A stretch of DNA of 64,000 nt, from positions 2,294,001 through 2,358,000 of the forward strand of contig NZ_LR880474.1 of NCBI RefSeq assembly GCF_904066215.1. The letters run 5' to 3'. Positions 1 to 64,000 of this stretch are shown in pieces; the first letter of the stretch is position 1, and each line of letters opens with the position of its first letter. The notes under the pieces were generated by a model that was not told the DNA's origin, did no database searches, and worked only from the letters and a program-made list of their open reading frames with translations. The translations under genes and the position numbers were made by a program. The DNA comes from Microbacterium sp. Nx66. GTDB lineage: Bacteria; Actinomycetota; Actinomycetes; Actinomycetales; Microbacteriaceae.

Positions 1-974
1 GGTCGTAACTTCACTGCCTGATCGATGATTGGCTGGATGAGGTTCGTCACCTCGTCGTTTGATGCTTTTCCATCCGGAGGCGCTTCCAGGACCCGCCTCG
101 CGAAGAGCGTGTACATGGTCTGGCGGGCTTCTTCATCCTCGATCTCGTTGATGAAGCCGAGAAAGGCCTTGAGCTGGATCTCGATAGCGCGAGCCCACGT
201 GGCGATGCGGTGATAATTACTAGCCTGCCGACCAAGGTACGCCGCGATGCCAGCCAGTGCAGAAAGGATCGCAACGCGATAGACCACCTCCTGCCAATTG
301 TCCACGGATTCCACCGTGCTTCCGGCGGCATAGACCAACCCGAACAGTACGGTCACCCCAAGTGTGACTAACGTACCCACCCTGAACCAGAACGCCGATC
401 GTGCGCTGCTCTTTGCGGTGGTCTCGAAGGATTTTTCCAGAGCGCCTGTGGCCGTCTCCGTAGCGGCCTTGCGGGCGAGCGCCAAAGCCTCACTTGCTAG
501 GTGGGCAGAACTCGATGCGTCCTGGACCGCGCTATCGAGTCTTTCCATTCGGCGCGTCACGTAAGCGACGATTGACTGCGAGCGCAGGGCTTCCTCGCCC
601 GCGAGATTAATCTCCGCGCGAAACCCAGAGAACATGTCGGCGGGCAGTCCACGCTTGACGAGTTCGTCGAACAGTGCCGGAAACACATCGAGGTTCCCCC
701 GCATACTGACGAGCGCAAGAGATTTCGCGTCGCCCACAGTCGCGAGGTAGGCCTTGTACTGCTTCTCTGCCTCCTGCGCGGCGTTTACAACGATTTCGAG
801 CTCTCCATCTGCGAGCATTTCACCGGCCGCCCATTCAAGGAGCCTGTGCCACACCGCGAGGAGCGGGATTACTGCAATCTCGTCGATACCGGGGCTGTCT
901 TCACGTCGGAGCTTTCCCAGTTGAGACTGAAACCAGCGACTCAGACTTTCGATTTCGTTGCGACCTGTCGCCAT
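1..974 (-). CDS. Two-helix membrane protein of unknown function, C-terminus cut by window edge
   Basis: An open frame of 324 codons runs from ATG at 974-972 off the left window edge without a stop. A Shine-Dalgarno GGAGGCGG lies just upstream (976-983). Residues 1-190 are soluble and mostly helical, with an Ala/Ser/Glu-rich, probably coiled-coil stretch at about 140-190. Two hydrophobic segments follow at about 196-217 and 231-248, then a hydrophilic tail of at least 75 residues. I recognise no family. Base composition is about 60% GC or less in the lines I counted, and codons such as AAA, ATT, GTA and TCT appear that are rare in the neighbouring genes, which suggests horizontal acquisition. 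Soluble domain plus two helices is a layout seen in some accessory and defence effectors, but that is only an analogy. Confidence 0.8.
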   Translation of the reverse strand, partial: MATGRNEIESLSRWFQSQLGKLRREDSPGIDEIAVIPLLAVWHRLLEWAAGEMLADGELEIVVNAAQEAEKQYKAYLATVGDAKSLALVSMRGNLDVFPALFDELVKRGLPADMFSGFRAEINLAGEEALRSQSIVAYVTRRMERLDSAVQDASSSAHLASEALALARKAATETATGALEKSFETTAKSSARSAFWFRVGTLVTLGVTVLFGLVYAAGSTVESVDNWQEVVYRVAILSALAGIAAYLGRQASNYHRIATWARAIEIQLKAFLGFINEIEDEEARQTMYTLFARRVLEAPPDGKASNDEVTNLIQPIIDQAVKLR

Positions 975-1078
975 CTCCGCCTCCTGTCACGTTCGCCCGA
1001 ACCGGATCCGGACGCACACAGCACACAACATAGCGCGCAGATAGCTACCCATGCGCAGTTCGAAAACCCACGCATCGA

Positions 1079-1234
1079 ATGGAAAGGAAGGCTGACCTGC
1101 GCGCGCTCTACGACTACCGCGTCGGCGTCCAGAACGGCGACGCCGCGGACCCCGACCGCGAGCAGGCACTCCGCCGGACTGCGATCGACACGTTCGTCGA
1201 GGGGCAGGCCGTCTGCATCGATGGCTCGTCCTGA
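1079..1234 (+). CDS. Possible small or remnant ORF (51 aa)
   Basis: ATG at 1079 opens a 51-codon frame ending in TGA at 1232-1234. The peptide is charged and protein-like in composition (it begins MERKADLRALYDYRVG and ends with AVCIDGSS), with G/C-ending codons like the surrounding core genes rather than like the low-GC gene on its left. No good Shine-Dalgarno precedes the ATG; an AAGGAAGG purine run sits just inside the frame. It may be the 3' end of a gene whose front was lost when the left-hand region was acquired. I recognise no family. Confidence 0.3.
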   Translation: MERKADLRALYDYRVGVQNGDAADPDREQALRRTAIDTFVEGQAVCIDGSS

Positions 1235-1296
1235 CGCCGCCGTATCGAGCCGCCCGCCCCGGTGTCAACCGGTACGTCGCCCGTCGTCGCGCTCCC

Positions 1297-1302
1297 TAGG
1301 CT
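1297..1302 (+). promoter_or_regulatory. -10 hexamer TAGGCT for the glycosyltransferase operon
   Basis: TAGGCT lies 26 nt before the GTG start at 1329, and GAGGAG at 1318-1323 provides a Shine-Dalgarno at 5-nt spacing. This gene therefore has a short leader, unlike many others here. No clear -35 is visible. Confidence 0.45.
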
Positions 1303-1328
1303 GAGGAGCAGACCTGCGAGGAGACGAC

Positions 1329-2126
1329 GTGCACCGCGCCACACCAGCCGCCCCTGAACCGACCCTGAGCGTGGTCATCCCGGTCAAGGACGATGCGGCG
1401 GAACTGCGGCGATGCCTCCGCGCCCTCGCCCGGCAGACACTCCCGCCCGACGAGATCATCGTCGTGGACAACGCCTCGACCGACGATTCGGCCGCGGTGG
1501 CCGCCCGGCACGGCGCGCGGGTCGTGCGGTGCGAGACTCCGGGCATCCCGGCCGCGAGCGCGACCGGGTACGACACGGCGACGGGCGACGTGATCCTGCG
1601 GCTCGACGCCGACGGGGTACCGGGGCCGCGGTGGGTCGAGACGATGACGGCCGCGTACGTGCGGGATCCGCGGGTCGGAGCGTGGACGGGCGGAGCGCAT
1701 TTCGTCGACGGTCCCCGGTTCCTGCGGAGGCCCCTCGCGGCGGCCTACCTCCTTTCCTACGTCGTCGTGTGCGGCTCCGCCCTGGGCCACGGGCCGTTGT
1801 TCGGATCGAACCTCGCCCTCCGCCGCTCGGCCTGGCTCGCCGTCCGGGACCGGGTGCACCGCGACGATGCCGCGCTTCACGACGACCTCGACCTCGCCTT
1901 CCATGTCGGCGAGCGCCACCGCATCCGCTGGCTTCTGCACACCGATATGGGCATCTCCATGCGCCCGTTCGGCAGCGGACGCTCCTTCGCCCGCCGCTCC
2001 TGGATCGGCGCTCGCACCGTCCTCGTGCACTGGCCCGAGGACTTCCCTCCGGTGCGCTGGGTGCGGCTCGCGCTGCGCCGGGTGCTGCACCGCCTCGGAG
2101 TCCCCGCGCCGGGAGCCCGCCGATGA
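1329..2126 (+). CDS. Family 2 glycosyltransferase
   Basis: This 265-residue protein has a GT-A fold start: SVVIPVKDD (14-22), VVDNAST (45-51) in the nucleotide-sugar site and the metal-binding D-A-D at 93-95. It should transfer a sugar from an NDP-sugar at the cytoplasmic face; the acceptor cannot be read from sequence. No clear membrane anchor is present, although residues 138-158 are hydrophobic. The GTG start is chosen for its GAGGAG Shine-Dalgarno at 1318-1323. Its stop overlaps the ATG of the next gene (ATGA), so it heads a three-gene operon with a phosphohydrolase and a YjdF-like membrane protein. Confidence 0.85.
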   Translation: MHRATPAAPEPTLSVVIPVKDDAAELRRCLRALARQTLPPDEIIVVDNASTDDSAAVAARHGARVVRCETPGIPAASATGYDTATGDVILRLDADGVPGPRWVETMTAAYVRDPRVGAWTGGAHFVDGPRFLRRPLAAAYLLSYVVVCGSALGHGPLFGSNLALRRSAWLAVRDRVHRDDAALHDDLDLAFHVGERHRIRWLLHTDMGISMRPFGSGRSFARRSWIGARTVLVHWPEDFPPVRWVRLALRRVLHRLGVPAPGARR

Positions 2127-2968
2127 CCGCGCCGCTCCTCGGATCGCCGTCCACCACCGAGCTGCACGTCATGACCCTCAACATCCGCCGCGACCTCGGC
2201 GCGCTCGCCTGGCCGCCCGCCGACCGCTGGTCGGTTCGACGTCCCCGGCTCACCGCGCTCCTCCGCGCGGAGCGGCCGGAGGTCCTCGGCGTACAGGAGG
2301 CCCTGCCCGCGCAGGCTGCCGAGGTCTCCGCCGCGCTCGGCCCGTCGTTCCACCGCGTCGGCCACGGCCGCCTCGCCGGACCCCGCGGCGAGGGTTGTCC
2401 GCTCTTCTACGACGCCGACCGACTGGAACTGGGCGGCTGGCGACAGGTCGCGCTCTCCCGCACCCCCGACCGCCCCGGCTCCCGCTCCTGGCTGAGCGTC
2501 TCCCCGCGGGTGGTGGTGGAGGCGTCCTTCCGCGACCGCCGCACCGGCGCCGCCCTCACCGTGCTCAACACCCACCTCGACGCGTTCTCGCTGTGGGCCC
2601 GGCTCCGTCAAGCGCAGGCGGTGCACGACGTCGCCGCCGCAGCGGAGAGCCCCGTCGTCCTCGTCGGGGATTTCAACGCCCCCGCCGGCACGGCACCGTG
2701 GCGCGCCCTCGAAGCCGACGACGTCCTCCGCGACTCGTGGACGGCGGCCGTCTCCCGCCGCACACCGGCCTGGCGCACATTCGCCGGCTACCGGTCACCC
2801 CGCCGAGGACGCCGCATCGACGGCATCCTCACCTTCCCCGCGCTGCCCGTGCGCCGGGCGGGCATCAACGCCCGGCAGTATGGAGGAGGCTGGCCGTCGG
2901 ATCATCTCGCCGTGCAGGCCCTGATCGACCTCGCCCCCGGCGCCATCCCACCCGAGGAGACCGCATGA
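2123..2968 (+). CDS. Endonuclease/exonuclease/phosphatase (EEP) family protein
   Basis: The 281-residue product carries the EEP catalytic set: the metal-binding Glu in LGVQEALP (E59), NTHLD in the middle, GDFN, and a C-terminal SDH motif. The family includes DNases, sphingomyelinase-type phosphodiesterases and inositol phosphatases, so the substrate is open. It has no signal peptide. Translation is probably coupled: the ATG overlaps the stop of the glycosyltransferase, and its own stop overlaps the next ATG. The company of a glycosyltransferase and a membrane protein hints at a lipid or envelope phosphodiester rather than DNA, but that is inference. Confidence 0.82.
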   Translation: MTAPLLGSPSTTELHVMTLNIRRDLGALAWPPADRWSVRRPRLTALLRAERPEVLGVQEALPAQAAEVSAALGPSFHRVGHGRLAGPRGEGCPLFYDADRLELGGWRQVALSRTPDRPGSRSWLSVSPRVVVEASFRDRRTGAALTVLNTHLDAFSLWARLRQAQAVHDVAAAAESPVVLVGDFNAPAGTAPWRALEADDVLRDSWTAAVSRRTPAWRTFAGYRSPRRGRRIDGILTFPALPVRRAGINARQYGGGWPSDHLAVQALIDLAPGAIPPEETA

Positions 2969-3546
2969 AGGAGGACTTCCTCCGCCCGCCGCACTCCATC
3001 GCCGAGTACGGCGCCGACGCCGTTCGTGTGATCGGCGTCCTCAGCGTCCTCGTCGCGGCGATCTGGTCGACCCCGACGGATGCGGGCATCCTCGCACTCG
3101 CCCTCCCCGCCCTCATGCTCCCCCGCGTCCTCGGCATGCGCGGCGGCATCGACCTGGCAATCGGCCTGATCGTGCTCGTCGCCGCCGCGAGCAACGTGTT
3201 CGACCTGTACCGCACGCTCACCGGGTGGGACCTCGTCGTGCACTTCGTCTGCACGGGAGCCCTCGCCGCCACCGGCTACCTCGTGCTCTCCCGCCTCGGC
3301 ATCGTCACGGCGCAGGAGTCCGCGGCGTTCCGCGCCCGCATCCCCCTCGTGCTCTGCACCGTGATCGGGCTCGCGGCGAGCGCCGTGTGGGAGATGATCG
3401 AGTGGGCGGGCCGCACCTTCGTCACCGACGAGATCTTCGTCACCTACGAAGACACCATCGGCGACATGGCCATGGGAGGACTCGGGGCTCTTGCGGCTGG
3501 AGTCCTCGTCGCCGTCGTCCGGCTGGAGCGTCGCCGCTCGGCGTGA
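2965..3546 (+). CDS. YjdF/DUF2238-like integral membrane protein
   Basis: This 193-residue protein has about five to six hydrophobic segments. Its C-terminal half has WEMIEW followed by an acidic stretch with DTIGDMAMGG, the conserved core I associate with the DUF2238 (YjdF) family; the function of that family is unknown. The ATG overlaps the stop of the EEP gene by 4 nt, so it closes a three-gene operon. The membrane position suggests that the glycosyltransferase and EEP enzyme act on an envelope component. Confidence 0.7.
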   Translation: MKEDFLRPPHSIAEYGADAVRVIGVLSVLVAAIWSTPTDAGILALALPALMLPRVLGMRGGIDLAIGLIVLVAAASNVFDLYRTLTGWDLVVHFVCTGALAATGYLVLSRLGIVTAQESAAFRARIPLVLCTVIGLAASAVWEMIEWAGRTFVTDEIFVTYEDTIGDMAMGGLGALAAGVLVAVVRLERRRSA

Positions 3547-3596
3547 CGGCGCGGAACTGCGGGACGATCCCCAGGGTCGAACGGGGCGCGGGTCAG

Positions 3597-3602
3597 TAGA
3601 CT
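3597..3602 (+). promoter_or_regulatory. -10 hexamer TAGACT for tRNA-Leu
   Basis: TAGACT ends 11 nt before the mature tRNA 5' end at 3614. The region about 16 nt upstream (GGTCGA, 3575-3580) is only a weak -35 match. Confidence 0.4.
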
Positions 3603-3613
3603 GAAGCCACCGC

Positions 3614-3695
3614 GCGGGAGTGGTGGAATTGGCAGACACGCAGGATTTAGGTTCCTGTGCCCCAGGGCGTGTGGGTTCAAGTCCCACCTTCCGCA
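3614..3695 (+). tRNA. tRNA-Leu (anticodon UAG)
   Basis: The acceptor stem GCGGGAG (3614-3620) pairs with CTTCCGC (3688-3694), including one G-T pair. The T arm is GTGGG/CCCAC around TTCAAGT. The anticodon stem CAGGA/TCCTG encloses TTTAGGT, giving anticodon TAG, which reads CUA leucine codons. The long variable arm is typical of tRNA-Leu. The 3' CCA is not encoded; discriminator A at 3695 is followed by CGA. tRNA-Leu genes are common integration sites, but I see no integrase or repeated 3' end nearby. Confidence 0.96.
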
Positions 3696-3773
3696 CGACG
3701 GGTGCTTCGGCGCCCGCATCGCTCCACCGCCGACACCTCACGACCGACGGGAATCCCGCCAGTGCTCGAAAGC

Positions 3774-4538
3774 ATGCTGCACGCCCCTACCGCGCTCATC
3801 CCATGGCTCGATCCGCAGACGATCATCGGGGCGGCGGGTCCGTGGGCGCTCCTCGTGGTCTGCTTCATCATCTTCGCCGAGACGGGTCTGCTGGTCGGCT
3901 TCCTCCTCCCCGGTGACACGCTGCTCATCATCGCGGGCCTGCTGACCCACACGAGCAACGTCTTCGGCGTGAACATCTGGGTCGTCTCGCTCCTCATCGC
4001 GCTCTCCGCGTTCATCGGCGGCGAGGTCGGCTACGTCATCGGGCACAAGGGCGGCCCCGCGGTGTTCGAACGCAAGGAATCCGGCCTGTTCAGCAGGAAG
4101 AACGTCGAGCGCACCAACGCGTTCTTCGAGCGCTTCGGCGGCCTCACCGTGATCCTCGCGCGCTTCGTGCCGATCGTGCGCACGTTCGCCCCGGTCGCCG
4201 CGGGCGTGGGCCACATGCCGTGGCGGCGCTACTCGCTCTACAACTTCATCGGGGCGATGATCTGGGGCTTCGGACTCACGATGGTCGGCTACCTCATCGC
4301 CTACATCCCGTGGGTGCGAGACCTCGTCGTCGAGTACATCGACATCATCCTGCTCATCGCCGTCGGCGGCACCGCGCTCGTCACCCTGTGGCATTACTTC
4401 TCCGAGCGCCACAAGGCCAAGAAGGCCGCGGCCGCAGGAGAGGACGTCGTGACGGATCACGAGGAGGCCGAGGAGCTCGTCCTCGACGCCGACGTGTTCG
4501 ATCGCGCCCCCGACCTGGACGGCGACGGGAAGCACTGA
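3774..4538 (+). CDS. DedA family membrane protein
   Basis: This 254-residue integral membrane protein shows the DedA/VTT core: an FAETGLLVGFLLPGD segment near the N-terminus and a central ARFVPIVRTFAPVAAG stretch with the conserved Arg and Pro residues, flanked by hydrophobic helices. DedA proteins are linked to phospholipid scrambling and membrane homeostasis. The C-terminus is a charged cytoplasmic tail. The frame is open upstream into the tRNA, which cannot be coding. ATG 3774 is chosen, but GTG 3762 with ACGGGA 9 nt upstream is equally possible. It is monocistronic and convergent with ku. Confidence 0.88.
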   Translation: MLHAPTALIPWLDPQTIIGAAGPWALLVVCFIIFAETGLLVGFLLPGDTLLIIAGLLTHTSNVFGVNIWVVSLLIALSAFIGGEVGYVIGHKGGPAVFERKESGLFSRKNVERTNAFFERFGGLTVILARFVPIVRTFAPVAAGVGHMPWRRYSLYNFIGAMIWGFGLTMVGYLIAYIPWVRDLVVEYIDIILLIAVGGTALVTLWHYFSERHKAKKAAAAGEDVVTDHEEAEELVLDADVFDRAPDLDGDGKH

Positions 4539-4550
4539 CCCGGCCGCGGA

Positions 4551-5363
4551 TCAGCCCGCGTTCTTGGAGCGCTTCTCCTTGGAGCGGGCGACGCTGGCGC
4601 GCAGCGCCTCCATCAGGTCGATGACCTCGCCGCCGTCGGCCGCCTTCTCGGCATCGCCGCCGAAGGTCTCCGCCACGTCGAACGTCTCCCCGGCCTCGAT
4701 CTTCGCGTCGATGAGGGTGCGGAGCTCCTTCTGGTACTCGTCGACGAACTCCTCGGGATCGAAGTCGGCCGAGTAGCTGTCCACGAGCGACGAGGACAAC
4801 TCCAGCTCCTTCTTCGAGATCCGCACGTCCTCGTCGAGCGACGGGAATTCCGCCTCTCGGACCTCGTCCGACCAGAGCAGCGTCTGCAGCACGAGGACCT
4901 TGCCCCGCACGCGCAGCGCGGCGAGCCGGGTCTTCTGGCGCAGCGTGAACCGCACGATCGCGGTGCGGTCGGTCTGCTCGAGGGTCTTGCGCAGCAGCAC
5001 GTACGCCTTGGGAGACTTCGAGTCGGGCTCCAGGTAGTACGGCTTGTCGAGGGTGAGCGGATCGACCTGGTCGGAGGGCACGAACTCCACGACATCGATC
5101 TCGCGGCTCTTCTCCGCCGGCAGCGCCGCGAGGTCGTCCTTGGTGAGCACGACGGTCTGCCCGTCGTCGACGTAGGCGCGATCGATGTCGGAGTAGGCCA
5201 CCGTCTCGCCGCACACCTCGCACGTGCGCTGGTAGCGGATGCGACCGCCGTCCTTCTCATGCACCTGATGCAGCGGCACGTCGTGGTCCTCGGTCGCCGA
5301 GTACACCTTGACCGGCACGTTCACCAGCCCGAACGTCAGGGCGCCCTTCCAGATCGTCCTCAT
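4551..5363 (-). CDS. ku: Ku DNA end-binding protein (non-homologous end joining)
   Basis: The 270-residue protein begins MRTIWKGALTFGLVNVPVKV, the standard start of bacterial Ku, and keeps the typical core, with a C-terminal basic tail (KEKRSKNAG). Ku homodimers ring double-strand DNA ends and recruit LigD. The ATG at 5363 is chosen because it matches family N-termini; an upstream frame extension is not Ku-like. The gene is divergent from ligD, with 57 bp between starts, so the two end-joining partners probably share a control region. Length is normal for actinobacterial Ku. Confidence 0.96.
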   Translation of the reverse strand: MRTIWKGALTFGLVNVPVKVYSATEDHDVPLHQVHEKDGGRIRYQRTCEVCGETVAYSDIDRAYVDDGQTVVLTKDDLAALPAEKSREIDVVEFVPSDQVDPLTLDKPYYLEPDSKSPKAYVLLRKTLEQTDRTAIVRFTLRQKTRLAALRVRGKVLVLQTLLWSDEVREAEFPSLDEDVRISKKELELSSSLVDSYSADFDPEEFVDEYQKELRTLIDAKIEAGETFDVAETFGGDAEKAADGGEVIDLMEALRASVARSKEKRSKNAG

Positions 5364-5408
5364 CACACCAGTAGACACCAGCCACACCCGTCACGACCAC
5401 CCCTTGAC

Positions 5409-5414
5409 TACGCT
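5409..5414 (+). promoter_or_regulatory. -10 TACGCT for ligD, predicted leaderless
   Basis: TACGCT is followed by 6 nt and then the ATG at 5421, placing the expected transcription start at or next to the A of the start codon. There is no room for a Shine-Dalgarno. Confidence 0.55.
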
Positions 5415-5420
5415 GGCTCC

Positions 5421-7406
5421 ATGGTGGGAGAGGCGCAGGTCGTGCAGGTCGATGGCCGACGGCTGCGGGTGACCAACCTCGACAAGGTCGTCTACCCGGA
5501 GACGGGCACGACCAAGGGCGAGGTCATCGCCTACTACACCACCATCGCTCCGCTCCTCCTCCCGCTCCTCGACGGCCGCCCGGTCACCCGCAAGCGCTGG
5601 GTCGAGGGGGTCGGCACCGCCGCCGCTCCCGAGGACTCCTTCTTCACGAAGCAGCTCGAGCCCGGCGCCCCGGACTGGATCCCCCGACAGGACATCCAGC
5701 ACTCCGACGGCCCCAAGGCGTACCCGCTGGTGGAGGACGTGCCCACGCTCGTCTGGCTCGCGCAGGTCGCGGCGATCGAGTTGCACGTGCCGCAGTGGCG
5801 GTTCACCCCGGACGGGCTCCCCGGCCGCCCCGACCGTCTCGTGCTTGACCTCGACCCGGGACCCGGCGCCGACCTCGCGCAGTGCGCCGCGGTCGCCCGG
5901 ATCGCTCGGACGCTCCTCACCGGGATGGGGCTCGACCCTCTGCCCGTGACCAGCGGCAGCAAGGGCATCCACCTCTACGCGGCCCTGCCCGGCGAGCAGA
6001 CCAGCGACGAGGTCTCCGCCGTGGTCAAAGAGCTGGCGCGCATCATCGAGAACGAGCACCCGGACCTCGCCACGAGCGTCATGTCCAAGGCCGTGCGCGG
6101 GGGCAAGGTGTTCCTCGACTGGAGCCAGAACAACGGCAAGAAGACGACGATCTCCCCGTACTCCCTGCGGGGGCGCGCCCGCCCCGGCGTCGCGGCGCCG
6201 CGCACCTGGGAGGAGCTCGACGACCCGGACCTCGCTCACCTCGAGCTGGACGAGGTGCTCGCGCGCGCCGCCGCCGGATTCGATCCGCTCTCCTCCCTCC
6301 GCCCCGACACTCCTGCTCTGCCGGCGAACGCGCACGCCGCGACAGCGGCTCGAGCTCCCGCGATCCGGGCGGCGGCGCCCTCCCCCGCCCGTCGCGGCCG
6401 GCCGCTCGCCGAGCAGACGGCGTCCCCCACCGGGACCACTCTCCCGTCGCTCGCGCCGATGCTCGCCGAGAACGGCACCCCGGCGATCGCCCGAAGCCTC
6501 AGCTCGCCGTCATGGGTGGAGGTGAAGTGGGACGGCATCCGTGCGATCGGCACCTGGCGCGACGGGCACATGTCGCTGCACGCCCGACGCGGCACCGACA
6601 TCACCGCGCGCTATCCCGAGCTGACGGCCGACGGTGCCCCGTTCCTCCCGGTCGACGAGGCGATCGTCGACGGGGAGATCGTCGCCTTCGACAGCGCCGC
6701 CCGGCCGAGCTTCTCCCTGCTGCAGAACCGCATGCACCTCACCCGGCCCCGGGAGATCGAGCGCGAGGTCGTGCGCACACCGGTCGTGTACATGCTGTTC
6801 GACCTGCTCCGTCTCGACGGCCACGATCTCACCGGGATGCCGCTCCGCGAGCGCCGCACTCTGCTCCGCGACATCGTGGCGGGGGTCGACGCGCCCATCC
6901 AGGTCCCTCCCGTCTTCGACGACGTGGACGCAGCGCTCGCCGCCAGCGAGGAGTTCGGGCTGGAGGGCGTCGTCGTGAAGGATCCCGCCTCCCGGTACCG
7001 TGCCGGCCAGCGCTCACCCTCCTGGCTCAAGCTCAAGAACACCCGCATGCAGGAGGCGGTGATCGTCGGCATCCGCCCGGGGAAGGGCGAGCGCGAGGGC
7101 ACTCTCGGCTCTCTCCTCCTCGCGATCCCGGAGGGTGGCGACCTCCGCTACATCGGCCGCGTGGGCACCGGCTTCACGGATCGCATCCTCCGCGACCTCC
7201 TGGCCCGCCTGGAGCCGCTGCGGGTGCCACGCGCACCGCTCGACGGCGTCCCCCGCCCGGACGCCTCGGACGCCCTGTGGGTGCGCCCCGAACTCGTGGG
7301 CGAGGTGGAGTTCGCGAACTGGACGCCGGACGGCATCCTCCGGCACGCCCGCTGGCGGGGTCTGCGCCCGGACAAGACGGTCGACGAGATCACCGTCGAG
7401 GCGTGA
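5421..7406 (+). CDS. ligD: Multifunctional NHEJ polymerase-ligase LigD (POL-LIG form)
   Basis: The 661-residue protein has an N-terminal archaeo-eukaryotic primase-type polymerase (about 10-290, catalytic LDLD at 142-145) and a C-terminal ATP-dependent DNA ligase (about 345-661) with the nucleotidyl-acceptor motif EVKWDGIR (Lys369). The two are joined by an Ala/Pro-rich linker (about 297-340). The 3'-phosphoesterase domain found in Mycobacterium LigD is absent. The enzyme fills and seals ends held by Ku, which is encoded divergently next door. The ATG at 5421 is supported by a -10 box 6 nt upstream. The frame is open further upstream, but that part overlaps ku and is not LigD-like. Confidence 0.95.
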   Translation: MVGEAQVVQVDGRRLRVTNLDKVVYPETGTTKGEVIAYYTTIAPLLLPLLDGRPVTRKRWVEGVGTAAAPEDSFFTKQLEPGAPDWIPRQDIQHSDGPKAYPLVEDVPTLVWLAQVAAIELHVPQWRFTPDGLPGRPDRLVLDLDPGPGADLAQCAAVARIARTLLTGMGLDPLPVTSGSKGIHLYAALPGEQTSDEVSAVVKELARIIENEHPDLATSVMSKAVRGGKVFLDWSQNNGKKTTISPYSLRGRARPGVAAPRTWEELDDPDLAHLELDEVLARAAAGFDPLSSLRPDTPALPANAHAATAARAPAIRAAAPSPARRGRPLAEQTASPTGTTLPSLAPMLAENGTPAIARSLSSPSWVEVKWDGIRAIGTWRDGHMSLHARRGTDITARYPELTADGAPFLPVDEAIVDGEIVAFDSAARPSFSLLQNRMHLTRPREIEREVVRTPVVYMLFDLLRLDGHDLTGMPLRERRTLLRDIVAGVDAPIQVPPVFDDVDAALAASEEFGLEGVVVKDPASRYRAGQRSPSWLKLKNTRMQEAVIVGIRPGKGEREGTLGSLLLAIPEGGDLRYIGRVGTGFTDRILRDLLARLEPLRVPRAPLDGVPRPDASDALWVRPELVGEVEFANWTPDGILRHARWRGLRPDKTVDEITVEA

Positions 7407-7415
7407 GCGGCTCCC

Positions 7416-8336
7416 TCAGGCGTGGTGCGGTTCGCAGTCGCTCTGCTCGGCCGGTTCGATCTGGAACGTGGAGTGCGCCACGTCGAAGTGATCCGCGAGG
7501 CATGCCTGCATCTCCGACAGCAGCGCCGCCGAGCGGCCGTCCGCCAGCAGGTCCGGGCGCACGCTGACGTGCGCGGTGAAGACGGGGGCTCCGCGGGTGA
7601 GCTGCCACACGTGCACGTCATGGACTCCGACGACGCCGTCGTAGCCGAGCAGGTGAGTGCGGATCTCCCCGACGGCCATGCCCTTCGGCGCCGACTCGGC
7701 GAGGACGGAGAACACCTCCTTGAGCAGGACGAATGCCCGGGGGATGATCATCGCCGCGATGAACAGCGAGGCGAGGGCGTCGGCCGGCATCCAGCCCGTC
7801 ACGAGGATCACACCGGCCGCGATGATGACCATCAGTGAGCCGAGCAGGTCGCCCATCACCTCGAGGTAGGCGCCGCGCACGTTGAGGTTCGTCCGCTGGG
7901 CCCGGCTGAGCAGCCACATCGACACCGCGTTCGCGACGAGGCCGACGACGGCGACGACGAGCATCAGCCCTCCCGCGACCTCGACCTCGGAGGGGTTCAG
8001 CAGCCGCTGCACGCCCTGCACGGCGACGACCGTGGCGAGGGCGATGAGGATGACCGCGTTGATGAGTGCGCCGAACACCTCGGCCCGCTGGTAGCCGAAC
8101 GTCCGGCGGTCGTCCGCGGGGCGCGCCGCCACGGTCGCGGCGATCAGTGCGATCACGAGCGCCGAGGCGTCCGTGAACATGTGCGCAGCGTCCGCGAGCA
8201 GCGCCAGCGAGCCGGTGAGGAGGGCGCCGACGACCTGCACGATCATCACCGTGGCCGTGAGGGTCAGGGAGATCGCGAGGAGGCGGCGGCTGCTCGCCGA
8301 ACGGAGACCGCCAGGGGCGGGCGCATGATCGTGCAT
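7416..8336 (-). CDS. CDF family divalent metal cation efflux protein (CzcD/ZitB-like)
   Basis: This 306-residue protein has six predicted membrane helices and a cytoplasmic C-terminal ferredoxin-like domain (about 210-290). Helix 2 has the zinc-site motif DAAHMFTD. The matching site in helix 5 reads EVMGD where classical zinc carriers have HxxxD, so one ligand is Glu instead of His. Cation/proton antiport that lowers cytoplasmic Zn, Cd or Co is the family role. The C-terminus holds a short His-containing tail (CEPHHA). A -10 box 6 nt before the ATG predicts a leaderless mRNA, and an inverted repeat lies just upstream. Confidence 0.92.
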   Translation of the reverse strand: MHDHAPAPGGLRSASSRRLLAISLTLTATVMIVQVVGALLTGSLALLADAAHMFTDASALVIALIAATVAARPADDRRTFGYQRAEVFGALINAVILIALATVVAVQGVQRLLNPSEVEVAGGLMLVVAVVGLVANAVSMWLLSRAQRTNLNVRGAYLEVMGDLLGSLMVIIAAGVILVTGWMPADALASLFIAAMIIPRAFVLLKEVFSVLAESAPKGMAVGEIRTHLLGYDGVVGVHDVHVWQLTRGAPVFTAHVSVRPDLLADGRSAALLSEMQACLADHFDVAHSTFQIEPAEQSDCEPHHA

Positions 8337-8342
8337 GCCCCC

Positions 8343-8348
8343 AGGCTA
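8343..8348 (-). promoter_or_regulatory. -10 TAGCCT for the CDF exporter, predicted leaderless
   Basis: On the minus strand TAGCCT is followed by 6 nt and the ATG at 8336. Confidence 0.5.
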
Positions 8349-8373
8349 GCCCGGCGGTGGGCCCGACAAGGCC

Positions 8374-8393
8374 GTTCCCGGCTAGTCGGGAAC
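8374..8393. repeat. Inverted repeat upstream of the CDF exporter
   Basis: GTTCCCG and CGGGAAC (7 bp each) flank a 6-nt centre. The repeat lies about 25-45 bp upstream of the -10 box of the exporter gene, around the -35 region. It could be an operator for a metal sensor or the terminator of a short transcript; the sequence alone does not decide. Confidence 0.35.
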
Positions 8394-8436
8394 AGTAACG
8401 ATTCTCACCGTCAGCAGGGGTTCTTCTGCGGGTCCC

Positions 8437-9030
8437 TCAGAGCGCGGCGAGCAGCGGCACGAGCGCGGCGAAGGCGCGCGCGCGGTGGGACTGCGCCTGT
8501 TTCTCCTCCGCCGAGTACTCCCCGACCGTGCGCTGTGCGCCGTCCGGCTGACCGTCCGGGATGAAGATCGGGTCGTACCCGAAACCGCCGGCTCCCGACG
8601 CCTCGCGGGCGAGCCGTCCTGGCCAGATCCCCTCCACCACGTGCTCGCGACCGTCCGGGAGGACGAGGGCGATCGTCGAGGTGAAGTGCGCGGAGCGATG
8701 ACGGTCGGCGATGTCGCGCAGCTGATCGAGCAGCAGCTCCAGGTTCGCCGCGGCGTCCTTCTTCTGACCGGCCCAGTACGCCGAGAACACTCCGGGCGAC
8801 CCGCCGAGCACGTCCACGCAGATGCCGGAGTCGTCGGCGAGCGCCGCGAGGCCGGTGTGCGCGGCGGCCGCTCGCGCCTTGAGGAGCGCGTTCTCAGCGA
8901 ACGTCACTCCGTCCTCGACCGGCTCGGGGCCGTCGTAGCCGACGACCTCCAGGTCGGGCCGTGTCTGCTGCACGATCTGCTGGAACTCCGCCACCTTATG
9001 CGGGTTGTGGGTCGCCAGGACGACGCGCAT
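8437..9030 (-). CDS. rdgB: XTP/dITP pyrophosphatase (RdgB/HAM1 family)
   Basis: The 197-residue protein starts MRVVLATHNPHK, the family substrate-binding motif, and has DDSGI in the middle and GFGYDPIF near residue 145. It hydrolyses non-canonical purine triphosphates (dITP, XTP) to monophosphates and cleans the nucleotide pool. The start lies 2 bp after the stop of rph, so the two are co-transcribed. The murI-rph-rdgB order is common in Actinobacteria. Full length. Confidence 0.95.
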   Translation of the reverse strand: MRVVLATHNPHKVAEFQQIVQQTRPDLEVVGYDGPEPVEDGVTFAENALLKARAAAAHTGLAALADDSGICVDVLGGSPGVFSAYWAGQKKDAAANLELLLDQLRDIADRHRSAHFTSTIALVLPDGREHVVEGIWPGRLAREASGAGGFGYDPIFIPDGQPDGAQRTVGEYSAEEKQAQSHRARAFAALVPLLAAL

Positions 9031-9032
9031 GC

Positions 9033-9770
9033 TCAGGCTCCTGCCAGAGCGGCGAGCTGCCGTTCCTTCAGGTCCGCGCAGCCGGCGACGCCGAGGTCGA
9101 GGAGCGCGTCGAGCTCACGCTTGTCGAACGGCGCCCCTTCGGCCGTGCCCTGCACCTCGACGAACAGGCCGCGGCCGGTCACGACGACGTTCATGTCGGT
9201 CTCGGCGCGGACATCCTCGACGTAGGCGAGGTCGAGCATCGGCTCCCCGTCCACGATGCCGACGGACACCGCGGAGACGGAGTCGAGCAGCGGCGTCGAG
9301 TTCTTGCCGATGAACTTCTTCTCCCGGCCCCACTCGATCGCGTCGGCCAGGGCGACATAGGCGCCGGTGATCGCCGCGGTGCGGGTGCCACCGTCGGCCT
9401 GGAGCACGTCGCAGTCGATGACGATGGTGTTCTCGCCGAGCGCCTTGGTGTCGACGACGGCGCGCAGCGCGCGGCCGATGAGTCGGGAGATCTCGTGCGT
9501 CCGACCGCCGATGCGGCCCTTCACGCTCTCCCGGTCGTTGCGGCTGTTCGTCGCTCGCGGGAGCATCGCATACTCGGCCGTGACCCAGCCCTTGCCCTTG
9601 CCGGTGAGCCACCGCGGCACGCCGTTCGTGAACGAGGCGGTGCACAGCACCTTCGTGCCGCCGAAGCTGATGAGAGCCGACCCCTCGGCCTGCGCGCTCC
9701 AGCCGCGCTCGATGGTGATCTCGCGCAGCTGCGAGGTGGAACGGCCGTCGGCGCGGACGATGTCGGTCAT
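9033..9770 (-). CDS. rph: Ribonuclease PH
   Basis: This 245-residue phosphorolytic 3'-5' exoribonuclease trims tRNA 3' ends. It shows RADGR near the N-terminus, an Arg-rich [16 protein letters not shown] stretch that contacts RNA, and [17 protein letters not shown], typical of the RNase PH fold. Length is normal for the family. It lies 33 bp downstream of murI and 2 bp upstream of rdgB on the same strand. Confidence 0.96.
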
Positions 9771-9803
9771 GAGCTTCTCTCGGTCGGGGATGGAGCGACG
9801 GGC

Positions 9804-10640
9804 TCAGCGCGCGTCGAGGGCGGAATCGGGAAGCGTGATGACGCCGGTCTGGACGAGCTGCACGTCGCGCACCTCGCGACCCATGAGTCGGTTGGCGAGC
9901 GCCGTGAAGTCGTCGGCGGAGTCGCCCGTGGCCTCGTAGACGTAGGTGGCGGTGGCATCGGCGGGCGCCAGCAGGTCGCCGCGGACGAGCTGGCGGTAGA
10001 CGTCGCCCGCGGTCTCGTCGTCGCTGGAGACCAGGGTCACGCCCTCCCCCATGACGTAACTGATGGCGCCGCGGAGGAACGGGTAGTGCGTGCACCCGAG
10101 GACGAGCGTGTCCACGTCGGCCTCGCGCAGTGGCGCGAGGTACTCCTCGGCGACGGCCAGCACCTCGGGGGTGCCGGTGACACCGGCCTCGACGAACTCG
10201 ACGAACCGGGGGCACGCGGCGGTGAACACCTGCAGGCGCTCGTTCACCTCGAGCATGTCCTGGTAGGCCCGCGAACCGATCGTGCCGACCGTGCCGATCA
10301 CACCGACACGGCCGTTCCTCGTGGTCGACACCGCGCGGCGCACGGCGGGGCCGATCACCTCGACCACCGGCACGTCGTAGCGTTCGCGTGCGTCGCGCAG
10401 CATCGCCGCCGACGCCGTGTTGCAGGCGATGACCAGCATCTTCACGCCCTGGTCGACCAGGGTGTCGAGCACTTCGAGCGCATAGCGTCGGACGTCGGCG
10501 ATGGGCTTGGGGCCGTACGGCGAGTGGGCGGTGTCGCCGATGTAGACGAACGATTCGCGGGGCAGCTGGGCGCGGATGGCCCTGGCCACCGTGAGCCCGC
10601 CGACACCGGAGTCGAAGATCCCGATGGGCGCGTCGTTCAT
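9804..10640 (-). CDS. murI: Glutamate racemase
   Basis: The 278-residue enzyme makes D-glutamate for peptidoglycan in the cytoplasm. It has FDSGVGG at the N-terminus, the first catalytic cysteine in ACNTAS and the second in GCTHYP. ATG 10640 gives [12 protein letters not shown], the family N-terminus; the frame is open 14 codons further but that part overlaps the promoter. It is the first gene of murI-rph-rdgB and is divergent from pncB with 62 bp between starts. Confidence 0.96.
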
Positions 10641-10648
10641 GACTCCCC

Positions 10649-10654
10649 AGCCTA
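10649..10654 (-). promoter_or_regulatory. -10 TAGGCT for murI
   Basis: On the minus strand TAGGCT is followed by 8 nt and the ATG at 10640. The 8 nt include GGGGAG, but it is too close to the start to be a normal Shine-Dalgarno, so a leaderless or nearly leaderless mRNA is likely. Confidence 0.45.
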
Positions 10655-10690
10655 CCCGCGTGCGCGCCGCCTCGTGCATCACGGCCTCAC

Positions 10691-10696
10691 TAAGCT
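10691..10696 (+). promoter_or_regulatory. -10 TAAGCT for pncB, predicted leaderless
   Basis: TAAGCT is followed by 6 nt and the ATG at 10703. Confidence 0.5.
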
Positions 10697-10702
10697 GAGC
10701 GC

Positions 10703-12028
10703 ATGACCACGTCGACGGCGCTGCTCACCGACCGTTACGAGCTCACGATGCTCGCCGCCTCGCTCCGGGACGGCACCGCCTCCCGCCCGAGTGTCTTCGA
10801 GCTCTTCTCCCGACGCCTGTCCGGCGGACGCCGCTTCGGCGTCGTCGCCGGAACCGGACGACTGCTCGGCCTGCTGCGCGACTTCCGTTTCGGCGACGAC
10901 GAGCTGCGCTTCGTCCGCGACGAGCGCGTCGTCGACGCCGAGACCCTCGCCTCCCTCGAGCGCTATCGCTTCACCGGCACGATCCGGGGCTACCGCGAGG
11001 GCGAGCTCTACTTCCCCGGGTCGCCCATCCTCACGGTCGAGGGATCGTTCGCGGACGCCGTCGTCCTGGAGACGCTCGCCCTGAGCGTCCTCAACCACGA
11101 CTCCGCGGTCGCCACGGCCGCGGCCCGCATGAGCATCGCCGCCGGCGAGCGTCCTCTCGCCGAGATGGGCTCCCGGCGGGCAGCCGAGCGCTCCGCTGTC
11201 GCCGCAGCACGGGCGGCGTACATCGCCGGGTTCGGCGCCACGAGCAACCTCGAGGCCGGCCGCGCCTGGGGAATCCCGACCATGGGCACCGCTGCGCACT
11301 CGTGGACGCTGCTGCACGACAGCGAGGAGGACGCCTTCCGTGCTCAAGTCGAGAGCATGGGCGTGGACACGACGCTCCTCGTCGACACCTACGACATCCG
11401 CACCGGCGTCGAGACGGCGATCCGGGTGGCCGGGACCGGGCTCGGCGGCGTCCGCATCGACTCCGGGGACCTGCCGACCGTCGCCGCCGAGGTCCGAGCG
11501 CAACTGGACGAGCTCGGCGCCACCGAGACCCGCATCACGGTCACGAGCGACCTCGACGAGTACGCGATCGCCGCGCTAGCGGCCTCCCCCGTGGACGCGT
11601 ACGGCGTCGGCACCTCCGTCGTGACCGGTTCCGGATACCCCACGGCGAGCATGGTCTACAAGCTCGTCGCCCGGCAGGACGCCGACGGCTCGTGGGTCGG
11701 GGTCGCCAAGGCGTCCGCGGACAAGGCGTCGTTCGGGGGCCGCAAGGCGGCGTTCCGTACGCTCAGCGACGGGGTCGCCGCGGCGGAGACGGTCGTCGTC
11801 TCGGACGGGTTCGAGGCGCTGGACACGCCTGCCGAGCACCCGGACGGCCGACCGCTCCAGGTCACCCTCGTCGAGGGCGGAGAGATCGAGACCGCCTTCG
11901 AGGGCGCCGCAGGGACGGCAGCCGCCCGCGCGCATCACCTGCGTGTCCGTGAAGAGCTGCCGGTGCGTGCGTTGGCACTCAGCAAGTCCGATCCGGCGAT
12001 CCCGACGGTCTACGTCGAGGCGGACTGA
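10703..12028 (+). CDS. pncB: Nicotinate phosphoribosyltransferase
   Basis: The 441-residue enzyme converts nicotinate and PRPP to nicotinate mononucleotide in NAD salvage. It begins [18 protein letters not shown], has the conserved GTAAHSW segment around residue 195 containing the catalytic-region histidine, and [10 protein letters not shown] around 250 in the phosphate-binding site. The length and N-terminus fit the actinobacterial enzyme. It stands alone, divergent from murI and convergent with the DUF3039 gene. Confidence 0.94.
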
Positions 12029-12049
12029 AGCGGGGCCGAGCGACGGCGG

Positions 12050-12316
12050 TCAGCCGACCATCGACTCGTAGATCTCCTTGCACGTCGGGCAGATCGGGAA
12101 CTTCTCCGGATCACGGCCCGGCGTCCACTTCTTGCCGCAGAGCGCGCGGACGGGCTTGCCTGTGATCGCCGACTCGAGGATCTTGTCCTTCTTGACGTAG
12201 TGCGAGAAGCGCTCGTGGTCGCCCGGTTCGATGTTCTCCTCGCGGAGGAGCTCTTCCAGTTCGCGATCAAGCGTTGCCACGCCGCCCTGATCGGGGCTGT
12301 CCAGCGGAGTACTCAT
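12050..12316 (-). CDS. DUF3039 family small zinc-ribbon-like protein
   Basis: This 88-residue protein matches the DUF3039 family, which I know from Actinobacteria. Its C-terminal half has ALCGKKWTPGRDPEKFPICP and then TCKEIY, giving three cysteines (C-x17-C-x2-C), a likely metal site. The acidic N-terminal 40 residues are probably less structured. The function is unknown. The gene has its own leaderless-type promoter and is convergent with pncB. Confidence 0.9.
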   Translation of the reverse strand: MSTPLDSPDQGGVATLDRELEELLREENIEPGDHERFSHYVKKDKILESAITGKPVRALCGKKWTPGRDPEKFPICPTCKEIYESMVG

Positions 12317-12322
12317 CCCGCG

Positions 12323-12328
12323 ATTCTA
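12323..12328 (-). promoter_or_regulatory. -10 TAGAAT for the DUF3039 gene, predicted leaderless
   Basis: On the minus strand TAGAAT, five of six matches to TATAAT, is followed by 6 nt and the ATG at 12316. Confidence 0.55.
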
Positions 12329-12356
12329 GCCGCGTCTCCGCCTCGGCGGGGCGGTC

Positions 12357-13922
12357 TCACGCGGTCTCGACGAACTCCATCAGACGTTCGCCGCTGTGCT
12401 CGAAGATGCGTCCGCCGATCACAGCTCCTCCGATGAAGGCGACGATGCCGGTGGCGATGCCGACCCAGAAAGCCGCCGGCGCGAAGCCCGGATCGGCGAC
12501 GATGCTCGCACCGAACAGCCAGATGGTGGGCACGCTCAGGACGATCGCACCGAGGAACGCCGCCGCCGGGCCGTAGATCCCTCGGGAGGTCGGGCGCTGC
12601 GGCTGCTGGAACGGGCTGTCCCCGGGACGGGAGACCGCGTACGGCGCCACCACCGACACCACGCTGGAGATGCCGAGGGCGGAGAACAGCAGGCTCGCAC
12701 CGAGGCCGACGAGCGGGAGGAGAAGACTCCAGCGCCCGGCCAGCAGGAGCGAGAGCGGTACGGCGATCGCCAGCACCGGCACGGCGACCAGGAGCACCGG
12801 CACCAGGCGTCCGAGACGGTCCGGAACCCCGCGGACACCGCTCGCGACGTGCGTCCAGAGGGCCGTCGAGTCGTAGGCGACGTCATTGTGGGGCAGCCAT
12901 CCGAAGAAGAGGGCCATGACGGGCACGGGGACGAGGGCGGCGATCTCGACCGGCACGCCCGCGACGATCAGCGGGAACACCGTCAGCACGCCCGCCACGG
13001 GCACGACGATGATGTTCATGATGTACCGGCGGTCGCGCAGCCAGTACACGAGGCTTCGCGACGCGATGGCGCCGAAGGCGTTGGAGGGCAGCAGGCCGAA
13101 CCAGCCGAGTCCGCTGCGCTCGCGCGCCGCCACCGGACGCTCGGTCGTCGTCAGCAGGCGCCGTACGAACCAGGTCCAGGCGAACCACAGCAGCGCGAGG
13201 GTGACGGCAGCCACCAGTCCGCTTCCCCAGGCCGCGGCCGTCTCGCCTTCGGCCGCCGCGAACATCGCCGCCGGCGAGGCGGCGAGCGGCGTGAAGCCGA
13301 TCACCGAGGTCAGGGTCGCCAGTGACGCCGGCACCTCACCGTCCCAGCGGAGCGAGCCGAGGAACACGGCGACCGGGAACGCGATGACGATCAGGGCCAG
13401 GGCGAACAGCGCGGTGAGCTCCCGGGAACGACGCTCCGGGAGCAGGAGCGCATTGAGCGCCATCCCGACCCGGGAGAGGAGGATGGTCGACAGCAGCCCG
13501 ATCACCGCCAAGAGGACGGCCGGCACCCACGGCGCGCCGGCGCGGATCGCGACGACCGTCACGCTGATGTAGACCGCGAGGAGCGCGAGGCTCGGCACGC
13601 TGACCAGCGACGCGAGCGCCAGCACCCCTGGCATCTTCCGCTCGTCGACGCCGAACACCGCGAAGCGCCGCGGATCGAGCTGATCGACGGCTCCCACGAG
13701 CAGCGGCCCCACGAGGAAGCCGAGCAGAAGGGCAGCGCCACCGAGCACCGTCACGGCCTGGGAGACCGGCACCGGCGCGTCGCCGAGGCTGAAGACCGCC
13801 ACGCAGACCACCACGGTGACCGCGACGACCGCGCCGAAGGAGAGCAGGGTGCGCGCCCGGTGTTCCCCGCGCAGGGCGCCCAGGAGAAGCGCGAACCTCA
13901 GTCGGAGAACGTGTGCAGCCAC
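12357..13922 (-). CDS. ABC transporter permease (about 12 membrane segments)
   Basis: This 521-residue protein is almost entirely hydrophobic, with about 12 predicted helices in two halves, larger than a single ABC-2 permease domain. It has no ATPase motif. The GTG start at 13922 lies 25 bp inside the 3' end of the ATPase gene, so the two are translationally linked and form one exporter. Its substrate is unknown. The C-terminal region around residue 440 carries a short soluble segment (RPGDSPFQQPQRPTSRG). A start slightly downstream is possible, but the overlap would remain. Confidence 0.82.
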   Translation of the reverse strand: MAAHVLRLRFALLLGALRGEHRARTLLSFGAVVAVTVVVCVAVFSLGDAPVPVSQAVTVLGGAALLLGFLVGPLLVGAVDQLDPRRFAVFGVDERKMPGVLALASLVSVPSLALLAVYISVTVVAIRAGAPWVPAVLLAVIGLLSTILLSRVGMALNALLLPERRSRELTALFALALIVIAFPVAVFLGSLRWDGEVPASLATLTSVIGFTPLAASPAAMFAAAEGETAAAWGSGLVAAVTLALLWFAWTWFVRRLLTTTERPVAARERSGLGWFGLLPSNAFGAIASRSLVYWLRDRRYIMNIIVVPVAGVLTVFPLIVAGVPVEIAALVPVPVMALFFGWLPHNDVAYDSTALWTHVASGVRGVPDRLGRLVPVLLVAVPVLAIAVPLSLLLAGRWSLLLPLVGLGASLLFSALGISSVVSVVAPYAVSRPGDSPFQQPQRPTSRGIYGPAAAFLGAIVLSVPTIWLFGASIVADPGFAPAAFWVGIATGIVAFIGGAVIGGRIFEHSGERLMEFVETA

Positions 13923-15901
13923 TCGAGCCCCTCCACCTCTCCGCTGGAACCTGCGAGCTCCACGAAGCGCGATTCGAGCGTCTGTCCCGCGCGCACCTCG
14001 TCGATCGTGCCCTCGGCCAGCACCTCACCGTTGACGATGATGGCCACCCGGGAGCACACGCGCTCGACGAGATCCATCCCATGGCTCGACAGGATCACCG
14101 TGCCGCCGTGCGAGACGTAGGCGCGGAGGATGTCGAGGATCACGGCGGAGGAGACCGGATCGACGGATTCGAACGGTTCGTCGAGAACGAGGACGCGCGG
14201 AGAGTGGATCATCGCGCCGGCGAGCATGATCTTCTTCGTCATGCCCGCGGAATAGTCCGACACGACCCGGTTCAGGGCGTCGCCGAGGTCGAAGGCCCTG
14301 GCGAGGTCGCCGGTGCGCTTCTCGATGACGTCGGCGGAGAGCCCACGCAGCAGCCCGTAGTAATACAGCAGCTGTCGGCCGGTGAGCCGGTCGAAGGTGC
14401 GCAGCCGGTCGGGCAGGACGCCCATGACGCGCTTCGCCGCCAGGGGCTCGGCCGCCTGGTCGATGCCGCAGATGAGGACGCTGCCCTCGTCCGCGCGCAG
14501 GAGACCCGCGACGATCGAGAGGGTCGTGGTCTTGCCGGCGCCGTTGGGGCCGACGATGCCGTAGAAGGAGGCCGCGGGCACGGTGAGGTCGATGCCGTCG
14601 ACCGCGCGGTTCTCGCCGAACTGCTTCACGAGACCGCGGATGCGGATCGCCTCTGTGGCGGGCTCGGCTGCCGCCGAGTCATCGGCCTCGGTCGGGGGCT
14701 CCTCGGCGATCACCGCTTCGACGACCTCGACGGTCTCCTCCTCCGCGACGCGTCGGTCATCGGGCGCGGGCTCCTTGGTCACCGGCAGCGCGGTGTCCGA
14801 CACCTCCACCACGGACTCCGCCGCAGCAGGCTCCTCGACCGGCGTCGCTTCCTCGGCGGTGTCTCGGGCCGGTGTCGCCGTCTCGACGGACGAGGTGCTG
14901 GCCTCGTCCGTCTCGACGGTCTCTGCGGCCACGGTCTGCGCCTGCACCGCGCCGGACTCCTCCGGCTGCGTCTCGGCCGTGCTCACCTCTGCGGCTGCGG
15001 ACTCGACGGTCCCGACCTCAGCCGCCTGGGCCTCCGCGGCCTCGGCCTTCACGGCCTCGTCTTCGGCGGCCTTCGCTGCCTCATCTTCGGCGGCCTTCGC
15101 CGCAGCCGCCTTCGCCGCGGCTGCCTTCGCCGCAGCGGTCTTGGCGGCGGTGGTCTTGGCCGTCGTCTTGGCCGCCGAGGCCTTCGCGGCAGCGGTCTTC
15201 GCCGCGGCGGCCTTGGCCGCAGCCGTCTTGGCCGCAGCCGTCTTGGCCGCCGATGTGCTCGCCGCCTTCGTCGATGTCGCGGCCGGACGCTTCGAGCCGG
15301 TCGAGCGTGCGGCCGTGTTCTTCGCCGCAGCCGCGCGGGCGGCGGACGCCGTGCGAGCGCCTGCTGGAGCGGTCGCGGGATCGACACTCGCCGCGGGGGT
15401 GGGCTCGACCACGACCTCAGCCGTGGGCGCGGCCTTCTCGGCTGCCGCCTTGGTCGGTGCGGGCCTCGCCGTCCGCGCGGCGGTCGGCTTCTTCGCCGCG
15501 GCAGTCCTCGTCGAAGTGGAGGACTTCGCCGCGGTGGACTTCGCGGCCGTGGTCTTCGCGGCGGAGGGTGTGGCGGCCGTCGTCTTCGCAGCTGCCGACT
15601 TCGGAGCCGCGGTCTTCGCGGCCGTGGTCTTCGCCGCAGCAGACTTCGCCGCGGTGCTCTTCGCAGCCGTGGTCTTCGCAGCAGCAGACTTCGCCGCGGT
15701 GCTCTTCGCGGCCGCGGGCTTCTTCGCAGCCGGCTTGTCCGCTGCGGCCGTCTGCGCCTTGGCCGAGGCCGAGGTCGACTTCTTCGCGGCGGTGGACGCG
15801 GCAGGTCTCTTGGCGGCCGGTTTCCGAGCGGGCGCGGAGGCCTCGGTCGGAGTCTCGGCTCCCTCTGCCTGGGGGGTGGGGTCATCAGGGGAGGAAGTCA
15901 C
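13898..15901 (-). CDS. ABC transporter ATPase with a 416-residue histone-like and acidic N-terminal extension
   Basis: The product is 667 residues. Only the last 251 are an ABC ATPase: Walker A GPNGAGKTT (451-459), signature YSAGM (550-554), Walker B VLVLDEP (570-576) and the switch His in SSHGMD. Before it lie two Lys/Ala blocks (about 57-155 and 190-270) in which Lys recurs about every fifth residue, like histone H1 or the mycobacterial HupB tail, then an acidic Ala/Glu/Thr/Val-rich stretch (271-416). No internal Met occurs before the ABC domain. The GTG at 15901 is supported by a -10 TACCGT 6 nt upstream. It pairs with the overlapping permease gene. Ordinary exporter ATPases of this type are about 250-320 residues, so the extension is exceptional. 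Confidence 0.88.
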   Translation of the reverse strand: MTSSPDDPTPQAEGAETPTEASAPARKPAAKRPAASTAAKKSTSASAKAQTAAADKPAAKKPAAAKSTAAKSAAAKTTAAKSTAAKSAAAKTTAAKTAAPKSAAAKTTAATPSAAKTTAAKSTAAKSSTSTRTAAAKKPTAARTARPAPTKAAAEKAAPTAEVVVEPTPAASVDPATAPAGARTASAARAAAAKNTAARSTGSKRPAATSTKAASTSAAKTAAAKTAAAKAAAAKTAAAKASAAKTTAKTTAAKTAAAKAAAAKAAAAKAAEDEAAKAAEDEAVKAEAAEAQAAEVGTVESAAAEVSTAETQPEESGAVQAQTVAAETVETDEASTSSVETATPARDTAEEATPVEEPAAAESVVEVSDTALPVTKEPAPDDRRVAEEETVEVVEAVIAEEPPTEADDSAAAEPATEAIRIRGLVKQFGENRAVDGIDLTVPAASFYGIVGPNGAGKTTTLSIVAGLLRADEGSVLICGIDQAAEPLAAKRVMGVLPDRLRTFDRLTGRQLLYYYGLLRGLSADVIEKRTGDLARAFDLGDALNRVVSDYSAGMTKKIMLAGAMIHSPRVLVLDEPFESVDPVSSAVILDILRAYVSHGGTVILSSHGMDLVERVCSRVAIIVNGEVLAEGTIDEVRAGQTLESRFVELAGSSGEVEGLEWLHTFSD
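14654..15826 (-). repeat. Low-complexity coding repeat: Lys/Ala pentads then acidic linker
   Basis: The basic part (residues 26-270, about 15092-15826) contains many imperfect 15-bp units encoding variants of A-A-K-T/S-A; Lys falls at 66, 71, 76, 81, 86, 91, 96, 101, 106, then 116, 121, 126, and again at 220-269. The acidic part (14654-15091) is rich in Glu, Ala, Val and Thr. Such DNA can change copy number by slippage, so length may vary between strains. Confidence 0.85.
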
Positions 15902-15907
15902 CGTCCT

Positions 15908-15913
15908 ACGGTA
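15908..15913 (-). promoter_or_regulatory. -10 TACCGT for the ABC ATPase gene, predicted leaderless
   Basis: On the minus strand TACCGT is followed by 6 nt and the GTG at 15901. It supports the distal start that includes the histone-like extension. Confidence 0.5.
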
Positions 15914-15990
15914 TCAACGGGTGGCTGAGAGCCAAGGCCCCACGCGACATTCCGCAACCGGATCCCTCCCCGGCGCTTTCCGCAAGGGGG

Positions 15991-16019
15991 TTGTCGTCCC
16001 TGTGCGTTGCGTGTGTACT
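15991..16019 (+). promoter_or_regulatory. Candidate promoter and leader for the nucleotidyltransferase gene
   Basis: TTGTCG (15991-15996), a 17-nt spacer and TGTACT (16014-16019) match the consensus at four of six positions in each box. It would give a leader of about 120 nt before the GTG at 16149. The leader contains a small hairpin, GGTCGG-TGAA-CCGACC (16106-16121). I recognise no riboswitch. Confidence 0.35.
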
Positions 16020-16148
16020 CGATCACGAAATGGCAACGGGGCCTGCCTGGCCCCGGGGTTCTCAGGGGGAATCGCTAGCATGATCCCCGGCACGACGAAG
16101 TGTCTGGTCGGTGAACCGACCGTGAACACAACTTCCTTAGGAGTATTC

Positions 16149-16841
16149 GTGACTCTTCAGACCGTCATCCTCGCAGCCGGCATGGGCTCTCGCCTCGGCC
16201 GCGCGCTGCCCAAGCCGCTCACCGAGCTCAACGACGGCCGCACGATCATGGGCCAGCAGCACGACAACATCCGCGCCGCTTTCGGCTCCGACGCACGCAT
16301 CACCACGGTGGTGGGCTACCGCGCCGAGACCATCATCGAGGCCTTCCCCTCCGTGAACTACGTCCACAACGACCGCTACGACGAGACGAACACGTCGAAG
16401 AGCCTTCTGCGCGCCCTGAGCGCCACCGGCAAGAGCGGCGTGCTGTGGATGAACGGCGATGTCGTCTTCGACCCGATGATCCTCGGCCGCGCCGCCGCAT
16501 ACATCGAGCGCGACCAGTCGTTCGTCACCGTCAACACCGCCAAGGTCAGCGACGAAGAGGTGAAGTACACCGTCACGGCGGAGGGCTTCATCAAGGAGCT
16601 GTCCAAGTCGGTCAAGGGCGGCCTGGGCGAGGCCGTCGGCATCAACTACATCTCGTCGGGCTTCAAGAAGGCGTTCATGCGCCAGCTGCAGCGCGTCGAG
16701 GACCAGGACTACTTCGAGCGCGGCCTCGAGCTGGCGATCGCCGAGGACGGCCTGCTGCTCGAGCCGATGGACGTCTCCGACCTGTACGCGGTCGAGGTCG
16801 ACTTCGCAGAGGACCTGGAGCGCGCGAACCTCTTCGTGTGA
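16149..16841 (+). CDS. Sugar/choline-phosphate nucleotidyltransferase family protein
   Basis: The 230-residue protein has the nucleotidyltransferase fold: AAGMGSRLG and LPKPLTEL at the N-terminus, MNGDVVFD as the metal-binding segment near residue 100, and ISSGFKKAF in the middle. It resembles the small LicC-type phosphocholine cytidylyltransferase branch more than the larger glucose-1-phosphate enzymes. It would load a phospho-alcohol or sugar phosphate onto CTP or another NTP for envelope decoration. GTG 16149 is chosen for the strong AGGAG at 16139-16143. The frame is open far upstream only because it is antisense to the Ala/Lys repeat of the ABC gene. Confidence 0.8.
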   Translation: MTLQTVILAAGMGSRLGRALPKPLTELNDGRTIMGQQHDNIRAAFGSDARITTVVGYRAETIIEAFPSVNYVHNDRYDETNTSKSLLRALSATGKSGVLWMNGDVVFDPMILGRAAAYIERDQSFVTVNTAKVSDEEVKYTVTAEGFIKELSKSVKGGLGEAVGINYISSGFKKAFMRQLQRVEDQDYFERGLELAIAEDGLLLEPMDVSDLYAVEVDFAEDLERANLFV

Positions 16842-16850
16842 CGCTCCCCT

Positions 16851-16893
16851 CCGAGAGCCCCGTTCCGCCACGGACCGGGGCTCTCGGTGTTTT
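16851..16893 (+). terminator. Rho-independent terminator after the nucleotidyltransferase
   Basis: A perfect 12-bp stem, CCGAGAGCCCCG (16851-16862) with CGGGGCTCTCGG (16876-16887), has a 13-nt loop and is followed by TGTTTT. Confidence 0.85.
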
Positions 16894-16908
16894 CGCGGAC
16901 GGGCTCCA

Positions 16909-16914
16909 TAGGAT
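16909..16914 (+). promoter_or_regulatory. -10 TAGGAT for the membrane protein at 16921, predicted leaderless
   Basis: TAGGAT is followed by 6 nt and the ATG at 16921. Confidence 0.55.
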
Positions 16915-16920
16915 CGGCGC

Positions 16921-17910
16921 ATGGCCCCCAAGGTGCACAAGATCCACTCCCTGCCGGACGACGCCCCGTGGGACAAGGGCGTACCCCCGGTCGGCTCCCC
17001 CGAGCACCCCATGATGGTGCGCGGGCTCGATCGGGTCCTGTCGATCCAGCGGCCGCTGGTGCTCGCCCACATCCGCAGCATCCGGCTCCGCAACCCCCAC
17101 GCGACGCCCGACGAGATCATCCGGATCCTGGAGCGGCGCTACCTCGCGGCCGTCACGACGGGTGGGGCCGCGGTGGGGGCGACCGCCGTCGTGCCCGGCA
17201 TCGGCACCGGGATCACGCTCGCGCTCTCCGGCGTCGAGACCGTGGGATTCGTGGAGTCCACGGCCCTCTTCGCGCAGTCGGTGGCCGAGGTGCACGGCAT
17301 CGCGGTCGGCAACCCCGACCGCGCACGCGCTCTCGTCATGACGCTCATGCTCGGCAAGGAGGGCGTCGACCTCGTCGGCCAGCTCGCCCGGCAGGTCGCG
17401 GGGCGCGGGGGCAGCCGCTCGGCGTACTGGGGCGAGATGGTGACGAAGTCGCTGCCCCGCGCCGCGGTGGGACCCCTGGTGGACCAGCTCAAGGGGATGT
17501 TCGTGAAGCAGTTCGCGGCCAGGGGCGGCGCCTCGTTCATCGGCAAGGCGATGCCCTTCGGGATCGGCGCGGCCATCGGCGGGGCGGGCAATCACATCCT
17601 CGGCCGCCGGGTGCTCACCACGTCCCACCGCGCGTTCGGCGCCGCACCGCTCACCCTGCCGGCCGAGCTGGAGCCCGTGCCCGGCGCCGAGAAGATGGAG
17701 CTGCGGATGCTCCGGGGGGCGCGCTACGCCGGCACCGCCGTCGCCGGAGCCGCCGGCACCGTGGCGCGCGGAGCGGGGTGGGTGGGTCATCGGGTGGGTG
17801 AGATCGCCGGACGCCGGCGTGAGCATGCGGCGGACGAGATCGAGGCGGGTGATAGCGGCGGCGACCACGATCTGCCGCCGCGCCCGGGTTCCGACGCGAC
17901 CGGGAAGTGA
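16921..17910 (+). CDS. Conserved-looking hypothetical membrane-associated protein
   Basis: This 329-residue protein has a basic N-terminus and Gly/Ala-rich hydrophobic segments at about 77-105, 200-225 and 258-290 that may insert into the membrane. Such glycine-rich segments between helical blocks recall EcsC-type proteins, but I cannot assign a family. The C-terminal 35 residues are charged and probably disordered. It is monocistronic, with a terminator before it and its own -10 box. Codon use matches the core genes. Confidence 0.75.
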   Translation: MAPKVHKIHSLPDDAPWDKGVPPVGSPEHPMMVRGLDRVLSIQRPLVLAHIRSIRLRNPHATPDEIIRILERRYLAAVTTGGAAVGATAVVPGIGTGITLALSGVETVGFVESTALFAQSVAEVHGIAVGNPDRARALVMTLMLGKEGVDLVGQLARQVAGRGGSRSAYWGEMVTKSLPRAAVGPLVDQLKGMFVKQFAARGGASFIGKAMPFGIGAAIGGAGNHILGRRVLTTSHRAFGAAPLTLPAELEPVPGAEKMELRMLRGARYAGTAVAGAAGTVARGAGWVGHRVGEIAGRRREHAADEIEAGDSGGDHDLPPRPGSDATGK

Positions 17911-17984
17911 GGGGGCGCGCACCTCGCCAAAGGATCCGTCGACCCGTTGTGCCGATCATCCAACGGACGGCGCGGACCCGACGC

Positions 17985-17990
17985 TAGGGT
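17985..17990 (+). promoter_or_regulatory. -10 TAGGGT for accD, predicted leaderless
   Basis: TAGGGT is followed by 7 nt and the GTG at 17998. Confidence 0.5.
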
Positions 17991-17997
17991 GGAATCC

Positions 17998-19587
17998 GTG
18001 ACGGACAAGCCCGACCCCTTTACCACCGCCGGCAAGATCGCGGACCTGCGCGCTCGCTACACCGAGGCCGTCGTCGACGCCGAGGCGAAGGCGAAGGAGA
18101 AGCAGCACGCGAAGGGCAAGATGACCGCCCGCGAGCGCATCGAACTCCTCGTCGACCCCGGCAGCTTCGTCGAGTTCGACGAGTACGTGCGCCACCGCAC
18201 CACCGCGTTCGGGATGGACCGCTCGCGCCCCTACGGCGACTCCGTCGTCACCGGCGTCGGCACCATCCACGGCCGCACCGTGGCGGTGTACTCGCAGGAC
18301 TTCTCGACCTTCGGCGGGTCGCTCGGCGAGGTCGCCGGCGAGAAGATCGTCAAGGTCATGGAGTTCGCCCTGGCCGGCGGCATGCCCTGCATCGGCATCC
18401 TCGACTCCGGCGGGGCGCGCATCCAGGAGGGTGTGGTCGCGCTCGGCAAGTACGGCGAGATCTTCCGTCTGAACACCCGCGCCTCCGGCGTGATCCCGCA
18501 GATCTCGATCATCATGGGCCCGGCCGCCGGCGGCGCCGTCTACTCGCCCGCCCTCACCGACTTCGTCATCATGGTCGACAAGACCAGCCAGATGTTCGTC
18601 ACCGGGCCCGACGTGATCAAGACGGTCACCGGCGAGGACGTCGGCATGGAAGAGCTCGGCGGCGCCTACACGCACAACACGCGCTCCGGTGTCGCCCACT
18701 ACCTCGCGGAGGACGAGGACGACGCGATCGACTATGCCCGCACGCTCCTCGGATTCCTGCCGGACAACAACATGGCGGAGCTGCCGTCCTACGAGAGCGC
18801 GTTCGAGTTCGAGACGACCGACGCCGACCGCACGCTCAACACGCTCATCCCGGATTCCCCGAACCAGCCGTACGACATCCACACGGTGATCGAGCATGTC
18901 GTCGACGACGGCGACTTCCTCGAGGTGCAGCCGCTGTTCGCTCCCAACATCGTCATCGGCTTCGGCCGCATCGAGGGCCGCTCGGTCGGCATCATCGCCA
19001 ACCAACCGTCCCAGATGGCGGGCACGCTCAACATCGAGGCCGGCGAGAAGGCGAGCCGGTTCGTGCGGTTCTGCGACGCGTTCTCGCTGCCGATCGTGAC
19101 CCTCGTCGACGTGCCGGGATACCTGCCAGGCACCGACCAGGAGTGGACAGGCGTCATCCGCCGCGGCGCCAAGCTCCTCTACGCGTACGCGGAGGCCACC
19201 GTGCCGCTCGTGACGGTGATCCTGCGCAAGGCGTACGGCGGCGCGTACATCGTCATGGGGTCGAAGCAGCTCGGCGCCGACGTGAACCTCGCCTGGCCCA
19301 CCGCGGAGATCGCCGTGATGGGCGGCCAGGGCGCCGTCAACATCCTCTATCGCGGCGAGATCCGCAAGGCGGAGGAAGCCGGCGAGGACGTGGCGGCGGT
19401 CCGCACGCGTCTGGCCAACGAATACACCTACAACGTCGCCTCGCCCTTCCTCGCGGCCGAGCGCGGCGAGCTCGACGGCATCATCGAACCGGCGAACACG
19501 CGCGTCGCGATCGCGAAGGCGCTGCGCGCGCTCCGCGGCAAGCGCGCAGAGCTGCCGCCGAAGAAGCACGGGAACATCCCGCTGTGA
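17998..19587 (+). CDS. accD: Acyl-CoA carboxylase beta (carboxyltransferase) subunit
   Basis: The 529-residue protein is a PccB/AccD5-type carboxyltransferase: the N-terminal [19 protein letters not shown] segment, two crotonase-like halves, and the oxyanion-hole regions with [10 protein letters not shown] and [11 protein letters not shown]. It transfers CO2 from biotin to acetyl-, propionyl- or a longer acyl-CoA to feed fatty acid synthesis. The GTG at 17998 matches the -10 spacing and the family N-terminus. Its stop overlaps the epsilon subunit start (GTGA). The alpha subunit gene lies at 24953. Acyl-chain preference cannot be read from the sequence alone. Confidence 0.94.
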
Positions 19588-19826
19588 GCGCGCAGGAATC
19601 CGCCGTCGACGGGACGGCCCCCGCGCCGCTCCTTCTGGAGATCACGCGCGGCGCCGCCACGGAGGAGGAACTCGCGGCCCTCATCGCGGTGCTCGGCGAC
19701 GCCTACGAGACCGAGCAGGCGGAGGCGACGGTCGAGGAGCCGCGGGTGTCGGCGTGGACGCGCACGCAGCGCCCGCTGCGCCGACCGCTGCGTCGCGACA
19801 TCCCCTGGGGACGCTTCGCCGGCTGA
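19584..19826 (+). CDS. accE: Acyl-CoA carboxylase epsilon subunit
   Basis: The 80-residue protein starts at GTG 19584, overlapping the accD stop by 4 nt. It has the short family pattern [19 protein letters not shown] in the N-terminal half and ends in W-x-R-x-x-R-rich sequence ([16 protein letters not shown]), as in actinobacterial epsilon subunits. It stabilises the alpha-beta complex. No other role is expected. Confidence 0.9.
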
Positions 19827-20023
19827 ATCGGGTCGTCGTGTTTTGTCCCCCAAAATACCTACAGACAACCGTTGCACGACCCCGCAGACTGAAGGGGACG
19901 CTTCGCGTTCGGCTGGTCTCTCTGTCCCAGGGTAGACAGACGCTGATCGGCCACCAGCGGACGGTTTTCGGGTAACTGTCCGCACGGCGAGGGGCAGGCG
20001 GATTCGCCGCCCCTCGCCCACTC
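19827..20023. other. Intergenic region between convergent accE and the pseudo-kinase gene
   Basis: The 197-bp spacer holds three inverted repeats: TTTTG-TCCCC-CAAAA (19841-19855), TCTGTC and GACAGA (19921-19940), and the strong hairpin at 19986-20018. I see no ORF with a credible start and no recognisable RNA gene. Confidence 0.5.
19986..20018. terminator. Bidirectional terminator hairpin
   Basis: GGCGAGGGGC (19986-19995) and an inner GGCG pair with CGCC and GCCCCTCGCC (20005-20018), giving 14 base pairs with a single bulged A and a 4-nt loop. It lies just past the stop of the minus-strand gene at 20024 and can also serve accE. No T-tract follows on either side. Confidence 0.6.
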
Positions 20024-21046
20024 TCACTTCCGTGCGTCGGAGGCGGTCTCACGCCGCTTTCTGGCGATCTCGTGCCACAGGTCCACGGAGTCGTCGTCCG
20101 AGGCCCGCAGGCCCGCGCGGCCGACGACCGTCACCGCCACGAGCGGATCCCGTGCGGAGCGGATGATGATCCGGCCGGTACCCGCGCTGCGCAGGACCGC
20201 CGCGAGTTCGTCCCGGATCTCCATGCGCCGCCCCTCGTCCACGCCGTCGAGCCCACCCTCGTCGAACACGGTCACCGAGGCACCGTGGCGGCGCGCGGCG
20301 TCGATCGCATTGCGGACGTCGTCGTTCAACAGGTCCGCGCCGCGCAGCTCGTCGCGCAGACGTCCCTCAGCGAGCCGGGCTTCCAGGCGCTCGTCGTCGT
20401 CGAGCAGCCCGCGTGAGGCCACCACCCTGCTGAGGATCGGGCCGGCGACCGCGAGGGCGAACTGCGTCCGCAGCCGACGCTCGCGCTGGCGGACGCGCTG
20501 CGTCGCATGCCAGGCCGACACGGCCTGCTGGATCTCGGACAGGCGCTCCGTGTCGCTGACGGCGCGATCCCAGAACATCACCAGCAGCTGGGCGACCGCC
20601 ACCCACATGATCGAGCCCACCACGCCGAGGTTCATCGCCACGCCCATGCCCAGCGCGAGCGACGCGGAGACGACGAGCACGGCGAGCGTCGTCCAGCCCA
20701 CCCAGGGCCGGCGCCGGACCACGCACACCACGCCGAGCAGCCCGAGAGCGCCGATGTACCAGGTGGCGAACGGCGCCGTGCGATCGTCCGGTTCCAGCGA
20801 GAGGGTCACGAGCGCCGGGATCACCGCGCTCACGGCCAGCGCGAGGAGAGCCGACCACAGCGGCATCCGGACCGTGGCCGGGCTGCCGAGGATCGCGATG
20901 TTCACCACGACGAGGTACGCGGCGATCGCGAGGACCATGAGCAGCGGTGCCGTCGGCTGCTCGATCCACCAGATCCCGCGGGCGACGAAGTACAGCGCGA
21001 ACCCGACGGCGAGCGAGGTCGCGACACTCCGCACGGTCCGGTTCAT
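20024..21046 (-). CDS. Membrane protein resembling a degenerate histidine kinase
   Basis: The 340-residue protein has five to six membrane helices (about 10-160), a basic helical segment (180-250) and a soluble domain (about 255-312). Its layout copies the histidine kinase encoded just upstream. The segment GASVTVFDEGGLDGVDEGRR followed by a helix and GRIIIRSARDPLVAVTVVG can be laid over the kinase stretch from GADAIVEERGGSGL to GIAVTVSDTG. The conserved His, the N-box Asn and the glycine boxes are missing, so it should not bind ATP or phosphorylate. The ATG overlaps the kinase stop by 4 nt. A role as a kinase partner or inhibitor is inference. Confidence 0.7.
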   Translation of the reverse strand: MNRTVRSVATSLAVGFALYFVARGIWWIEQPTAPLLMVLAIAAYLVVVNIAILGSPATVRMPLWSALLALAVSAVIPALVTLSLEPDDRTAPFATWYIGALGLLGVVCVVRRRPWVGWTTLAVLVVSASLALGMGVAMNLGVVGSIMWVAVAQLLVMFWDRAVSDTERLSEIQQAVSAWHATQRVRQRERRLRTQFALAVAGPILSRVVASRGLLDDDERLEARLAEGRLRDELRGADLLNDDVRNAIDAARRHGASVTVFDEGGLDGVDEGRRMEIRDELAAVLRSAGTGRIIIRSARDPLVAVTVVGRAGLRASDDDSVDLWHEIARKRRETASDARK

Positions 21047-22278
21047 GAGCGCTCCCAGCCCAGGGTGACGACGGTGCCGCCCTCGTCGGAGGAGATCCGC
21101 GCGGTGCCGGCGACACCGGCCATACGGGCGAGGATGGAGGCGCGGATGCCGAGCCGATCCGGACCGATCGTGTCGACGTCGAACCCGTTCCCGGTGTCGG
21201 AGACCGTCACGGCGATGCCCTCGTCGCCGTGACCGACCACGAGGATGTGCAGGCCGCGCCCGTGGGCGTGCGCGACCGCGTTGCCGATCGCCTGCCGCGC
21301 CGCGAGCACGAGAGCCCTCGCTGCGCGCCCCGGGATGAGGCCGCTCCCGCCGCGCTCCTCCACGATCGCGTCCGCGCCGAGCTCGGAGAGGGCCCGTCGC
21401 AGCTCCACGACGATCTGCGCGGCGCCCACCGGCTCATCGCTACCCTCCTCCGCGACCGCCGCCTCCGTGTTCGCGAGCCGCGTGAGCGCCTCCCGCGCCA
21501 TCGCCACGGCGAGCTCTCTCGCCCGCTCGCCCTCCGCGCGTTCGGCGGCGATGAGTGCGGCCAGCACGCTGTCGTGCATGAGCGCCGACATCGCCACACG
21601 CTCCTCCTCCGCCGCCGCGGCGGCCGCCGCCGTCGCATACGACGCCACCGCCGTGCCCCGCGCCTCGTCCACGCCCGCGGCGACCGAGCGGAACATCCAG
21701 CCGAGCGAGACGATCACGACGCCGAGGATGAGCGTGAAGGAGACGTCGAACGCGGTGGTCACCCAGAACTCCCGCGAGAAGTCGCCCTGCACCAGACGCA
21801 CGTACCCGTAGACGAACGGCACCCCGACCGCCCACGCGAACTGCAGCCGCACGGGGAAGGCCAGCATCGCCGCCACGACTCCGACGTTCACGAGGAAGAA
21901 GATCCACGGCTGGTCCCCCGCCACCTTGTCGGTGGGATCGACGACGACCGGCCATGCCGCGAGCGCGAGGACGTACACGACGGCGAAGACCCCCGCGGCC
22001 AGGCGCACGCCGCGTCCGACCAGGCAGGCGACGAGCATCGCCGCCAACGGCACGAACACGGCGATGAGCATCGCGATGTGCGGCACGTCCGCGCGGGACA
22101 TCGTGTGCACGGCCGCGATCAGCGCCTGCGCCCCGAGCACGGCGGAGCCCAGGGCGACGACGATCGCGAGGATGCGCTCCATCCGCTTCCCGGTGAACCG
22201 CTCGAAGCCGTTCTCCGCGCTGCCGGGAGACGGGATCTTGCTCCAGGCGTCGCGGACGCTCAGCGGCTCAGCGGGCAC
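21043..22278 (-). CDS. Sensor histidine kinase
   Basis: This 411-residue kinase has about six membrane helices (35-200), an alanine-rich linker, and the phospho-acceptor region ALMHDSVLAAL with His235. The ATPase domain has the N-box AIGNAVAHA (Asn333), DTGNGFD (361-367) and RLGIRASI (375-382). It is of the short LuxR-partner type. The signal is unknown. The start overlaps the end of the response regulator gene by 11 bp, and its stop overlaps the start of the kinase-like protein. All three should be made from one mRNA. Confidence 0.88.
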   Translation of the reverse strand: MPAEPLSVRDAWSKIPSPGSAENGFERFTGKRMERILAIVVALGSAVLGAQALIAAVHTMSRADVPHIAMLIAVFVPLAAMLVACLVGRGVRLAAGVFAVVYVLALAAWPVVVDPTDKVAGDQPWIFFLVNVGVVAAMLAFPVRLQFAWAVGVPFVYGYVRLVQGDFSREFWVTTAFDVSFTLILGVVIVSLGWMFRSVAAGVDEARGTAVASYATAAAAAAAEEERVAMSALMHDSVLAALIAAERAEGERARELAVAMAREALTRLANTEAAVAEEGSDEPVGAAQIVVELRRALSELGADAIVEERGGSGLIPGRAARALVLAARQAIGNAVAHAHGRGLHILVVGHGDEGIAVTVSDTGNGFDVDTIGPDRLGIRASILARMAGVAGTARISSDEGGTVVTLGWERS

Positions 22279-22927
22279 TCGGCGCCCCGTCGGCCGTCAC
22301 GATGCCGTCCTCCATCGCGCGCCGCAGCAGGTCGACCTTGGTGGGCGCCGGCCGACCGACCTCGACGTACTTCACCCGGATCCGGGTGATGTTCTCCTTC
22401 GCGGTGGAGTACGCGACGCCGAGGCGCTCGGCCACGGCCTTCAGCGGCAGGCCGGTCGCGTACAGGCGCAGCACCTCCCGCTCCCGGGTGGACAGCTGGG
22501 CGTCGGCGAACGCGCGGTCGCCGTCGACCGCGCTGGCCCATTCGACGTTGTTCAGAGCCTCACCCTGCGCCACGGTGCGGATCGCATCCAGCACGTCGTC
22601 GAGGGCGGAGGACTTGCTGACGACTCCGGCCGCGCCGGCCGCCAGCGCCTCGCGCACGGCTGCCGGACGGTCGGCGACGCTGTGGATCACCACGCTGGCG
22701 CCGTCGGCGACGAGGGACACGACGTTCTCCGTGACCGTCGTCCCGTCCCCCAGCGTGAGGTCGAGCACGACGACGTCTGCGGGCGGAGCGCCGGTGGACG
22801 AGCGCCACACGAGGTAGGAGCCGACCGTGCTCCCGGTGAACACGACGGTCTGCCCGTCCCTGGCGCACGCGGCCTCGAGGCCGAGGCGGACGGACTCGTG
22901 GTCGTCGATGAGGGCGACGGTGCTCAT
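22268..22927 (-). CDS. LuxR/NarL-type response regulator
   Basis: The 219-residue protein has a receiver domain (1-125) with the acidic pair in LIDDHES, phospho-acceptor Asp56 in VVVLDLTLGDG and the Lys in VSKSS. A C-terminal LuxR HTH follows (about 148-212; LSTREREVLRLYATGLPLK). ATG 22927 is preferred over a GTG 6 nt upstream because a -10 TAGGCT sits exactly 6 nt before it. First gene of the regulator-kinase-pseudokinase operon. The targets are unknown. Confidence 0.92.
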   Translation of the reverse strand: MSTVALIDDHESVRLGLEAACARDGQTVVFTGSTVGSYLVWRSSTGAPPADVVVLDLTLGDGTTVTENVVSLVADGASVVIHSVADRPAAVREALAAGAAGVVSKSSALDDVLDAIRTVAQGEALNNVEWASAVDGDRAFADAQLSTREREVLRLYATGLPLKAVAERLGVAYSTAKENITRIRVKYVEVGRPAPTKVDLLRRAMEDGIVTADGAPSAR

Positions 22928-22933
22928 GCCCAC

Positions 22934-22939
22934 AGCCTA
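22934..22939 (-). promoter_or_regulatory. -10 TAGGCT for the two-component operon, predicted leaderless
   Basis: On the minus strand TAGGCT is followed by 6 nt and the ATG at 22927. Confidence 0.55.
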
Positions 22940-22970
22940 GTGAGTCGCGGACCCGGCGCCGGGAATGCGC

Positions 22971-24215
22971 TCACCGGGTGAGCAGGGCGACGACCTCGAA
23001 GTGATGCGAGTGCGGGAACAGATCGAAGCCGCGGAGGGCACCGACCTCCCACCCCAGGCCGCGGAAGGTGCCGAGGTCGCGGGCGAGGGCCACCGGGTCG
23101 CAGGCGACGTAGGCGATCGCGGACGGACTCAGCGCATGCACGCCCTCCACGACCGCCCGCCCGGCCCCCGACCGCGGCGGATCGAGCACGACGGCTCCCG
23201 TGACGCCTCCGCGTCGAGGCTGCTGCAGGAAGCGGTCGACCCGAGCCGTGACCGCCGTCACGTCGAGCGGGGCGAGGTTCGCGGCGGCGTGCTGCGTCGC
23301 TCGGCGGCTGGACTCCACCGTGACGACATCGGTGCCGCCGAGATCCGCGAGGGTCCGCGCGAAGAGGCCGACGCCGCCGTACAGGTCGTAGTGCGTCGCG
23401 TCCGGCTCCACATGCCCGTCGAGCAGCCCGTACACGGCACCGTCGAGGACGGAGGCGGCACGGGGGTGCACCTGCCAGAACCCTCCGGCGTCGACGTCGA
23501 ACGTGCGGTCACCGACGCGTTCCTGCACGACCTCGGGTGTCGGCCGAGGACGACGATCCCGCGGTGAGCGCCGCTCGGCCTCGGGGTGGCGGAGGATGCG
23601 CACCCGGCCGTCCGCGGGCTCCACGAGCTCGATGCGTCCGGCCTTCTCGCCCTGCAGGGCCAGGGCGGCCTCGGCGATCGCGCGGCGGGCGAGCGGGTGC
23701 GTCGACACCGGGACGACGCGGTGGCTGCGGGCTGCGAAGGGGCCGATCCGTCCCTCGTCGTCCACGTGCAGGGTCACCCGCGTCCGCCACCCCGTCCCAT
23801 CCCCGGACTCCACGGCTTCGATCTCCGGCGCCTCGAGTCCGGGACCGGCGAAGCGGTCGAACGCCTCCGAGAGAACCTGTCGCTTGAGCACGCGCTGGTG
23901 CCCGAGGTCGATGTGCCCGAGGTCGGCACCCCCGGGCCGCTGGGCGGGGTCGTGCGCGACGTCCGCCTCCGGCCAGATGTGCGGCCGCCGATGCGGGGAG
24001 GCCTCGAGGACCTCGATCGTCTCGGCGCGCCAGAAGCTGCGGGTGTCGGGCTCCCCGGCGCCGGCGGACGGATCCAGCAGGCGTGCCCGGACGCGCTCCC
24101 CCGGGATCGCATCGGAGACGAAGACCACGCGTCCCTCGTGACGGGCGATGAAGGTGCCTCCGTGGGCGATGCCGGTGATGTCGAGATCGAGCACGTCGGC
24201 TGCGGAGGAAGTCAT
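22971..24215 (-). CDS. TrmA/RumA-like 5-methyluridine RNA methyltransferase
   Basis: The 414-residue protein has an N-terminal TRAM domain (about 10-70), a central insert and a C-terminal SAM-dependent methyltransferase domain. It contains DLYGGVGLFA (SAM site), DPPRSGAG (substrate uracil site) and YVACDP with the nucleophilic Cys. The four N-terminal cysteines that bind an iron-sulfur cluster in RumA (RlmD) are absent; the only Cys visible is the nucleophile. The target, tRNA U54 or an rRNA uridine, is therefore not settled. It is divergent from maf with only 23 bp between starts. Confidence 0.9.
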   Translation of the reverse strand: MTSSAADVLDLDITGIAHGGTFIARHEGRVVFVSDAIPGERVRARLLDPSAGAGEPDTRSFWRAETIEVLEASPHRRPHIWPEADVAHDPAQRPGGADLGHIDLGHQRVLKRQVLSEAFDRFAGPGLEAPEIEAVESGDGTGWRTRVTLHVDDEGRIGPFAARSHRVVPVSTHPLARRAIAEAALALQGEKAGRIELVEPADGRVRILRHPEAERRSPRDRRPRPTPEVVQERVGDRTFDVDAGGFWQVHPRAASVLDGAVYGLLDGHVEPDATHYDLYGGVGLFARTLADLGGTDVVTVESSRRATQHAAANLAPLDVTAVTARVDRFLQQPRRGGVTGAVVLDPPRSGAGRAVVEGVHALSPSAIAYVACDPVALARDLGTFRGLGWEVGALRGFDLFPHSHHFEVVALLTR

Positions 24216-24221
24216 CTTTCG

Positions 24222-24227
24222 AGGATA
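24222..24227 (-). promoter_or_regulatory. -10 TATCCT for the RNA methyltransferase, overlapping the maf -10
   Basis: On the minus strand TATCCT is followed by 6 nt and the ATG at 24215. It shares two bases with the plus-strand TACGGT of maf. Confidence 0.5.
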
Positions 24228-24231
24228 CGGT
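24226..24231 (+). promoter_or_regulatory. -10 TACGGT for maf, predicted leaderless
   Basis: TACGGT is followed by 7 nt and the ATG at 24239. It overlaps the divergent -10 of the methyltransferase by 2 bp, so polymerases for the two genes would compete. Confidence 0.45.
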
Positions 24232-24238
24232 GGTCTCC

Positions 24239-24874
24239 ATGCGCGTCTGCCTCGCCTCCACCTCCCCCGCCCGGCTCATGCTGCTGCGTCAGGCCGGCAT
24301 CGAGCCCCTCACGCGGTCGCCGGAGGTGGACGAGGACGCCCTGGCCGCCGCCGCGGAGGAGCGCATGGGCCCCGTCGCACCCGCCGACCTCGTGCTGCTG
24401 CTCGCCCGCGCCAAGGCCGCCGCCGTCGCCGAGCGGCTGGCCGCCGAGGGCGTGTTCGACGGCATCGTGATCGGCGGGGACTCCATGTTCGCGCTCGGGG
24501 ACCGGGTCTACGGCAAGCCCTACACGCCGGAGGAGGCCACGCGCCGGTGGCAGGAGATGCGCGGCGCCACCGGCGTGCTGCACTCCGGGCACTCCGTGTT
24601 CCGCGTCTCCCCCGGCGCCGAGCCCGTCGAGGCGACCGCTGTCGCGGAGGCCGCCGTGACGTTCGCCGAGGACATCAGCGATGAGGAGATCGCCGCGTAC
24701 GTGGCATCGGGGGAACCGCTGCACGTCGCCGGAGCCTTCACCGTGGACAGCCTCGGCGGCGCCTTCATCACCCGGGTCGAGGGCGATCCCTCCACCGTCG
24801 TGGGGATGTCACTCTCCACCGTGCGCCGTCTCGCTGCCGATCTCGGAGTGCGTTGGACGGATCTGTGGTCGTAG
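24239..24874 (+). CDS. maf: Maf family nucleotide pyrophosphatase
   Basis: The 211-residue protein has the Maf start LASTSPARLMLLRQAG, the conserved GGDSM around residue 81 and GKPYTPEEA. Maf proteins hydrolyse dTTP/UTP or modified nucleotides such as m5UTP and pseudo-UTP. ATG 24239 is chosen over an upstream ATG because it begins the family motif and lies 7 nt after a -10 box. In Actinobacteria maf commonly lies between accE and accA3; here it precedes accA3 but is separated from accE by four other genes. Confidence 0.92.
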   Translation: MRVCLASTSPARLMLLRQAGIEPLTRSPEVDEDALAAAAEERMGPVAPADLVLLLARAKAAAVAERLAAEGVFDGIVIGGDSMFALGDRVYGKPYTPEEATRRWQEMRGATGVLHSGHSVFRVSPGAEPVEATAVAEAAVTFAEDISDEEIAAYVASGEPLHVAGAFTVDSLGGAFITRVEGDPSTVVGMSLSTVRRLAADLGVRWTDLWS

Positions 24875-24939
24875 ACTCCCCTCCACGTTTTTCCCTCTTT
24901 CTTGTCGAGAGTCGTCAAAAGTATCGGGATGCTACTCGC

Positions 24940-24945
24940 TAGGCT
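24940..24945 (+). promoter_or_regulatory. -10 TAGGCT for accA3, predicted leaderless
   Basis: TAGGCT is followed by 7 nt and the ATG at 24953. Confidence 0.5.
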
Positions 24946-24952
24946 GGCAACC

Positions 24953-26719
24953 ATGCCTGAAATCGCGAAGGTGCTCGTCGCCAACCGCGGCGAGATCGCC
25001 GTCCGCATCGTCCGTGCCGCTCGTGACTCCGGGATCGCCTCGGTCGCCGTCTACGCCGACCAGGATCGGGACGCGCTGCACGTGCGCCTCGCTGACGAGG
25101 CGTATGCGCTCGGTGGCGCGACCAGCGCCGAGACCTATCTCCAGATCGAGAAGATCCTCTCCGTTGCCCGCCGCGCCGGCGCCGACGCCGTGCACCCGGG
25201 CTACGGGTTCCTCGCGGAGAACGCCGAGTTCGCGCGCGCCGTGATCGACGCCGGGATGATCTGGATCGGCCCCTCCCCGGAGGCGATCGAATCGCTCGGC
25301 GACAAGGTCACCGCCCGCCACGTGGCCGAGAAGGTCGGCGCGCCCCTCGCGCCCGGCACCCCCGGCCCGGTCTCCGGTGCCGACGAGGTCGTCGCCTTCG
25401 CGCAGGAGTACGGTCTGCCGATCGCGATCAAGGCGGCCTACGGCGGCGGCGGTCGCGGCCTCAAGGTCGCCCGTGAGCTCGACGAGGTCGAGGAGCTGTT
25501 CGAGTCCGCCACGCGCGAGGCGGTCGCCGCGTTCGGCCGCGGCGAGTGCTTCGTGGAGAAGTACCTCGACAAGCCCCGTCACGTCGAAACCCAGTGCCTC
25601 GCCGATGCCGAGGGCAACGTCGTCATCATCTCGACCCGCGACTGCTCGCTGCAGCGTCGACACCAGAAGCTCGTCGAAGAGGCACCCGCCCCGTTCCTCA
25701 CGCCCGAGCAGAACGAGAAGCTCTACTCGGCGTCCAAGGCCATCCTCAAGGAGGTCGGCTACGTCGGTGCGGGCACGTGCGAGTTCCTCATCGGCGCCGA
25801 CGGCACGGTCTCCTTCCTCGAGGTGAACACCCGCCTCCAGGTCGAGCACCCCGTGTCCGAGGAGGTCACCGGCATCGACCTCGTCCGCGAGCAGTTCCGC
25901 ATCGCCGCCGGCGGCACGATCGACTACGACGACCCCCAGCCGCAGGGCCACTCCATCGAGTTCCGCATCAACGGCGAGGACCCGGGTCGTGGATTCCTCC
26001 CCCAGCCCGGCCCCATCCACGTCTTCAAGACCTTCGGCGGCCCCGGCATCCGCCTCGACTCCGGTGTCACCGCCGGGGACGCGGTCTCCGGCGCGTTCGA
26101 CTCGCTGCTCGCCAAGATCATCGTCACCGGCAAGGACCGCGCCGAGGCCCTGGAGCGCGCGCGTCGGGCCCTGGACGAGTTCGAGGTCGCAGGCCTTCCC
26201 ACCGTCATCCCCTTCCACCGCAAGGTCGTCCGCGACCCCGCCTTCACGGCCGAGGACGGGACGTTCGGCGTCTACACGCGGTGGATCGAGACCGAGTTCG
26301 ACAACGACATCCCCGCGTGGGACGGCGAGCTCGAGGCTCCGGCCCCCGCGAACGCCCGGCACACGGTGGTCGTCGAGGTCGGTGGCAAGCGGCTCGAGGT
26401 CAGCCTGCCCGATCGCGTCGCCGTCGCCCCCGGCACCACGGGACGCCCTGCGGCGGTGCCGCCGTCGCGTCGCAGCCACGCCACGGTCGCCAACGCCGGG
26501 GCCTCCGGCGACGCGGTGAAGTCGCCGATGCAGGCCACGGTCGTCAAGGTCGCCGTCGAGGAAGGGCAGCAGGTCGTCAAGGGCGACCTCGTCGTCGTCC
26601 TCGAGGCGATGAAGATGGAGCAGCCGCTGCAGGCGCACAAGGACGGCGTCGTCGGCAGCATCGACGCCGCCGCTGGCACCACGGTGTCCGCCGGCCACCA
26701 GCTCCTCACGATCTCCTGA
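24953..26719 (+). CDS. accA3: Acetyl/propionyl-CoA carboxylase alpha subunit (biotin carboxylase plus BCCP)
   Basis: The 588-residue protein has a biotin carboxylase domain (1-450) beginning [18 protein letters not shown], with the glycine-rich ATP loop [12 protein letters not shown] and [14 protein letters not shown], then a linker and a C-terminal biotin carrier domain with EAMKMEQ (biotinylated Lys554). It uses ATP and bicarbonate to carboxylate biotin and passes CO2 to the AccD subunit encoded at 17998. The start is chosen by the -10 spacing and by family N-termini. The gene ends in a large palindrome shared with the convergent lpdA gene. Confidence 0.95.
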
Positions 26720-26812
26720 CCCGCGAGACCCCGCTTTCACGCCGAGACCCCGGGCTGCAGATGTCTGCAGCCCGGGGTCTCGGCGATTGCGCGGGGTCTC
26801 GGGTCAGGAGAT
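26711..26812. terminator. Large palindromic bidirectional terminator between accA3 and lpdA
   Basis: The inner hairpin is a perfect 21-bp stem (26740-26760 with 26765-26785) closed by ATGT. An outer stem pairs 26711-26734 with 26791-26812, broken by a 2-nt insertion on one side, and is separated from the inner stem by a 5x5 internal loop. The outer arms include the last codons of both genes: each ends ATC TCC TGA. The motif GAGACCCCG occurs twice in each arm. It should stop transcription from both directions. Confidence 0.85.
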
Positions 26813-28243
26813 GTTCACGAGGTGCATCGCGCGGCTCGCGTCGGTGATGCTGCTCGAGAGCGAGGGGTACGCGGCGAAGACCCGGGAGACCTGGTCGACG
26901 GTGAGGCGACGCTCGACCGCGATCGCGATGGGGTAGATGAGCTCGGAGGCCTTCGGTGCCACGATCACGCCGCCGATCACGGTGCCGGAGCCCTTGCGCG
27001 CGATGAGCTTGACGAAGCCGTCCTTGATGCCCATCATCTTCGCGCGCGGGTTGGCGGCGAGCGGGAGCTTGTAGACCATGCCGTCCGCGAGGCCGTCCTC
27101 CACGTCCTTGACGCCGTAGCCGACGGTCGCGATCTCCGGCGCGGTGAAGATGTTGGAGGTGATCTTGATGAGCTCGAGCGGGATGACGATGTCGCCCAGC
27201 GCGTGGAACACCGCCGTGCGACCCTGCATCGAGGCCACCGAGGCCAGGGGGAAGAAGTTCGTGCAGTCCCCGACCGCGTACACGTTCGGCACCGAGGTGC
27301 GCGCGACGCGGTTCACGCGGACGTGTCCGGAGTCGTCGAGCTCGACACCGGCCTCCTCCAGACCGATGCCGGCCGTGTTCGGGATCGAGCCGACCGCCAT
27401 GAGGCAGTGGCTGCCCTCGACAGTGCGACCGTCGGACAGGGTCACCGTGACGCCGTCTCCGGTGACCTCGACCTTCTCGGCGCGCGACTTGGACAGCACC
27501 TGCATGCCGCCGCGCTTGAACACCTTCTCGAGCACGCGCGCCGCGTCCTGGTCCTCGCCGGGGAGGACCTGCTCGCGGCTGGAGACGAGCGTGACCTTCG
27601 CCCCGAGGTTCATGTAGGCGGAGGCGAACTCGGCACCGGTCACGCCGGAGCCGACGACGATGAGGTGCTCGGGCAGCGCCTTCATGTCGTAGAGCTGGGT
27701 CCACGTGAGGATGCGCTTGCCGTCGGGCTTGGCGGAGTCGAGTTCGCGCGGCGAGGCGCCGACCGCGACGACGATGGTGTCGGCCTCGACGCGGTCGAAG
27801 TCCGTGCCCCGCTCGCCCGTGGAGACGACGATGGCGTTCGGACCCTCCAGACGGCCGTGACCGGAGAGGATGCGCACGCCTGCGTCGAGGAGGGTGGTGC
27901 GCATGTCCTCGGACTGCTGACCGGCCAGCGCCACGAGGCGCTTGTTCACCGCCGCGAGGTTGATGGCGATCTCCGGCTTGAGGGGCTTGCCGTTCTCGCC
28001 CTTGGCGTAGAAGTTCACGCCGAGGTCGCTGGCCTCGGAGATGGCGACCGCGGCGTCCGCCGTCGCGATGAGGCTCTTCGAGGGCACCACGTCGGTGAGC
28101 ACGGCGGATCCGCCGACACCGACGCGCTCGACGAGGGTGACCTCCGCTCCGAGCTGGGCGGCCGCCAGGGCCGCCTCGTAACCGCCGGGTCCGCCGCCGA
28201 GGACGGCGACGCGCTGAGTGCGCTCGAAAGTGGTGGAAGACAT
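26804..28243 (-). CDS. lpdA: NAD(P)H-quinone dehydrogenase LpdA-like flavoprotein
   Basis: The 479-residue FAD protein has RVAVLGGGPGGYEAA at the N-terminus, a second dinucleotide fold VVGSGVTGAEFASAY, FAD contact NVYAVGDCT and a C-terminal dimerisation domain. The place of the disulfide motif reads GGSAVLTDVVPSK, so both redox cysteines of true lipoamide dehydrogenases are missing. That matches the actinobacterial LpdA group (Mycobacterium tuberculosis Rv3303c), described as quinone reductases. ATG 28243 is chosen; an ATG three codons upstream (28252) is also possible. It is convergent with accA3 and divergent from the PNP gene. Confidence 0.9.
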   Translation of the reverse strand: MSSTTFERTQRVAVLGGGPGGYEAALAAAQLGAEVTLVERVGVGGSAVLTDVVPSKSLIATADAAVAISEASDLGVNFYAKGENGKPLKPEIAINLAAVNKRLVALAGQQSEDMRTTLLDAGVRILSGHGRLEGPNAIVVSTGERGTDFDRVEADTIVVAVGASPRELDSAKPDGKRILTWTQLYDMKALPEHLIVVGSGVTGAEFASAYMNLGAKVTLVSSREQVLPGEDQDAARVLEKVFKRGGMQVLSKSRAEKVEVTGDGVTVTLSDGRTVEGSHCLMAVGSIPNTAGIGLEEAGVELDDSGHVRVNRVARTSVPNVYAVGDCTNFFPLASVASMQGRTAVFHALGDIVIPLELIKITSNIFTAPEIATVGYGVKDVEDGLADGMVYKLPLAANPRAKMMGIKDGFVKLIARKGSGTVIGGVIVAPKASELIYPIAIAVERRLTVDQVSRVFAAYPSLSSSITDASRAMHLVNIS

Positions 28244-28265
28244 GCTCTCCATTCTTCCGCAATCC

Positions 28266-28294
28266 TGGCACCGGAGCCTGCCACTTCCTAGAGT
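28266..28294 (+). promoter_or_regulatory. Promoter for the PNP-phosphomutase-HPr operon, predicted leaderless
   Basis: TGGCAC (28266-28271), a 17-nt spacer and TAGAGT (28289-28294) form one of the few promoters here with a recognisable -35. Six nt separate the -10 from the ATG at 28301. Confidence 0.5.
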
Positions 28295-28300
28295 GGATCC

Positions 28301-29134
28301 ATGCCTGAAACCCACAGCAACCCCCTCGACGACCCCTCTGCGAACCCGTTCGAGGTCGCAGCCGAAGCCGCCGCCGACATCGCGCGGCTGACCGGCGTCG
28401 AGAAGCACGACATCGCCCTCACGCTCGGCAGCGGCTGGGGCAAGGCCGCCGACCTCATCGGCGAGACCGTGGCGACGATCCCCGCCACGGAGGTCACCGG
28501 GTTCTCGAAGCCCGCTCTGGAGGGCCACGTCGGCACGCTGCGCAGCATCCGGACGCCCGGCGGGAAGAACGTCCTCGTCATCGGTGCCCGCACGCACTAC
28601 TACGAGGACCACGGCGTCCGCCGGGTCGTGCACAGCGTCCGCACCGCCGCAGCCACCGGCGCGAAGATCATGGTGCTCACCAACGGCGCCGGCGGCATCA
28701 GGGAGACCTGGAAGCCCGGCCAGCCCGTGCTGATCAGCGACCACATCAACCTCACCGCCGACTCCCCGCTGGAGGGCGCGACGTTCATCGACCTCACCGA
28801 CCTCTACGCGAAGCGCCTGCGCGACATCGCCCGTACGGTCGACCCCGCCCTCGACGAGGGCGTCTACACGCAGTTCCGCGGCCCGCACTACGAGACCCCG
28901 GCCGAGGTGCAGATGGCCAAGCACATCGGCGGCCACATCGTCGGCATGTCGACCGCGCTCGAGGCGATCGCGGCGCGCGAGGCCGGCATGGAGATCCTCG
29001 GGTTCTCGCTCATCACGAACCTCGCGGCCGGGATCCAGCAGACCCCGCTCAGCCACGCCGAGGTCATCGAGGCCGGACGCGAGGCGGAGCCGGTGATCTC
29101 CGACCTGCTGGCCCGGGTGGTCGAGGCCCTGTGA
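28301..29134 (+). CDS. punA: Purine-nucleoside phosphorylase
   Basis: The 277-residue protein belongs to the trimeric PNP family: LTLGSGWG phosphate loop, RTHYYEDHG, LTNGAGGI, the base-site FRGPHYETPAE and VGMSTALEAIAAR. It splits guanosine and inosine (and deoxy forms) with phosphate to base plus (deoxy)ribose-1-phosphate. Its stop overlaps the GTG of the phosphosugar mutase, so the sugar phosphate it makes is probably the mutase substrate. The length is normal. Confidence 0.93.
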   Translation: MPETHSNPLDDPSANPFEVAAEAAADIARLTGVEKHDIALTLGSGWGKAADLIGETVATIPATEVTGFSKPALEGHVGTLRSIRTPGGKNVLVIGARTHYYEDHGVRRVVHSVRTAAATGAKIMVLTNGAGGIRETWKPGQPVLISDHINLTADSPLEGATFIDLTDLYAKRLRDIARTVDPALDEGVYTQFRGPHYETPAEVQMAKHIGGHIVGMSTALEAIAAREAGMEILGFSLITNLAAGIQQTPLSHAEVIEAGREAEPVISDLLARVVEAL

Positions 29135-30801
29135 GCGAGGAGCGGCTCGCCCAGGCCCGCGCCTGGCTGCGCCAGGACCCCGACCCGCAGACCCGCGACG
29201 AGCTGGCCGGCATCATCACCCGCGCCGCCTCCGGGGATGAGGCCGCCACGGCGGAGCTCGACGACCGCTTCGGCAGTCGTCTCGCGTTCGGCACGGCCGG
29301 GCTCCGCGGCGCGCTCGGGGCGGGAAGCAACCGGATGAACCGGGTGCTCGTCTCCCAGGCCGCGGCGGGCTTCGCGGCGTATCTGCGCGAGCGGGCCGCG
29401 GGCGCGACCCCGACCGTGGTGATCGGCTACGACGGCCGCCGCAACTCCCGGGTGTTCGCCCAGGACTCCGCGGAGCTGTTCGCCGGTGCCGGCCTGCGCG
29501 CGATCCTGCTCCCCCGCCTGCTCCCCACCCCCGTGCTGGCCTTCGCGGTGCGGCACCTCGGCGCCGACGCGGGCGTGATGGTGACCGCGAGCCACAACCC
29601 GCCGGACGACAACGGCTACAAGGTGTACCTCGGCGGCGCGGATCACGGCTCGCAGATCGTGGCTCCCGCCGATGCCGAGATCGCCGCCCACATCCAGCGC
29701 GTCGCGGACGGCGGAGACGTGCGTGCCCTGCCGCGGTCCAGCGCCTACGAGACCGCGGGCGAGGATCTCGTCCAGGCCTACGTCGCCGCCACCGCGGCCG
29801 TCGCCCCCGCACCCGCGGCAGGCCGCCGCCTGCGCTGGGTCTACACCGCGATGCACGGCGTCGGCTGGGAGACGTTCGCGCGCATCCTCGACGCTGCCGG
29901 CTACCCGCGGCCGATCGTGGTCGACGAGCAGCTCCACCCGGACGCGACGTTCCGCACGGTGTCCTTCCCCAACCCGGAGGAGCCGGGCGCCATGGACCTG
30001 GCGTTCGCCACGGCCCGGAGGGCGAAGGCGGACTTCATCCTCGCCAACGATCCGGACGCCGACCGGCTCGCCGTGGCCGTCCCCGACGACACCGCCGCGG
30101 ACGGCTGGCGACGTCTGACCGGCAACGAGGTCGGACTGCTGCTCGGCGCCCGCGCCGCGCGTGCCGCGGCCGGAACTCCCGGGGCCTCGCTCGCGTGCTC
30201 GCTCGTCTCCTCCCCCGGGCTCGGCGCCATCGCCGCCCACCACGGGTTGGACTTCCACGAGACGCTCACCGGGTTCAAGTGGATCTCGCGGGCTCCCGGC
30301 ATCGTCTTCGGCTTCGAGGAGGCCCTGGGCTACCTCGTCAACCCCGAGACCGTGCGCGACAAGGACGGCATCTCCGCCGCGGTCGCCGTGCTCGGGCTGG
30401 CCGCCGAGGCGCAGGAGCGCGGGCTGACCCTCGCCGATCTCGTCCGCGAGGTGGGCGACACGTACGGTCACTTCGCGAGCTCCCAGGTGTCGGTGCGGGT
30501 GGCTGACCTGTCGCTCATCGGCACGGTGATGCTGTCGCTGCGCTCGCTTCCGCCCACGCAGATCGGCGGACGCTCGATCGCGTCGACCGAGGACCTGCTG
30601 CAGAGCGCACCGGGGCAGCCCTCCGGGGACGTGCTGCGGTACCGGCTCTCCGACGGATCCCGGGTCATCGTGCGCCCGAGCGGAACAGAGCCGAAGCTCA
30701 AGGTCTACATCGACGCCGCAGCCGACTCCGCGGAGGGTGCGGCGGCCGCCGTCGCCGAGCTGGAGGCCGGCGTCCGGGTCCTCCTGGACGAGCGCTCCTG
30801 A
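29131..30801 (+). CDS. Phospho-sugar mutase (PGM/PMM family)
   Basis: The 556-residue alpha-D-phosphohexomutase-fold protein has the phosphoserine motif TASHNPPDDNGYK, the metal loop NDPDADR, the sugar-binding GFEEALGY and the phosphate-binding RPSGTEPKLK. The family includes phosphoglucomutase and PGM2-like enzymes that also act on ribose-1-phosphate. Tight coupling to PNP (GTGA overlap) suggests that it converts (deoxy)ribose-1-phosphate to the 5-phosphate, but glucose-1-phosphate cannot be excluded. The HPr gene starts 2 bp after its stop. Confidence 0.88.
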   Translation: MSEERLAQARAWLRQDPDPQTRDELAGIITRAASGDEAATAELDDRFGSRLAFGTAGLRGALGAGSNRMNRVLVSQAAAGFAAYLRERAAGATPTVVIGYDGRRNSRVFAQDSAELFAGAGLRAILLPRLLPTPVLAFAVRHLGADAGVMVTASHNPPDDNGYKVYLGGADHGSQIVAPADAEIAAHIQRVADGGDVRALPRSSAYETAGEDLVQAYVAATAAVAPAPAAGRRLRWVYTAMHGVGWETFARILDAAGYPRPIVVDEQLHPDATFRTVSFPNPEEPGAMDLAFATARRAKADFILANDPDADRLAVAVPDDTAADGWRRLTGNEVGLLLGARAARAAAGTPGASLACSLVSSPGLGAIAAHHGLDFHETLTGFKWISRAPGIVFGFEEALGYLVNPETVRDKDGISAAVAVLGLAAEAQERGLTLADLVREVGDTYGHFASSQVSVRVADLSLIGTVMLSLRSLPPTQIGGRSIASTEDLLQSAPGQPSGDVLRYRLSDGSRVIVRPSGTEPKLKVYIDAAADSAEGAAAAVAELEAGVRVLLDERS

Positions 30802-30803
30802 CC

Positions 30804-31067
30804 ATGCCCGTCCGCCACGTCGTCGTCAGCGCCCACAACGGGGTGCACGCACGACCGGTCGCGGAGCTCGTGCGCCTCGCGCAGGCGCACGAGCTCCCGG
30901 TCACGCTGCGCACCGCCGGCGGCACGGCCGTGGATCTGCGCAGCGTCCTCGCGGTGATGGACCTCGCCCTCGCCCCCGGGGACGCCGTGACCCTGGAGAC
31001 GCCGCCGGGTCCGTCGTCCGAGCGCGTCCTCGCGCAGCTCGCCCTGGTGCTCGCGCCCGACGCCTGA
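30804..31067 (+). CDS. HPr family phosphocarrier protein (solo copy)
   Basis: This 87-residue protein has the active-site motif GVHARPVAELV with the phosphorylatable His, and a Ser in the regulatory-site region (DLRSVLAVM). It starts 2 bp after the phosphomutase stop, so it belongs to the PNP operon, and it ends 3 bp from the convergent mtlR. A second HPr is encoded in the mannitol operon at 33472; the two are clearly different in sequence. It may be a regulatory rather than a transport carrier, which is inference. Confidence 0.88.
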   Translation: MPVRHVVVSAHNGVHARPVAELVRLAQAHELPVTLRTAGGTAVDLRSVLAVMDLALAPGDAVTLETPPGPSSERVLAQLALVLAPDA

Positions 31068-31070
31068 GTC

Positions 31071-32993
31071 TCAGCCGTCGATCACGGCGACGAGCTCGTC
31101 GAGGAAGCCCTCGAAAGTCGCCCCGCGGCGGACGATCCGCTGCACGCTCTCCCGCTCGCTGAACACCTCGACGAGCTGCTCGAACACGGTCTGGAAGGCC
31201 GCTCTGTCGCTCTCGCTGAAGGCGGCGAGCGCGACGACCTGCACGCGTCCGTCCCCCCAGGCCGCCGACCCGTCCGCGACGCCGAGCGCGATCGCCGTCC
31301 GGGTCGCGGTCATCTGCAGCGCGTGCGGCACGGCGAGTGCGTCGGTGAAGGCTGTGGACGACATGCGCTCGCGCACGATCGTGTTCTCCACGTAGTCGTC
31401 TCCGATCAGACCGGCCCGGACCAGCGGCGCGCCGAGCCGCCGGATGATGGTCTCCTCGCCCTCGTCAGGGAGCGGGTGCACGAAGGCATCGGGGTGGAAG
31501 TACCGCGCGAGCTCCTCCCGCAGCCGGGCGAGCCGTCGACCGCGGCGCAGCCGCCCTGCGGCCTGCTGGATGCGGTCGACGTCGGCGTCCGTGAGGAACG
31601 GCTGGATGCGCACGAACCGGTCGCCGGAAGCCCCGGGTTCGATCGTGCTCAGCACGAGGTCGGTGTCGAACGACGCCCAGTCCGGGTCGACGTTCGTGAC
31701 GACGCTGGTGACCTCGATCGCGGAACCCAGCGAGCGGTCCACGCTCGAACGCAGGAGTTCGTGGAGTTCGTAGTAGCCGGGGCAGACGATGGTCGCGGTG
31801 AGGATGGACTCCGCCTTGCGGCTCCGCTCCAGCCGTCCCCCGACGTGCATGGCGATGTAGGCGATCTCGTCGTCGTGGATGGGCGTGCCGAGCCGGTCGT
31901 GCAGACCGCTCGCGATCGACACCGCCACCTCGAAGATCATCGGATAGGTCGTCTTCAGCGAGCGGGTCAGCGGGTTCCGGGTGAGGGCGCTCTCCTCGGC
32001 GCGGCGCAGGAGGTTCTGCACGTGCAGCGCGAGGCGGAGCACGAACGTCTCGTCGACGAGGTCGACGCGGTAGTCCTCCGCGGCCCGCGCGATCTCCGCT
32101 CTGACCGCCGCCTCCACGTCCGGGGCGACGCCGCTGCGGGCGAGCTCCTGCGCCGCCTCGCCACCCGGCGCGACGATCCGCGTCAGGACCAGGGAGGCGA
32201 GGTGACCGCTGTCGCCCTCGCCCAGGACCACGGCGAAGTGCTCGGCGGCGAGGCGGGCGATCACCGCTCCCACCCGCGGGATCTCCGGTCGAGCTCCCAC
32301 GGGGGGTGCCTCGAGGGCACGGCCGGCGGCCACCCGCTCGGCGGCGATCGCGATGTGCAGGAGCACGTCGGCGATCGCGAGTTCGTTGACGTAGTAGCCG
32401 AGTTCGCCGAGCTCGCGCACGAGGGCCGACTTGAAGGGTCCGACCGCCTGCGCATCGACCGCGGTCCCGGAGAGGGCCCGCCGGAAGATCTCCGGGTGGA
32501 ACGACGCGTCGTCCATCTCGTCGTGGGCGAGGCGGCTGAGCAGGCGGCGCTGGGCGGCCTCGTCTCCGTGGAGCCGCACCCGCTCACGGGCCCGGTCGAG
32601 CGTCAGGTCGGTCCCGTCGAGGAGACCGCGGACGCGGACCAGGTCCGCCTCCAGCGTCGCCTCGCTCACGTGCAGCGCATCCGCGGTGTCGAAGACGTCG
32701 ATCCCCTCCGGCTCGTCCAGGAGCAGCCGGACGAGGGCGTGCAGCCGTTCGCGCGGGGCGGAGTCGCCGCCCTGCCGGACGCGCAGCGCGCCGCGGGCGC
32801 CGGGGCCCGCCCGATAGCCCGCGGGGCCGGACTCGACGACCGCGGCGCCCGGCGTGCGGGCGTTCAGTGCCGCGACGTAGGAGCGGATGCTCCGCGGGGT
32901 CACACCCAGGAGATCGGCCAGCGTGCCTGCGGTCGCCCAGCCCTCCTCGCGCAGCAGCGCGGCGAGGAGCTGGTCCTGACGCTGGCGCGACAT
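31071..32993 (-). CDS. mtlR: MtlR-like PRD transcription regulator with EIIB- and EIIA-like domains
   Basis: The 640-residue protein has an N-terminal HTH (about 1-60), a second HTH-like region (70-150), two PTS regulation domains (about 175-400, the second with NPLTRSLKTTYPMIFEVA and DEIAYIAMHVGGRLER), an EIIB-like segment with a candidate Cys (IVCPGYYELHELL), and a C-terminal EIIA domain with VPHAL. It should sense PTS phosphorylation and activate the divergent mtl operon. ATG 32993 follows GGAGGG; the upstream frame is not conserved-looking. It shares a 164-bp control region with the operon. Confidence 0.9.
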   Translation of the reverse strand: MSRQRQDQLLAALLREEGWATAGTLADLLGVTPRSIRSYVAALNARTPGAAVVESGPAGYRAGPGARGALRVRQGGDSAPRERLHALVRLLLDEPEGIDVFDTADALHVSEATLEADLVRVRGLLDGTDLTLDRARERVRLHGDEAAQRRLLSRLAHDEMDDASFHPEIFRRALSGTAVDAQAVGPFKSALVRELGELGYYVNELAIADVLLHIAIAAERVAAGRALEAPPVGARPEIPRVGAVIARLAAEHFAVVLGEGDSGHLASLVLTRIVAPGGEAAQELARSGVAPDVEAAVRAEIARAAEDYRVDLVDETFVLRLALHVQNLLRRAEESALTRNPLTRSLKTTYPMIFEVAVSIASGLHDRLGTPIHDDEIAYIAMHVGGRLERSRKAESILTATIVCPGYYELHELLRSSVDRSLGSAIEVTSVVTNVDPDWASFDTDLVLSTIEPGASGDRFVRIQPFLTDADVDRIQQAAGRLRRGRRLARLREELARYFHPDAFVHPLPDEGEETIIRRLGAPLVRAGLIGDDYVENTIVRERMSSTAFTDALAVPHALQMTATRTAIALGVADGSAAWGDGRVQVVALAAFSESDRAAFQTVFEQLVEVFSERESVQRIVRRGATFEGFLDELVAVIDG

Positions 32994-33157
32994 GGTCCCT
33001 CCGAGTTCCCGTGCTGACGGCACTGTCCGACTGCTCTCCATGATGACAGCCTCCGGCGACACGGGCGCGGCGAGGAGCATTCCGCAGGGGCGGAAGAGAA
33101 CGTGTTGGTGCCGCCGTGGTCACGTTTCCCAGACTGTTCTCAGGAAGGGTGACATCG
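32994..33157. promoter_or_regulatory. Divergent mtlR/mtl control region
   Basis: The 164 bp between the two starts contain a short inverted repeat, TTCCGC-AGGG-GCGGAA (33080-33095), a candidate MtlR operator, and AGGAAGGGTG (33142-33151) as the Shine-Dalgarno of the first mtl gene. I cannot place -10 boxes with confidence. Confidence 0.4.
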
Positions 33158-33475
33158 ATGAGGATTCTCGTGGTCTGCGGCGCCGGCGCGTCGAGCACGT
33201 TCGTCGCTCAGCGCCTGCGCACTGCCGCAGCGGCAGCAGGCCTGGACTGGGATGCGGGTGCCGGGGTCGAGAGCACCGTCCCCCTCGGCGGACACGACCT
33301 CGTCCTCGTGGGCCCGCATCTGCGTGAGCGCCTCGACGCCATCCGCGACCTGACCCGCGCGCCCGTCGCCGTCCTGCCGGACGACGTGTTCGCGGACCGC
33401 GACGGCGTCCGCACCCTTCTTCTCGCCCAGTCGACCCTCGCCGCCGCCGGCGGGGCCCCGAAAGGAACACCATGA
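33158..33475 (+). CDS. Orphan PTS EIIB-like protein
   Basis: The 105-residue protein begins MRILVVCGAGASSTFVAQRL, the P-loop and active-site Cys of the lactose/cellobiose-type EIIB fold. No IIC of that family is encoded nearby; MtlA has its own IIB domain. It is the first gene of the mtl operon and overlaps the HPr gene by 4 nt. It may relay phosphate to MtlR or partner a IIC elsewhere, both inference. ATG 33158 follows a strong Shine-Dalgarno. Confidence 0.82.
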   Translation: MRILVVCGAGASSTFVAQRLRTAAAAAGLDWDAGAGVESTVPLGGHDLVLVGPHLRERLDAIRDLTRAPVAVLPDDVFADRDGVRTLLLAQSTLAAAGGAPKGTP

Positions 33476-33753
33476 CCGCCACCCGCACCGTCCGCATCGG
33501 CTCCTCGCACGGACTGCACGCCCGGCCCGCAAAGATCTTCGCGCAGGCCGCGAAGGACTCCGGGCTCGCGGTCACGATCGCCAAGGACTCCGGCACGCCG
33601 GTCAACGCCGCGAGCATCCTCGGGGTGATCGCGCTGGCCATCGAGCACGGCGACTACGTGACGCTCACGGCCGACGGCGACGGCGCCGAGGGCGTACTGG
33701 ACACGCTCACCGAGCTGCTGACGACCGACCACGACCAGGACGCGGCCGGATGA
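33472..33753 (+). CDS. ptsH: HPr phosphocarrier protein of the PTS
   Basis: The 93-residue protein has the active-site SSHGLHARPAKIF with the His phosphorylated by enzyme I, and Ser in NAASILGV at the regulatory position. ATG overlaps the stop of the EIIB-like gene and its own stop overlaps ptsI (ATGA both times). The position inside the mannitol operon means HPr is likely co-induced with the mannitol permease. Confidence 0.94.
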   Translation: MTATRTVRIGSSHGLHARPAKIFAQAAKDSGLAVTIAKDSGTPVNAASILGVIALAIEHGDYVTLTADGDGAEGVLDTLTELLTTDHDQDAAG

Positions 33754-35435
33754 GCGCGTTGCGAGGCGTGGGCATCGGTCTCGGCGTCGCGCAGGGACCG
33801 GTCGTCCGCATGACCGAGGCGCTGCCCGCGCCCGAGAACGTCCCGAGCACCGCCGGGGCCGATGCCGAGCGCGCGCGGGTCCGCGAGGCCGTCGCCGTCG
33901 TCGCGCAGGAGCTGACGCAGCGTGGCGAGGCCGCCGGCGGCGCCGCGCAGGAGGTGCTGGAGGCGCAGGCGATGATCGCCGAGGACCCGACGCTGCAGGA
34001 CGAGGTCGACGCGAGGATCGATGCCGGGGCCACCGCGGAATGGGCCGTTCACGACGCCTTCGCGGGCTTCCGGGCCACGCTCGAGGCCGTCGGCGGCTAC
34101 CTCGGCGAGCGCGCCGCCGACCTCGACGACATCGCGCAGCGGGTGCTGGCCCGGCTGCGCGGGGTGGACGCCCCCGGCGTGCCCGATCCCGGGCACCCGT
34201 TCGTCCTCGTGGCACGCGACCTCGCGCCCGCCGACACGGCGCTGCTGAACCTCGACCAGGTGCTCGCCCTCGTCACCACCGACGGCGGCCCCACCTCCCA
34301 CACGGCGATCCTCGCCAGGGAGAAGGGCATCGTGGCTGTGGTCGGCGTCGGCGACGGGCACGCGCTGACGACCGGGGAGACCGTGATCGTCGATGCCGCC
34401 GCAGGCGTCATCACCCGCGAACCGACCGCCGAGGAGCGCAGCCGCGCCGCCGAGCGCGCCGCGGCCAGACTGGTCGCGGACGACGCGCCGCTCACGCCCG
34501 GTGCGCTCGCCGACGGCACACCGGTCGCCCTCCTCGCGAACCTGGGGAAGCCCGCCGACGCCGCCGACGCGGTCGCACGCGGGGCCGAGGGCGTCGGGCT
34601 GTTCCGGACCGAGTTCCTGTTCCTCTCCGCGTCGCAGGCGCCGACCGTGGCCCAGCAGCGGGAGTCCTATCGCGAGCTCCTGGGGGCATTCCCCGGCAAG
34701 AAGGTCGTCGTGCGGATGCTCGACGCAGGGGCCGACAAGCCCCTGGCCTTCCTCAACGACGCGCACGAGGAGAATCCGGCCCTGGGGTTGCGCGGTCTGC
34801 GGGCTCTCCGCGCGAGCGAGGACATCCTCCGCGAGCAGTTGACCGCGCTGGCCGAGGCCGACGCCGCGACCGACGCCGATCTCTGGGTCATGGCGCCCAT
34901 GGTGGCCACCGTCGAGGAGACCGTGTATTTCACAGGCCTCGCCCGCGAGTACGGCCTGAAGACGGCCGGCGTCATGGTCGAGGTGCCGTCCAGCGCCCTG
35001 CTCGCCGACCGCGTCCTCGCCCACGCCGACTTCGCGTCCATCGGCACCAACGACCTCACGCAGTACACGATGGCCGCGGACCGGCTGCTCGGCTCGGTCG
35101 CCTCGTTCCAGGACCCCTGGCACCCCGCGGTGCTGCGGCTGGTGCGCGAGGTCGGCACGGCCGGTGCCCGCCTCGGCAAGCCGGTCGGCATCTGCGGCGA
35201 GGCCGCGGCCGACCCGCTGCTCGCGGTCGTCCTCGTGGGGCTCGGTGCGACGAGCCTCTCCATGGCGCCGTCCGCCCTCGCGGACGTCCGCCAGGCGCTC
35301 GCCGCCCGCACTCGCGACGACGCCCTCCGCCTCGCGGAAGCCGCGCTCGCCGCGGACGACGCCCCCTCCGCCCGCACCGCTGCGGCGACCCTCGCCGCGG
35401 CACTCCCCCCTCATCAGAAAGAGACCACATCATGA
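33750..35435 (+). CDS. ptsI: PTS enzyme I (phosphoenolpyruvate-protein phosphotransferase)
   Basis: The 561-residue enzyme takes phosphate from PEP and passes it to HPr. It has the swivelling His domain with GGPTSHTAILAREKGI, the PEP-binding TIM barrel with GVGLFRTEFLF, ASIGTNDLTQYTMA and the catalytic Cys in GICGEAA. The length is normal. It overlaps both neighbours by 4 nt. The phosphorelay predicted by this operon is PEP to PtsI to PtsH to MtlF to MtlA to mannitol. Confidence 0.95.
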   Translation: MSALRGVGIGLGVAQGPVVRMTEALPAPENVPSTAGADAERARVREAVAVVAQELTQRGEAAGGAAQEVLEAQAMIAEDPTLQDEVDARIDAGATAEWAVHDAFAGFRATLEAVGGYLGERAADLDDIAQRVLARLRGVDAPGVPDPGHPFVLVARDLAPADTALLNLDQVLALVTTDGGPTSHTAILAREKGIVAVVGVGDGHALTTGETVIVDAAAGVITREPTAEERSRAAERAAARLVADDAPLTPGALADGTPVALLANLGKPADAADAVARGAEGVGLFRTEFLFLSASQAPTVAQQRESYRELLGAFPGKKVVVRMLDAGADKPLAFLNDAHEENPALGLRGLRALRASEDILREQLTALAEADAATDADLWVMAPMVATVEETVYFTGLAREYGLKTAGVMVEVPSSALLADRVLAHADFASIGTNDLTQYTMAADRLLGSVASFQDPWHPAVLRLVREVGTAGARLGKPVGICGEAAADPLLAVVLVGLGATSLSMAPSALADVRQALAARTRDDALRLAEAALAADDAPSARTAAATLAAALPPHQKETTS

Positions 35436-37066
35436 CGACGACGTCACCCGCCGCCACCGCCCCCGGTGGCCTCCGCGTGGGCGTGCAGCGTTTCGGCACG
35501 TTCCTCTCCGGCATGATCATGCCGAACATCGCGGCCTTCATCGCCTGGGGCTTCATCACGATGCTCTTCATCCCGAAGGGCTTCTTCGGCGCCGAGAGCC
35601 CGTTCGGCTGGCACTGGGCCGGCGTCGCCGAGATCATCGGCGGCGGCGGCGACTCCGCCGTCCTCGGCTGGCAAGGCGCGATGACCGCGGTCGCCGAAGG
35701 CGCAGACGGCAACATCCTGGCCTACGTGGGCCTGGTCGGCCCGATGGTCACCTACCTGCTGCCCCTCCTGATCGCGAACACGGCCGGCCGCATGGTCTAC
35801 GGCGAGCGCGGCGGCGTGGTCGCCACGATCGCGACCGTCGGTGTGATCGTCGGCACGAACATCCCGATGTTCCTGGGCGCGATGATCATGGGCCCGATCG
35901 CCGCTTGGATCATGAAGCAGGTCGACAGGCTGTGGGACGGCAAGATCCGCCCCGGCTTCGAGATGCTCGTCAACAACTTCTCCGCCGGCATCCTGGGCAT
36001 GCTCCTCGCCATCGTCGGGTTCTTCGCCTTCGGTCCGGTCATGCTGGGCATCAGCGCCGCGCTGGGCGCCGCCGTCGACTGGCTCGTGTCGCTCAACCTG
36101 CTGCCGCTCGTGTCGATCATCGTCGAGCCGGCCAAGGTGCTGTTCCTCAACAACGCCATCAACCACGGCGTGTTCACCCCGCTGGGGATCGAGCAGGCTG
36201 CGGAGACGGGCAAGTCGATCCTCTTCCTCATCGAGGCGAACCCCGGCCCCGGCCTCGGCCTGCTGCTCGCCTTCACCTTCTTCGGGGTCGGCGCCGCGAA
36301 GGCCTCGGCTCCCGGTGCCGCCATCATCCAGTTCTTCGGCGGCATCCACGAGATCTACTTCCCGTACGCTCTCAGCAAGCCGACCACGATCCTCGCGCTC
36401 ATCGCGGGTGGAGCGGCCGGCGTCACCACGAACATGGTCCTCGGCGGCGGACTGGCCTTCCCGGCCGCCCCTGGCAGCATCATCGCCGTGACCGCCGCGG
36501 CCATCGGCCCCGGCGTCGCCAACCTCCTCGTGGTGTACCTGTCGGTCATCATCGCCGCGACGGTGACCTTCCTCATCACCGGCGTCATCCTGCGGGCCTC
36601 GCGCAAGCGCGACCTCGCCGCCGAGGGCGACACGTTCGGTGCGGCCATCGCGCAGACCGAGGCGAACAAGGGCAAGTCGTCCGCGGCGATGGACGCCCTG
36701 CGCACCTCGACCGCGACGGCGGCACCGGAGTCCACGCCCGCTCCCGCCACCACTGCGGTCGCGGCGGCCCCGATCGAGACCATCGTGTTCGCGTGCGACG
36801 CCGGTATGGGCTCGTCCGCCATGGGCGCCAGCGTGCTGCGGAACAAGCTGAAGAAGGCCGGCATCGAGGGCATCACCGTCACGAACGCCGCCATCGCCAA
36901 CCTCGACGGCGCCGCCGACGTGGTCATCACGCAGCAGCAGCTCACCGACCGGGCCACGGCGAAGTCGCCGGACTCCCTGCACGTCTCGGTGGACAACTTC
37001 ATGAACTCGCCGAAGTACGACGAGGTCGTCGAGATGGTCAAGGAACAGCGAAAGGACGAAGAATGA
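35432..37066 (+). CDS. mtlA: PTS mannitol transporter EIICB
   Basis: The 544-residue protein has an IIC membrane domain (about 15-390) with MIMPNIAAFIAWGF, the periplasmic/loop NNAINHGVFTPLG and GGIHEIYFPY, typical of mannitol permease. An Ala/Thr/Pro-rich linker (about 430-450) leads to a IIB domain with the phosphocysteine in FACDAGMGSSAMGASVL. The IIA domain found fused in E. coli MtlA is encoded separately by the next gene. It imports and phosphorylates mannitol to mannitol-1-phosphate. ATG overlaps the ptsI stop. Confidence 0.94.
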   Translation: MTTTSPAATAPGGLRVGVQRFGTFLSGMIMPNIAAFIAWGFITMLFIPKGFFGAESPFGWHWAGVAEIIGGGGDSAVLGWQGAMTAVAEGADGNILAYVGLVGPMVTYLLPLLIANTAGRMVYGERGGVVATIATVGVIVGTNIPMFLGAMIMGPIAAWIMKQVDRLWDGKIRPGFEMLVNNFSAGILGMLLAIVGFFAFGPVMLGISAALGAAVDWLVSLNLLPLVSIIVEPAKVLFLNNAINHGVFTPLGIEQAAETGKSILFLIEANPGPGLGLLLAFTFFGVGAAKASAPGAAIIQFFGGIHEIYFPYALSKPTTILALIAGGAAGVTTNMVLGGGLAFPAAPGSIIAVTAAAIGPGVANLLVVYLSVIIAATVTFLITGVILRASRKRDLAAEGDTFGAAIAQTEANKGKSSAAMDALRTSTATAAPESTPAPATTAVAAAPIETIVFACDAGMGSSAMGASVLRNKLKKAGIEGITVTNAAIANLDGAADVVITQQQLTDRATAKSPDSLHVSVDNFMNSPKYDEVVEMVKEQRKDEE

Positions 37067-37497
37067 GCGTTCTCACAGCCGAGCAGGTCCGCATCCACCC
37101 GGGAGGCGCGTCGCGGGACGACGCGCTCCAGGAGGCGACGGACATCCTCGTCGCCGCCGGTGCGGTGACCCCGGCGTACGTCGATGCGATGCGTCAGCGC
37201 GAGGAGACCGTGTCGACGTACATGGGCAACGGCCTGGCCATCCCGCACGGCACGAACGAGGCGAAGGACACGATCCTGGCGTCCGCGCTCTCCGTCGTCC
37301 GCTACGACGGCGGCGTCGACTGGGACGGCGAGCAGGCGAGGTTCGTGATCGGCATCGCCGGCGTCGGCGATGAGCACCTGGACATCCTGTCCCGCATCGC
37401 GATCCTCTTCTCGGAGGAGGACGACGTCGCCCGGCTGGAAGCGGCGGCGACGCCGGACGAGCTGTTCGCTCTCCTCTCGGAGGTGAACGAGGGATGA
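37063..37497 (+). CDS. mtlF: PTS mannitol EIIA component
   Basis: The 144-residue protein has the EIIA-Mtl/Fru fold with [16 protein letters not shown], whose His accepts phosphate from HPr. It starts within the mtlA stop (ATGA) and its stop overlaps the mtlD start. It delivers phosphate to the IIB domain of MtlA. Confidence 0.94.
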
Positions 37498-38648
37498 AGG
37501 CGGTCCACTTCGGGGCGGGCAACATCGGGCGCGGTTTCGTCGGCCTGCTCCTGCACGAGGGCGGGTACGAGGTCGTGTTCAGCGACGTCGCCGACGCACT
37601 CGTGGAGGCGATCGACCGGGCGGACTCGTACACCGTGCACGAAGCCGGCCCCGGAGGGACCGACCACGTCGTCTCCGGGTTCCGTGCGGTGAACAGCCGC
37701 ACGGACCCCGCCGTGGTCGCGGAGGAGGTGGCGACGGCCGACGTCGTCACGACCGCCGTCGGCCCCACCGTGCTGCGGTTCGTCGCCCCGTCGATCGTCG
37801 CCGGGCTCGCGTTGCGCTCCCCCGAGGCCGCGCCTCTGCAGGTGATGGCCTGCGAGAACGCCATCGGCGCCACCGATCAGCTGCGGCAGGAGATCGTCGC
37901 GGCGGCGGGGCCGGATGCCGACATCCTCCTCGCGCGTGCGGTGTTCGCGAACACCGCCGTCGACCGCATCGTGCCGGCGCAGCCGGACGGTGGGGGCATC
38001 GACGTCACGGTCGAGCCATACTTCGAGTGGGCGATCGAGGCCCGGCCGTTCGGCGACACCCCGCCGCGCATCCCCGGCGCCCATTTCGTCGACGACCTCG
38101 CGCCGTACATCGAGCGCAAGCTCTTCACGGTGAACACCGGTCATGCCGCCACCGCGTACTTCGGCGCACGGGCGGGCATCGAGCGGATCTCGGACGCCCT
38201 CGCGGACGACGCGATCGCCGCGCAGGTGTCGGCCGCCCTCGAGGAGACCTCGGCGGTGCTGGTCGTCGAGCACGGGCTCGACCCCGCAGACCTCGCGCAG
38301 TACCGTGCGACCATCCTGGAGCGGTTCCGGAACCCGGAGCTCGTGGACACCGTGCAGCGCGTCGGCCGTCAGCCCCTGCGGAAGATCTCCCGGCACGAGC
38401 GGTTCATCGGCCCCGCGGCGATGGCAGCCGAGCACGGACTGCCGACGGATGCCCTGGTGGCCGCGGTCGCCGCCGCGCTGGAGTTCGACGACGCCGCCGA
38501 CGAGCAGTCGGTCGAGCTGCAGACCCTTCTGCGCACGGAGAACGCGGCGGGCTTCACCGTCCGCACCACCGGCCTCGATCCGGAGCACCCGCTCTTCCCC
38601 GCCGTCCGCGACGCGGTGGCCCTCCGTCAAGCGGCGCTCGCCGGCTGA
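37494..38648 (+). CDS. mtlD: Mannitol-1-phosphate 5-dehydrogenase
   Basis: The 384-residue polyol dehydrogenase starts [17 protein letters not shown], the NAD-binding loop, and has [14 protein letters not shown], where the catalytic Lys is expected, and [15 protein letters not shown]. It oxidises mannitol-1-phosphate to fructose-6-phosphate. It is the last gene of the mannitol operon, overlapping mtlF by 4 nt. Confidence 0.95.
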
Positions 38649-38672
38649 GAGGACGCGGCGTCGGGGCCGGGG

Positions 38673-38678
38673 TAGCGT
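38673..38678 (+). promoter_or_regulatory. -10 TAGCGT for the hydrolase at 38686, predicted leaderless
   Basis: TAGCGT is followed by 7 nt and the GTG at 38686. Confidence 0.45.
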
Positions 38679-38685
38679 TGCTGCT

Positions 38686-39432
38686 GTGCAGAAGAAGCCC
38701 CGGCGCCGCGTCCTGAAGCGAGTCCTGTGGAGCGTGGCGATCGTCATCCTCCTCGCCATCGGCGGAATCCTCGTCTGGAGCCAGGTCGGCGTCATGGCCG
38801 CGGAGCCCGCACCGCTGACCGCCGTCCGCGAGAACCCGGCGATCACGGTGACCGACGCCGATGAGGGGATCGTCCTGGCGCCCGCGGACGGCTCCTCCGA
38901 CCGGGGACTCGTCTTCATCCCCGGCGCGAAGGTCGACCCCTGGGCCTACGCGTCGATCCTCCAGGGGCTCGCGGCGGAGGGCACCACGGTCGTGATCACG
39001 CGGCCCTGGCTCCATCTGGCGTTCTTCGATCCCCGCGGGCTCAACTCGTTCACGAGCGCCGCGCCCGACGTCGGCGTCTGGGCCGTCGGCGGACACTCCC
39101 TCGGGGGCGTGCGCGCCTGCCAGCTCGCCACGGATGCCGACGCCCTCGTGCTCTTCGCCTCCTACTGCGCGACGGACCTTGCAGGCTCCGATCTCCCGGT
39201 GCTGAGCGTGTCCGGCAGCGAGGACGGCCTCTCCACGCCCGAGAAGATCGCCGACGCCCGCCCCGAACTCCCCGCGGACGCCGAGTTCGTCGAGATCGAC
39301 GGCGCCTCCCATGCCTCCTTCGGCGACTACGGACCGCAGGCCGGCGACGGCACGCCGTCCATCGACGACGACGAGATGGATGCCGAGGTCACCGAGGTCG
39401 TCGGCGGGTTCCTGGAGCAGGTCGCGCCCTAG
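38686..39432 (+). CDS. Membrane-anchored alpha/beta hydrolase
   Basis: The 248-residue protein has a basic N-terminus and one hydrophobic segment (about 12-32), a signal anchor that would place the rest outside the membrane. The hydrolase core contains FIPGAKVDPWAY, the nucleophile elbow GGHSLGG, SGSEDGLSTP near the acid residue, and a C-terminal GASHASFGDYG with the catalytic His. The fold fits the bacterial alpha/beta hydrolase group with an acidic C-terminal tail. The substrate is unknown. Its last 4 bp overlap the convergent PfkB gene. Confidence 0.82.
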   Translation: MQKKPRRRVLKRVLWSVAIVILLAIGGILVWSQVGVMAAEPAPLTAVRENPAITVTDADEGIVLAPADGSSDRGLVFIPGAKVDPWAYASILQGLAAEGTTVVITRPWLHLAFFDPRGLNSFTSAAPDVGVWAVGGHSLGGVRACQLATDADALVLFASYCATDLAGSDLPVLSVSGSEDGLSTPEKIADARPELPADAEFVEIDGASHASFGDYGPQAGDGTPSIDDDEMDAEVTEVVGGFLEQVAP

Positions 39433-40298
39433 GCCGCCCGCGGATCCCCGAGGATCGGGTCGAGCAGCGGGTGCAGATGCCGGGTGGTCAGCACTCCGGC
39501 GGCCGAGCGTGCGCCCGCCGAGAGCGCCGACGCCAGGTCCGCGCCTCCCAGCCGCGCGTCGAGGACGCCCGCGAAGAACGCGTCGCCGGCGCCGTTGGTG
39601 TCGACGACGGTGGTCGGCACGGCGGGCACCCGGAACTCGGCACCGTCCGCCCCCACCGCGACCGCTCCCTCGGCGCCGAGCGTGCACACCGCGAACGCCG
39701 CTCCCTCCGCGACGACGGCGCGGAGGAACTCCACCGGCGCGTCCAGCCGGTCCGCGTTGCAGAAGACCGCCGTGGCTGCCGCGAGGAACGGCCGGTGGTA
39801 CTCCCCGACGCCGTCGTAGTCGTGCACGTCGACCCACAGCGGCGTGCCGCTGGCCACTGCGAGCGGGAGCAGCCGTCGCGGCTCGGCGGCCAGGTCGAGG
39901 ACGACGGCGTCGGCTCCAGCCATCTCCGCCGCGTGCGCCCCGTCCGCCTCCCCCGTCGTCTCCGCCGGGGTCGAGAGGTACAGCGACACCCGCTCACCGC
40001 GCGGCGTCATCAGGTTGAGGTGCCGCTCGGTGATCCCGTCCGTCCAGTGCGCGACCACTCCGGCCGCCTGCAGCGCCTCGCGGACGCGCAGCCCGTCCTC
40101 GTCCTCTCCGGCGATGCCATGCAGCACGACCGGCCGCCCCAGCGTCGTCAGGCTCAGCGCCTTGCCGGCGCTCGTGCCGCCGACCGTCTCCCAGCTCGCG
40201 TGCGCGAACTGCATGTGGGGCACGGGCTCGGGGAGCCGGTCGAGCAGGACCATCCGGTTCCACGAGGCGGGACCGGCGAGGAAGACGGAGGCGGGCAT
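39429..40298 (-). CDS. PfkB family carbohydrate kinase
   Basis: The 289-residue protein has the ribokinase fold: an N-terminal GGTSAGKALSLTTLG substrate region and the C-terminal signature DTNGAGDAFFAGVL with the catalytic Asp and anion hole. It phosphorylates a sugar or nucleoside with ATP; the exact substrate cannot be told. It is transcribed alone, tail-to-tail with the hydrolase (4-bp overlap), upstream of the nucleoside operon end. A nucleoside or ribose substrate would fit that neighbourhood but is only a guess. Confidence 0.85.
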   Translation of the reverse strand: MPASVFLAGPASWNRMVLLDRLPEPVPHMQFAHASWETVGGTSAGKALSLTTLGRPVVLHGIAGEDEDGLRVREALQAAGVVAHWTDGITERHLNLMTPRGERVSLYLSTPAETTGEADGAHAAEMAGADAVVLDLAAEPRRLLPLAVASGTPLWVDVHDYDGVGEYHRPFLAAATAVFCNADRLDAPVEFLRAVVAEGAAFAVCTLGAEGAVAVGADGAEFRVPAVPTTVVDTNGAGDAFFAGVLDARLGGADLASALSAGARSAAGVLTTRHLHPLLDPILGDPRAA

Positions 40299-40338
40299 GC
40301 CCCCATCCTCGCGTCCCGCATCCCGTTCCGGCCGTGCC

Positions 40339-40376
40339 GACGGGTCGTGTCGGCCGCGACGGGTCGTGTCGGCCGC
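40339..40376 (+). repeat. Tandem duplication of a 19-bp unit
   Basis: Two perfect adjacent copies of GACGGGTCGTGTCGGCCGC occupy the 82-bp spacer between add and the PfkB kinase gene. The unit has no hairpin of its own. Confidence 0.9.
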
Positions 40377-40380
40377 CGGG

Positions 40381-41496
40381 TCAGGCGCCGAAGCCCTCGG
40401 CGATCATCTCGACGAGCTCCTCGCGCTCCTCGACGGGGAGGAACGCCGCAGCGGCGGCGTTGAACTGGAAGGCCTCGAGGTCGTCGAGGTCGTACTCGAA
40501 CGTCTGCACGAGCAGCGCCAGCTCCCGCGTGAGGGAGGTCGCGCTCATGGTGCGGTTGTCCACGTTCACCGTCACGGCGAACCCGAGCTGGTACAGCAGG
40601 TCGAACGGATGATCGGCGAGGGTCTGCCCCCACGCCGCGACGGCTCCGGTCTGCAGGTTCGACGACGGGGAGAGCTCCAGCGGGATCTCCCGATCGCGCA
40701 CCCAGCGGGCGAGGTCACCGAAGCGCACCTGCACCTCGTCGCCCTCCTGCGTGACGACCTCGAGGTCCTCCGCGATGCGCACGCCGTGTCCGAGTCGGAG
40801 CGCACGCCCGTCCAGGAGGGCGGAGCGGATCGAGGCGAGCCCGGCCGCCTCCCCCGCATGCACGGTCACCGGGAAGAAGTTCTCGGCGAGGTAGTCGAAG
40901 GCCGCGCGGTGGTCCGACGGAGGGAAGCCGTCCTCGGGGCCGGCGATGTCGAAGCCCACGGCACCCCGTCCGCGGAAGTCCACCGCGAGCTCGGCGATCT
41001 CCCGTGCGCGGTCGGTGTGCCGCATCGCGGTGAGGAGCTGGCCGACGCGGATGCTGCGGCCGTCGCGGTCGACAGCGTCCTCACCCTCCTCGATGCCCTG
41101 CTGCACCGCCTCGACGGCGTCCTCCAGCGAGAGACCGCGCGCCTGGTGCTGCTCCGGCGCCCAGCGCATCTCACCGTAGATGACACCGTCCGCCGCGAGG
41201 TCCTGGACGAACTCTCGCGCGACGCGCGTCAGCCCCTCACGGGTCTGCATGACCGCGGTGGTGAGCTCGAACGTCTTCAGGTACTCCACCAGCGATCCCG
41301 CGTCGCTCTTCTTCGCGAACCACGAACCGAGCGCGGCAGGGTCGGATGCCGGGACCTCGAGACCGATCGCGTCGGCGAGCTCGATGATCGTGGCCGGGCG
41401 CACCGCGCCGTCCAGGTGGTCGTGCAGCGACACCTTCGGCAGACTCCGCAGGGAGACGCCCTGGATGGCGACGTCGCCGCTCGCATCGATCGACAT
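40381..41496 (-). CDS. add: Adenosine deaminase
   Basis: The 371-residue zinc enzyme converts adenosine (or deoxyadenosine) to inosine. It has the metal motif LHDHLDGAVRP (HxH), the zinc His in TVHAGEAAG, LGHGVRI with a further His, and NVDNRTMS where the zinc-binding Asp lies. It is the last gene of the nucleoside operon, 48 bp after deoA, and has a possible internal promoter. It supplies inosine for the phosphorylase at 28301. Confidence 0.94.
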   Translation of the reverse strand: MSIDASGDVAIQGVSLRSLPKVSLHDHLDGAVRPATIIELADAIGLEVPASDPAALGSWFAKKSDAGSLVEYLKTFELTTAVMQTREGLTRVAREFVQDLAADGVIYGEMRWAPEQHQARGLSLEDAVEAVQQGIEEGEDAVDRDGRSIRVGQLLTAMRHTDRAREIAELAVDFRGRGAVGFDIAGPEDGFPPSDHRAAFDYLAENFFPVTVHAGEAAGLASIRSALLDGRALRLGHGVRIAEDLEVVTQEGDEVQVRFGDLARWVRDREIPLELSPSSNLQTGAVAAWGQTLADHPFDLLYQLGFAVTVNVDNRTMSATSLTRELALLVQTFEYDLDDLEAFQFNAAAAAFLPVEEREELVEMIAEGFGA

Positions 41497-41527
41497 GGGG
41501 ATCCTCTCGGTCGCGGGGTGTTCGTCC

Positions 41528-41533
41528 AGGCTA
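41528..41533 (-). promoter_or_regulatory. Possible internal -10 TAGCCT for add
   Basis: On the minus strand TAGCCT lies about 31 nt before the ATG at 41496, with GAGAGGA as Shine-Dalgarno in between. It would allow add expression apart from the rest of the operon. Confidence 0.35.
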
Positions 41534-41544
41534 GCGCCCGGGCC

Positions 41545-42858
41545 TCACGCCGTGATGCGCTCGCGGACGATCGGTCCCACGGTCGGAGCCTCGTCGCCGA
41601 GCTCCCAGGCGCCCTCGAGCGCCTCGATCGCCCGGGGGAAGCGCGCCTCGTCGGCTGCCGAGAGCGTGAACAGCGGCTGCCCCGCCGACACCCGGTCCCC
41701 CGGCTTCGCATGCAGATCGATCCCCGCCTCGAAGATCACCGGGTCCTCCGCGCGCGCACGCCCGGCGCCCAGACGCCAGGCGGCGATGCCGAAGGGAAGC
41801 GCGTCCATGCGGGTCACGACGCCGTCCGCGGGCGCCGTGACGACGTGCGTCTCCCGCGCGACCGGGAGGGCCGCGTCGGGGTCGCCGTCCTGCGCACGGA
41901 TCATCGCCTTCCACGTGTCCATGGCGCGGCCGTCGTCGAGCGCTGCCTCCACGTCGGCGTCAGGCTGACCGGCGAGGGCGAGCATCTCCCTCGCGAGCGC
42001 GACGGTCAGCTCCCGGACGTCGGCGGGTCCCCCGCCGGCGAGGATCTCGACCGACTCGCGGACCTCGTTGGCGTTGCCGATCGCGCGGCCCAGGGGAACG
42101 TTCATATCGGTCAGAAGTGCCGTGGTCGCGACACCGGAGTCCGTGCCGAGCGCCACCATCGTGCGCGCGAGCTCCCGAGCCCTGTCGATGTCCTGCATGA
42201 AGGCGCCGGAACCGAACTTCACGTCCAGGACGAGAGCGTCGGTCCCCTCGGCGATCTTCTTCGACATGATGCTGGAGGCGATCAGCGGGATGGCCTCCAC
42301 GGTGCCGGTGACGTCGCGGAGCGCGTAGAGCTTCTTGTCGGCGGGCGCGAGACCCGACCCCGCAGCGCAGATCACGGCCCCGACGTCGCCCTGCATCTGC
42401 GCGAACATCTCCTCGTTGCTGAGCGCAGCGCGCCAGCCGGGGATGGACTCCAGCTTGTCGAGCGTGCCGCCGGTGTGGCCGAGGCCGCGGCCGCTGAGCT
42501 GCGGCACCGCCACGCCGAACGAGGCGACGAGCGGCGCGAGCGGCAGGGTGATCTTGTCGCCCACGCCACCCGTGGAGTGCTTGTCCACGGTCTTCTTGCC
42601 GAGAGTCGCGAAGCTCATCCGCTCCCCCGAAGCGATCATCGCGTCGGTGAGCACGCGGATCTCGTCGCGCTCCATGCCGCGCTGGAAGATCGCCATCGCG
42701 AAGGAGGCCATCTGCGCGTCGGACACGTAGCCGCGCGTGTAGGCGTCCACCATCCAGCGCAGGGCCGGCTCCGGGACCACGCCTCCGTCGCGCTTGGCCC
42801 GGATCACGTCGATCGCGTCGAACTGCTCGATGGCTCCCTGAGCCTGTCCCGCGGTCAT
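41545..42858 (-). CDS. deoA: Thymidine phosphorylase
   Basis: The 437-residue enzyme has an N-terminal helical domain, the phosphate-binding KHSTGGVGDKITLPL, GHTGGTLDKLESIPG and SSIMSKKIAEGTDALVLDVKFG with the substrate Lys and Ser. It splits thymidine or uridine with phosphate. ATG 42858 overlaps the cdd stop by 4 nt. The length fits DeoA/pyrimidine-nucleoside phosphorylase. Confidence 0.95.
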   Translation of the reverse strand: MTAGQAQGAIEQFDAIDVIRAKRDGGVVPEPALRWMVDAYTRGYVSDAQMASFAMAIFQRGMERDEIRVLTDAMIASGERMSFATLGKKTVDKHSTGGVGDKITLPLAPLVASFGVAVPQLSGRGLGHTGGTLDKLESIPGWRAALSNEEMFAQMQGDVGAVICAAGSGLAPADKKLYALRDVTGTVEAIPLIASSIMSKKIAEGTDALVLDVKFGSGAFMQDIDRARELARTMVALGTDSGVATTALLTDMNVPLGRAIGNANEVRESVEILAGGGPADVRELTVALAREMLALAGQPDADVEAALDDGRAMDTWKAMIRAQDGDPDAALPVARETHVVTAPADGVVTRMDALPFGIAAWRLGAGRARAEDPVIFEAGIDLHAKPGDRVSAGQPLFTLSAADEARFPRAIEALEGAWELGDEAPTVGPIVRERITA

Positions 42859-43253
42859 CGTGCGTCCTCCAGGTCGCGCGGCCCGAACGCGTCGGGCAGC
42901 ACCTCGTCGATCGTGCGGATGCCGGAGACGGTCTCCAGCAGCATGCCGGGTACGGCATGCTCGAACAGCAGCTGGCGGCACCGGCCGCACGGCATGATCG
43001 TCTCGCCGTCGTTGTTGACGCACACGAAGGCGACGAGCTGCCCGCCGCCGGACATGAACAGATCGCCCACGAGCGCGCACTCGGCGCACAGCGTGACGCC
43101 GTAGGAGGCGTTCTCGACGTTGCAGCCGGCGACGATCCGCCCGTCGCTGACGAGAGCCGCCGCTCCCACGCGGTAGCGCGAGTACGGCGCGTACGCCTTG
43201 GTCATGGCATCCGCGGCGACCTGCCGCAGCTCATCCCAGTCGATGTCCGTCAT
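42855..43253 (-). CDS. cdd: Cytidine deaminase
   Basis: The 132-residue protein is the small tetrameric type: SRYRVGAAALV at the N-terminus, NVENASYGVTLCAECAL with zinc Cys and catalytic Glu, and PCGRCRQ with the other two zinc cysteines. It turns cytidine into uridine, the substrate of the next enzyme. It lies between the permease and deoA genes of the nucleoside operon. Confidence 0.96.
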   Translation of the reverse strand: MTDIDWDELRQVAADAMTKAYAPYSRYRVGAAALVSDGRIVAGCNVENASYGVTLCAECALVGDLFMSGGGQLVAFVCVNNDGETIMPCGRCRQLLFEHAVPGMLLETVSGIRTIDEVLPDAFGPRDLEDAR

Positions 43254-43281
43254 GGTGGTGGTTCCTTCTTCCCTGCGGGTT

Positions 43282-44568
43282 CTACGACTTGATGTACGGC
43301 TTGCCGCTGGCGGCAGGGCCCCGGATCTGACCGGCGAATCCGGCGACCGCGAGCAGCGTGACGACGTACGGCAGCATGAGCATGAACTCGCCGGGGATCG
43401 GCGTCTTCAGGATCGACAGCAGGTTCTGCAGGTTCGTCGCGAATCCGAAGAGCAGGGCGGCGAGCGTCGCGCGGATCGGGTCCCAGCGGCCGAAGATCAC
43501 GGCGGCGAGAGCGATGAAGCCGAGACCTGCCGTCATCTCCTTGCCGAACTGCGGGACCGACACGAGCGTGAAGTACGCACCGCCGATGCCGGCGATCGCG
43601 CCCGCGAGCAGCACGTTCCAGAAGCGGGTCGGGTTGACCCGGATGCCGACCGTGTCGGCCGCCTGCGGGTGCTCGCCCACCGCGCGGAGGCGCAGGCCCC
43701 ACTTGGTGCGGTACAGGCCCCACGCGACGACGGCCACGGTGATGAACATGAGGTACACGATGAAGGTCTGGTTGAACAGCACCGGACCGATGATCGGGAT
43801 GTCGCTCAGCACCGGGATCTCGATGCGGGAGAAGCGGACCGGGGTGTTCAGCTCGGCCTCGTTCGGGGCGAGGAGCGCTCCGTAGAGGAATCCGGTGAGC
43901 CCGGTGACGAGGACGTTGAGCACGACACCGACGATGACCTGCTCGACGAGGTACTTGATGGCGAACGCCGCCAGCACGCTCGCGACGAGCACGCCGCCGA
44001 TCATGGCGCCGATCAGGCCGACGAAAGCGTTGCCGGTGATGCTGGACAGCAGCGCCGCCGAGAAGGCGCCGAGGAGCAGCTGCCCCTCGATGGCCACGTT
44101 GACGACACCGGCCCGTTCGCCGATGACGCCGCCGAGCGCGCCGAACACGAGCGGCACCGACAGCGACACGGCACCGAACAGCAGGCTCGTGACGGGGACG
44201 AGGCCCCCGGCTGCGGCCCAGACCAGGAACGCGAAGACCGCGAGCACGCCGTAGGCGACGATGAGCCAGATCGACGGCGCACGGTACGTCCATGCCCGGA
44301 GGAAGGCCCCGACGGTGAGGACGACGAGCACGGCGAAGACGACCCAGAAGGTCGGCGCGGTGGGCAGCTCCACGTCGGGGAGCTCGAAGGCCGACGTGCG
44401 GTCGCCGAGGTGGAAGGTGCTGATACCGCTGCGCGGCACGGCGAGGAAGAGCACCGCCAGCAGCGCGGTGACGATCGCGAGGCTGATCGGCGCCTTGAGG
44501 TGGCGCTCCCGGACGGTGGCGAGCTGCACCGTGCCGTCGGCGGCTTCGGTCTGCACGAGCGACATCAT
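43282..44568 (-). CDS. Nucleoside ABC transporter permease (second subunit)
   Basis: The 428-residue protein has about ten membrane helices and the BPD_transp_2 motifs VVNVAIEGQLLLGAF and GVVLNVLVTGLTGFL, with ALRAVGEHPQAADTVGI-like sequence (RLRAVGEHPQAADTVGI) in the cytoplasmic loop that contacts the ATPase. ATG 44568 overlaps the stop of the first permease gene. It pairs with that permease to form the channel of a BMP-type nucleoside importer. Confidence 0.9.
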   Translation of the reverse strand: MMSLVQTEAADGTVQLATVRERHLKAPISLAIVTALLAVLFLAVPRSGISTFHLGDRTSAFELPDVELPTAPTFWVVFAVLVVLTVGAFLRAWTYRAPSIWLIVAYGVLAVFAFLVWAAAGGLVPVTSLLFGAVSLSVPLVFGALGGVIGERAGVVNVAIEGQLLLGAFSAALLSSITGNAFVGLIGAMIGGVLVASVLAAFAIKYLVEQVIVGVVLNVLVTGLTGFLYGALLAPNEAELNTPVRFSRIEIPVLSDIPIIGPVLFNQTFIVYLMFITVAVVAWGLYRTKWGLRLRAVGEHPQAADTVGIRVNPTRFWNVLLAGAIAGIGGAYFTLVSVPQFGKEMTAGLGFIALAAVIFGRWDPIRATLAALLFGFATNLQNLLSILKTPIPGEFMLMLPYVVTLLAVAGFAGQIRGPAASGKPYIKS

Positions 44569-45872
44569 GCGGTCACCGCCTTCTTCGCGGCCTTGGCTCT
44601 CGCCTTCGCCGCCTTCTCTGCGTCGGACTTGGGGAGGAAGAACACCGTGCGCAGCAGCGGCGGCGCGGCGATGAACAGCACGACGAGCGACTGCACGACG
44701 AGCACGATGTCGACGGGGATGTCCTGCGCCTGCATGGAGAACGAGCCCGCCTTGAGGGCACCGAACAGGATCCCGGCCGCGAAGGTCCCCCACGCGCGGC
44801 TGCGTCCGAGGAGGGCGACCGTGATGGCGTCGAAGCCGATGCCGGCGTCGATGGTCTCGGTGACGCCGGTGGTGACGGCGCCCTGGAGCTGGTTCATGCC
44901 GGCGAGGCCGGCGAGGGCACCCGCGAAGAGCATCGCGTAGACGTAGACGCGCTTGACGCTGATGCCCGCGGCGCGAGCGGCGTGCGGGTTCTCCCCCACC
45001 GCGCGCATGCGCATGCCCAGCGAGGAGCGCTCGATGAGCCACCACACGAACACCGTCGCGATGACCACGATGACGAAGCCGAGGTCCAGGAGCGGGAACT
45101 GCGGGCCGAGCAGGGTCGGGAACTGCGCGCTCTCGGGCGTCGCAGAACCCAGCGCCTGGTTGGTCCCCGGCTTCTGCAGGAGCCCGGGCGTGCGGATCAT
45201 CCACAGCAGCAGGTAGTACGCGATGTAGTTGAGCATGATCGTGAGGATCACCTCGTGCGCGCCCGTGCGTGCCTTGATGAGACCGGCGATGCCGCCCCAG
45301 AGCGCACCGCCGGCGATACCGGCCAGCAGGGTGACGGGCAGGTGGAACCAGATCGGCAGGTCGAGGTTGAACGTCAGCAGGGCCGCGACCGCGACGCCGA
45401 CGAGCATCTGACCGCGGGCACCGATGTTGAACAGGCCGACGCGGAAGGCGAGCGCGACGCCCAGACCGGCGGCGATCAGCGGAGCCGCGAAGCCCAGCGT
45501 GTTCGTCAGCGGTCGGATCTGCGCGGCGAAGTCGGCGCCGCGGGCGTTGAAGATCGCTCCGCGGAACAGCGCCTCGTAGCCGTTGTAGACCGCGTTCCAG
45601 GCCGCGACGAACGTGTCGCTCGGCTTGGCGAAGAAGTACCCGGAGGCCTTCTGCACGTCTTCGTTCGTGAAGGCGATGAGGATGCCGCCGACGATGAGCG
45701 CCAGGACGATCGCCAGGATCGTCGTGACCGCACTCCCGCGGAGGATCTCCTTGAGGACGGCGTTGCCGCGCGGGGGCGGCGGCACCTCGTCCGCCAGGCC
45801 CGTGCTGGGCGGGAGCTGCTCGGGGGGCAGCCCCTTCGTGACGTCTCCTGCACCGGGTGTCGCGCCGCTCAC
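44565..45872 (-). CDS. Nucleoside ABC transporter permease (first subunit)
   Basis: The 435-residue membrane protein has a Pro-rich cytoplasmic N-terminus (1-40), about ten helices, FNIGARGQMLVGVAVAAL, EVILTIMLNYIAYYLL and the loop MRAVGENPHAARAAGI. The C-terminus is a Lys/Ala-rich cytoplasmic tail (about 412-435). It starts 4 nt inside the ATPase gene. It belongs to the branched-chain/ribose-type importer family that serves BMP lipoproteins. Confidence 0.9.
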   Translation of the reverse strand: MSGATPGAGDVTKGLPPEQLPPSTGLADEVPPPPRGNAVLKEILRGSAVTTILAIVLALIVGGILIAFTNEDVQKASGYFFAKPSDTFVAAWNAVYNGYEALFRGAIFNARGADFAAQIRPLTNTLGFAAPLIAAGLGVALAFRVGLFNIGARGQMLVGVAVAALLTFNLDLPIWFHLPVTLLAGIAGGALWGGIAGLIKARTGAHEVILTIMLNYIAYYLLLWMIRTPGLLQKPGTNQALGSATPESAQFPTLLGPQFPLLDLGFVIVVIATVFVWWLIERSSLGMRMRAVGENPHAARAAGISVKRVYVYAMLFAGALAGLAGMNQLQGAVTTGVTETIDAGIGFDAITVALLGRSRAWGTFAAGILFGALKAGSFSMQAQDIPVDIVLVVQSLVVLFIAAPPLLRTVFFLPKSDAEKAAKARAKAAKKAVTA

Positions 45873-47383
45873 GCGGTCACCTCCGCATCGGCCGCTCCGG
45901 CCATCATGAGTCCGAGTGTCTCCCGGGGCGTGTCACCGGGGACGATGCCGACGATGGTGCCGCGGTACATGACCGCGATCCGGTCGGCGAGGGCGGCGAC
46001 CTCGTCGAGCTCGGTCGAGACGACGATCACGGGGATGCCCGCGTCCCGCGTCTCGATGATGCGCTTGTGGATGAACTCGATCGAGCCCACGTCGACCCCG
46101 CGCGTCGGCTGGGCCGCGACGAAGAGCCGCAGTTCCCGGCTCATCTCGCGCGCGATCACGACCTTCTGCTGGTTGCCTCCGGAGAGGGTTCCCGCGGGGG
46201 TGTCCGGGCCCTGCGTGCGGATGTCGTATTCCGCGATGCGCTCCTTGGCGAAGTCCTCCAGGGCGCCGCGACGCAGCGTCCCGGCCCGGCTGAAGGCGGG
46301 ATCGTCGGAGCGGTCGAGGATGAGGTTCTCGGCGACCGAGAATCCGGCGACGAGGCCGTCCTCGGTACGGTCCTCCGGCACGAACCCGACACCGGCGTCG
46401 AGGATGCCGCGGACGCTCTTGCCCACGAGCTCGGTGCCGTCGAGGATGATGTTCCCCTCGACGCGTGCGGCGAGGCCGACGATGGCCTCGACGAGCTCGG
46501 TCTGGCCGTTGCCCTGCACACCGGCGATGGCGAGGACCTCACCGGGGCGGACTGTGAAGTCGACGTCGTCCACGACGATGGCTCCGGTCGAGGTGAGCAC
46601 CCGGAGGTTGCGGACCTCCAGGCCGCCTTCGCCGAGGCGGGGCGCCTCCTTCTGCACGGTCAGCTCGACCGCGCGGCCGACCATGAGCGAGGCCAGCTCG
46701 GCGTTGGTGGCGGTCGGCGAGGCCTCCCCCACCACTCGTCCGAGCCGGACGATCGTGATGCGGTCGGCGACCTCGCGCACCTCGCGCAGCTTGTGCGTGA
46801 TGAACACGATCGCGGTGCCCTCGTCCCGGAGCTGGCGCATGATGGCCATGAGCTCGTCGGTCTCCTGCGGCGTCAGCACCGCGGTGGGCTCGTCGAAGAC
46901 GAGGACCTTGGCGTCGCGGGACAGCGCCTTGATGATCTCGACGCGCTGCTGCACACCGACGGGCAGGTCGCCGACGACGGCGTCCGGATCGATGTCGAAC
47001 CCGAACCGCGCCGCGACCGCGCGCACGTGCTCGCGCGCCTTCGCGATGTCGAGCGTGCCGAGGCCCTTGGTCTGCTCGTGACCGAGCATGACGTTCTCGG
47101 CCACCGTGAACACCGGCACGAGCATGAAGTGCTGGTGCACCATGCCGATGCCCGCGGCCATCGCGTCTCCGGGGCCGCGGAAGTGCTGCACGACGTCGTC
47201 GAGGAGGATCTCGCCCTCGTCGGCCTGATACAGGCCGTAGAGCACGTTCATCAGCGTCGACTTGCCTGCACCGTTCTCGCCGAGGAGAGCGTGGATCTGA
47301 CCGGGTTCGACCACGAGATCGATGTGGTCGTTCGCCACGAGGCTGCCGAATCGCTTGGTGATGCCGCGAAGTTCGAGCTTCAT
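45869..47383 (-). CDS. Nucleoside ABC transporter ATP-binding protein (two ABC domains)
   Basis: The 504-residue protein has a first ABC domain with ALLGENGAGKSTLMNVLYG and VFDEPTAVLTPQE, and a second, slightly degenerate domain (about 250-500) with AIAGVQGNGQTELVEAI replacing a canonical P-loop and LSGGNQQKVVIARE as signature. That arrangement is standard for sugar and nucleoside importers of this class. The start is 105 bp downstream of the BMP gene, with a hairpin in between. Confidence 0.93.
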   Translation of the reverse strand: MKLELRGITKRFGSLVANDHIDLVVEPGQIHALLGENGAGKSTLMNVLYGLYQADEGEILLDDVVQHFRGPGDAMAAGIGMVHQHFMLVPVFTVAENVMLGHEQTKGLGTLDIAKAREHVRAVAARFGFDIDPDAVVGDLPVGVQQRVEIIKALSRDAKVLVFDEPTAVLTPQETDELMAIMRQLRDEGTAIVFITHKLREVREVADRITIVRLGRVVGEASPTATNAELASLMVGRAVELTVQKEAPRLGEGGLEVRNLRVLTSTGAIVVDDVDFTVRPGEVLAIAGVQGNGQTELVEAIVGLAARVEGNIILDGTELVGKSVRGILDAGVGFVPEDRTEDGLVAGFSVAENLILDRSDDPAFSRAGTLRRGALEDFAKERIAEYDIRTQGPDTPAGTLSGGNQQKVVIAREMSRELRLFVAAQPTRGVDVGSIEFIHKRIIETRDAGIPVIVVSTELDEVAALADRIAVMYRGTIVGIVPGDTPRETLGLMMAGAADAEVTA

Positions 47384-47438
47384 ATCTGCACCTTATCCAG
47401 AAGAGTCACCGAGGAGAATCGTCGCCGCCCACAGTGCG

Positions 47439-47471
47439 GGGCGAGTGGCAGCCTGCGCCACTCGCCCCGTG
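47439..47471 (-). terminator. Intercistronic hairpin between the BMP lipoprotein and ABC genes
   Basis: A perfect 13-bp stem, CGGGGCGAGTGGC (47439-47451) with GCCACTCGCCCCG (47459-47471), has a 7-nt loop. It starts 18 bp after the BMP stop, without a T-tract. It may end part of the transcripts or protect the upstream mRNA. Confidence 0.65.
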
Positions 47472-47488
47472 CTGGGTACGGCTCCGAC

Positions 47489-48607
47489 TCAGCGGGTGGG
47501 AGAGTTCTCGGACTCCACCGTGATGTCGCCGGAGATGATCTGCTCCTGGAGAGCGGACAGCTCGTCCGTGAGGCCCTCGGGCAGGTCCGCCTCGAAGTCG
47601 CCGAAGCCGGAGAGCTTCACGCCCTCGTTCTCGAGCGTGCCGATGTAGGGCTCCGGATCGAACTCGCCGGCGGCGGCCGCGAGCGTCGCGTCGCGGACGG
47701 CCACGTCGATGGCCTTCATGATGGAGACGAGCGTGATGTCGGCGACGCTGGGGTCGGCGACGGCGAGGTCGCTGTCGACACCGAGCATCAGCGTGTCCTT
47801 GCCGCTGTCGTTGATCGCCGCTGCGGCGCTCTGGTAGACCGGGCCGCCGACGGGGAGGATGACGTCGACACCCTGGTCGAGCACGCCCTGGGCGGTCTGC
47901 TTGGCCGTGTCGTTGGCGTCGAAGCCGCCCGTGAAGGAGCCCTTCTGGGTGGCGGCGTCCCAACCGAAGACCTGGACGTCGGCCGACTTGTCCTCGTTGT
48001 ACTTCTCGACACCGAGCTGGTAGCCGTCCATGAAGACGGCGACCGACGGGATCTGCATGCCGCCGAAGGTGCCGACCTTGTTCACGCCGGCCTCTGCGGA
48101 CCAGGCGGCCGCGGCGTAGCCGCCGAGGTAGGCAGCCTGAGCGGTGTCGAAGACGAGGGGCTTGATGTTCGGCGCGTCGGTGGTGCCGTCGAAGTCGTTG
48201 TCAGCCCAGTCGTCGATGATCGCGTAGTCGATCTCGGGGTTCGCGAGCGCGGACTCGACCGTGGCTGCGGACAGCTTGAAGCCGACCGAGACGATGAGCG
48301 AGCAGCCCTCGGAGACGGCGGTCTCGAGGTTCGGCGCGTAGTCGTTGTCGTTGGCGGACTCGAACTCCAGCGGCTTGATGCCGAGCTCGTCGGCGGCGCT
48401 GTCCATGCCCTCCTTGGCCGACTGGTTGAACGACTTGTCGTTCCAGCCGCCGGCGTCGGAGATGAGGCACGGCTTGAAGTCGGAGTCGACGGGGGCGGAT
48501 CCGCCCTCGGACTCGTCGGTCGGCGCCTGACCGCAGCCGGCAAGAGCGAAGACGACACCGGCGGCGACCGTCGCGCCGAGCAGCTTCTTGGTGGTGGAGA
48601 TGGTCAC
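47489..48607 (-). CDS. BMP family nucleoside-binding lipoprotein
   Basis: The 372-residue protein has a lipoprotein signal: basic start, hydrophobic LLGATVAAGVVFALAGC with the lipobox LAGC (mature Cys near residue 25). The mature part is a PnrA/BMP fold with KPCLISDAGGWNDKSFNQSA near the N-terminus. It should capture nucleosides outside the membrane for the importer encoded downstream. GTG 48607 is chosen for GGGAGG just upstream and because the signal peptide begins there. Confidence 0.92.
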   Translation of the reverse strand: MTISTTKKLLGATVAAGVVFALAGCGQAPTDESEGGSAPVDSDFKPCLISDAGGWNDKSFNQSAKEGMDSAADELGIKPLEFESANDNDYAPNLETAVSEGCSLIVSVGFKLSAATVESALANPEIDYAIIDDWADNDFDGTTDAPNIKPLVFDTAQAAYLGGYAAAAWSAEAGVNKVGTFGGMQIPSVAVFMDGYQLGVEKYNEDKSADVQVFGWDAATQKGSFTGGFDANDTAKQTAQGVLDQGVDVILPVGGPVYQSAAAAINDSGKDTLMLGVDSDLAVADPSVADITLVSIMKAIDVAVRDATLAAAAGEFDPEPYIGTLENEGVKLSGFGDFEADLPEGLTDELSALQEQIISGDITVESENSPTR

Positions 48608-48650
48608 GGATGCCTCCCTCAACGAACCCGCGGCCATCGCGGATCGATCA

Positions 48651-48656
48651 AAGTTA
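48651..48656 (-). promoter_or_regulatory. Possible -10 TAACTT for the nucleoside operon
   Basis: On the minus strand TAACTT lies about 43 nt before the GTG at 48607, in the only AT-richer part of the spacer. I see no convincing -35. Confidence 0.3.
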
Positions 48657-48732
48657 CCTAGTGTTTCGACGTTCGTGCACGTCGGCCCCGGGCGGCCGGG
48701 CCAATGGTTACAAAGCTGAAATCAACCCTGCC

Positions 48733-48756
48733 GATGAGCACGGAGCGCTGCTCATC
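48733..48756 (-). terminator. Hairpin at the 3' end of the mannose-1-phosphate guanylyltransferase gene
   Basis: GATGAGCA (48733-48740) pairs with TGCTCATC (48749-48756) around an 8-nt loop. The stem covers the last bases of the gene, whose stop is at 48755-48757. No strong T-tract follows on the minus strand. Confidence 0.45.
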
Positions 48757-49870
48757 AGAGCACGTCGCCCTGGCCGTTGAGTTTGAGCGACTCCACCACG
48801 CCCTTCACCCGCTGCGCGTTCTCGACCGTCGTGACCAGGAGCGCGTCCGGGGTGTCGACCACGACGATGTCCTGCACCCCCACCAGGCTGATCACGCGGG
48901 TGGTCTGGCTGACGAGGATGCCGCTGGCCGCGTCGGTCAGCACCCGGGCGCGGGGCCCGAGGACGGCGAGGTCGTTCTTGCGGCCGTTCGTGATGAGCTT
49001 CGTCAGCGACGCGAAGTCCCCCACGTCGTCCCAGTCGAAGTGCCCGGGGACCACGGCGAGACGCCCGCGCCGCGCCGCCGGCTCCGCGACGGCGTAGTCG
49101 ATCGCGATCTTCTTCAGCCGTGGCCAGATGCGGTCGACGGCGGGCCCGCGGAGCTCCCGGTCGTCCCAGGCCTCGGCGAGTTCGAGAAGACCGGCGTGCA
49201 GGGCGGGCTCGTTGGCCGCGAGCTCGTCCAGCAGGACGCTCGCCTTCGCGATGAACATGCCCGCGTTCCACAGGTAGGTGCGCTCGGCGAGGTAGGCCCT
49301 GGCCGTCTCCAGATCCGGCTTCTCGACGAAGCTCTCGACGAGGGCCGCCTCCCTGGCGCGCTCCACGACCAGCTCCGGCCCCTTCTTGATGTAGCCGAAG
49401 CCGACCGCCGGCTCGGTCGGCGCGATGCCGATCGTGCAGATGTAGCCCTCCCTGGCGACCTCGACGGCGTCGCGGACGGCGAACTCGAAGACCCGCGTGC
49501 CCCGGATGACGTGGTCCGCGCTGAACGAGCCGATGATCACGTCCGGGTTGCGCCGATGCAGCACGGCCGCGGCCAGCCCGATCGCCGCCGCGGACTCGCG
49601 GGGCTCGGACTCCAGGAAGACGTTGAGGTCGGCGATGCCGGGCAGCTCCGCCTCCACCGCAGCTCGGTGGGCGCGGCCGGTGACCACCGCGATCCGGTCC
49701 GGTCCGGCGAGCGACTCCAGCCGGTCCCACGTATCGCGCAGCAGCGAATGGCCGGAGCCGGTGAGGTCGTGCAGGAACTTCGGGGCGTCCGCGCGGGACA
49801 GCGGCCACAGCCGACTGCCGATGCCACCGGCGGGGATGACCGCATAGAAGTCTTCGATCGGCTCGCTCAT
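48755..49870 (-). CDS. manC: Mannose-1-phosphate guanylyltransferase
   Basis: The 371-residue protein has the GDP-mannose pyrophosphorylase start VIPAGGIGSRLWPLSRADAPKF, GSFSADHVI around residue 112 and a FVEKPD motif at about 180. It makes GDP-mannose from GTP and mannose-1-phosphate for glycans and lipid mannosylation. It lacks the C-terminal isomerase domain of bifunctional ManC, as in Actinobacteria. It is transcribed alone and is divergent from sdhC. Confidence 0.92.
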   Translation of the reverse strand: MSEPIEDFYAVIPAGGIGSRLWPLSRADAPKFLHDLTGSGHSLLRDTWDRLESLAGPDRIAVVTGRAHRAAVEAELPGIADLNVFLESEPRESAAAIGLAAAVLHRRNPDVIIGSFSADHVIRGTRVFEFAVRDAVEVAREGYICTIGIAPTEPAVGFGYIKKGPELVVERAREAALVESFVEKPDLETARAYLAERTYLWNAGMFIAKASVLLDELAANEPALHAGLLELAEAWDDRELRGPAVDRIWPRLKKIAIDYAVAEPAARRGRLAVVPGHFDWDDVGDFASLTKLITNGRKNDLAVLGPRARVLTDAASGILVSQTTRVISLVGVQDIVVVDTPDALLVTTVENAQRVKGVVESLKLNGQGDVL

Positions 49871-49877
49871 GCAGGCC

Positions 49878-49883
49878 AGCGTA
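49878..49883 (-). promoter_or_regulatory. -10 TACGCT for manC, predicted leaderless
   Basis: On the minus strand TACGCT is followed by 7 nt and the ATG at 49870. Confidence 0.5.
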
Positions 49884-49936
49884 GCGGCGGGTTCGACTTA
49901 GGGTCCCCTTCGTCGCCCGCGGCGTCCGCACGGGAA

Positions 49937-49942
49937 TAGGAT
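49937..49942 (+). promoter_or_regulatory. -10 TAGGAT for the sdhCDAB operon
   Basis: TAGGAT lies 93 nt before the GTG of sdhC, so the operon would have a leader of about 85 nt with AGGGAGGA (50023-50030) as Shine-Dalgarno. Confidence 0.4.
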
Positions 49943-50035
49943 GGACTCCGATCGGGCGTGCCTGACCCTCCTCCAGGCCAGATGTGGACGAAGCAGCGCA
50001 CGCGACCGAAACACATCGATCCAGGGAGGACGACC

Positions 50036-50470
50036 GTGTCCACAAGCGCTCGCTTGACACCGTCGATTTCGGAAACCACGTCCAAGACCCCCCGCGGCAC
50101 CCTCTACCGGGGTCGCGAAGGCATGTGGTCGTGGGTGCTTCACCGCATCACCGGAGTCGCCATCTTCTTCTTCCTGTTGGTGCACGTGCTCGACACGGCG
50201 CTGATCAGGGTGTCGCCGGAGGCGTACGACGCGGTCATCGGCACGTACAAGAACCCGGTCATGGCGATCGGCGAGGTCGTGCTCGTGGCGGGCATCGTGT
50301 TCCACGCCATGAACGGCCTGCGCATCATCGCCGTCGACTTCTGGTCGAAGGGCGCCAAGTACCAGCGCCAGCTGTTCTGGGGCGTGCTGCTCGTGTGGGG
50401 CATCATCATGGCCGGCTTCGTGCCGCGTCACCTGATGCTCGCGTTCGCCGGCTTCGGAGGAGGACACTGA
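50036..50470 (+). CDS. sdhC: Succinate dehydrogenase cytochrome b556 subunit
   Basis: The 144-residue protein has three membrane helices after RGREGMWSWVLHRITGVAIF, with the Ser/Arg/His residues expected near quinone and haem. The His in LLVHVLD and in IVFHAMNGLR are candidate haem ligands. GTG 50036 follows a strong Shine-Dalgarno at 5-nt spacing. It is the first gene of sdhCDAB, whose complex oxidises succinate and reduces menaquinone in the membrane. Confidence 0.92.
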   Translation: MSTSARLTPSISETTSKTPRGTLYRGREGMWSWVLHRITGVAIFFFLLVHVLDTALIRVSPEAYDAVIGTYKNPVMAIGEVVLVAGIVFHAMNGLRIIAVDFWSKGAKYQRQLFWGVLLVWGIIMAGFVPRHLMLAFAGFGGGH

Positions 50471-50910
50471 TGAGCGCGCAGACCGTCGCCGCTCCCGCCC
50501 GCCGTCAGCGCGGCATCAACCTCGAGAAGTGGGGCTGGGTCTTCATGCGCGTCTCGGGCGTCGTGCTCGTCGTGCTGATCTTCGGCCACCTCTTCGTCAA
50601 CCTCATGGTCGGCGAGGGCATCCACGCCCTCGACTTCGCCTTCATCGCCGGCAAGTTCGCCACGCCGTTCTGGCAGTGGTGGGACGTGCTGATGCTCTGG
50701 CTCGCCCTCATCCACGGCGCCAACGGCATGCGCACGATCGTGAACGACTACGTGACCAACCCCACCGCGCGCAAGGCGCTCGTCTGGGCCCTCGGCCTGG
50801 CCGCGGGCCTGCTCATCCTCCTCGGCACCCTGGTCGTCTTCACGTTCGACCCGTGCCTGGGTGTGACCGAGTCGAGCACGCTGTGGGAGACCTGCCAGGC
50901 GCAGGGCTAG
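50470..50910 (+). CDS. sdhD: Succinate dehydrogenase hydrophobic membrane anchor subunit
   Basis: The 146-residue protein has three membrane helices, including [19 protein letters not shown] and [15 protein letters not shown], with histidines that may bind haem. Its ATG shares the A of the sdhC stop codon (TGATG). With SdhC it anchors SdhA and SdhB and provides the quinone site. Confidence 0.92.
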
Positions 50911-50929
50911 AAGAAGAGGCAAACGAGAA

Positions 50930-52756
50930 GTGACTACCCAGACGCAGGATCCCGTCGTCCGTGACGGCGTGCACTACCACCAGTTCGACATCGTCATCGT
51001 GGGCGCCGGCGGCGCCGGCATGCGGGCGGCCATCGAGGCCGGCCCCGGCGCGAAGACGGCCGTGATCTCCAAGCTGTACCCGACGCGGTCGCACACCGGT
51101 GCCGCGCAGGGCGGCATGGCGGCGGCCCTCGCGAACGTCGAGGAGGACTCCTGGGAGTGGCACACCTTCGACACCGTGAAGGGCGGCGACTACCTCGTCG
51201 ACCAGGACGCGGCGGAGATCCTCGCGAAGGAGGCCATCGACGCGGTCATCGACCTCGAGAACATGGGCCTCCCCTTCAACCGCACCCCTGAGGGCAAGAT
51301 CGACCAGCGCCGCTTCGGCGGCCACACGGCCGAGCACGGCAAGACCCCGGTCCGACGCGCGTGCTACGCCGCCGACCGCACCGGCCACATGATCCTGCAG
51401 ACGCTGTTCCAGAACTGCGTCAAGCTCGGCATCAACTTCTTCAACGAGTTCTACGTGCTCGACCTCATCACCGTGAAGGACGCGGCGGGGGCGACGCAGG
51501 TCGCCGGCGTCGTCGCGTACGACCTCGCCACGGGCGAGCTGCACGTCTTCCAGTCCAAGGCCGTGATCTTCGCGACCGGCGGCTTCGGCAAGATCTTCAA
51601 GACGACCTCCAACGCGCACACGCTCACCGGCGACGGCGTGGGCATCGTCTGGCGCAAGGGCCTCCCCCTCGAGGACCTCGAGTTCTTCCAGTTCCACCCG
51701 ACCGGTCTCGCCGGCCTCGGCATCCTCCTCACCGAGGGCGCCCGCGGTGAGGGCGCGATCCTCCGCAACGCCTCCGGTGAGCGGTTCATGGAGCGCTACG
51801 CCCCCACCATCAAGGACCTGGCGCCCCGAGACATCGTCGCGCGCTGCATGGTCCAGGAGGTCGCGGAGGGCCGCGGCGCCGGTCCCCACAAGGACTACGT
51901 GCTGCTGGACTGCACGCACCTGGGCGCCGAGGTGCTCGAGACCAAGCTCCCGGACATCACCGAGTTCGCCCGCACGTACCTGGGCGTCGACCCGGTCGTC
52001 GAGCCGGTGCCCGTCATGCCGACCGCGCACTACGCCATGGGCGGCATCCCCACGAACAACAACGGCGAGGTGCTCGCGGACAACGACACCGTCGTCCCCG
52101 GCCTCTACGCCGCCGGTGAGTGCGCCTGCGTCTCGGTGCACGGCGCCAACCGTCTCGGCACGAACTCGCTGCTCGACATCAACGTGTTCGGCAAGCGGTC
52201 GGGTCGCAACGCGGTGGAGTACGTCAAGACGGCGGACTTCGTCCCGCTTCCGGAGAACCCCGCGGCGTTCGTCTCCGACATGCTCGAGGGCCTGCGCAAC
52301 AACCAGGGCACCGAGCGGATCGCCGTGCTGCGCAAGACGCTGCAGGACGAGATGGACAAGGGCGCGCAGGTGTTCCGCACGCACGAATCCCTCCAGCACG
52401 TCCTCGGCGTGATCGCCGAGCTCCGTGAGCGCTACAAGAACGTGCACGTCGACGACAAGGGCCACCGGTTCAACACCGACCTGCTCGAGGCGGTCGAGCT
52501 GGGCTTCCTGCTCGACATCGCCGAGGTCGTCGTCTACGCCGCACAGAACCGCGAGGAGAGCCGCGGCGGCCACATGCGCGACGACTTCCCGAAGCGCGAC
52601 GACGAGAACTACATGAAGCACACCATGGCGTACCTCACGGGCGACCCGCACTCCTCCGACCCGAGCGACCACATCAAGCTCGACTGGAAGCCCGTCGTCT
52701 TCACCAAGAACGACAAGGGCGAGTTCAACTACCCGCCGATGGAGAGGAAGTACTGA
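50930..52756 (+). CDS. sdhA: Succinate dehydrogenase flavoprotein subunit
   Basis: The 608-residue subunit has the FAD loop [15 protein letters not shown], the covalent-flavin His region [16 protein letters not shown], the catalytic Arg region near LTEGARGEG, and [10 protein letters not shown]. It oxidises succinate to fumarate. GTG start 19 bp after sdhD, with a purine-rich Shine-Dalgarno (AAGAAGAGG). The length and order are those of actinobacterial sdhCDAB. Confidence 0.95.
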
Positions 52757-52758
52757 GC

Positions 52759-53526
52759 ATGTCCAACGCCCTCGCCGAGGCCCCGGCAGACACGACGGAA
52801 GAGACCGGGATCCAGTCCTTCATCGTCACCTTCAACATCCGTCGGTTCGACCCGGAGATCGACGCCGAGCCGCACTGGGTCGACTACGACGTGGAGCTCT
52901 ACTCCACCGACCGCGTCCTCGACGCCCTGCACAAGATCAAGTGGGAGGTCGACGGCTCGCTCACCTTCCGGCGCTCCTGCGCCCACGGCATCTGCGGCTC
53001 CGACGCCATGCGCATCAACGGCCGCAACCGCCTGGCGTGCAAGACGCTGATCAAGGACCTCGACATCTCGAAGCCGATCTACGTCGAGGCCATCAAGGGC
53101 CTGCCGCTGGAGAAGGACCTCGTCGTCGACATGGAGCCGTTCTTCGCGTCGTACCGCGAGGTGCAGCCGTTCCTCGTCGCGAACTCCGTGCCGGAGAAGG
53201 GCAAGGAGCGTACGCAGTCCATCGCCGACCGCGAGATCTTCGACGACACCACCAAGTGCATCCTCTGCGCCGCGTGCACGTCGTCATGCCCGGTGTTCTG
53301 GACGGACGGACAGTACTTCGGTCCGGCGGCCATCGTCAACGCGCATCGCTTCATCTTCGACTCGCGTGACGACAACGCTGCGGTCCGCCTCGACATCCTC
53401 AACGACAAGGAAGGCGTCTGGCGCTGCCGCACGACCTTCAACTGCTCCGAGGCGTGCCCCCGCGGCATCGAGGTCACCAAGGCCATCGCCGAGGTCAAGC
53501 AGGCGGTCCTCCGCGGCCGTCCCTGA
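52759..53526 (+). CDS. sdhB: Succinate dehydrogenase iron-sulfur subunit
   Basis: The 255-residue subunit has all three cluster motifs: the [2Fe-2S] ligands in RRSCAHGICGSDAM and the following C, the [4Fe-4S] ligands in CILCAACTSSCPVFW, and the [3Fe-4S]/C-terminal cysteines in CRTTFNCSEACPRGI. It passes electrons from SdhA to the quinone. It starts 2 bp after sdhA and ends at a hairpin. Confidence 0.95.
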   Translation: MSNALAEAPADTTEETGIQSFIVTFNIRRFDPEIDAEPHWVDYDVELYSTDRVLDALHKIKWEVDGSLTFRRSCAHGICGSDAMRINGRNRLACKTLIKDLDISKPIYVEAIKGLPLEKDLVVDMEPFFASYREVQPFLVANSVPEKGKERTQSIADREIFDDTTKCILCAACTSSCPVFWTDGQYFGPAAIVNAHRFIFDSRDDNAAVRLDILNDKEGVWRCRTTFNCSEACPRGIEVTKAIAEVKQAVLRGRP

Positions 53527-53546
53527 CGCACCGACACAGGCACCCA

Positions 53547-53588
53547 CGCGAGAACAGGCGGTCCCGGACGGGGCCGCCTGTTCTCGCG
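53547..53588 (+). terminator. Hairpin after sdhB
   Basis: A perfect 15-bp stem, CGCGAGAACAGGCGG (53547-53561) with CCGCCTGTTCTCGCG (53574-53588), has a 12-nt loop. A further 8 bp (ACAGGCAC with GTGCCTGT) can extend it outside a bulge. No T-tract follows. Confidence 0.7.
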
Positions 53589-53628
53589 TCTGTGCCTGTT
53601 CTCGCGGAAGGGCGTGACCGGTCTTGGG

Positions 53629-53634
53629 TAGGGT
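53629..53634 (+). promoter_or_regulatory. -10 TAGGGT for yihY, predicted leaderless
   Basis: TAGGGT is followed by 6 nt and the GTG at 53641. Confidence 0.5.
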
Positions 53635-53640
53635 GGGGGC

Positions 53641-54846
53641 GTGTCCGAGCCCGGTTCGGCGACCGATGGTCGCCTCGATGCCGCAGTCGAGCGCGCGACC
53701 GCGCTGACGCGGCGGACCCTCGGTCTCTTCCCGGTGCGGGTGTGGCGCCACTTCCTGCAACACAACGGCTTCCTGCTCGCCGCCGGGGTGAGCTACCAGG
53801 CGCTGTTCGCCATCTTCGCCGCGGTGTACCTCGCGTTCGCCATCACAGGGCTCTGGCTCGGCGGCAGCGAGGAGGCCGTGAACGGGCTCATCGACATCAT
53901 CAACAACTACATCCCGAACCTCATCCTCGACGAGGGCGGCGTCTTCACGCCCGCACAGGTGCAGGAGATCGCGTCGAACACCACCGGGTTCCTCGGAATC
54001 ACCGGCCTCATCGCGCTCGGCACGGTCATCTGGACGGCGATCGGCTGGGTGACCTTCTCCCGGCGAGCCGTGCGGGACATCTTCGGCCTCGAGCCCGACC
54101 GCCGCAGCTACCTCCTCCTCAAAGCGCGCGACCTCCTCGCCGCCCTCATCTTCGGTGTCTCGCTGATCCTCGGCTCCGCCCTCAGCTCGGCCAGTGCCGC
54201 CGTGCTGAGCTGGGTGCTCTCGCTCCTCGGCTGGGACGCGGGATCGGACGGCCTCAACCTCGGCATCCGGATCGGCACGGTGCTCGTGTCGTTCGTCCTG
54301 CTGACGGGGGCGCTGGCGGCGATGGTGCGCTTCCTCACCGGCACCTCGCTGCACTGGAGCACCATCTGGCCGGGCGCCCTCCTCGGCGGCGCGGCCATGA
54401 CGGTGCTGCAGTTCGGGGTCGGGTTCCTCCTGAGCTACACGCCGTCGAATCCCCTGCTGGCGACCTTCGCGATCTTCGTCGGGCTGCTGCTGTGGTTCCG
54501 GGTCAACGGGGTGGTCATGCTCGTCGCCGCCTCCTGGATCGCCGTCGCCGCGCAGGACCGCGACCTCCCGCTCCTGCTGCCGACGGAGGCCGAGCGGCGG
54601 GTGGCGGAGCACGCCACCCTGCTCGCGGCGGCGCGGATCCGATTGCGCGACGCCCGAGCCGCGCAAGACGAGGCCCCGTGGTATCGGAGCTGGGCGGCCG
54701 GGCACGCCGTCCGCGAGGCGGAGGACGAGGTCGCGCGACTGGAGACCTCTGCTCCCCCGCCCGCACCCCCGACCTCCCCTCTCGCGCAGCGCCTGCTCTC
54801 CGAGCTCGATCACCGTCAGAACCGCGATGTCGGCGGTGCTCGTTAG
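53641..54846 (+). CDS. YihY/BrkB family membrane protein
   Basis: The 401-residue protein has six membrane helices between about 45 and 310, beginning HFLQHNGFLLAAGVSYQALFAIFAA, the signature entry of the YihY/BrkB (formerly RNase BN) family. Its C-terminal 80 residues are hydrophilic. The function is not settled; the old tRNA-processing name does not apply. GTG 53641 follows a -10 at 6 nt. Its TAG stop forms part of the -10 box of the next gene. Confidence 0.88.
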   Translation: MSEPGSATDGRLDAAVERATALTRRTLGLFPVRVWRHFLQHNGFLLAAGVSYQALFAIFAAVYLAFAITGLWLGGSEEAVNGLIDIINNYIPNLILDEGGVFTPAQVQEIASNTTGFLGITGLIALGTVIWTAIGWVTFSRRAVRDIFGLEPDRRSYLLLKARDLLAALIFGVSLILGSALSSASAAVLSWVLSLLGWDAGSDGLNLGIRIGTVLVSFVLLTGALAAMVRFLTGTSLHWSTIWPGALLGGAAMTVLQFGVGFLLSYTPSNPLLATFAIFVGLLLWFRVNGVVMLVAASWIAVAAQDRDLPLLLPTEAERRVAEHATLLAAARIRLRDARAAQDEAPWYRSWAAGHAVREAEDEVARLETSAPPPAPPTSPLAQRLLSELDHRQNRDVGGAR

Positions 54847-54849
54847 GCT
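54844..54849 (+). promoter_or_regulatory. -10 TAGGCT for xth, embedded in the upstream stop codon
   Basis: TAGGCT is followed by GGAGGA (6 nt) and the ATG at 54856. The GGAGGA touches the start codon, so it is too close to act as a normal Shine-Dalgarno; a leaderless mRNA is the simpler reading. The first three bases are the TAG stop of the yihY-type gene. Confidence 0.5.
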
Positions 54850-54855
54850 GGAGGA

Positions 54856-55695
54856 ATGCCTCACCTGCGTATCGCCTCGGTCAATGTCAACGGGATCCGG
54901 GCGGCCGCCCGCAACGGGATGAGCACGTGGCTGGACGCCGCGGACATCGACATCCTCACCCTTCAGGAGGTGCGCGGGCAGGACGAGCACATCGAGGCCG
55001 CCCTCCCCGGCTGGACCTTCGTCCACGACGAGGCCACGGCCAAGGGGCGAGCGGGCGTCGCGATCGCCAGCCGCCTCCCCGCGCTCGCCTCCCGGGCGGA
55101 CTTCGGCCCGGAGGACTTCGACTCCAAGGGGCGCTGGATCGAGGCCGACTTCCTGATCGGCGACCGTCCGCTCACCGTCGTCAGCGCCTACGTGCACTCC
55201 GGCGAGGCCGACACCCCGAAGCAGGACGAGAAGTGGAAGTTCCTCGACGCGTTCGAAGCGCGACTGGCGAGCCTGAACACCGACGGCGCCCTCGCCCTCG
55301 TCACCGGCGACCTCAACGTGGGGCACCGCGAGCTCGACATCAAGAACTGGCGCGGCAACCGCACCAAGGCCGGCTTCCTGCCGCGTGAGCGCGCCTACTT
55401 CGATCGCTTCCTCGGTGAGGCCGGGACCCGGGTCACCGGCGTCGACGGCTCGGTCGGCACCGGCCTGGGCTGGGTGGACGTCGGCCGCCGCTTCCACGGC
55501 GAGGTGGACGGGCCCTACACCTGGTGGTCCATGCGCGGGAAGGCCTTCGACAACGACTCGGGATGGCGCATCGACTACCACCTGGCCACGCCCGCTCTCG
55601 CCGAGCGCGTCCAGGCGTACCACGTGGCGCGTGCGGCCGCGTACGACCAGCGCTGGAGCGACCACGCGCCGGTCGTCGTCGACTACACCTACTGA
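54856..55695 (+). CDS. xth: Exodeoxyribonuclease III (AP endonuclease family)
   Basis: The 279-residue protein has RIASVNVNGIRAA at the N-terminus, the metal-binding Glu in LTLQEVRGQ, TGDLNVGH in the centre and WSDHAPVVV at the end. It cuts DNA at abasic sites and has 3'-5' exonuclease activity in base-excision repair. The length is normal. Its last 7 bp overlap the convergent DUF4166 gene. Confidence 0.94.
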   Translation: MPHLRIASVNVNGIRAAARNGMSTWLDAADIDILTLQEVRGQDEHIEAALPGWTFVHDEATAKGRAGVAIASRLPALASRADFGPEDFDSKGRWIEADFLIGDRPLTVVSAYVHSGEADTPKQDEKWKFLDAFEARLASLNTDGALALVTGDLNVGHRELDIKNWRGNRTKAGFLPRERAYFDRFLGEAGTRVTGVDGSVGTGLGWVDVGRRFHGEVDGPYTWWSMRGKAFDNDSGWRIDYHLATPALAERVQAYHVARAAAYDQRWSDHAPVVVDYTY

Positions 55696-56354
55696 CCCGG
55701 GTCGGGCTGCTCGGAGGGCGACGGCTCCGACTCCCGATACCATCCGCGGTACTCCAAGACGGTGCCGAGCAGCGGGTTCACGGCACGCATATCGATCGTG
55801 CGCCGGCGGTGCTCCGCGTCCCAGCCGTCGATCAGGTCCACGCGCACGCCGAGCGGACCGGGCAGCGCGAACCGCCGACCGCACAGCCGCAGCGCGACTC
55901 GGACGGTGCGCATCCGCAGGAAGCCCTCCGCCGTTACGCTGCACTTCTCGATGAGTTCGACGCGGCCTCGGGCACCGAGCAGGTTCCGGACCAGTCCCGG
56001 TCGCACGCTCACCGTGAGCCGGTCGACGATCCGCGCGGTCCGTCCGGGGAAACGGAACTCGCGGATGGAGTCGAGCGTCGCGCGGCCGGTCTCTGTGCGC
56101 CCCGCGGCCGTGCGGAGCACGAACGGGACATCTCGTCCCGATGTCGGCACCAGAAGACCCGGCCCGACGATCGGACGCGCGAGACCGGCTGCGCGACCGA
56201 AGCGGCTCCCCGCGACGGCGAACACCCCCTCCGCGTGCCCCGCCGCGACGGGAGCGCGATACTGCGCGAGGATCTCCGGGTGCAGACGCTCGGCGTCCGC
56301 GCCCAACGCGTCGAGGAACACCTGTCCCCGCGTCGGAGGCGCACCGCTCGTCAT
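55689..56354 (-). CDS. DUF4166 domain-containing protein
   Basis: The 221-residue soluble protein matches DUF4166: VFLDALGADAERLHPEILAQY at the N-terminus, VPFVLRTA and a beta-rich middle, ending GWYRESEPSPSEQPDPGQ. The family's function is unknown; it is often found fused to or beside NAD-dependent saccharopine-dehydrogenase-like proteins. ATG 56354 is supported by a -10 box 6 nt upstream; the frame continues upstream but overlaps trpS. No signal peptide is visible. Confidence 0.82.
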   Translation of the reverse strand: MTSGAPPTRGQVFLDALGADAERLHPEILAQYRAPVAAGHAEGVFAVAGSRFGRAAGLARPIVGPGLLVPTSGRDVPFVLRTAAGRTETGRATLDSIREFRFPGRTARIVDRLTVSVRPGLVRNLLGARGRVELIEKCSVTAEGFLRMRTVRVALRLCGRRFALPGPLGVRVDLIDGWDAEHRRRTIDMRAVNPLLGTVLEYRGWYRESEPSPSEQPDPGQ

Positions 56355-56360
56355 GACGTC

Positions 56361-56366
56361 AGCGTA
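56361..56366 (-). promoter_or_regulatory. -10 TACGCT for the DUF4166 gene, predicted leaderless
   Basis: On the minus strand TACGCT is followed by 6 nt and the ATG at 56354. Confidence 0.5.
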
Positions 56367-56404
56367 AGGGATCGGCCAGCGCAGGGGTCCGCGGCGCGGA
56401 CGCA

Positions 56405-56410
56405 TAGGAT
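56405..56410 (+). promoter_or_regulatory. -10 TAGGAT for trpS, predicted leaderless
   Basis: TAGGAT is followed by 6 nt and the GTG at 56417. Confidence 0.55.
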
Positions 56411-56416
56411 TGACGG

Positions 56417-57421
56417 GTGAACAAGCCTCGTCTCTATTCCGGAATGCAGCCCTCCGCCGACTCCCTCCAGATCGGCAACTACATCGGCGCACTCCTGCAG
56501 TGGCGGGAGCTCCAGACCTCGTACGACGCGTTCTTCTCCGTCGTCGACCTGCACGCCCTCACCGTCGCCCAGAACCCGGCAGAGCTCCGCGAGAAGACCC
56601 GACGTACCGCCGCGCAGTACATCGCGGCGGGCATCGAGCCCTCGCAGTCGACGCTGTACGTGCAGTCGCACGTGCGTGCGCACGCCGAGCTCGCCTGGAT
56701 CCTCAGCACGATCACCGGCTTCGGCGAGGCCGGACGGATGACCCAGTTCAAGGACAAGTCGGCCCGCTACGGCGCCGATGCGACCAGCGTCGGCCTCTTC
56801 ACCTACCCCGTGCTCATGGCCGCCGACATCCTGCTCTACCAGACGGACGTCGTGCCGGTCGGCGACGACCAGAAGCAGCACGTCGAGCTCACCCGCGACC
56901 TCGCGGAGCGCTTCAACTCGCGGTTCGGCGAGACCTTCACGGTGCCGGTCCCGGTCATCCAGAAGGAGACGGCGCGCATCTACGACCTGCAGAATCCGAC
57001 GGCCAAGATGTCGAAGTCGGCCGAGAGCGATGCCGGCGTGCTGTGGATGCTGGACGACCCGGCGAAGTCGGCGAAGAAGATCATGCGCGCGGTGACCGAC
57101 AACGAGGGCACCGTGCGGTTCGATCGCGAGGCCAAGCCGGGCGTCTCGAACCTCCTGACCATCTACGCCGCGCTGACCGGACGCCAGATCCCCGCGATCG
57201 AGGACGAGTACGCGGGTCGCGGATACGGCGACTTCAAGAAGGGCCTCGCCGAGGTCGTCGTGGAGGAGTTCGCTCCGGTGCGCGACCGTGCTCTCGAACT
57301 CCTCGACGACCCGGCCGAGCTCGACCGGATCCTCGCCGAGAACGCCGCCCGCGCCGATGCCGTCGCCGATCGGACGCTGTCCGACGTGTACGACCGCGTC
57401 GGACTGCTGCGCCGGGTCTGA
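56417..57421 (+). CDS. trpS: Tryptophanyl-tRNA synthetase
   Basis: The 334-residue class I synthetase has the HIGH-type motif in GNYIGA near residue 21, DLHALTV, GEDQ-type [14 protein letters not shown] for Trp/ATP and the KMSKS loop (AKMSKSAES). It charges tRNA-Trp. The length is normal. Transcribed by its own promoter, followed 26 bp later by the DUF4190 gene with another -10 box. Confidence 0.96.
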
Positions 57422-57435
57422 GCCGCGCGCCACCC

Positions 57436-57441
57436 TAGGAT
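57436..57441 (+). promoter_or_regulatory. -10 TAGGAT for the DUF4190 gene, predicted leaderless
   Basis: TAGGAT is followed by 6 nt and the GTG at 57448. Confidence 0.55.
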
Positions 57442-57447
57442 GACATC

Positions 57448-58089
57448 GTGACCGATCCGCAGCTGCCCCCTCCGTCCGGCGCCGTTCCGCCCGCCCCTCC
57501 GGCGCCCTCGGTCCCGCAGGACTCGGTCTCCGGTGCGATCCCGCCGCCCGCGTACGCGTCCGTACCGCCGAGGGCTCCGGCACCGTACCCGCCCGCCGGC
57601 GGATACGGCCAGCCGGCACCCCCGGCTGCGCCTCCGGGGGCGTATCAGGTGCCCGTGGGCGGCTACGCAGCACCGTCCGGCACGTACACCGCGCCGGATG
57701 CCGCGCCGAAGCCCTCGGGGTTCCTCGGCCTGCTCGCCCTCGGCCTCTCGATCCTCGCGGCCGTCGTCATGCCGATCATCGGCGGCGTCAGCGCGTTCGA
57801 GGTGGGCCGCCGCATCCCGCAGGGCATCAGCGGCTCCTCGGGAGATCTCGGGTTCCTGTCCCCCGCGCGTGATCAGGTGCTGTGGACGGAGCTGTCGTTC
57901 TGGGCCGGCACGGTTCTCGGCATCGCCGCGATCGTGCTGGGCATCATCGCGATCCGCCGGAAGCAGGGACGTGGAGCGGGCATCGCCGCGCTGATCGTCG
58001 CCGTCCTCGGCGCAGTCATCTTCTTCGTCGCCGTGTTCACGGCCTTCGCCGTCGGCGGCGCCGCGGGATACGCCACCTTCACCACCTGA
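57448..58089 (+). CDS. DUF4190-like membrane protein with Pro-rich N-terminus
   Basis: The 213-residue protein starts with about 90 residues rich in Pro, Ala, Gly and Tyr (VTDPQLPPPSGAVPP; later YPPAGGYGQP), likely disordered in the cytoplasm. Three hydrophobic segments follow, at about 92-112, 150-170 and 178-205, the later ones with VLGIIAIRRKQGRGAGIAAL, a DUF4190-type hairpin. Such proteins are common in Actinobacteria and of unknown role. It has its own leaderless-type promoter and is convergent with pth. Confidence 0.82.
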   Translation: MTDPQLPPPSGAVPPAPPAPSVPQDSVSGAIPPPAYASVPPRAPAPYPPAGGYGQPAPPAAPPGAYQVPVGGYAAPSGTYTAPDAAPKPSGFLGLLALGLSILAAVVMPIIGGVSAFEVGRRIPQGISGSSGDLGFLSPARDQVLWTELSFWAGTVLGIAAIVLGIIAIRRKQGRGAGIAALIVAVLGAVIFFVAVFTAFAVGGAAGYATFTT

Positions 58090-58105
58090 CCCCGCGGGGC
58101 GCCGG

Positions 58106-58687
58106 TCAGCGCGGTGCGTGATGCTTCTGCTGCGCGGCGAGCAGGCCTTCCCCGACGAGGAGCTCGACGGCGTCCGCGGCGTCACCCACGAGCAGGGGAA
58201 GGTTCGCACGCTCGTCCTTGCCGAACGGGGAGAGCACCCAGTCGGCAGGATCCTGGCGCCCCGCCGGTCGGCCGATGCCGACCCGCACCCGCGGGAAGTC
58301 CGGGCTCGTGAGGGCCCGCGCGATGTCACGCACGCCGTTGTGCCCGCCGTGCCCTCCTCCGGTCTTGAGCTTGACCGTGTCGAACGGGATGTCGAGCTCG
58401 TCGTGCACGACGACCACGTGGTCGAGAGGGACGGAGTAGAACCGGGCGAGCGCTGCGACAGGGGTTCCCGAGACGTTCATGAACGTGTTCGGCTTGGCGA
58501 GCACGAGCTTGTCGGCACCGGGCCGGAGCCAGGTCTCGACGACGCGCGCGCCCCCCTTGTGCTCCCGGAAGCTCTCTCCGCGGCGTGCCGCGAGCTCATC
58601 GACGACCATCTGGCCGATGTTGTGGCGGGTCGCCTCATAGCGGGGTCCCGGATTGCCGAGACCGACCACGAGCCAGGTGGCTGCCAT
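58106..58687 (-). CDS. pth: Peptidyl-tRNA hydrolase
   Basis: The 193-residue enzyme starts [22 protein letters not shown] with the catalytic His in RHNIG, followed by [25 protein letters not shown] and [12 protein letters not shown]. It recycles peptidyl-tRNA. It lies downstream of rplY on the same strand, separated by a strong hairpin (58732-58766). GAGGA precedes the ATG. Confidence 0.96.
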
Positions 58688-58731
58688 TCCTCGTCCTCTC
58701 TCGCCGGAGCCGTCACCCCGGTCAGGATACG

Positions 58732-58766
58732 ACGGAGGGGACGCGATCCGATCGCGTCCCCTCCGT
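58732..58766 (-). terminator. Hairpin between rplY and pth
   Basis: A perfect 16-bp stem (58732-58747 with 58751-58766) has a CCG loop, 17 bp after the rplY stop. No T-tract follows on the minus strand, so it may be a partial terminator or an mRNA-stabilising element inside the rplY-pth unit. Confidence 0.65.
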
Positions 58767-58783
58767 GATGAAGCAGGCGGAGA

Positions 58784-59401
58784 TCACTCCGCGGCGGCCT
58801 CCTCGGACGCCTCGGCGGCACCCTCGGCGGACTCGCCCTCGGTCTCCTCGTCCTCGACCGGAGCGGCCGGGACGGAGATCGCGACCACGAGGACCTCGGC
58901 GTCGGTGAGGAGCGTCGAGCCCTTCGGGAGGGTGACGTCGGCGGCGGTGATGTGCGCGCCCTCCTCGAGACCCTCGACCGAGACCTCGATGTTCTCGGGG
59001 ATGTGGGTGGCCTCCGCCTCGACCTGGATGGTCGTGGCATCGAGGTTGACGATGGTGCCGGGGGCCGACTCACCGGTGACGACGACGGGGACGTCGATGG
59101 CGACCTTCTCGCCCTTCTTCACGACCAGGAGGTCGATGTGCTCGATGATCTGGTGCACCGGGTCCTTCTGCACGTCCTTGACGAGCGCGAGCTGCGAGGT
59201 GCCCTCGATGTCGAGGTCGAGCAGCGCGTTGGCGCGACGGATGATCAGGGAGACCTGGTGGCCGGGCAGCGCGACGTGCACGGGCTCGGTGCCGTGGCCG
59301 TAGATGACCGCGGGGATCTTGCCGGCGGCGCGCAGACGACGGGCGAAGCCCTTGCCGAAGCTGCTGCGCAGCTCGGCGTGGACCGTGGTGTCTTCAGACA
59401 T
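58784..59401 (-). CDS. rplY: 50S ribosomal protein L25/general stress protein Ctc
   Basis: The 205-residue protein has the L25 5S-rRNA-binding domain (1-95; ELRSSFGKGFARRLRAAGKIPAVIYG) and the longer TL5/CTC C-terminal domain, ending in an acidic Glu/Ala tail (about 178-205). ATG 59401 follows AAGGAGA. The rplY-pth order is common in Actinobacteria. The upstream 225-bp spacer is shared with a small membrane peptide gene on the other strand. Confidence 0.94.
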   Translation of the reverse strand: MSEDTTVHAELRSSFGKGFARRLRAAGKIPAVIYGHGTEPVHVALPGHQVSLIIRRANALLDLDIEGTSQLALVKDVQKDPVHQIIEHIDLLVVKKGEKVAIDVPVVVTGESAPGTIVNLDATTIQVEAEATHIPENIEVSVEGLEEGAHITAADVTLPKGSTLLTDAEVLVVAISVPAAPVEDEETEGESAEGAAEASEEAAAE

Positions 59402-59626
59402 GAGGTTCTCCTTCGGGGCACGCAGCGAAGGCGCCGCGCGGTGGTCTTGGAATTGTGGACTCGAACGCGGACGCGTGAGGAAAGCCACCGGGCTTGCTTC
59501 GCCGCGTCGATCACGGACGCCCGCGCACGCGCAGAAGCGTCCCTCGCCGAGGTACGCCTCCATGGTACCGGATGACCCGATAGGCTGAGGACACCGGTCC
59601 CCACTGCAGAAATTCGGAGTACCCCC
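59402..59626. other. Divergent spacer between rplY and the small membrane peptide gene
   Basis: The 225-bp region holds the rplY leader with AAGGAGA and, at its right end, TAGGCT (59581-59586) for the small gene. I see no RNA gene or riboswitch fold in it. Confidence 0.4.
59581..59586 (+). promoter_or_regulatory. -10 TAGGCT for the small membrane peptide gene
   Basis: TAGGCT lies 40 nt before the ATG at 59627, leaving a leader of about 33 nt with CGGAGT (59615-59620) as Shine-Dalgarno. Confidence 0.45.
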
Positions 59627-59752
59627 ATGCTCGACGGCGCCTTCCTCTCCCACGTCCTCCTCTGGCTGATCGGCGCCATGTCGGTGTGCGCGGCCGTCGC
59701 CACGGGTGCGGCTCTCTTCTCGCTCGGCCGCTCGGGCTACCGCAAGGACTGA
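59627..59752 (+). CDS. Small single-helix membrane peptide (41 aa)
   Basis: A 42-codon frame starts at ATG 59627 after GGAG at 7-nt spacing and ends with TGA at 59750-59752. The peptide is one hydrophobic helix (about 6-32, with VLLWLIGAM and AVATGAALFSL) and a short basic tail (GRSGYRKD). It is well formed, with a -10 box, a Shine-Dalgarno and a membrane-helix composition. Its last 16 bp overlap the 3' end of gntK on the other strand. It has no recognised family; small membrane peptides of this kind often bind larger membrane complexes. Confidence 0.65.
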   Translation: MLDGAFLSHVLLWLIGAMSVCAAVATGAALFSLGRSGYRKD

Positions 59753-60261
59753 GGCTCCCCCGGCGTTCCCGTCTCCGCGGCGAGCGCCTTCCGGATCGCC
59801 GCCACCTCCTGCACCAGCGGGAGCGCGGCATCGACCCGGACGCCGGGCTCGTCACCCGTCAGCGGTTCCCACGCGTCGAGCTGGGAATCGAGCAGCGAGG
59901 CCGGCATGAAGTGGTCGGGCCGTCCACCCAGTCGCCGGGCGAGCGTCTCCCGTGCCACGCCGAGCTCGACGAAGAAGGCGTCCGGCGCCTCCGCCCTGAT
60001 GGCATCCCGGTAGCGCCGCCGCAGCGCGGAACAGGCGACGACGATGTGCGTCTCGGCGGCGAGCGTCCGTCCGACCACCCGCAGCCAGGGCATCCGGTCC
60101 TCGTCATCGAGGGCGATCCCCGCTGCCATCTTCTCGACGTTGGTCAGCGGATGCAGATCGTCACCGTCCATGAAGCGCGCCTCGAGGCTCTCCGCCAGCG
60201 CCGCACCGACCGTCGATTTCCCGGATCCGCTCGGCCCCATCACGACGATGCGCACGCTCAT
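59737..60261 (-). CDS. gntK: Gluconokinase
   Basis: The 174-residue protein has the P-loop VVMGPSGSGKSTVG, DGDDLHP with the substrate-binding acidic residues, DDEDRMPWL and ACSALRRRYRD, all typical of thermoresistant gluconokinase. It makes 6-phosphogluconate, the substrate of Gnd encoded at 61502. ATG 60261 begins the family N-terminus; the upstream frame overlaps the hydroxyacid dehydrogenase gene, which lies 17 bp upstream on the same strand. Confidence 0.93.
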   Translation of the reverse strand: MSVRIVVMGPSGSGKSTVGAALAESLEARFMDGDDLHPLTNVEKMAAGIALDDEDRMPWLRVVGRTLAAETHIVVACSALRRRYRDAIRAEAPDAFFVELGVARETLARRLGGRPDHFMPASLLDSQLDAWEPLTGDEPGVRVDAALPLVQEVAAIRKALAAETGTPGEPQSLR

Positions 60262-60278
60262 GCCTGCTGCATCCCGAT

Positions 60279-61337
60279 TCAGTAGAACTCGACCGTGTCG
60301 ACCACTGCGCGCAGCTCCCGACCGTCGAGCAGCCGGGTGGCGTTCTCGGCGAACCGCCGCGCGATGCGCTCCTCCTCCTTCGAGCTGAGCGCCGCGGTGT
60401 GCGGGCTGACGAGCACGCGCGGGTGCGCCCACAGCGGGGACTCGGCGGGCAGCGGCTCCTGCTCGAAGACATCCAGCCCGGCGAAGCCGACGCGGCCGTC
60501 GTCGAGGGCGGAGAGCAGCGCCGTCTCATCGACCACGCTCCCGCGCCCGACGTTGGTGAGGATGACCCCGGGCTTCACTGCCCGCAGAACCTCCTCGCCG
60601 ATGAGATGTCTGGTCTGCTCCGTGCCCGGAAGCGTGACGACGATCGCGTCGACCTCCCCCACCGCGTCCACGAGGTCGTCCAGCGCGATGAGGCGATCGA
60701 CGCCCTCGACCGGACGACCGGAGCGAGTGGTCCCCCACACCCGAGCGCCGAGAGCGTGGAAACGGCGGGCGCACTCCGCGCCGATGCCGCCGAGTCCCAC
60801 CACGAGCACGGTCATCTCGTCGACCTGGCGCATCTCCCACCGCTCGGGCCAGATGCGCTGATCCTGATCGATCCGCAGGCGCGGAAGGTCCTTCGCCCCG
60901 GCGAGCACCGCGAAGAGGGCGAACTCGGCGAGCGTGCCGCCGTGGACGCCGGCGCTGGTGGTGAAGACGATGCGGTCGAGGTCGGCGCGGTCGAGTTCCG
61001 CGGCCTTGACCGTGCTGCCGCCGCCCGCCGCCGTGGTCATGACCCACCGCAGCCGCGGGTTCGCAGAGACCGTCCGAGCAAGTGCGTCGGGGTCGACGTC
61101 GGGGATGCCGAAGAGCACGTCAGCGGAGTCGACGAGGGCCTCGAACGCGCGCTGCTGCTCCGGCGTGCGGGTGAAGTCGGGGTCGCCCGACCAGTCGGCC
61201 GGACCGCGCATGGGAGGCACGAGCGATGCATCCTGGATGACCTCGAGCCGCGGCTCGAGCTCCTCGATGAGCCCGCACAGCTCCTCCGTCAACGGCACCG
61301 CGACGACGGCGCGGACCTTCTTCTCGGACTCCGTCAC
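60279..61337 (-). CDS. D-2-hydroxyacid dehydrogenase family protein
   Basis: The 352-residue protein has the NAD-binding loop VLVVGLGGIGAECARRFHALGA, followed by the catalytic Arg region in TNVGRGSVVDE and the His in SPHTAALSSKEE. The substrate may be a 2-ketoacid such as glyoxylate, hydroxypyruvate or 2-ketogluconate. The link to gntK (17-bp gap, same strand) makes 2-ketogluconate reduction plausible but unproven. GTG 61337 follows GGAGGGAG. Confidence 0.88.
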   Translation of the reverse strand: MTESEKKVRAVVAVPLTEELCGLIEELEPRLEVIQDASLVPPMRGPADWSGDPDFTRTPEQQRAFEALVDSADVLFGIPDVDPDALARTVSANPRLRWVMTTAAGGGSTVKAAELDRADLDRIVFTTSAGVHGGTLAEFALFAVLAGAKDLPRLRIDQDQRIWPERWEMRQVDEMTVLVVGLGGIGAECARRFHALGARVWGTTRSGRPVEGVDRLIALDDLVDAVGEVDAIVVTLPGTEQTRHLIGEEVLRAVKPGVILTNVGRGSVVDETALLSALDDGRVGFAGLDVFEQEPLPAESPLWAHPRVLVSPHTAALSSKEEERIARRFAENATRLLDGRELRAVVDTVEFY

Positions 61338-61369
61338 GACCGACTCCCTCCAGCTCCTGTGCTCCCTTC

Positions 61370-61375
61370 AGCGTA
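61370..61375 (-). promoter_or_regulatory. -10 TACGCT for the hydroxyacid dehydrogenase-gntK operon
   Basis: On the minus strand TACGCT lies 32 nt before the GTG at 61337, leaving room for a leader with the GGAGGGAG Shine-Dalgarno. Confidence 0.4.
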
Positions 61376-61460
61376 GAGGTCCGGAGCCTCCGGACCGCCC
61401 GACGTCGCGGACGATGACGGTGATGCGTCATCGGGTGCGCCTCCATCCGGCGCACAGCGA

Positions 61461-61466
61461 TACGCT
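61461..61466 (+). promoter_or_regulatory. -10 TACGCT for gnd
   Basis: TACGCT lies 35 nt before the GTG at 61502, with GAGGAG as Shine-Dalgarno in the leader. Confidence 0.45.
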
Positions 61467-61501
61467 GAAGACAACCCTTCTTCACGATCGAGGAGCCTTC
61501 C

Positions 61502-62956
61502 GTGCCCGAAGCATCAGCGAACATCGGAGTCGTCGGACTCGCCGTCATGGGGTCGAACCTCGCCCGCAACCTCGCGAGCCGCGAGGGCAACACCGTGGCG
61601 ATCTTCAACCGCAGCTACGAGAAGACCCAGACCCTCCTCGACGAGCATCCCGAGGCGGGCTTCATCCCCGCGAAGACGTACCAGGAGTTCGCCGACTCGC
61701 TGCAGAAGCCGCGCACCGCGATCATCATGGTCAAGGCCGGAGCGCCGACCGACGCCGTGATCGACTCCCTCGTGGAGGTCTTCGAGCCGGGCGACATCAT
61801 CGTCGACGGCGGCAACGCCTACTTCCCCGACACCATCCGCCGCGAGAAGGCGGTCCGCGAGACCGGCATCAACTTCGTCGGCGCGGGTATCTCCGGCGGC
61901 GAGGAGGGCGCCCTCACCGGCCCCTCGATCATGCCGGGCGGCTCGGACGAGTCCTGGATCACGCTCGGGCCGATCCTGAAGTCCATCGCCGCAGTCGCCG
62001 AGGGCGAGCCCTGCGTGACGCACGTCGGCCACGACGGCGCCGGCCACTTCGTCAAGATGGTGCACAACGGCATCGAGTACGCGGACATGCAGCTCATCGC
62101 CGAGGCCTACGACCTCATCCGTCGCGGCACCGGCAAGACCCCCGCAGAGATCGCCGAGATCTTCGCCGAGTGGAACCGCGGAGAGCTGGAGTCGTACCTC
62201 ATCGAGATCACGGCCGAGGTGCTGCGCCAGGTCGACGCGGCGACCGGTAAGCCGCTGGTCGACGTCATCCTGGACCAGGCCGGCGCGAAGGGCACCGGCG
62301 CCTGGACGGTGCAGACCGCGCTCTCGCTCGGCGTCCCGGTCTCGGGCATCGCCGAGGCGACGTTCGCCCGGTCCCTCTCCTCCCACCCCGAGCAGCGCGC
62401 GGTCGCCGCGGCGCTTCCCGGTCCGGACGAGGAGTTCACGGTCCCGGCCGACGAGGTCGACGCTTTCGTCGAGGACGTCCGCCTGGCGCTCTATGCCTCC
62501 AAGATCGTCGCGTACTCGCAGGGCTTCGACGAGATCCGTGCCGGCGCCGCCGAGTACGGCTGGAACATCGACCTCGGTGCGATCTCGAAGATCTGGCGCG
62601 GCGGCTGCATCATCCGTGCGCAGTTCCTGAACCGGATCGCCGACGCCTACGCGGAGACCCCCGACCTGCCCGTGCTGATGACGGCTCCGTACTTCGCCGA
62701 GGCACTCACCCGCGGCCAGGCGGCATGGCGTCGCGTGGTGGTCACGGCGGCGCAGTCCGGCATCCCGGCTCCGGCGTTCTCGTCGTCGCTGTCGTACTAC
62801 GACGGCATCCGCGCCGACCGCCTCCCGGCTGCTCTCGTGCAGGGTCAGCGCGACTTCTTCGGCGCGCACACCTACAAGCGCATCGACAAGGAGGGCACCT
62901 TCCACACGCTGTGGTCGGGCGACCGCTCCGAGATCGAGGCCGAAGACACGCACTGA
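61502..62956 (+). CDS. gnd: 6-phosphogluconate dehydrogenase (decarboxylating)
   Basis: The 484-residue enzyme has the NADP loop GVVGLAVMGSNLARNLASR, DGGNAYFPDT, the catalytic Lys region GPSIMPGG and HDGAGHFVKMVHNGIEY, and the long helical C-terminal domain with the substrate tail. It converts 6-phosphogluconate to ribulose-5-phosphate. The divergent gntK on its left provides the same substrate. It ends in a strong terminator. Confidence 0.96.
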   Translation: MPEASANIGVVGLAVMGSNLARNLASREGNTVAIFNRSYEKTQTLLDEHPEAGFIPAKTYQEFADSLQKPRTAIIMVKAGAPTDAVIDSLVEVFEPGDIIVDGGNAYFPDTIRREKAVRETGINFVGAGISGGEEGALTGPSIMPGGSDESWITLGPILKSIAAVAEGEPCVTHVGHDGAGHFVKMVHNGIEYADMQLIAEAYDLIRRGTGKTPAEIAEIFAEWNRGELESYLIEITAEVLRQVDAATGKPLVDVILDQAGAKGTGAWTVQTALSLGVPVSGIAEATFARSLSSHPEQRAVAAALPGPDEEFTVPADEVDAFVEDVRLALYASKIVAYSQGFDEIRAGAAEYGWNIDLGAISKIWRGGCIIRAQFLNRIADAYAETPDLPVLMTAPYFAEALTRGQAAWRRVVVTAAQSGIPAPAFSSSLSYYDGIRADRLPAALVQGQRDFFGAHTYKRIDKEGTFHTLWSGDRSEIEAEDTH

Positions 62957-62967
62957 CCTCGGGTCTG

Positions 62968-63003
62968 CGAAGGGCCGGGCACCGTACGGTGCTCGGCCCT
63001 TCG
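62968..63003. terminator. Terminator after gnd (bidirectional)
   Basis: A 16-bp stem with one G-T pair, CGAAGGGCCGGGCACC (62968-62983) with GGTGCTCGGCCCTTCG (62988-63003), closes with a GTAC loop. It lies between gnd and the convergent oxidoreductase gene. Confidence 0.75.
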
Positions 63004-63007
63004 TGCG

Positions 63008-64000
63008 TCACACGAGGATGTTGTGGTTGCGGCGGAACACGTTCTGCGGGTCCCACTGCGCCTTCACCGCCCGCAGACGCGCGTAGCCGTCGCCGTCGTA
63101 CATCCCGGACACCTCGTCCGGTCGCTCCCGGTCGACGAAGTTGCTGTACTCGGCGAGGCGGCCCGCGACGATCCGCTGCGCGTCGGCGGCGGCCTTCGCC
63201 CGCCCCTCCTCGTCGAGCATCCCCGGGACATCGAAGGCACCGGCCATGACGAACCAGGTCGCGGTGCGCGCCGGGAAGGCCGTCTCCTCCTGCGGAACGT
63301 CGCCGAACGCCCCGCCGAGGGACCGGAGGAAGACGACCGAGGCGGGGTACTCCCGCCGATAGGCCACCAGCCGATCGATCGTCTCGTCGTCGAGGTCGGC
63401 GACGAGACCGTTCCCGCCGAGGAACCCGGGAGGGGCGGGAGCCTCGCCGCCCTCGGGCTGCGGCATCTCCATCAGGATCTCCCGATAGGCGGGTTCGGTG
63501 ATCTCCGTCGTGACACCGTCGAGGGCGGTGATCGGCGCGAGCTCCACGCGCAGCGCCTCCGGGTCGGGCCCGGCCCACACGGCGGTCAGCCGGGCACCGG
63601 CCGGAGCGCTCGGGTCCATGGGCGGCACGTCCATATATGTGACGGTCAGCTCGCGCGGGGCGTCGCGGAGGACTTCGCGCGCGGCCCGGAGCACGGCCGT
63701 CGCGTCGCCCTCGACGACGGACTCGGCCAGCGCGATCCCCGGCAGGCGATGCGCTTCGAAGTCGAAACGGGTGACGATGCCGAAGTTGCCGCCACCGCCG
63801 CGCAGCGCCCAGAACAGGTCGGGATGCTGCGTGGCCGAGACCTCCACCACGTCTCCGCTCGCGGTGACGACCTGGGCGCCGACGAGCTGATCGACGGCGA
63901 GACCCCAGGCGCGCACCATCCAGCCGATGCCGCCGCCGAGGGTGAGACCGCCGACGCCGACGCTGGCCGTGTCGCCGGAGCTCAGGGCGAGGCCGTGGCC
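63008..64000 (-). CDS. FAD-binding BBE-type oxidoreductase, N-terminus cut by window edge
   Basis: The frame is open from the right window edge to a stop at 63008 (at least 330 residues). The visible part starts inside the FAD-binding domain with VGVGGLTLGGGIGWMVRAWG and LFWALRGGGGNFGIVTRF, then the substrate domain, and ends with the BBE segment YARLRAVKAQWDPQNVFRRNHNILV. Such flavoproteins oxidise sugars or alkaloid-like compounds, often with covalent flavin; the flavin-linking His would lie beyond the edge. No partner gene is visible. Confidence 0.88.
   Translation of the reverse strand, partial: GHGLALSSGDTASVGVGGLTLGGGIGWMVRAWGLAVDQLVGAQVVTASGDVVEVSATQHPDLFWALRGGGGNFGIVTRFDFEAHRLPGIALAESVVEGDATAVLRAAREVLRDAPRELTVTYMDVPPMDPSAPAGARLTAVWAGPDPEALRVELAPITALDGVTTEITEPAYREILMEMPQPEGGEAPAPPGFLGGNGLVADLDDETIDRLVAYRREYPASVVFLRSLGGAFGDVPQEETAFPARTATWFVMAGAFDVPGMLDEEGRAKAAADAQRIVAGRLAEYSNFVDRERPDEVSGMYDGDGYARLRAVKAQWDPQNVFRRNHNILV

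Follow-up and report, generated by a model that had tools for sequence, protein, structure and literature searches.

Two questions are raised by this locus: whether the 416 residues that precede an ABC ATPase in Microbacterium sp. Nx66 are really made as part of the protein and, if so, what such an extension does. The gene lies on the minus strand of the window (the whole 64-kb stretch of DNA that was analysed), from a GTG at 15901 to a stop codon at 13898-13900, and its product is 667 aa long. An earlier note on this DNA had described a Lys/Ala-rich region (residues 1-270), an acidic segment (residues 271-416) and a normal ABC ATPase after residue 416, a layout that both composition and a Pfam match confirm. 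The N-terminal arm, entirely on the minus strand, consists of a first basic Lys/Ala block (residues 1-152, 15446..15901, net charge +22), a short island carrying KAAAEKAAPTAEVVVEP (residues 153-183, 15353..15445, net -2) that the alignment shows to be kept in close relatives, a second basic block with a lysine period of 5 and RTAxAARxAAAKN at its start (residues 184-270, 15092..15352, net +17) and the acidic segment (14654..15091, net -35).

Judged from sequence, the start of the arm is fixed by a leaderless promoter that is conserved across the family. In Nx66, an extended -10 element and its 6-nt spacer, TGATACCGT-AGGACG (15902..15916, minus strand), directly precede the GTG, as expected of a leaderless start. 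The -10 pattern followed by GTG has one match in the window, against 0.15 expected; with 3 mismatches allowed at most, a 19-base form of the promoter matches the genome once, as does its backward-read control. Among 157 usable Microbacteriaceae loci, 140 contain TGNTANNNT 6-7 nt before an in-frame GTG or ATG, once per locus, where the -10 is placed for transcription to start at the start codon itself, while off-frame and antisense matches of the extended -10/start pattern numbered 0 and 0 in the same 157 loci. The -10 box that the earlier note had placed 6 nt from the distal GTG (TGATACCGT) is matched by the same kind of element, in frame, across the family.

The full-length 667-aa protein is very probably made because of this shared start and because the arm indels mostly keep the frame (145/168 are multiples of three), and we hold it nearly certain that the arm is both translated and of low complexity. 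Its codon use is near that of other genes. Substitutions at the three codon positions are distributed 1556:1153:2042 in the arm and 134:77:1149 in the ABC domain, which argues that the arm is weakly constrained. Could the arm instead be untranslated, with the true start near the ABC domain? Public records place the gene start variously: one near-identical protein (P0002, 499 aa) has its start at the residue-164 codon, another (P0022, 536 aa) starts from a later codon within the frame, and the records of some near relatives are 366-385 aa long. Methionine occurs at residue 1 alone, so the absence of an internal Met invoked by the earlier note stands, but the arm does contain alternative in-frame GTG codons (residues 164, 284, 306, 319, 324, 364, 365, 367, 374 and 397), of which that at residue 319 is preceded by GGAGG and could direct the synthesis of a shorter second product. 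Strong internal Shine-Dalgarno sites were found in 20 of the 55 genus loci, and their positions differ. An untranslated arm is extremely improbable and was rejected on the conserved leaderless start, free of off-frame matches, and on the in-frame indels. For the same reasons, the outcome named as fatal to the fusion, homologues that start with the ABC domain and lack any coding signal ahead of it, did not turn up, and both frame and fusion proved to be conserved. Long plus-strand ORFs also cover the arm, but an antisense gene was rejected since indel frame, codon use and the conserved promoter all fit the minus frame.

The machine to which the arm is attached is of a recognisable type. The ATPase domain (residues 417-667, 13898..14653, minus strand) matches ABC_tran (Pfam PF00005) over residues 435-577, scoring 81.3 bits where the cut-off is 25, and GPNGAGKTT, YSAGM, VLVLDEP and SSH, which we take to be the Walker A, signature, Walker B and H-loop motifs, are invariant in 13 aligned proteins; by profile and motifs it is an ABC transporter ATP-binding domain. 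Its closest solved sequences are ABCA-type domains, then 1vpl, 4yer and Rv1218c, whose partner in a mycobacterial efflux pump is Rv1217c. ABC-2 or DrrA-like exporters, such as that pump, are among the closest known systems; the long N-terminal arm sets the Nx66 protein apart from them, as do a score below the cut-off of the DrrA subfamily (TIGR01188, 195.8 bits against 312.45) and a permease that belongs to no Pfam or NCBIfam family. This 521-aa partner membrane protein (12357..13922, minus strand), whose start overlaps the end of the ATPase gene by 25 nt, gave no match in Pfam or NCBIfam at E <= 0.01, and hence none to an ABC-2 Pfam family, matched Far-17a_AIG1 alone (E 0.097) when the limit was raised to 5, and found no PDB entry at E <= 1 by sequence profile. 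Its C-terminal half appears to resemble ABC-2 membrane domains, and a relative of it adjoins the ATPase in all 40 loci examined (31/31 in the genus and 9/9 in other families). A neighbouring 329-aa gene was set aside as a clue from the operon, having matched no Pfam family at E <= 5.

Residues 1-270 are 42% Ala, 16% Thr and 14% Lys with a net charge of +37, and residues 271-416 are 22% Glu and 6% Asp with a net charge of -35, for a total of +2. Taken whole, the arm contains 9.9% Lys and 2.9% Arg, against 2.0% and 8.2% in the window's ORFs, a crude set not all of which are true genes. In residues 1-270, 21 of the 37 Lys-Lys intervals are exactly 5, a number reached in none of 2000 shuffles (mean 2.9). 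At the DNA level, the 12 K[ATS]AA units take 11 different forms, and the repeat therefore did not arise in a single recent expansion; tandem repeats with a period of 15 and 70-77% matches are also present. AlphaFold2 gave almost the whole of residues 1-221 and 304-416 a pLDDT under 50 and predicted a helix at 222-303 (pLDDT by block about 55-83), but the model of the full ATPase, built from too few sequences (13), was poor even for the ABC domain (mean pLDDT 42.8), which makes the low arm values weak evidence of disorder. A search of the genome with the arm returned the arm itself and one weak match in a low-complexity stretch (E 0.288), and the idea that the arm was copied from some other tailed gene in Nx66 was rejected.

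What, then, would such an arm do? The earlier note had likened it to histone H1 and HupB tails. It is indeed Lys/Ala-rich and of low complexity like the tails of HupB and TopA and like chlamydial HC2. The resemblance does not extend to membership: HC2 (PF07382), the best family match of the tail, scores 19.9 bits with the whole protein and 22.7 with the arm against a cut-off of 40, the 667-aa protein has no HU domain (PF00216) at E <= 0.01, and the one HU protein found in the genome has no such Lys-rich tail. The Lys-rich tails of HupB and TopA form the C-terminus of DNA-binding proteins, unlike the N-terminal Nx66 arm; HupB without its tail is reported to bind DNA unstably, and the TopA lysine repeats are said to stabilise the enzyme-DNA complex (PMC5676037). 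By composition and lysine spacing, the arm might thus be a tether to nucleic acid (nucleoid, RNA or ribosome), its Lys/Ala blocks binding and its acidic segment covering them. Two other comparisons speak for this reading. A DNA pattern search of the genome found three other Lys-rich tails, and Lys/Ala/Pro tails elsewhere in the genome are attached to proteins that look, from their sequences, like trigger factor, ribosomal protein L15 and a YtxH-like protein. In other actinobacteria, the N-terminal extensions of three primary sigma factors (P0242, P0250 and P0256) share the layout of Lys/Ala repeats (KTTAAK), acidic segment and conserved domain, with basic/acidic charges of +30/-31, +27/-20 and +57/-19, although the domain attached to them is sigma-70 and not an ABC ATPase; the sigma frame of Nx66 itself is just 429 aa long. 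We nonetheless consider a nucleic-acid tether unlikely, since the HC2 score is below cut-off, the Nx66 arm is neutral overall and orthologous arms vary in ways that hardly suit it.

Measured from the common fixed start in 147 genomes, the arm is 6 to 693 residues long, reaching at least 400 aa in 21 and staying under 60 aa in 10, where with 6-57 aa a long arm is dispensable. Net charge ranges from +31 to -86, net acidic arms are frequent in other genera (where the lowest value occurs) and 23 of the 83 arms of other genera are acidic-first. As a general function, the DNA-, RNA- or teichoic-acid-binding tail under an acidic cover proposed in the earlier note is not supported by these data. It may still hold within Microbacterium, where the basic-then-acidic order is a feature of the genus: the N half is more positive in 54/54 arms of at least 60 aa, and the segregation is significant at p <= 0.01 in 47 of them.

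The sequence, length and charge of the arm all change very rapidly in evolution, and since the sign and order of charge vary outside the genus, drift also fits. It is possible, if on balance doubtful, that most of the arm is neutral sequence of low complexity, a tolerated leaderless N-terminus that grew longer through drift and slippage in a genome of high GC content and is constrained for frame, solubility and disorder alone; the frame would persist only because the ABC domain must be reached. The spread of lengths and charges, the weak third-position bias and the period-15 repeats agree with this, as does the history of lysine enrichment. Taking as Lys-rich the arms of at least 100 aa with at least 6% Lys and more Lys than Arg (57 against 90 others), 16 changes are needed on the ABC-domain tree, a quick tree with long branches, and at least 7 gains or losses are forced by well-supported branches, which rejects a single origin. 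The same 16 changes, compared with a shuffled mean of 45 and with none of 500 shuffles as low, show that Lys-richness is clustered on the tree and count against neutrality, together with a Lys content well in excess of the window level and an Arg content lower than it, the invariant order in the genus, the arms of at least 400 aa and the conserved hydrophobic islands. Such islands are commoner than in shuffled arms, and 28 of 151 arms contain the motif [ED][ILVM]V[VI][EP]P, where shuffling gives a mean of 0.15, the patterns having been picked after the arms had been read.

We favour a modulatory arm. The protein is best read as serving an ABC-2-like exporter as its nucleotide-binding subunit and as bearing a long, apparently disordered N-terminal arm. 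From the membrane-bound ATPase this arm would reach into the cytoplasm, and it would modulate the exporter, not drive transport. Its action would probably rest on weak, multivalent electrostatic contacts, whether with other arms, giving clusters, with polyanions of the cytoplasm or with the anionic face of the membrane, assisted by short lineage-specific docking motifs. In Nx66, the near-exact +37/-35 balance suggests competition between the acidic segment and outside polyanions for the basic blocks. A precedent is Rv1747, an M. tuberculosis ABC transporter for which a disordered region and clustering are reported (PMC9312465). Like it, the Nx66 protein would belong to an actinobacterial ABC transporter whose N-terminal region, in the cytoplasm, is apparently disordered. 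Rv1747 has FHA domains joined by a disordered linker, whereas the 667-aa protein matches no FHA family at E <= 0.01, and in Nx66 permease and ATPase are separate genes. A literature search, mostly outside subscription journals, returned nothing related by title and abstract start. Clustering or tethering as the mechanism of the arm remains tentative, at somewhat less than an even chance. It is more speculative still, and rather improbable, that the Microbacterium arm is a charge-balanced tether of the exporter to nucleoid, RNA or ribosomes, or a seed of condensate-like exporter clusters, with the acidic segment as built-in competitor, in a family that would have repeatedly re-engineered arm length and charge from one fixed start.

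Gene callers, the comparison suggests, truncate leaderless proteins of this sort at internal codons, and arms of this kind would accordingly be under-annotated. The Microbacteriaceae possess a conserved exporter with an arm of which the start site is common to the family and little else is, and the roughly 150 natural variants of length and charge carried by one conserved machine constitute a ready test of what disordered arms do on ABC transporters.

The ABC ATPase gene lies on the minus strand, from a GTG at 15901 to a stop codon at 13898-13900, and encodes 667 residues. Its ABC_tran match covers residues 435-577 (81.3 bits against a cut-off of 25 in the profile search), and the closest solved sequences were ABCA-type ATPase domains, followed by 1vpl, 4yer and Rv1218c. 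The arm that precedes the domain (residues 1-416) is an encoded, anchored, fast-evolving and low-complexity extension of this conserved exporter ATPase. Residues 1-270 contain 42% Ala and 14% Lys (net charge +37), residues 271-416 are acidic (-35), and the arm as a whole has a net charge of +2. Its Lys-Lys intervals show a spacing of 5 in 21 of 37 cases (shuffled mean 2.9), a count reached in none of 2000 shuffles.

The start of the gene appears leaderless: TGATACCGT precedes the GTG with a 6-nt gap, and the 64-kb window has a single TGNTANNNT-N6-GTG, with 0.15 expected. A start of this kind, TGNTANNNT and then, 6 or 7 nt further on, a GTG or ATG in frame, was looked for in 164 Microbacteriaceae loci, one per genome. 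Repeat copies of a locus, nine loci from outside the family and loci added later did not enter the count, and 7 loci were truncated by the end of the contig or fetched region. Exactly one such start was found in 140 of the 157 usable loci, with a spacer of 6 nt in 124 and 7 nt in 16, and the same regions held no off-frame or antisense match to the pattern. Among the 17 loci lacking it, 7 have a plain TANNNT 6-7 nt before an in-frame start. For M. tuberculosis, passages of Cortes et al. (PMC3898074) report TANNNT boxes and numerous leaderless genes, which resemble the remaining genes in their use of ATG and GTG. Arm indels were multiples of three in 145 of 168 cases across 17 related pairs (18 were tried and one, without an anchored start, was dropped). 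These start and indel counts indicate that the frame and the arm-ABC fusion are kept in Microbacteriaceae, the point that the earlier note wanted checked. The reading phase is unbroken throughout the arm when near-identical relatives are paired and is held less well as the pairs diverge, codon use resembles that of other window genes except that GCT is commoner for Ala, and the 12 K[ATS]AA units occur in 11 DNA forms. Counting against the distal start, the arm contains internal in-frame GTGs, one of them (residue 319) with an upstream GGAGG; strong internal start sites exist in 20 of 55 Microbacterium loci, at positions that are not constant between loci. Public records place the start variously, giving near relatives 366 to 671 residues (including the protein records P0002, P0022, P0026 and P0067). 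Part of this spread is true arm variation, and at least P0002 and P0022 start at internal codons, probably because a leaderless GTG has no Shine-Dalgarno site.

The exporter itself is widely conserved. The ABC domain is matched at E <= 1e-95 in 240 of 247 Microbacterium genomes (226/226 among good ones). Across the family, 124 of 150 genomes have a match at E <= 1e-70, and some of the matches outside the genus may represent an arm-less paralogue. The window's own genome has an arm-less paralogue, 55% identical, that starts approximately at its ABC domain. We compared 40 larger loci, 31 from Microbacterium (out of 35 genomes of the genus) and nine from elsewhere in the order, outside the family. 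The genus sample used in this study leans to near relatives, since the further loci L099-L121 were the top-scoring ABC-domain matches of the genus search. In 31/31 genus loci the ATPase is followed by a permease relative, DUF3039 and PncB, and in 29/31 by MurI, one of the two exceptions being a stretch that ended; in the other families, the permease relative is present in 9/9 and DUF3039 in 2/9. The partner permease (521 residues, 12357-13922, minus strand) matched no Pfam or NCBIfam model. Its (H/S)(N/G)DxxYD(S/N)(T/S)A pattern led to 373 stretches of GTDB contigs that encode relatives; the 80 best were retained.

The arm changes fast. Substitutions per codon position were 1556:1153:2042 in arms vs 134:77:1149 in ABC domains. 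Among the 147 arms with an anchored start (the 140 plus the 7 plain-TANNNT loci), length ranges from 6 to 693 residues (median 278), 10 being shorter than 60 and 21 at least 400. The N-terminal half is the more positive in 54/54 Microbacterium arms of at least 60 residues, with basic-then-acidic segregation in 47/54 (p <= 0.01, 300 shuffles per arm) and a net positive charge in 19/54. Among 83 arms of other genera, the N-terminal half is more positive in 52, segregation is basic-first in 28 and acidic-first in 23 (one arm can count in both), and net charge runs from +31 to -86. On a quick ABC-domain tree, the Lys-rich state (57 arms vs 90 others) requires 16 changes, 7 of them forced, against a shuffled mean of 45 and no value as low in 500 shuffles: Lys-rich arms cluster on the tree, yet have been repeatedly gained or lost. 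In the clade holding the window's protein, 32 of 33 rows are Lys-rich.

Short motifs recur in 151 arms (the 147 plus 4 cut ones), counted with patterns picked after the arms had been read: [ED][ILVM]V[VI][EP]P in 28, every one from Microbacterium (shuffled mean 0.15), S..[DE]AA..F in 8 (0.33), L..FD.LI..L in 5 (0) and PP[LP]P.[LP] in 19 (4.06). In some genera the short arms (loci L137, L173, L182, L186 and L189) carry a conserved amphipathic L..FD.LI..L near the start instead of charged repeats. Lineage-specific segments were also seen, VRTDSLTAPR in L131 and L140 and FRLxFSPI in L191 and L198.

Similar tails occur on other proteins. Among 7992 scored candidates (those sharing most words), the arm alone retrieved 117 proteins at E <= 0.001, counted as 100 with an ABC domain, 11 sigma factors, 2 with HC2 (histone H1-like) only and 4 others. 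Three primary sigma factors of other actinobacteria (P0242, P0250 and P0256) share the arm's layout: long KTTAAK repeats, then acidic sequence, then the sigma-70 region. In these three, read at full length, the basic and acidic parts have net charges of +30/-31, +27/-20 and +57/-19. In the organism's own genome, the Lys-period DNA pattern (one mismatch allowed) gave 20 matches, of which 17 fall in the arm. The other 3 lie in Lys/Ala/Pro-rich tails, at the C terminus of a putative trigger factor (C1:2086833), the N terminus of a putative ribosomal protein L15 (C1:2748439) and the C terminus of a putative YtxH-like membrane protein (C1:3143856), all named from reading the sequence; the one HU protein found lacks a basic tail.

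We found no published account of the arm in the open-licence literature. Passages of a survey from 2026 on disordered regions of ABC transporters (PMC13257379) describe linkers and flanks as more disordered than domains and cite Rv1747, a M. tuberculosis transporter with a disordered linker; they do not mention the arm-bearing family. The DNA-binding tail suggested by the earlier note is disfavoured as a shared function by those orthologues that are acidic, but within Microbacterium the arm may bind DNA. Transport in general cannot depend on a long arm, since some species are nearly without one. The favoured reading, with drift of a tolerated sequence as a serious rival, is of a flexible arm that would modulate the exporter through charge contacts, weak and multivalent, and through small docking motifs.
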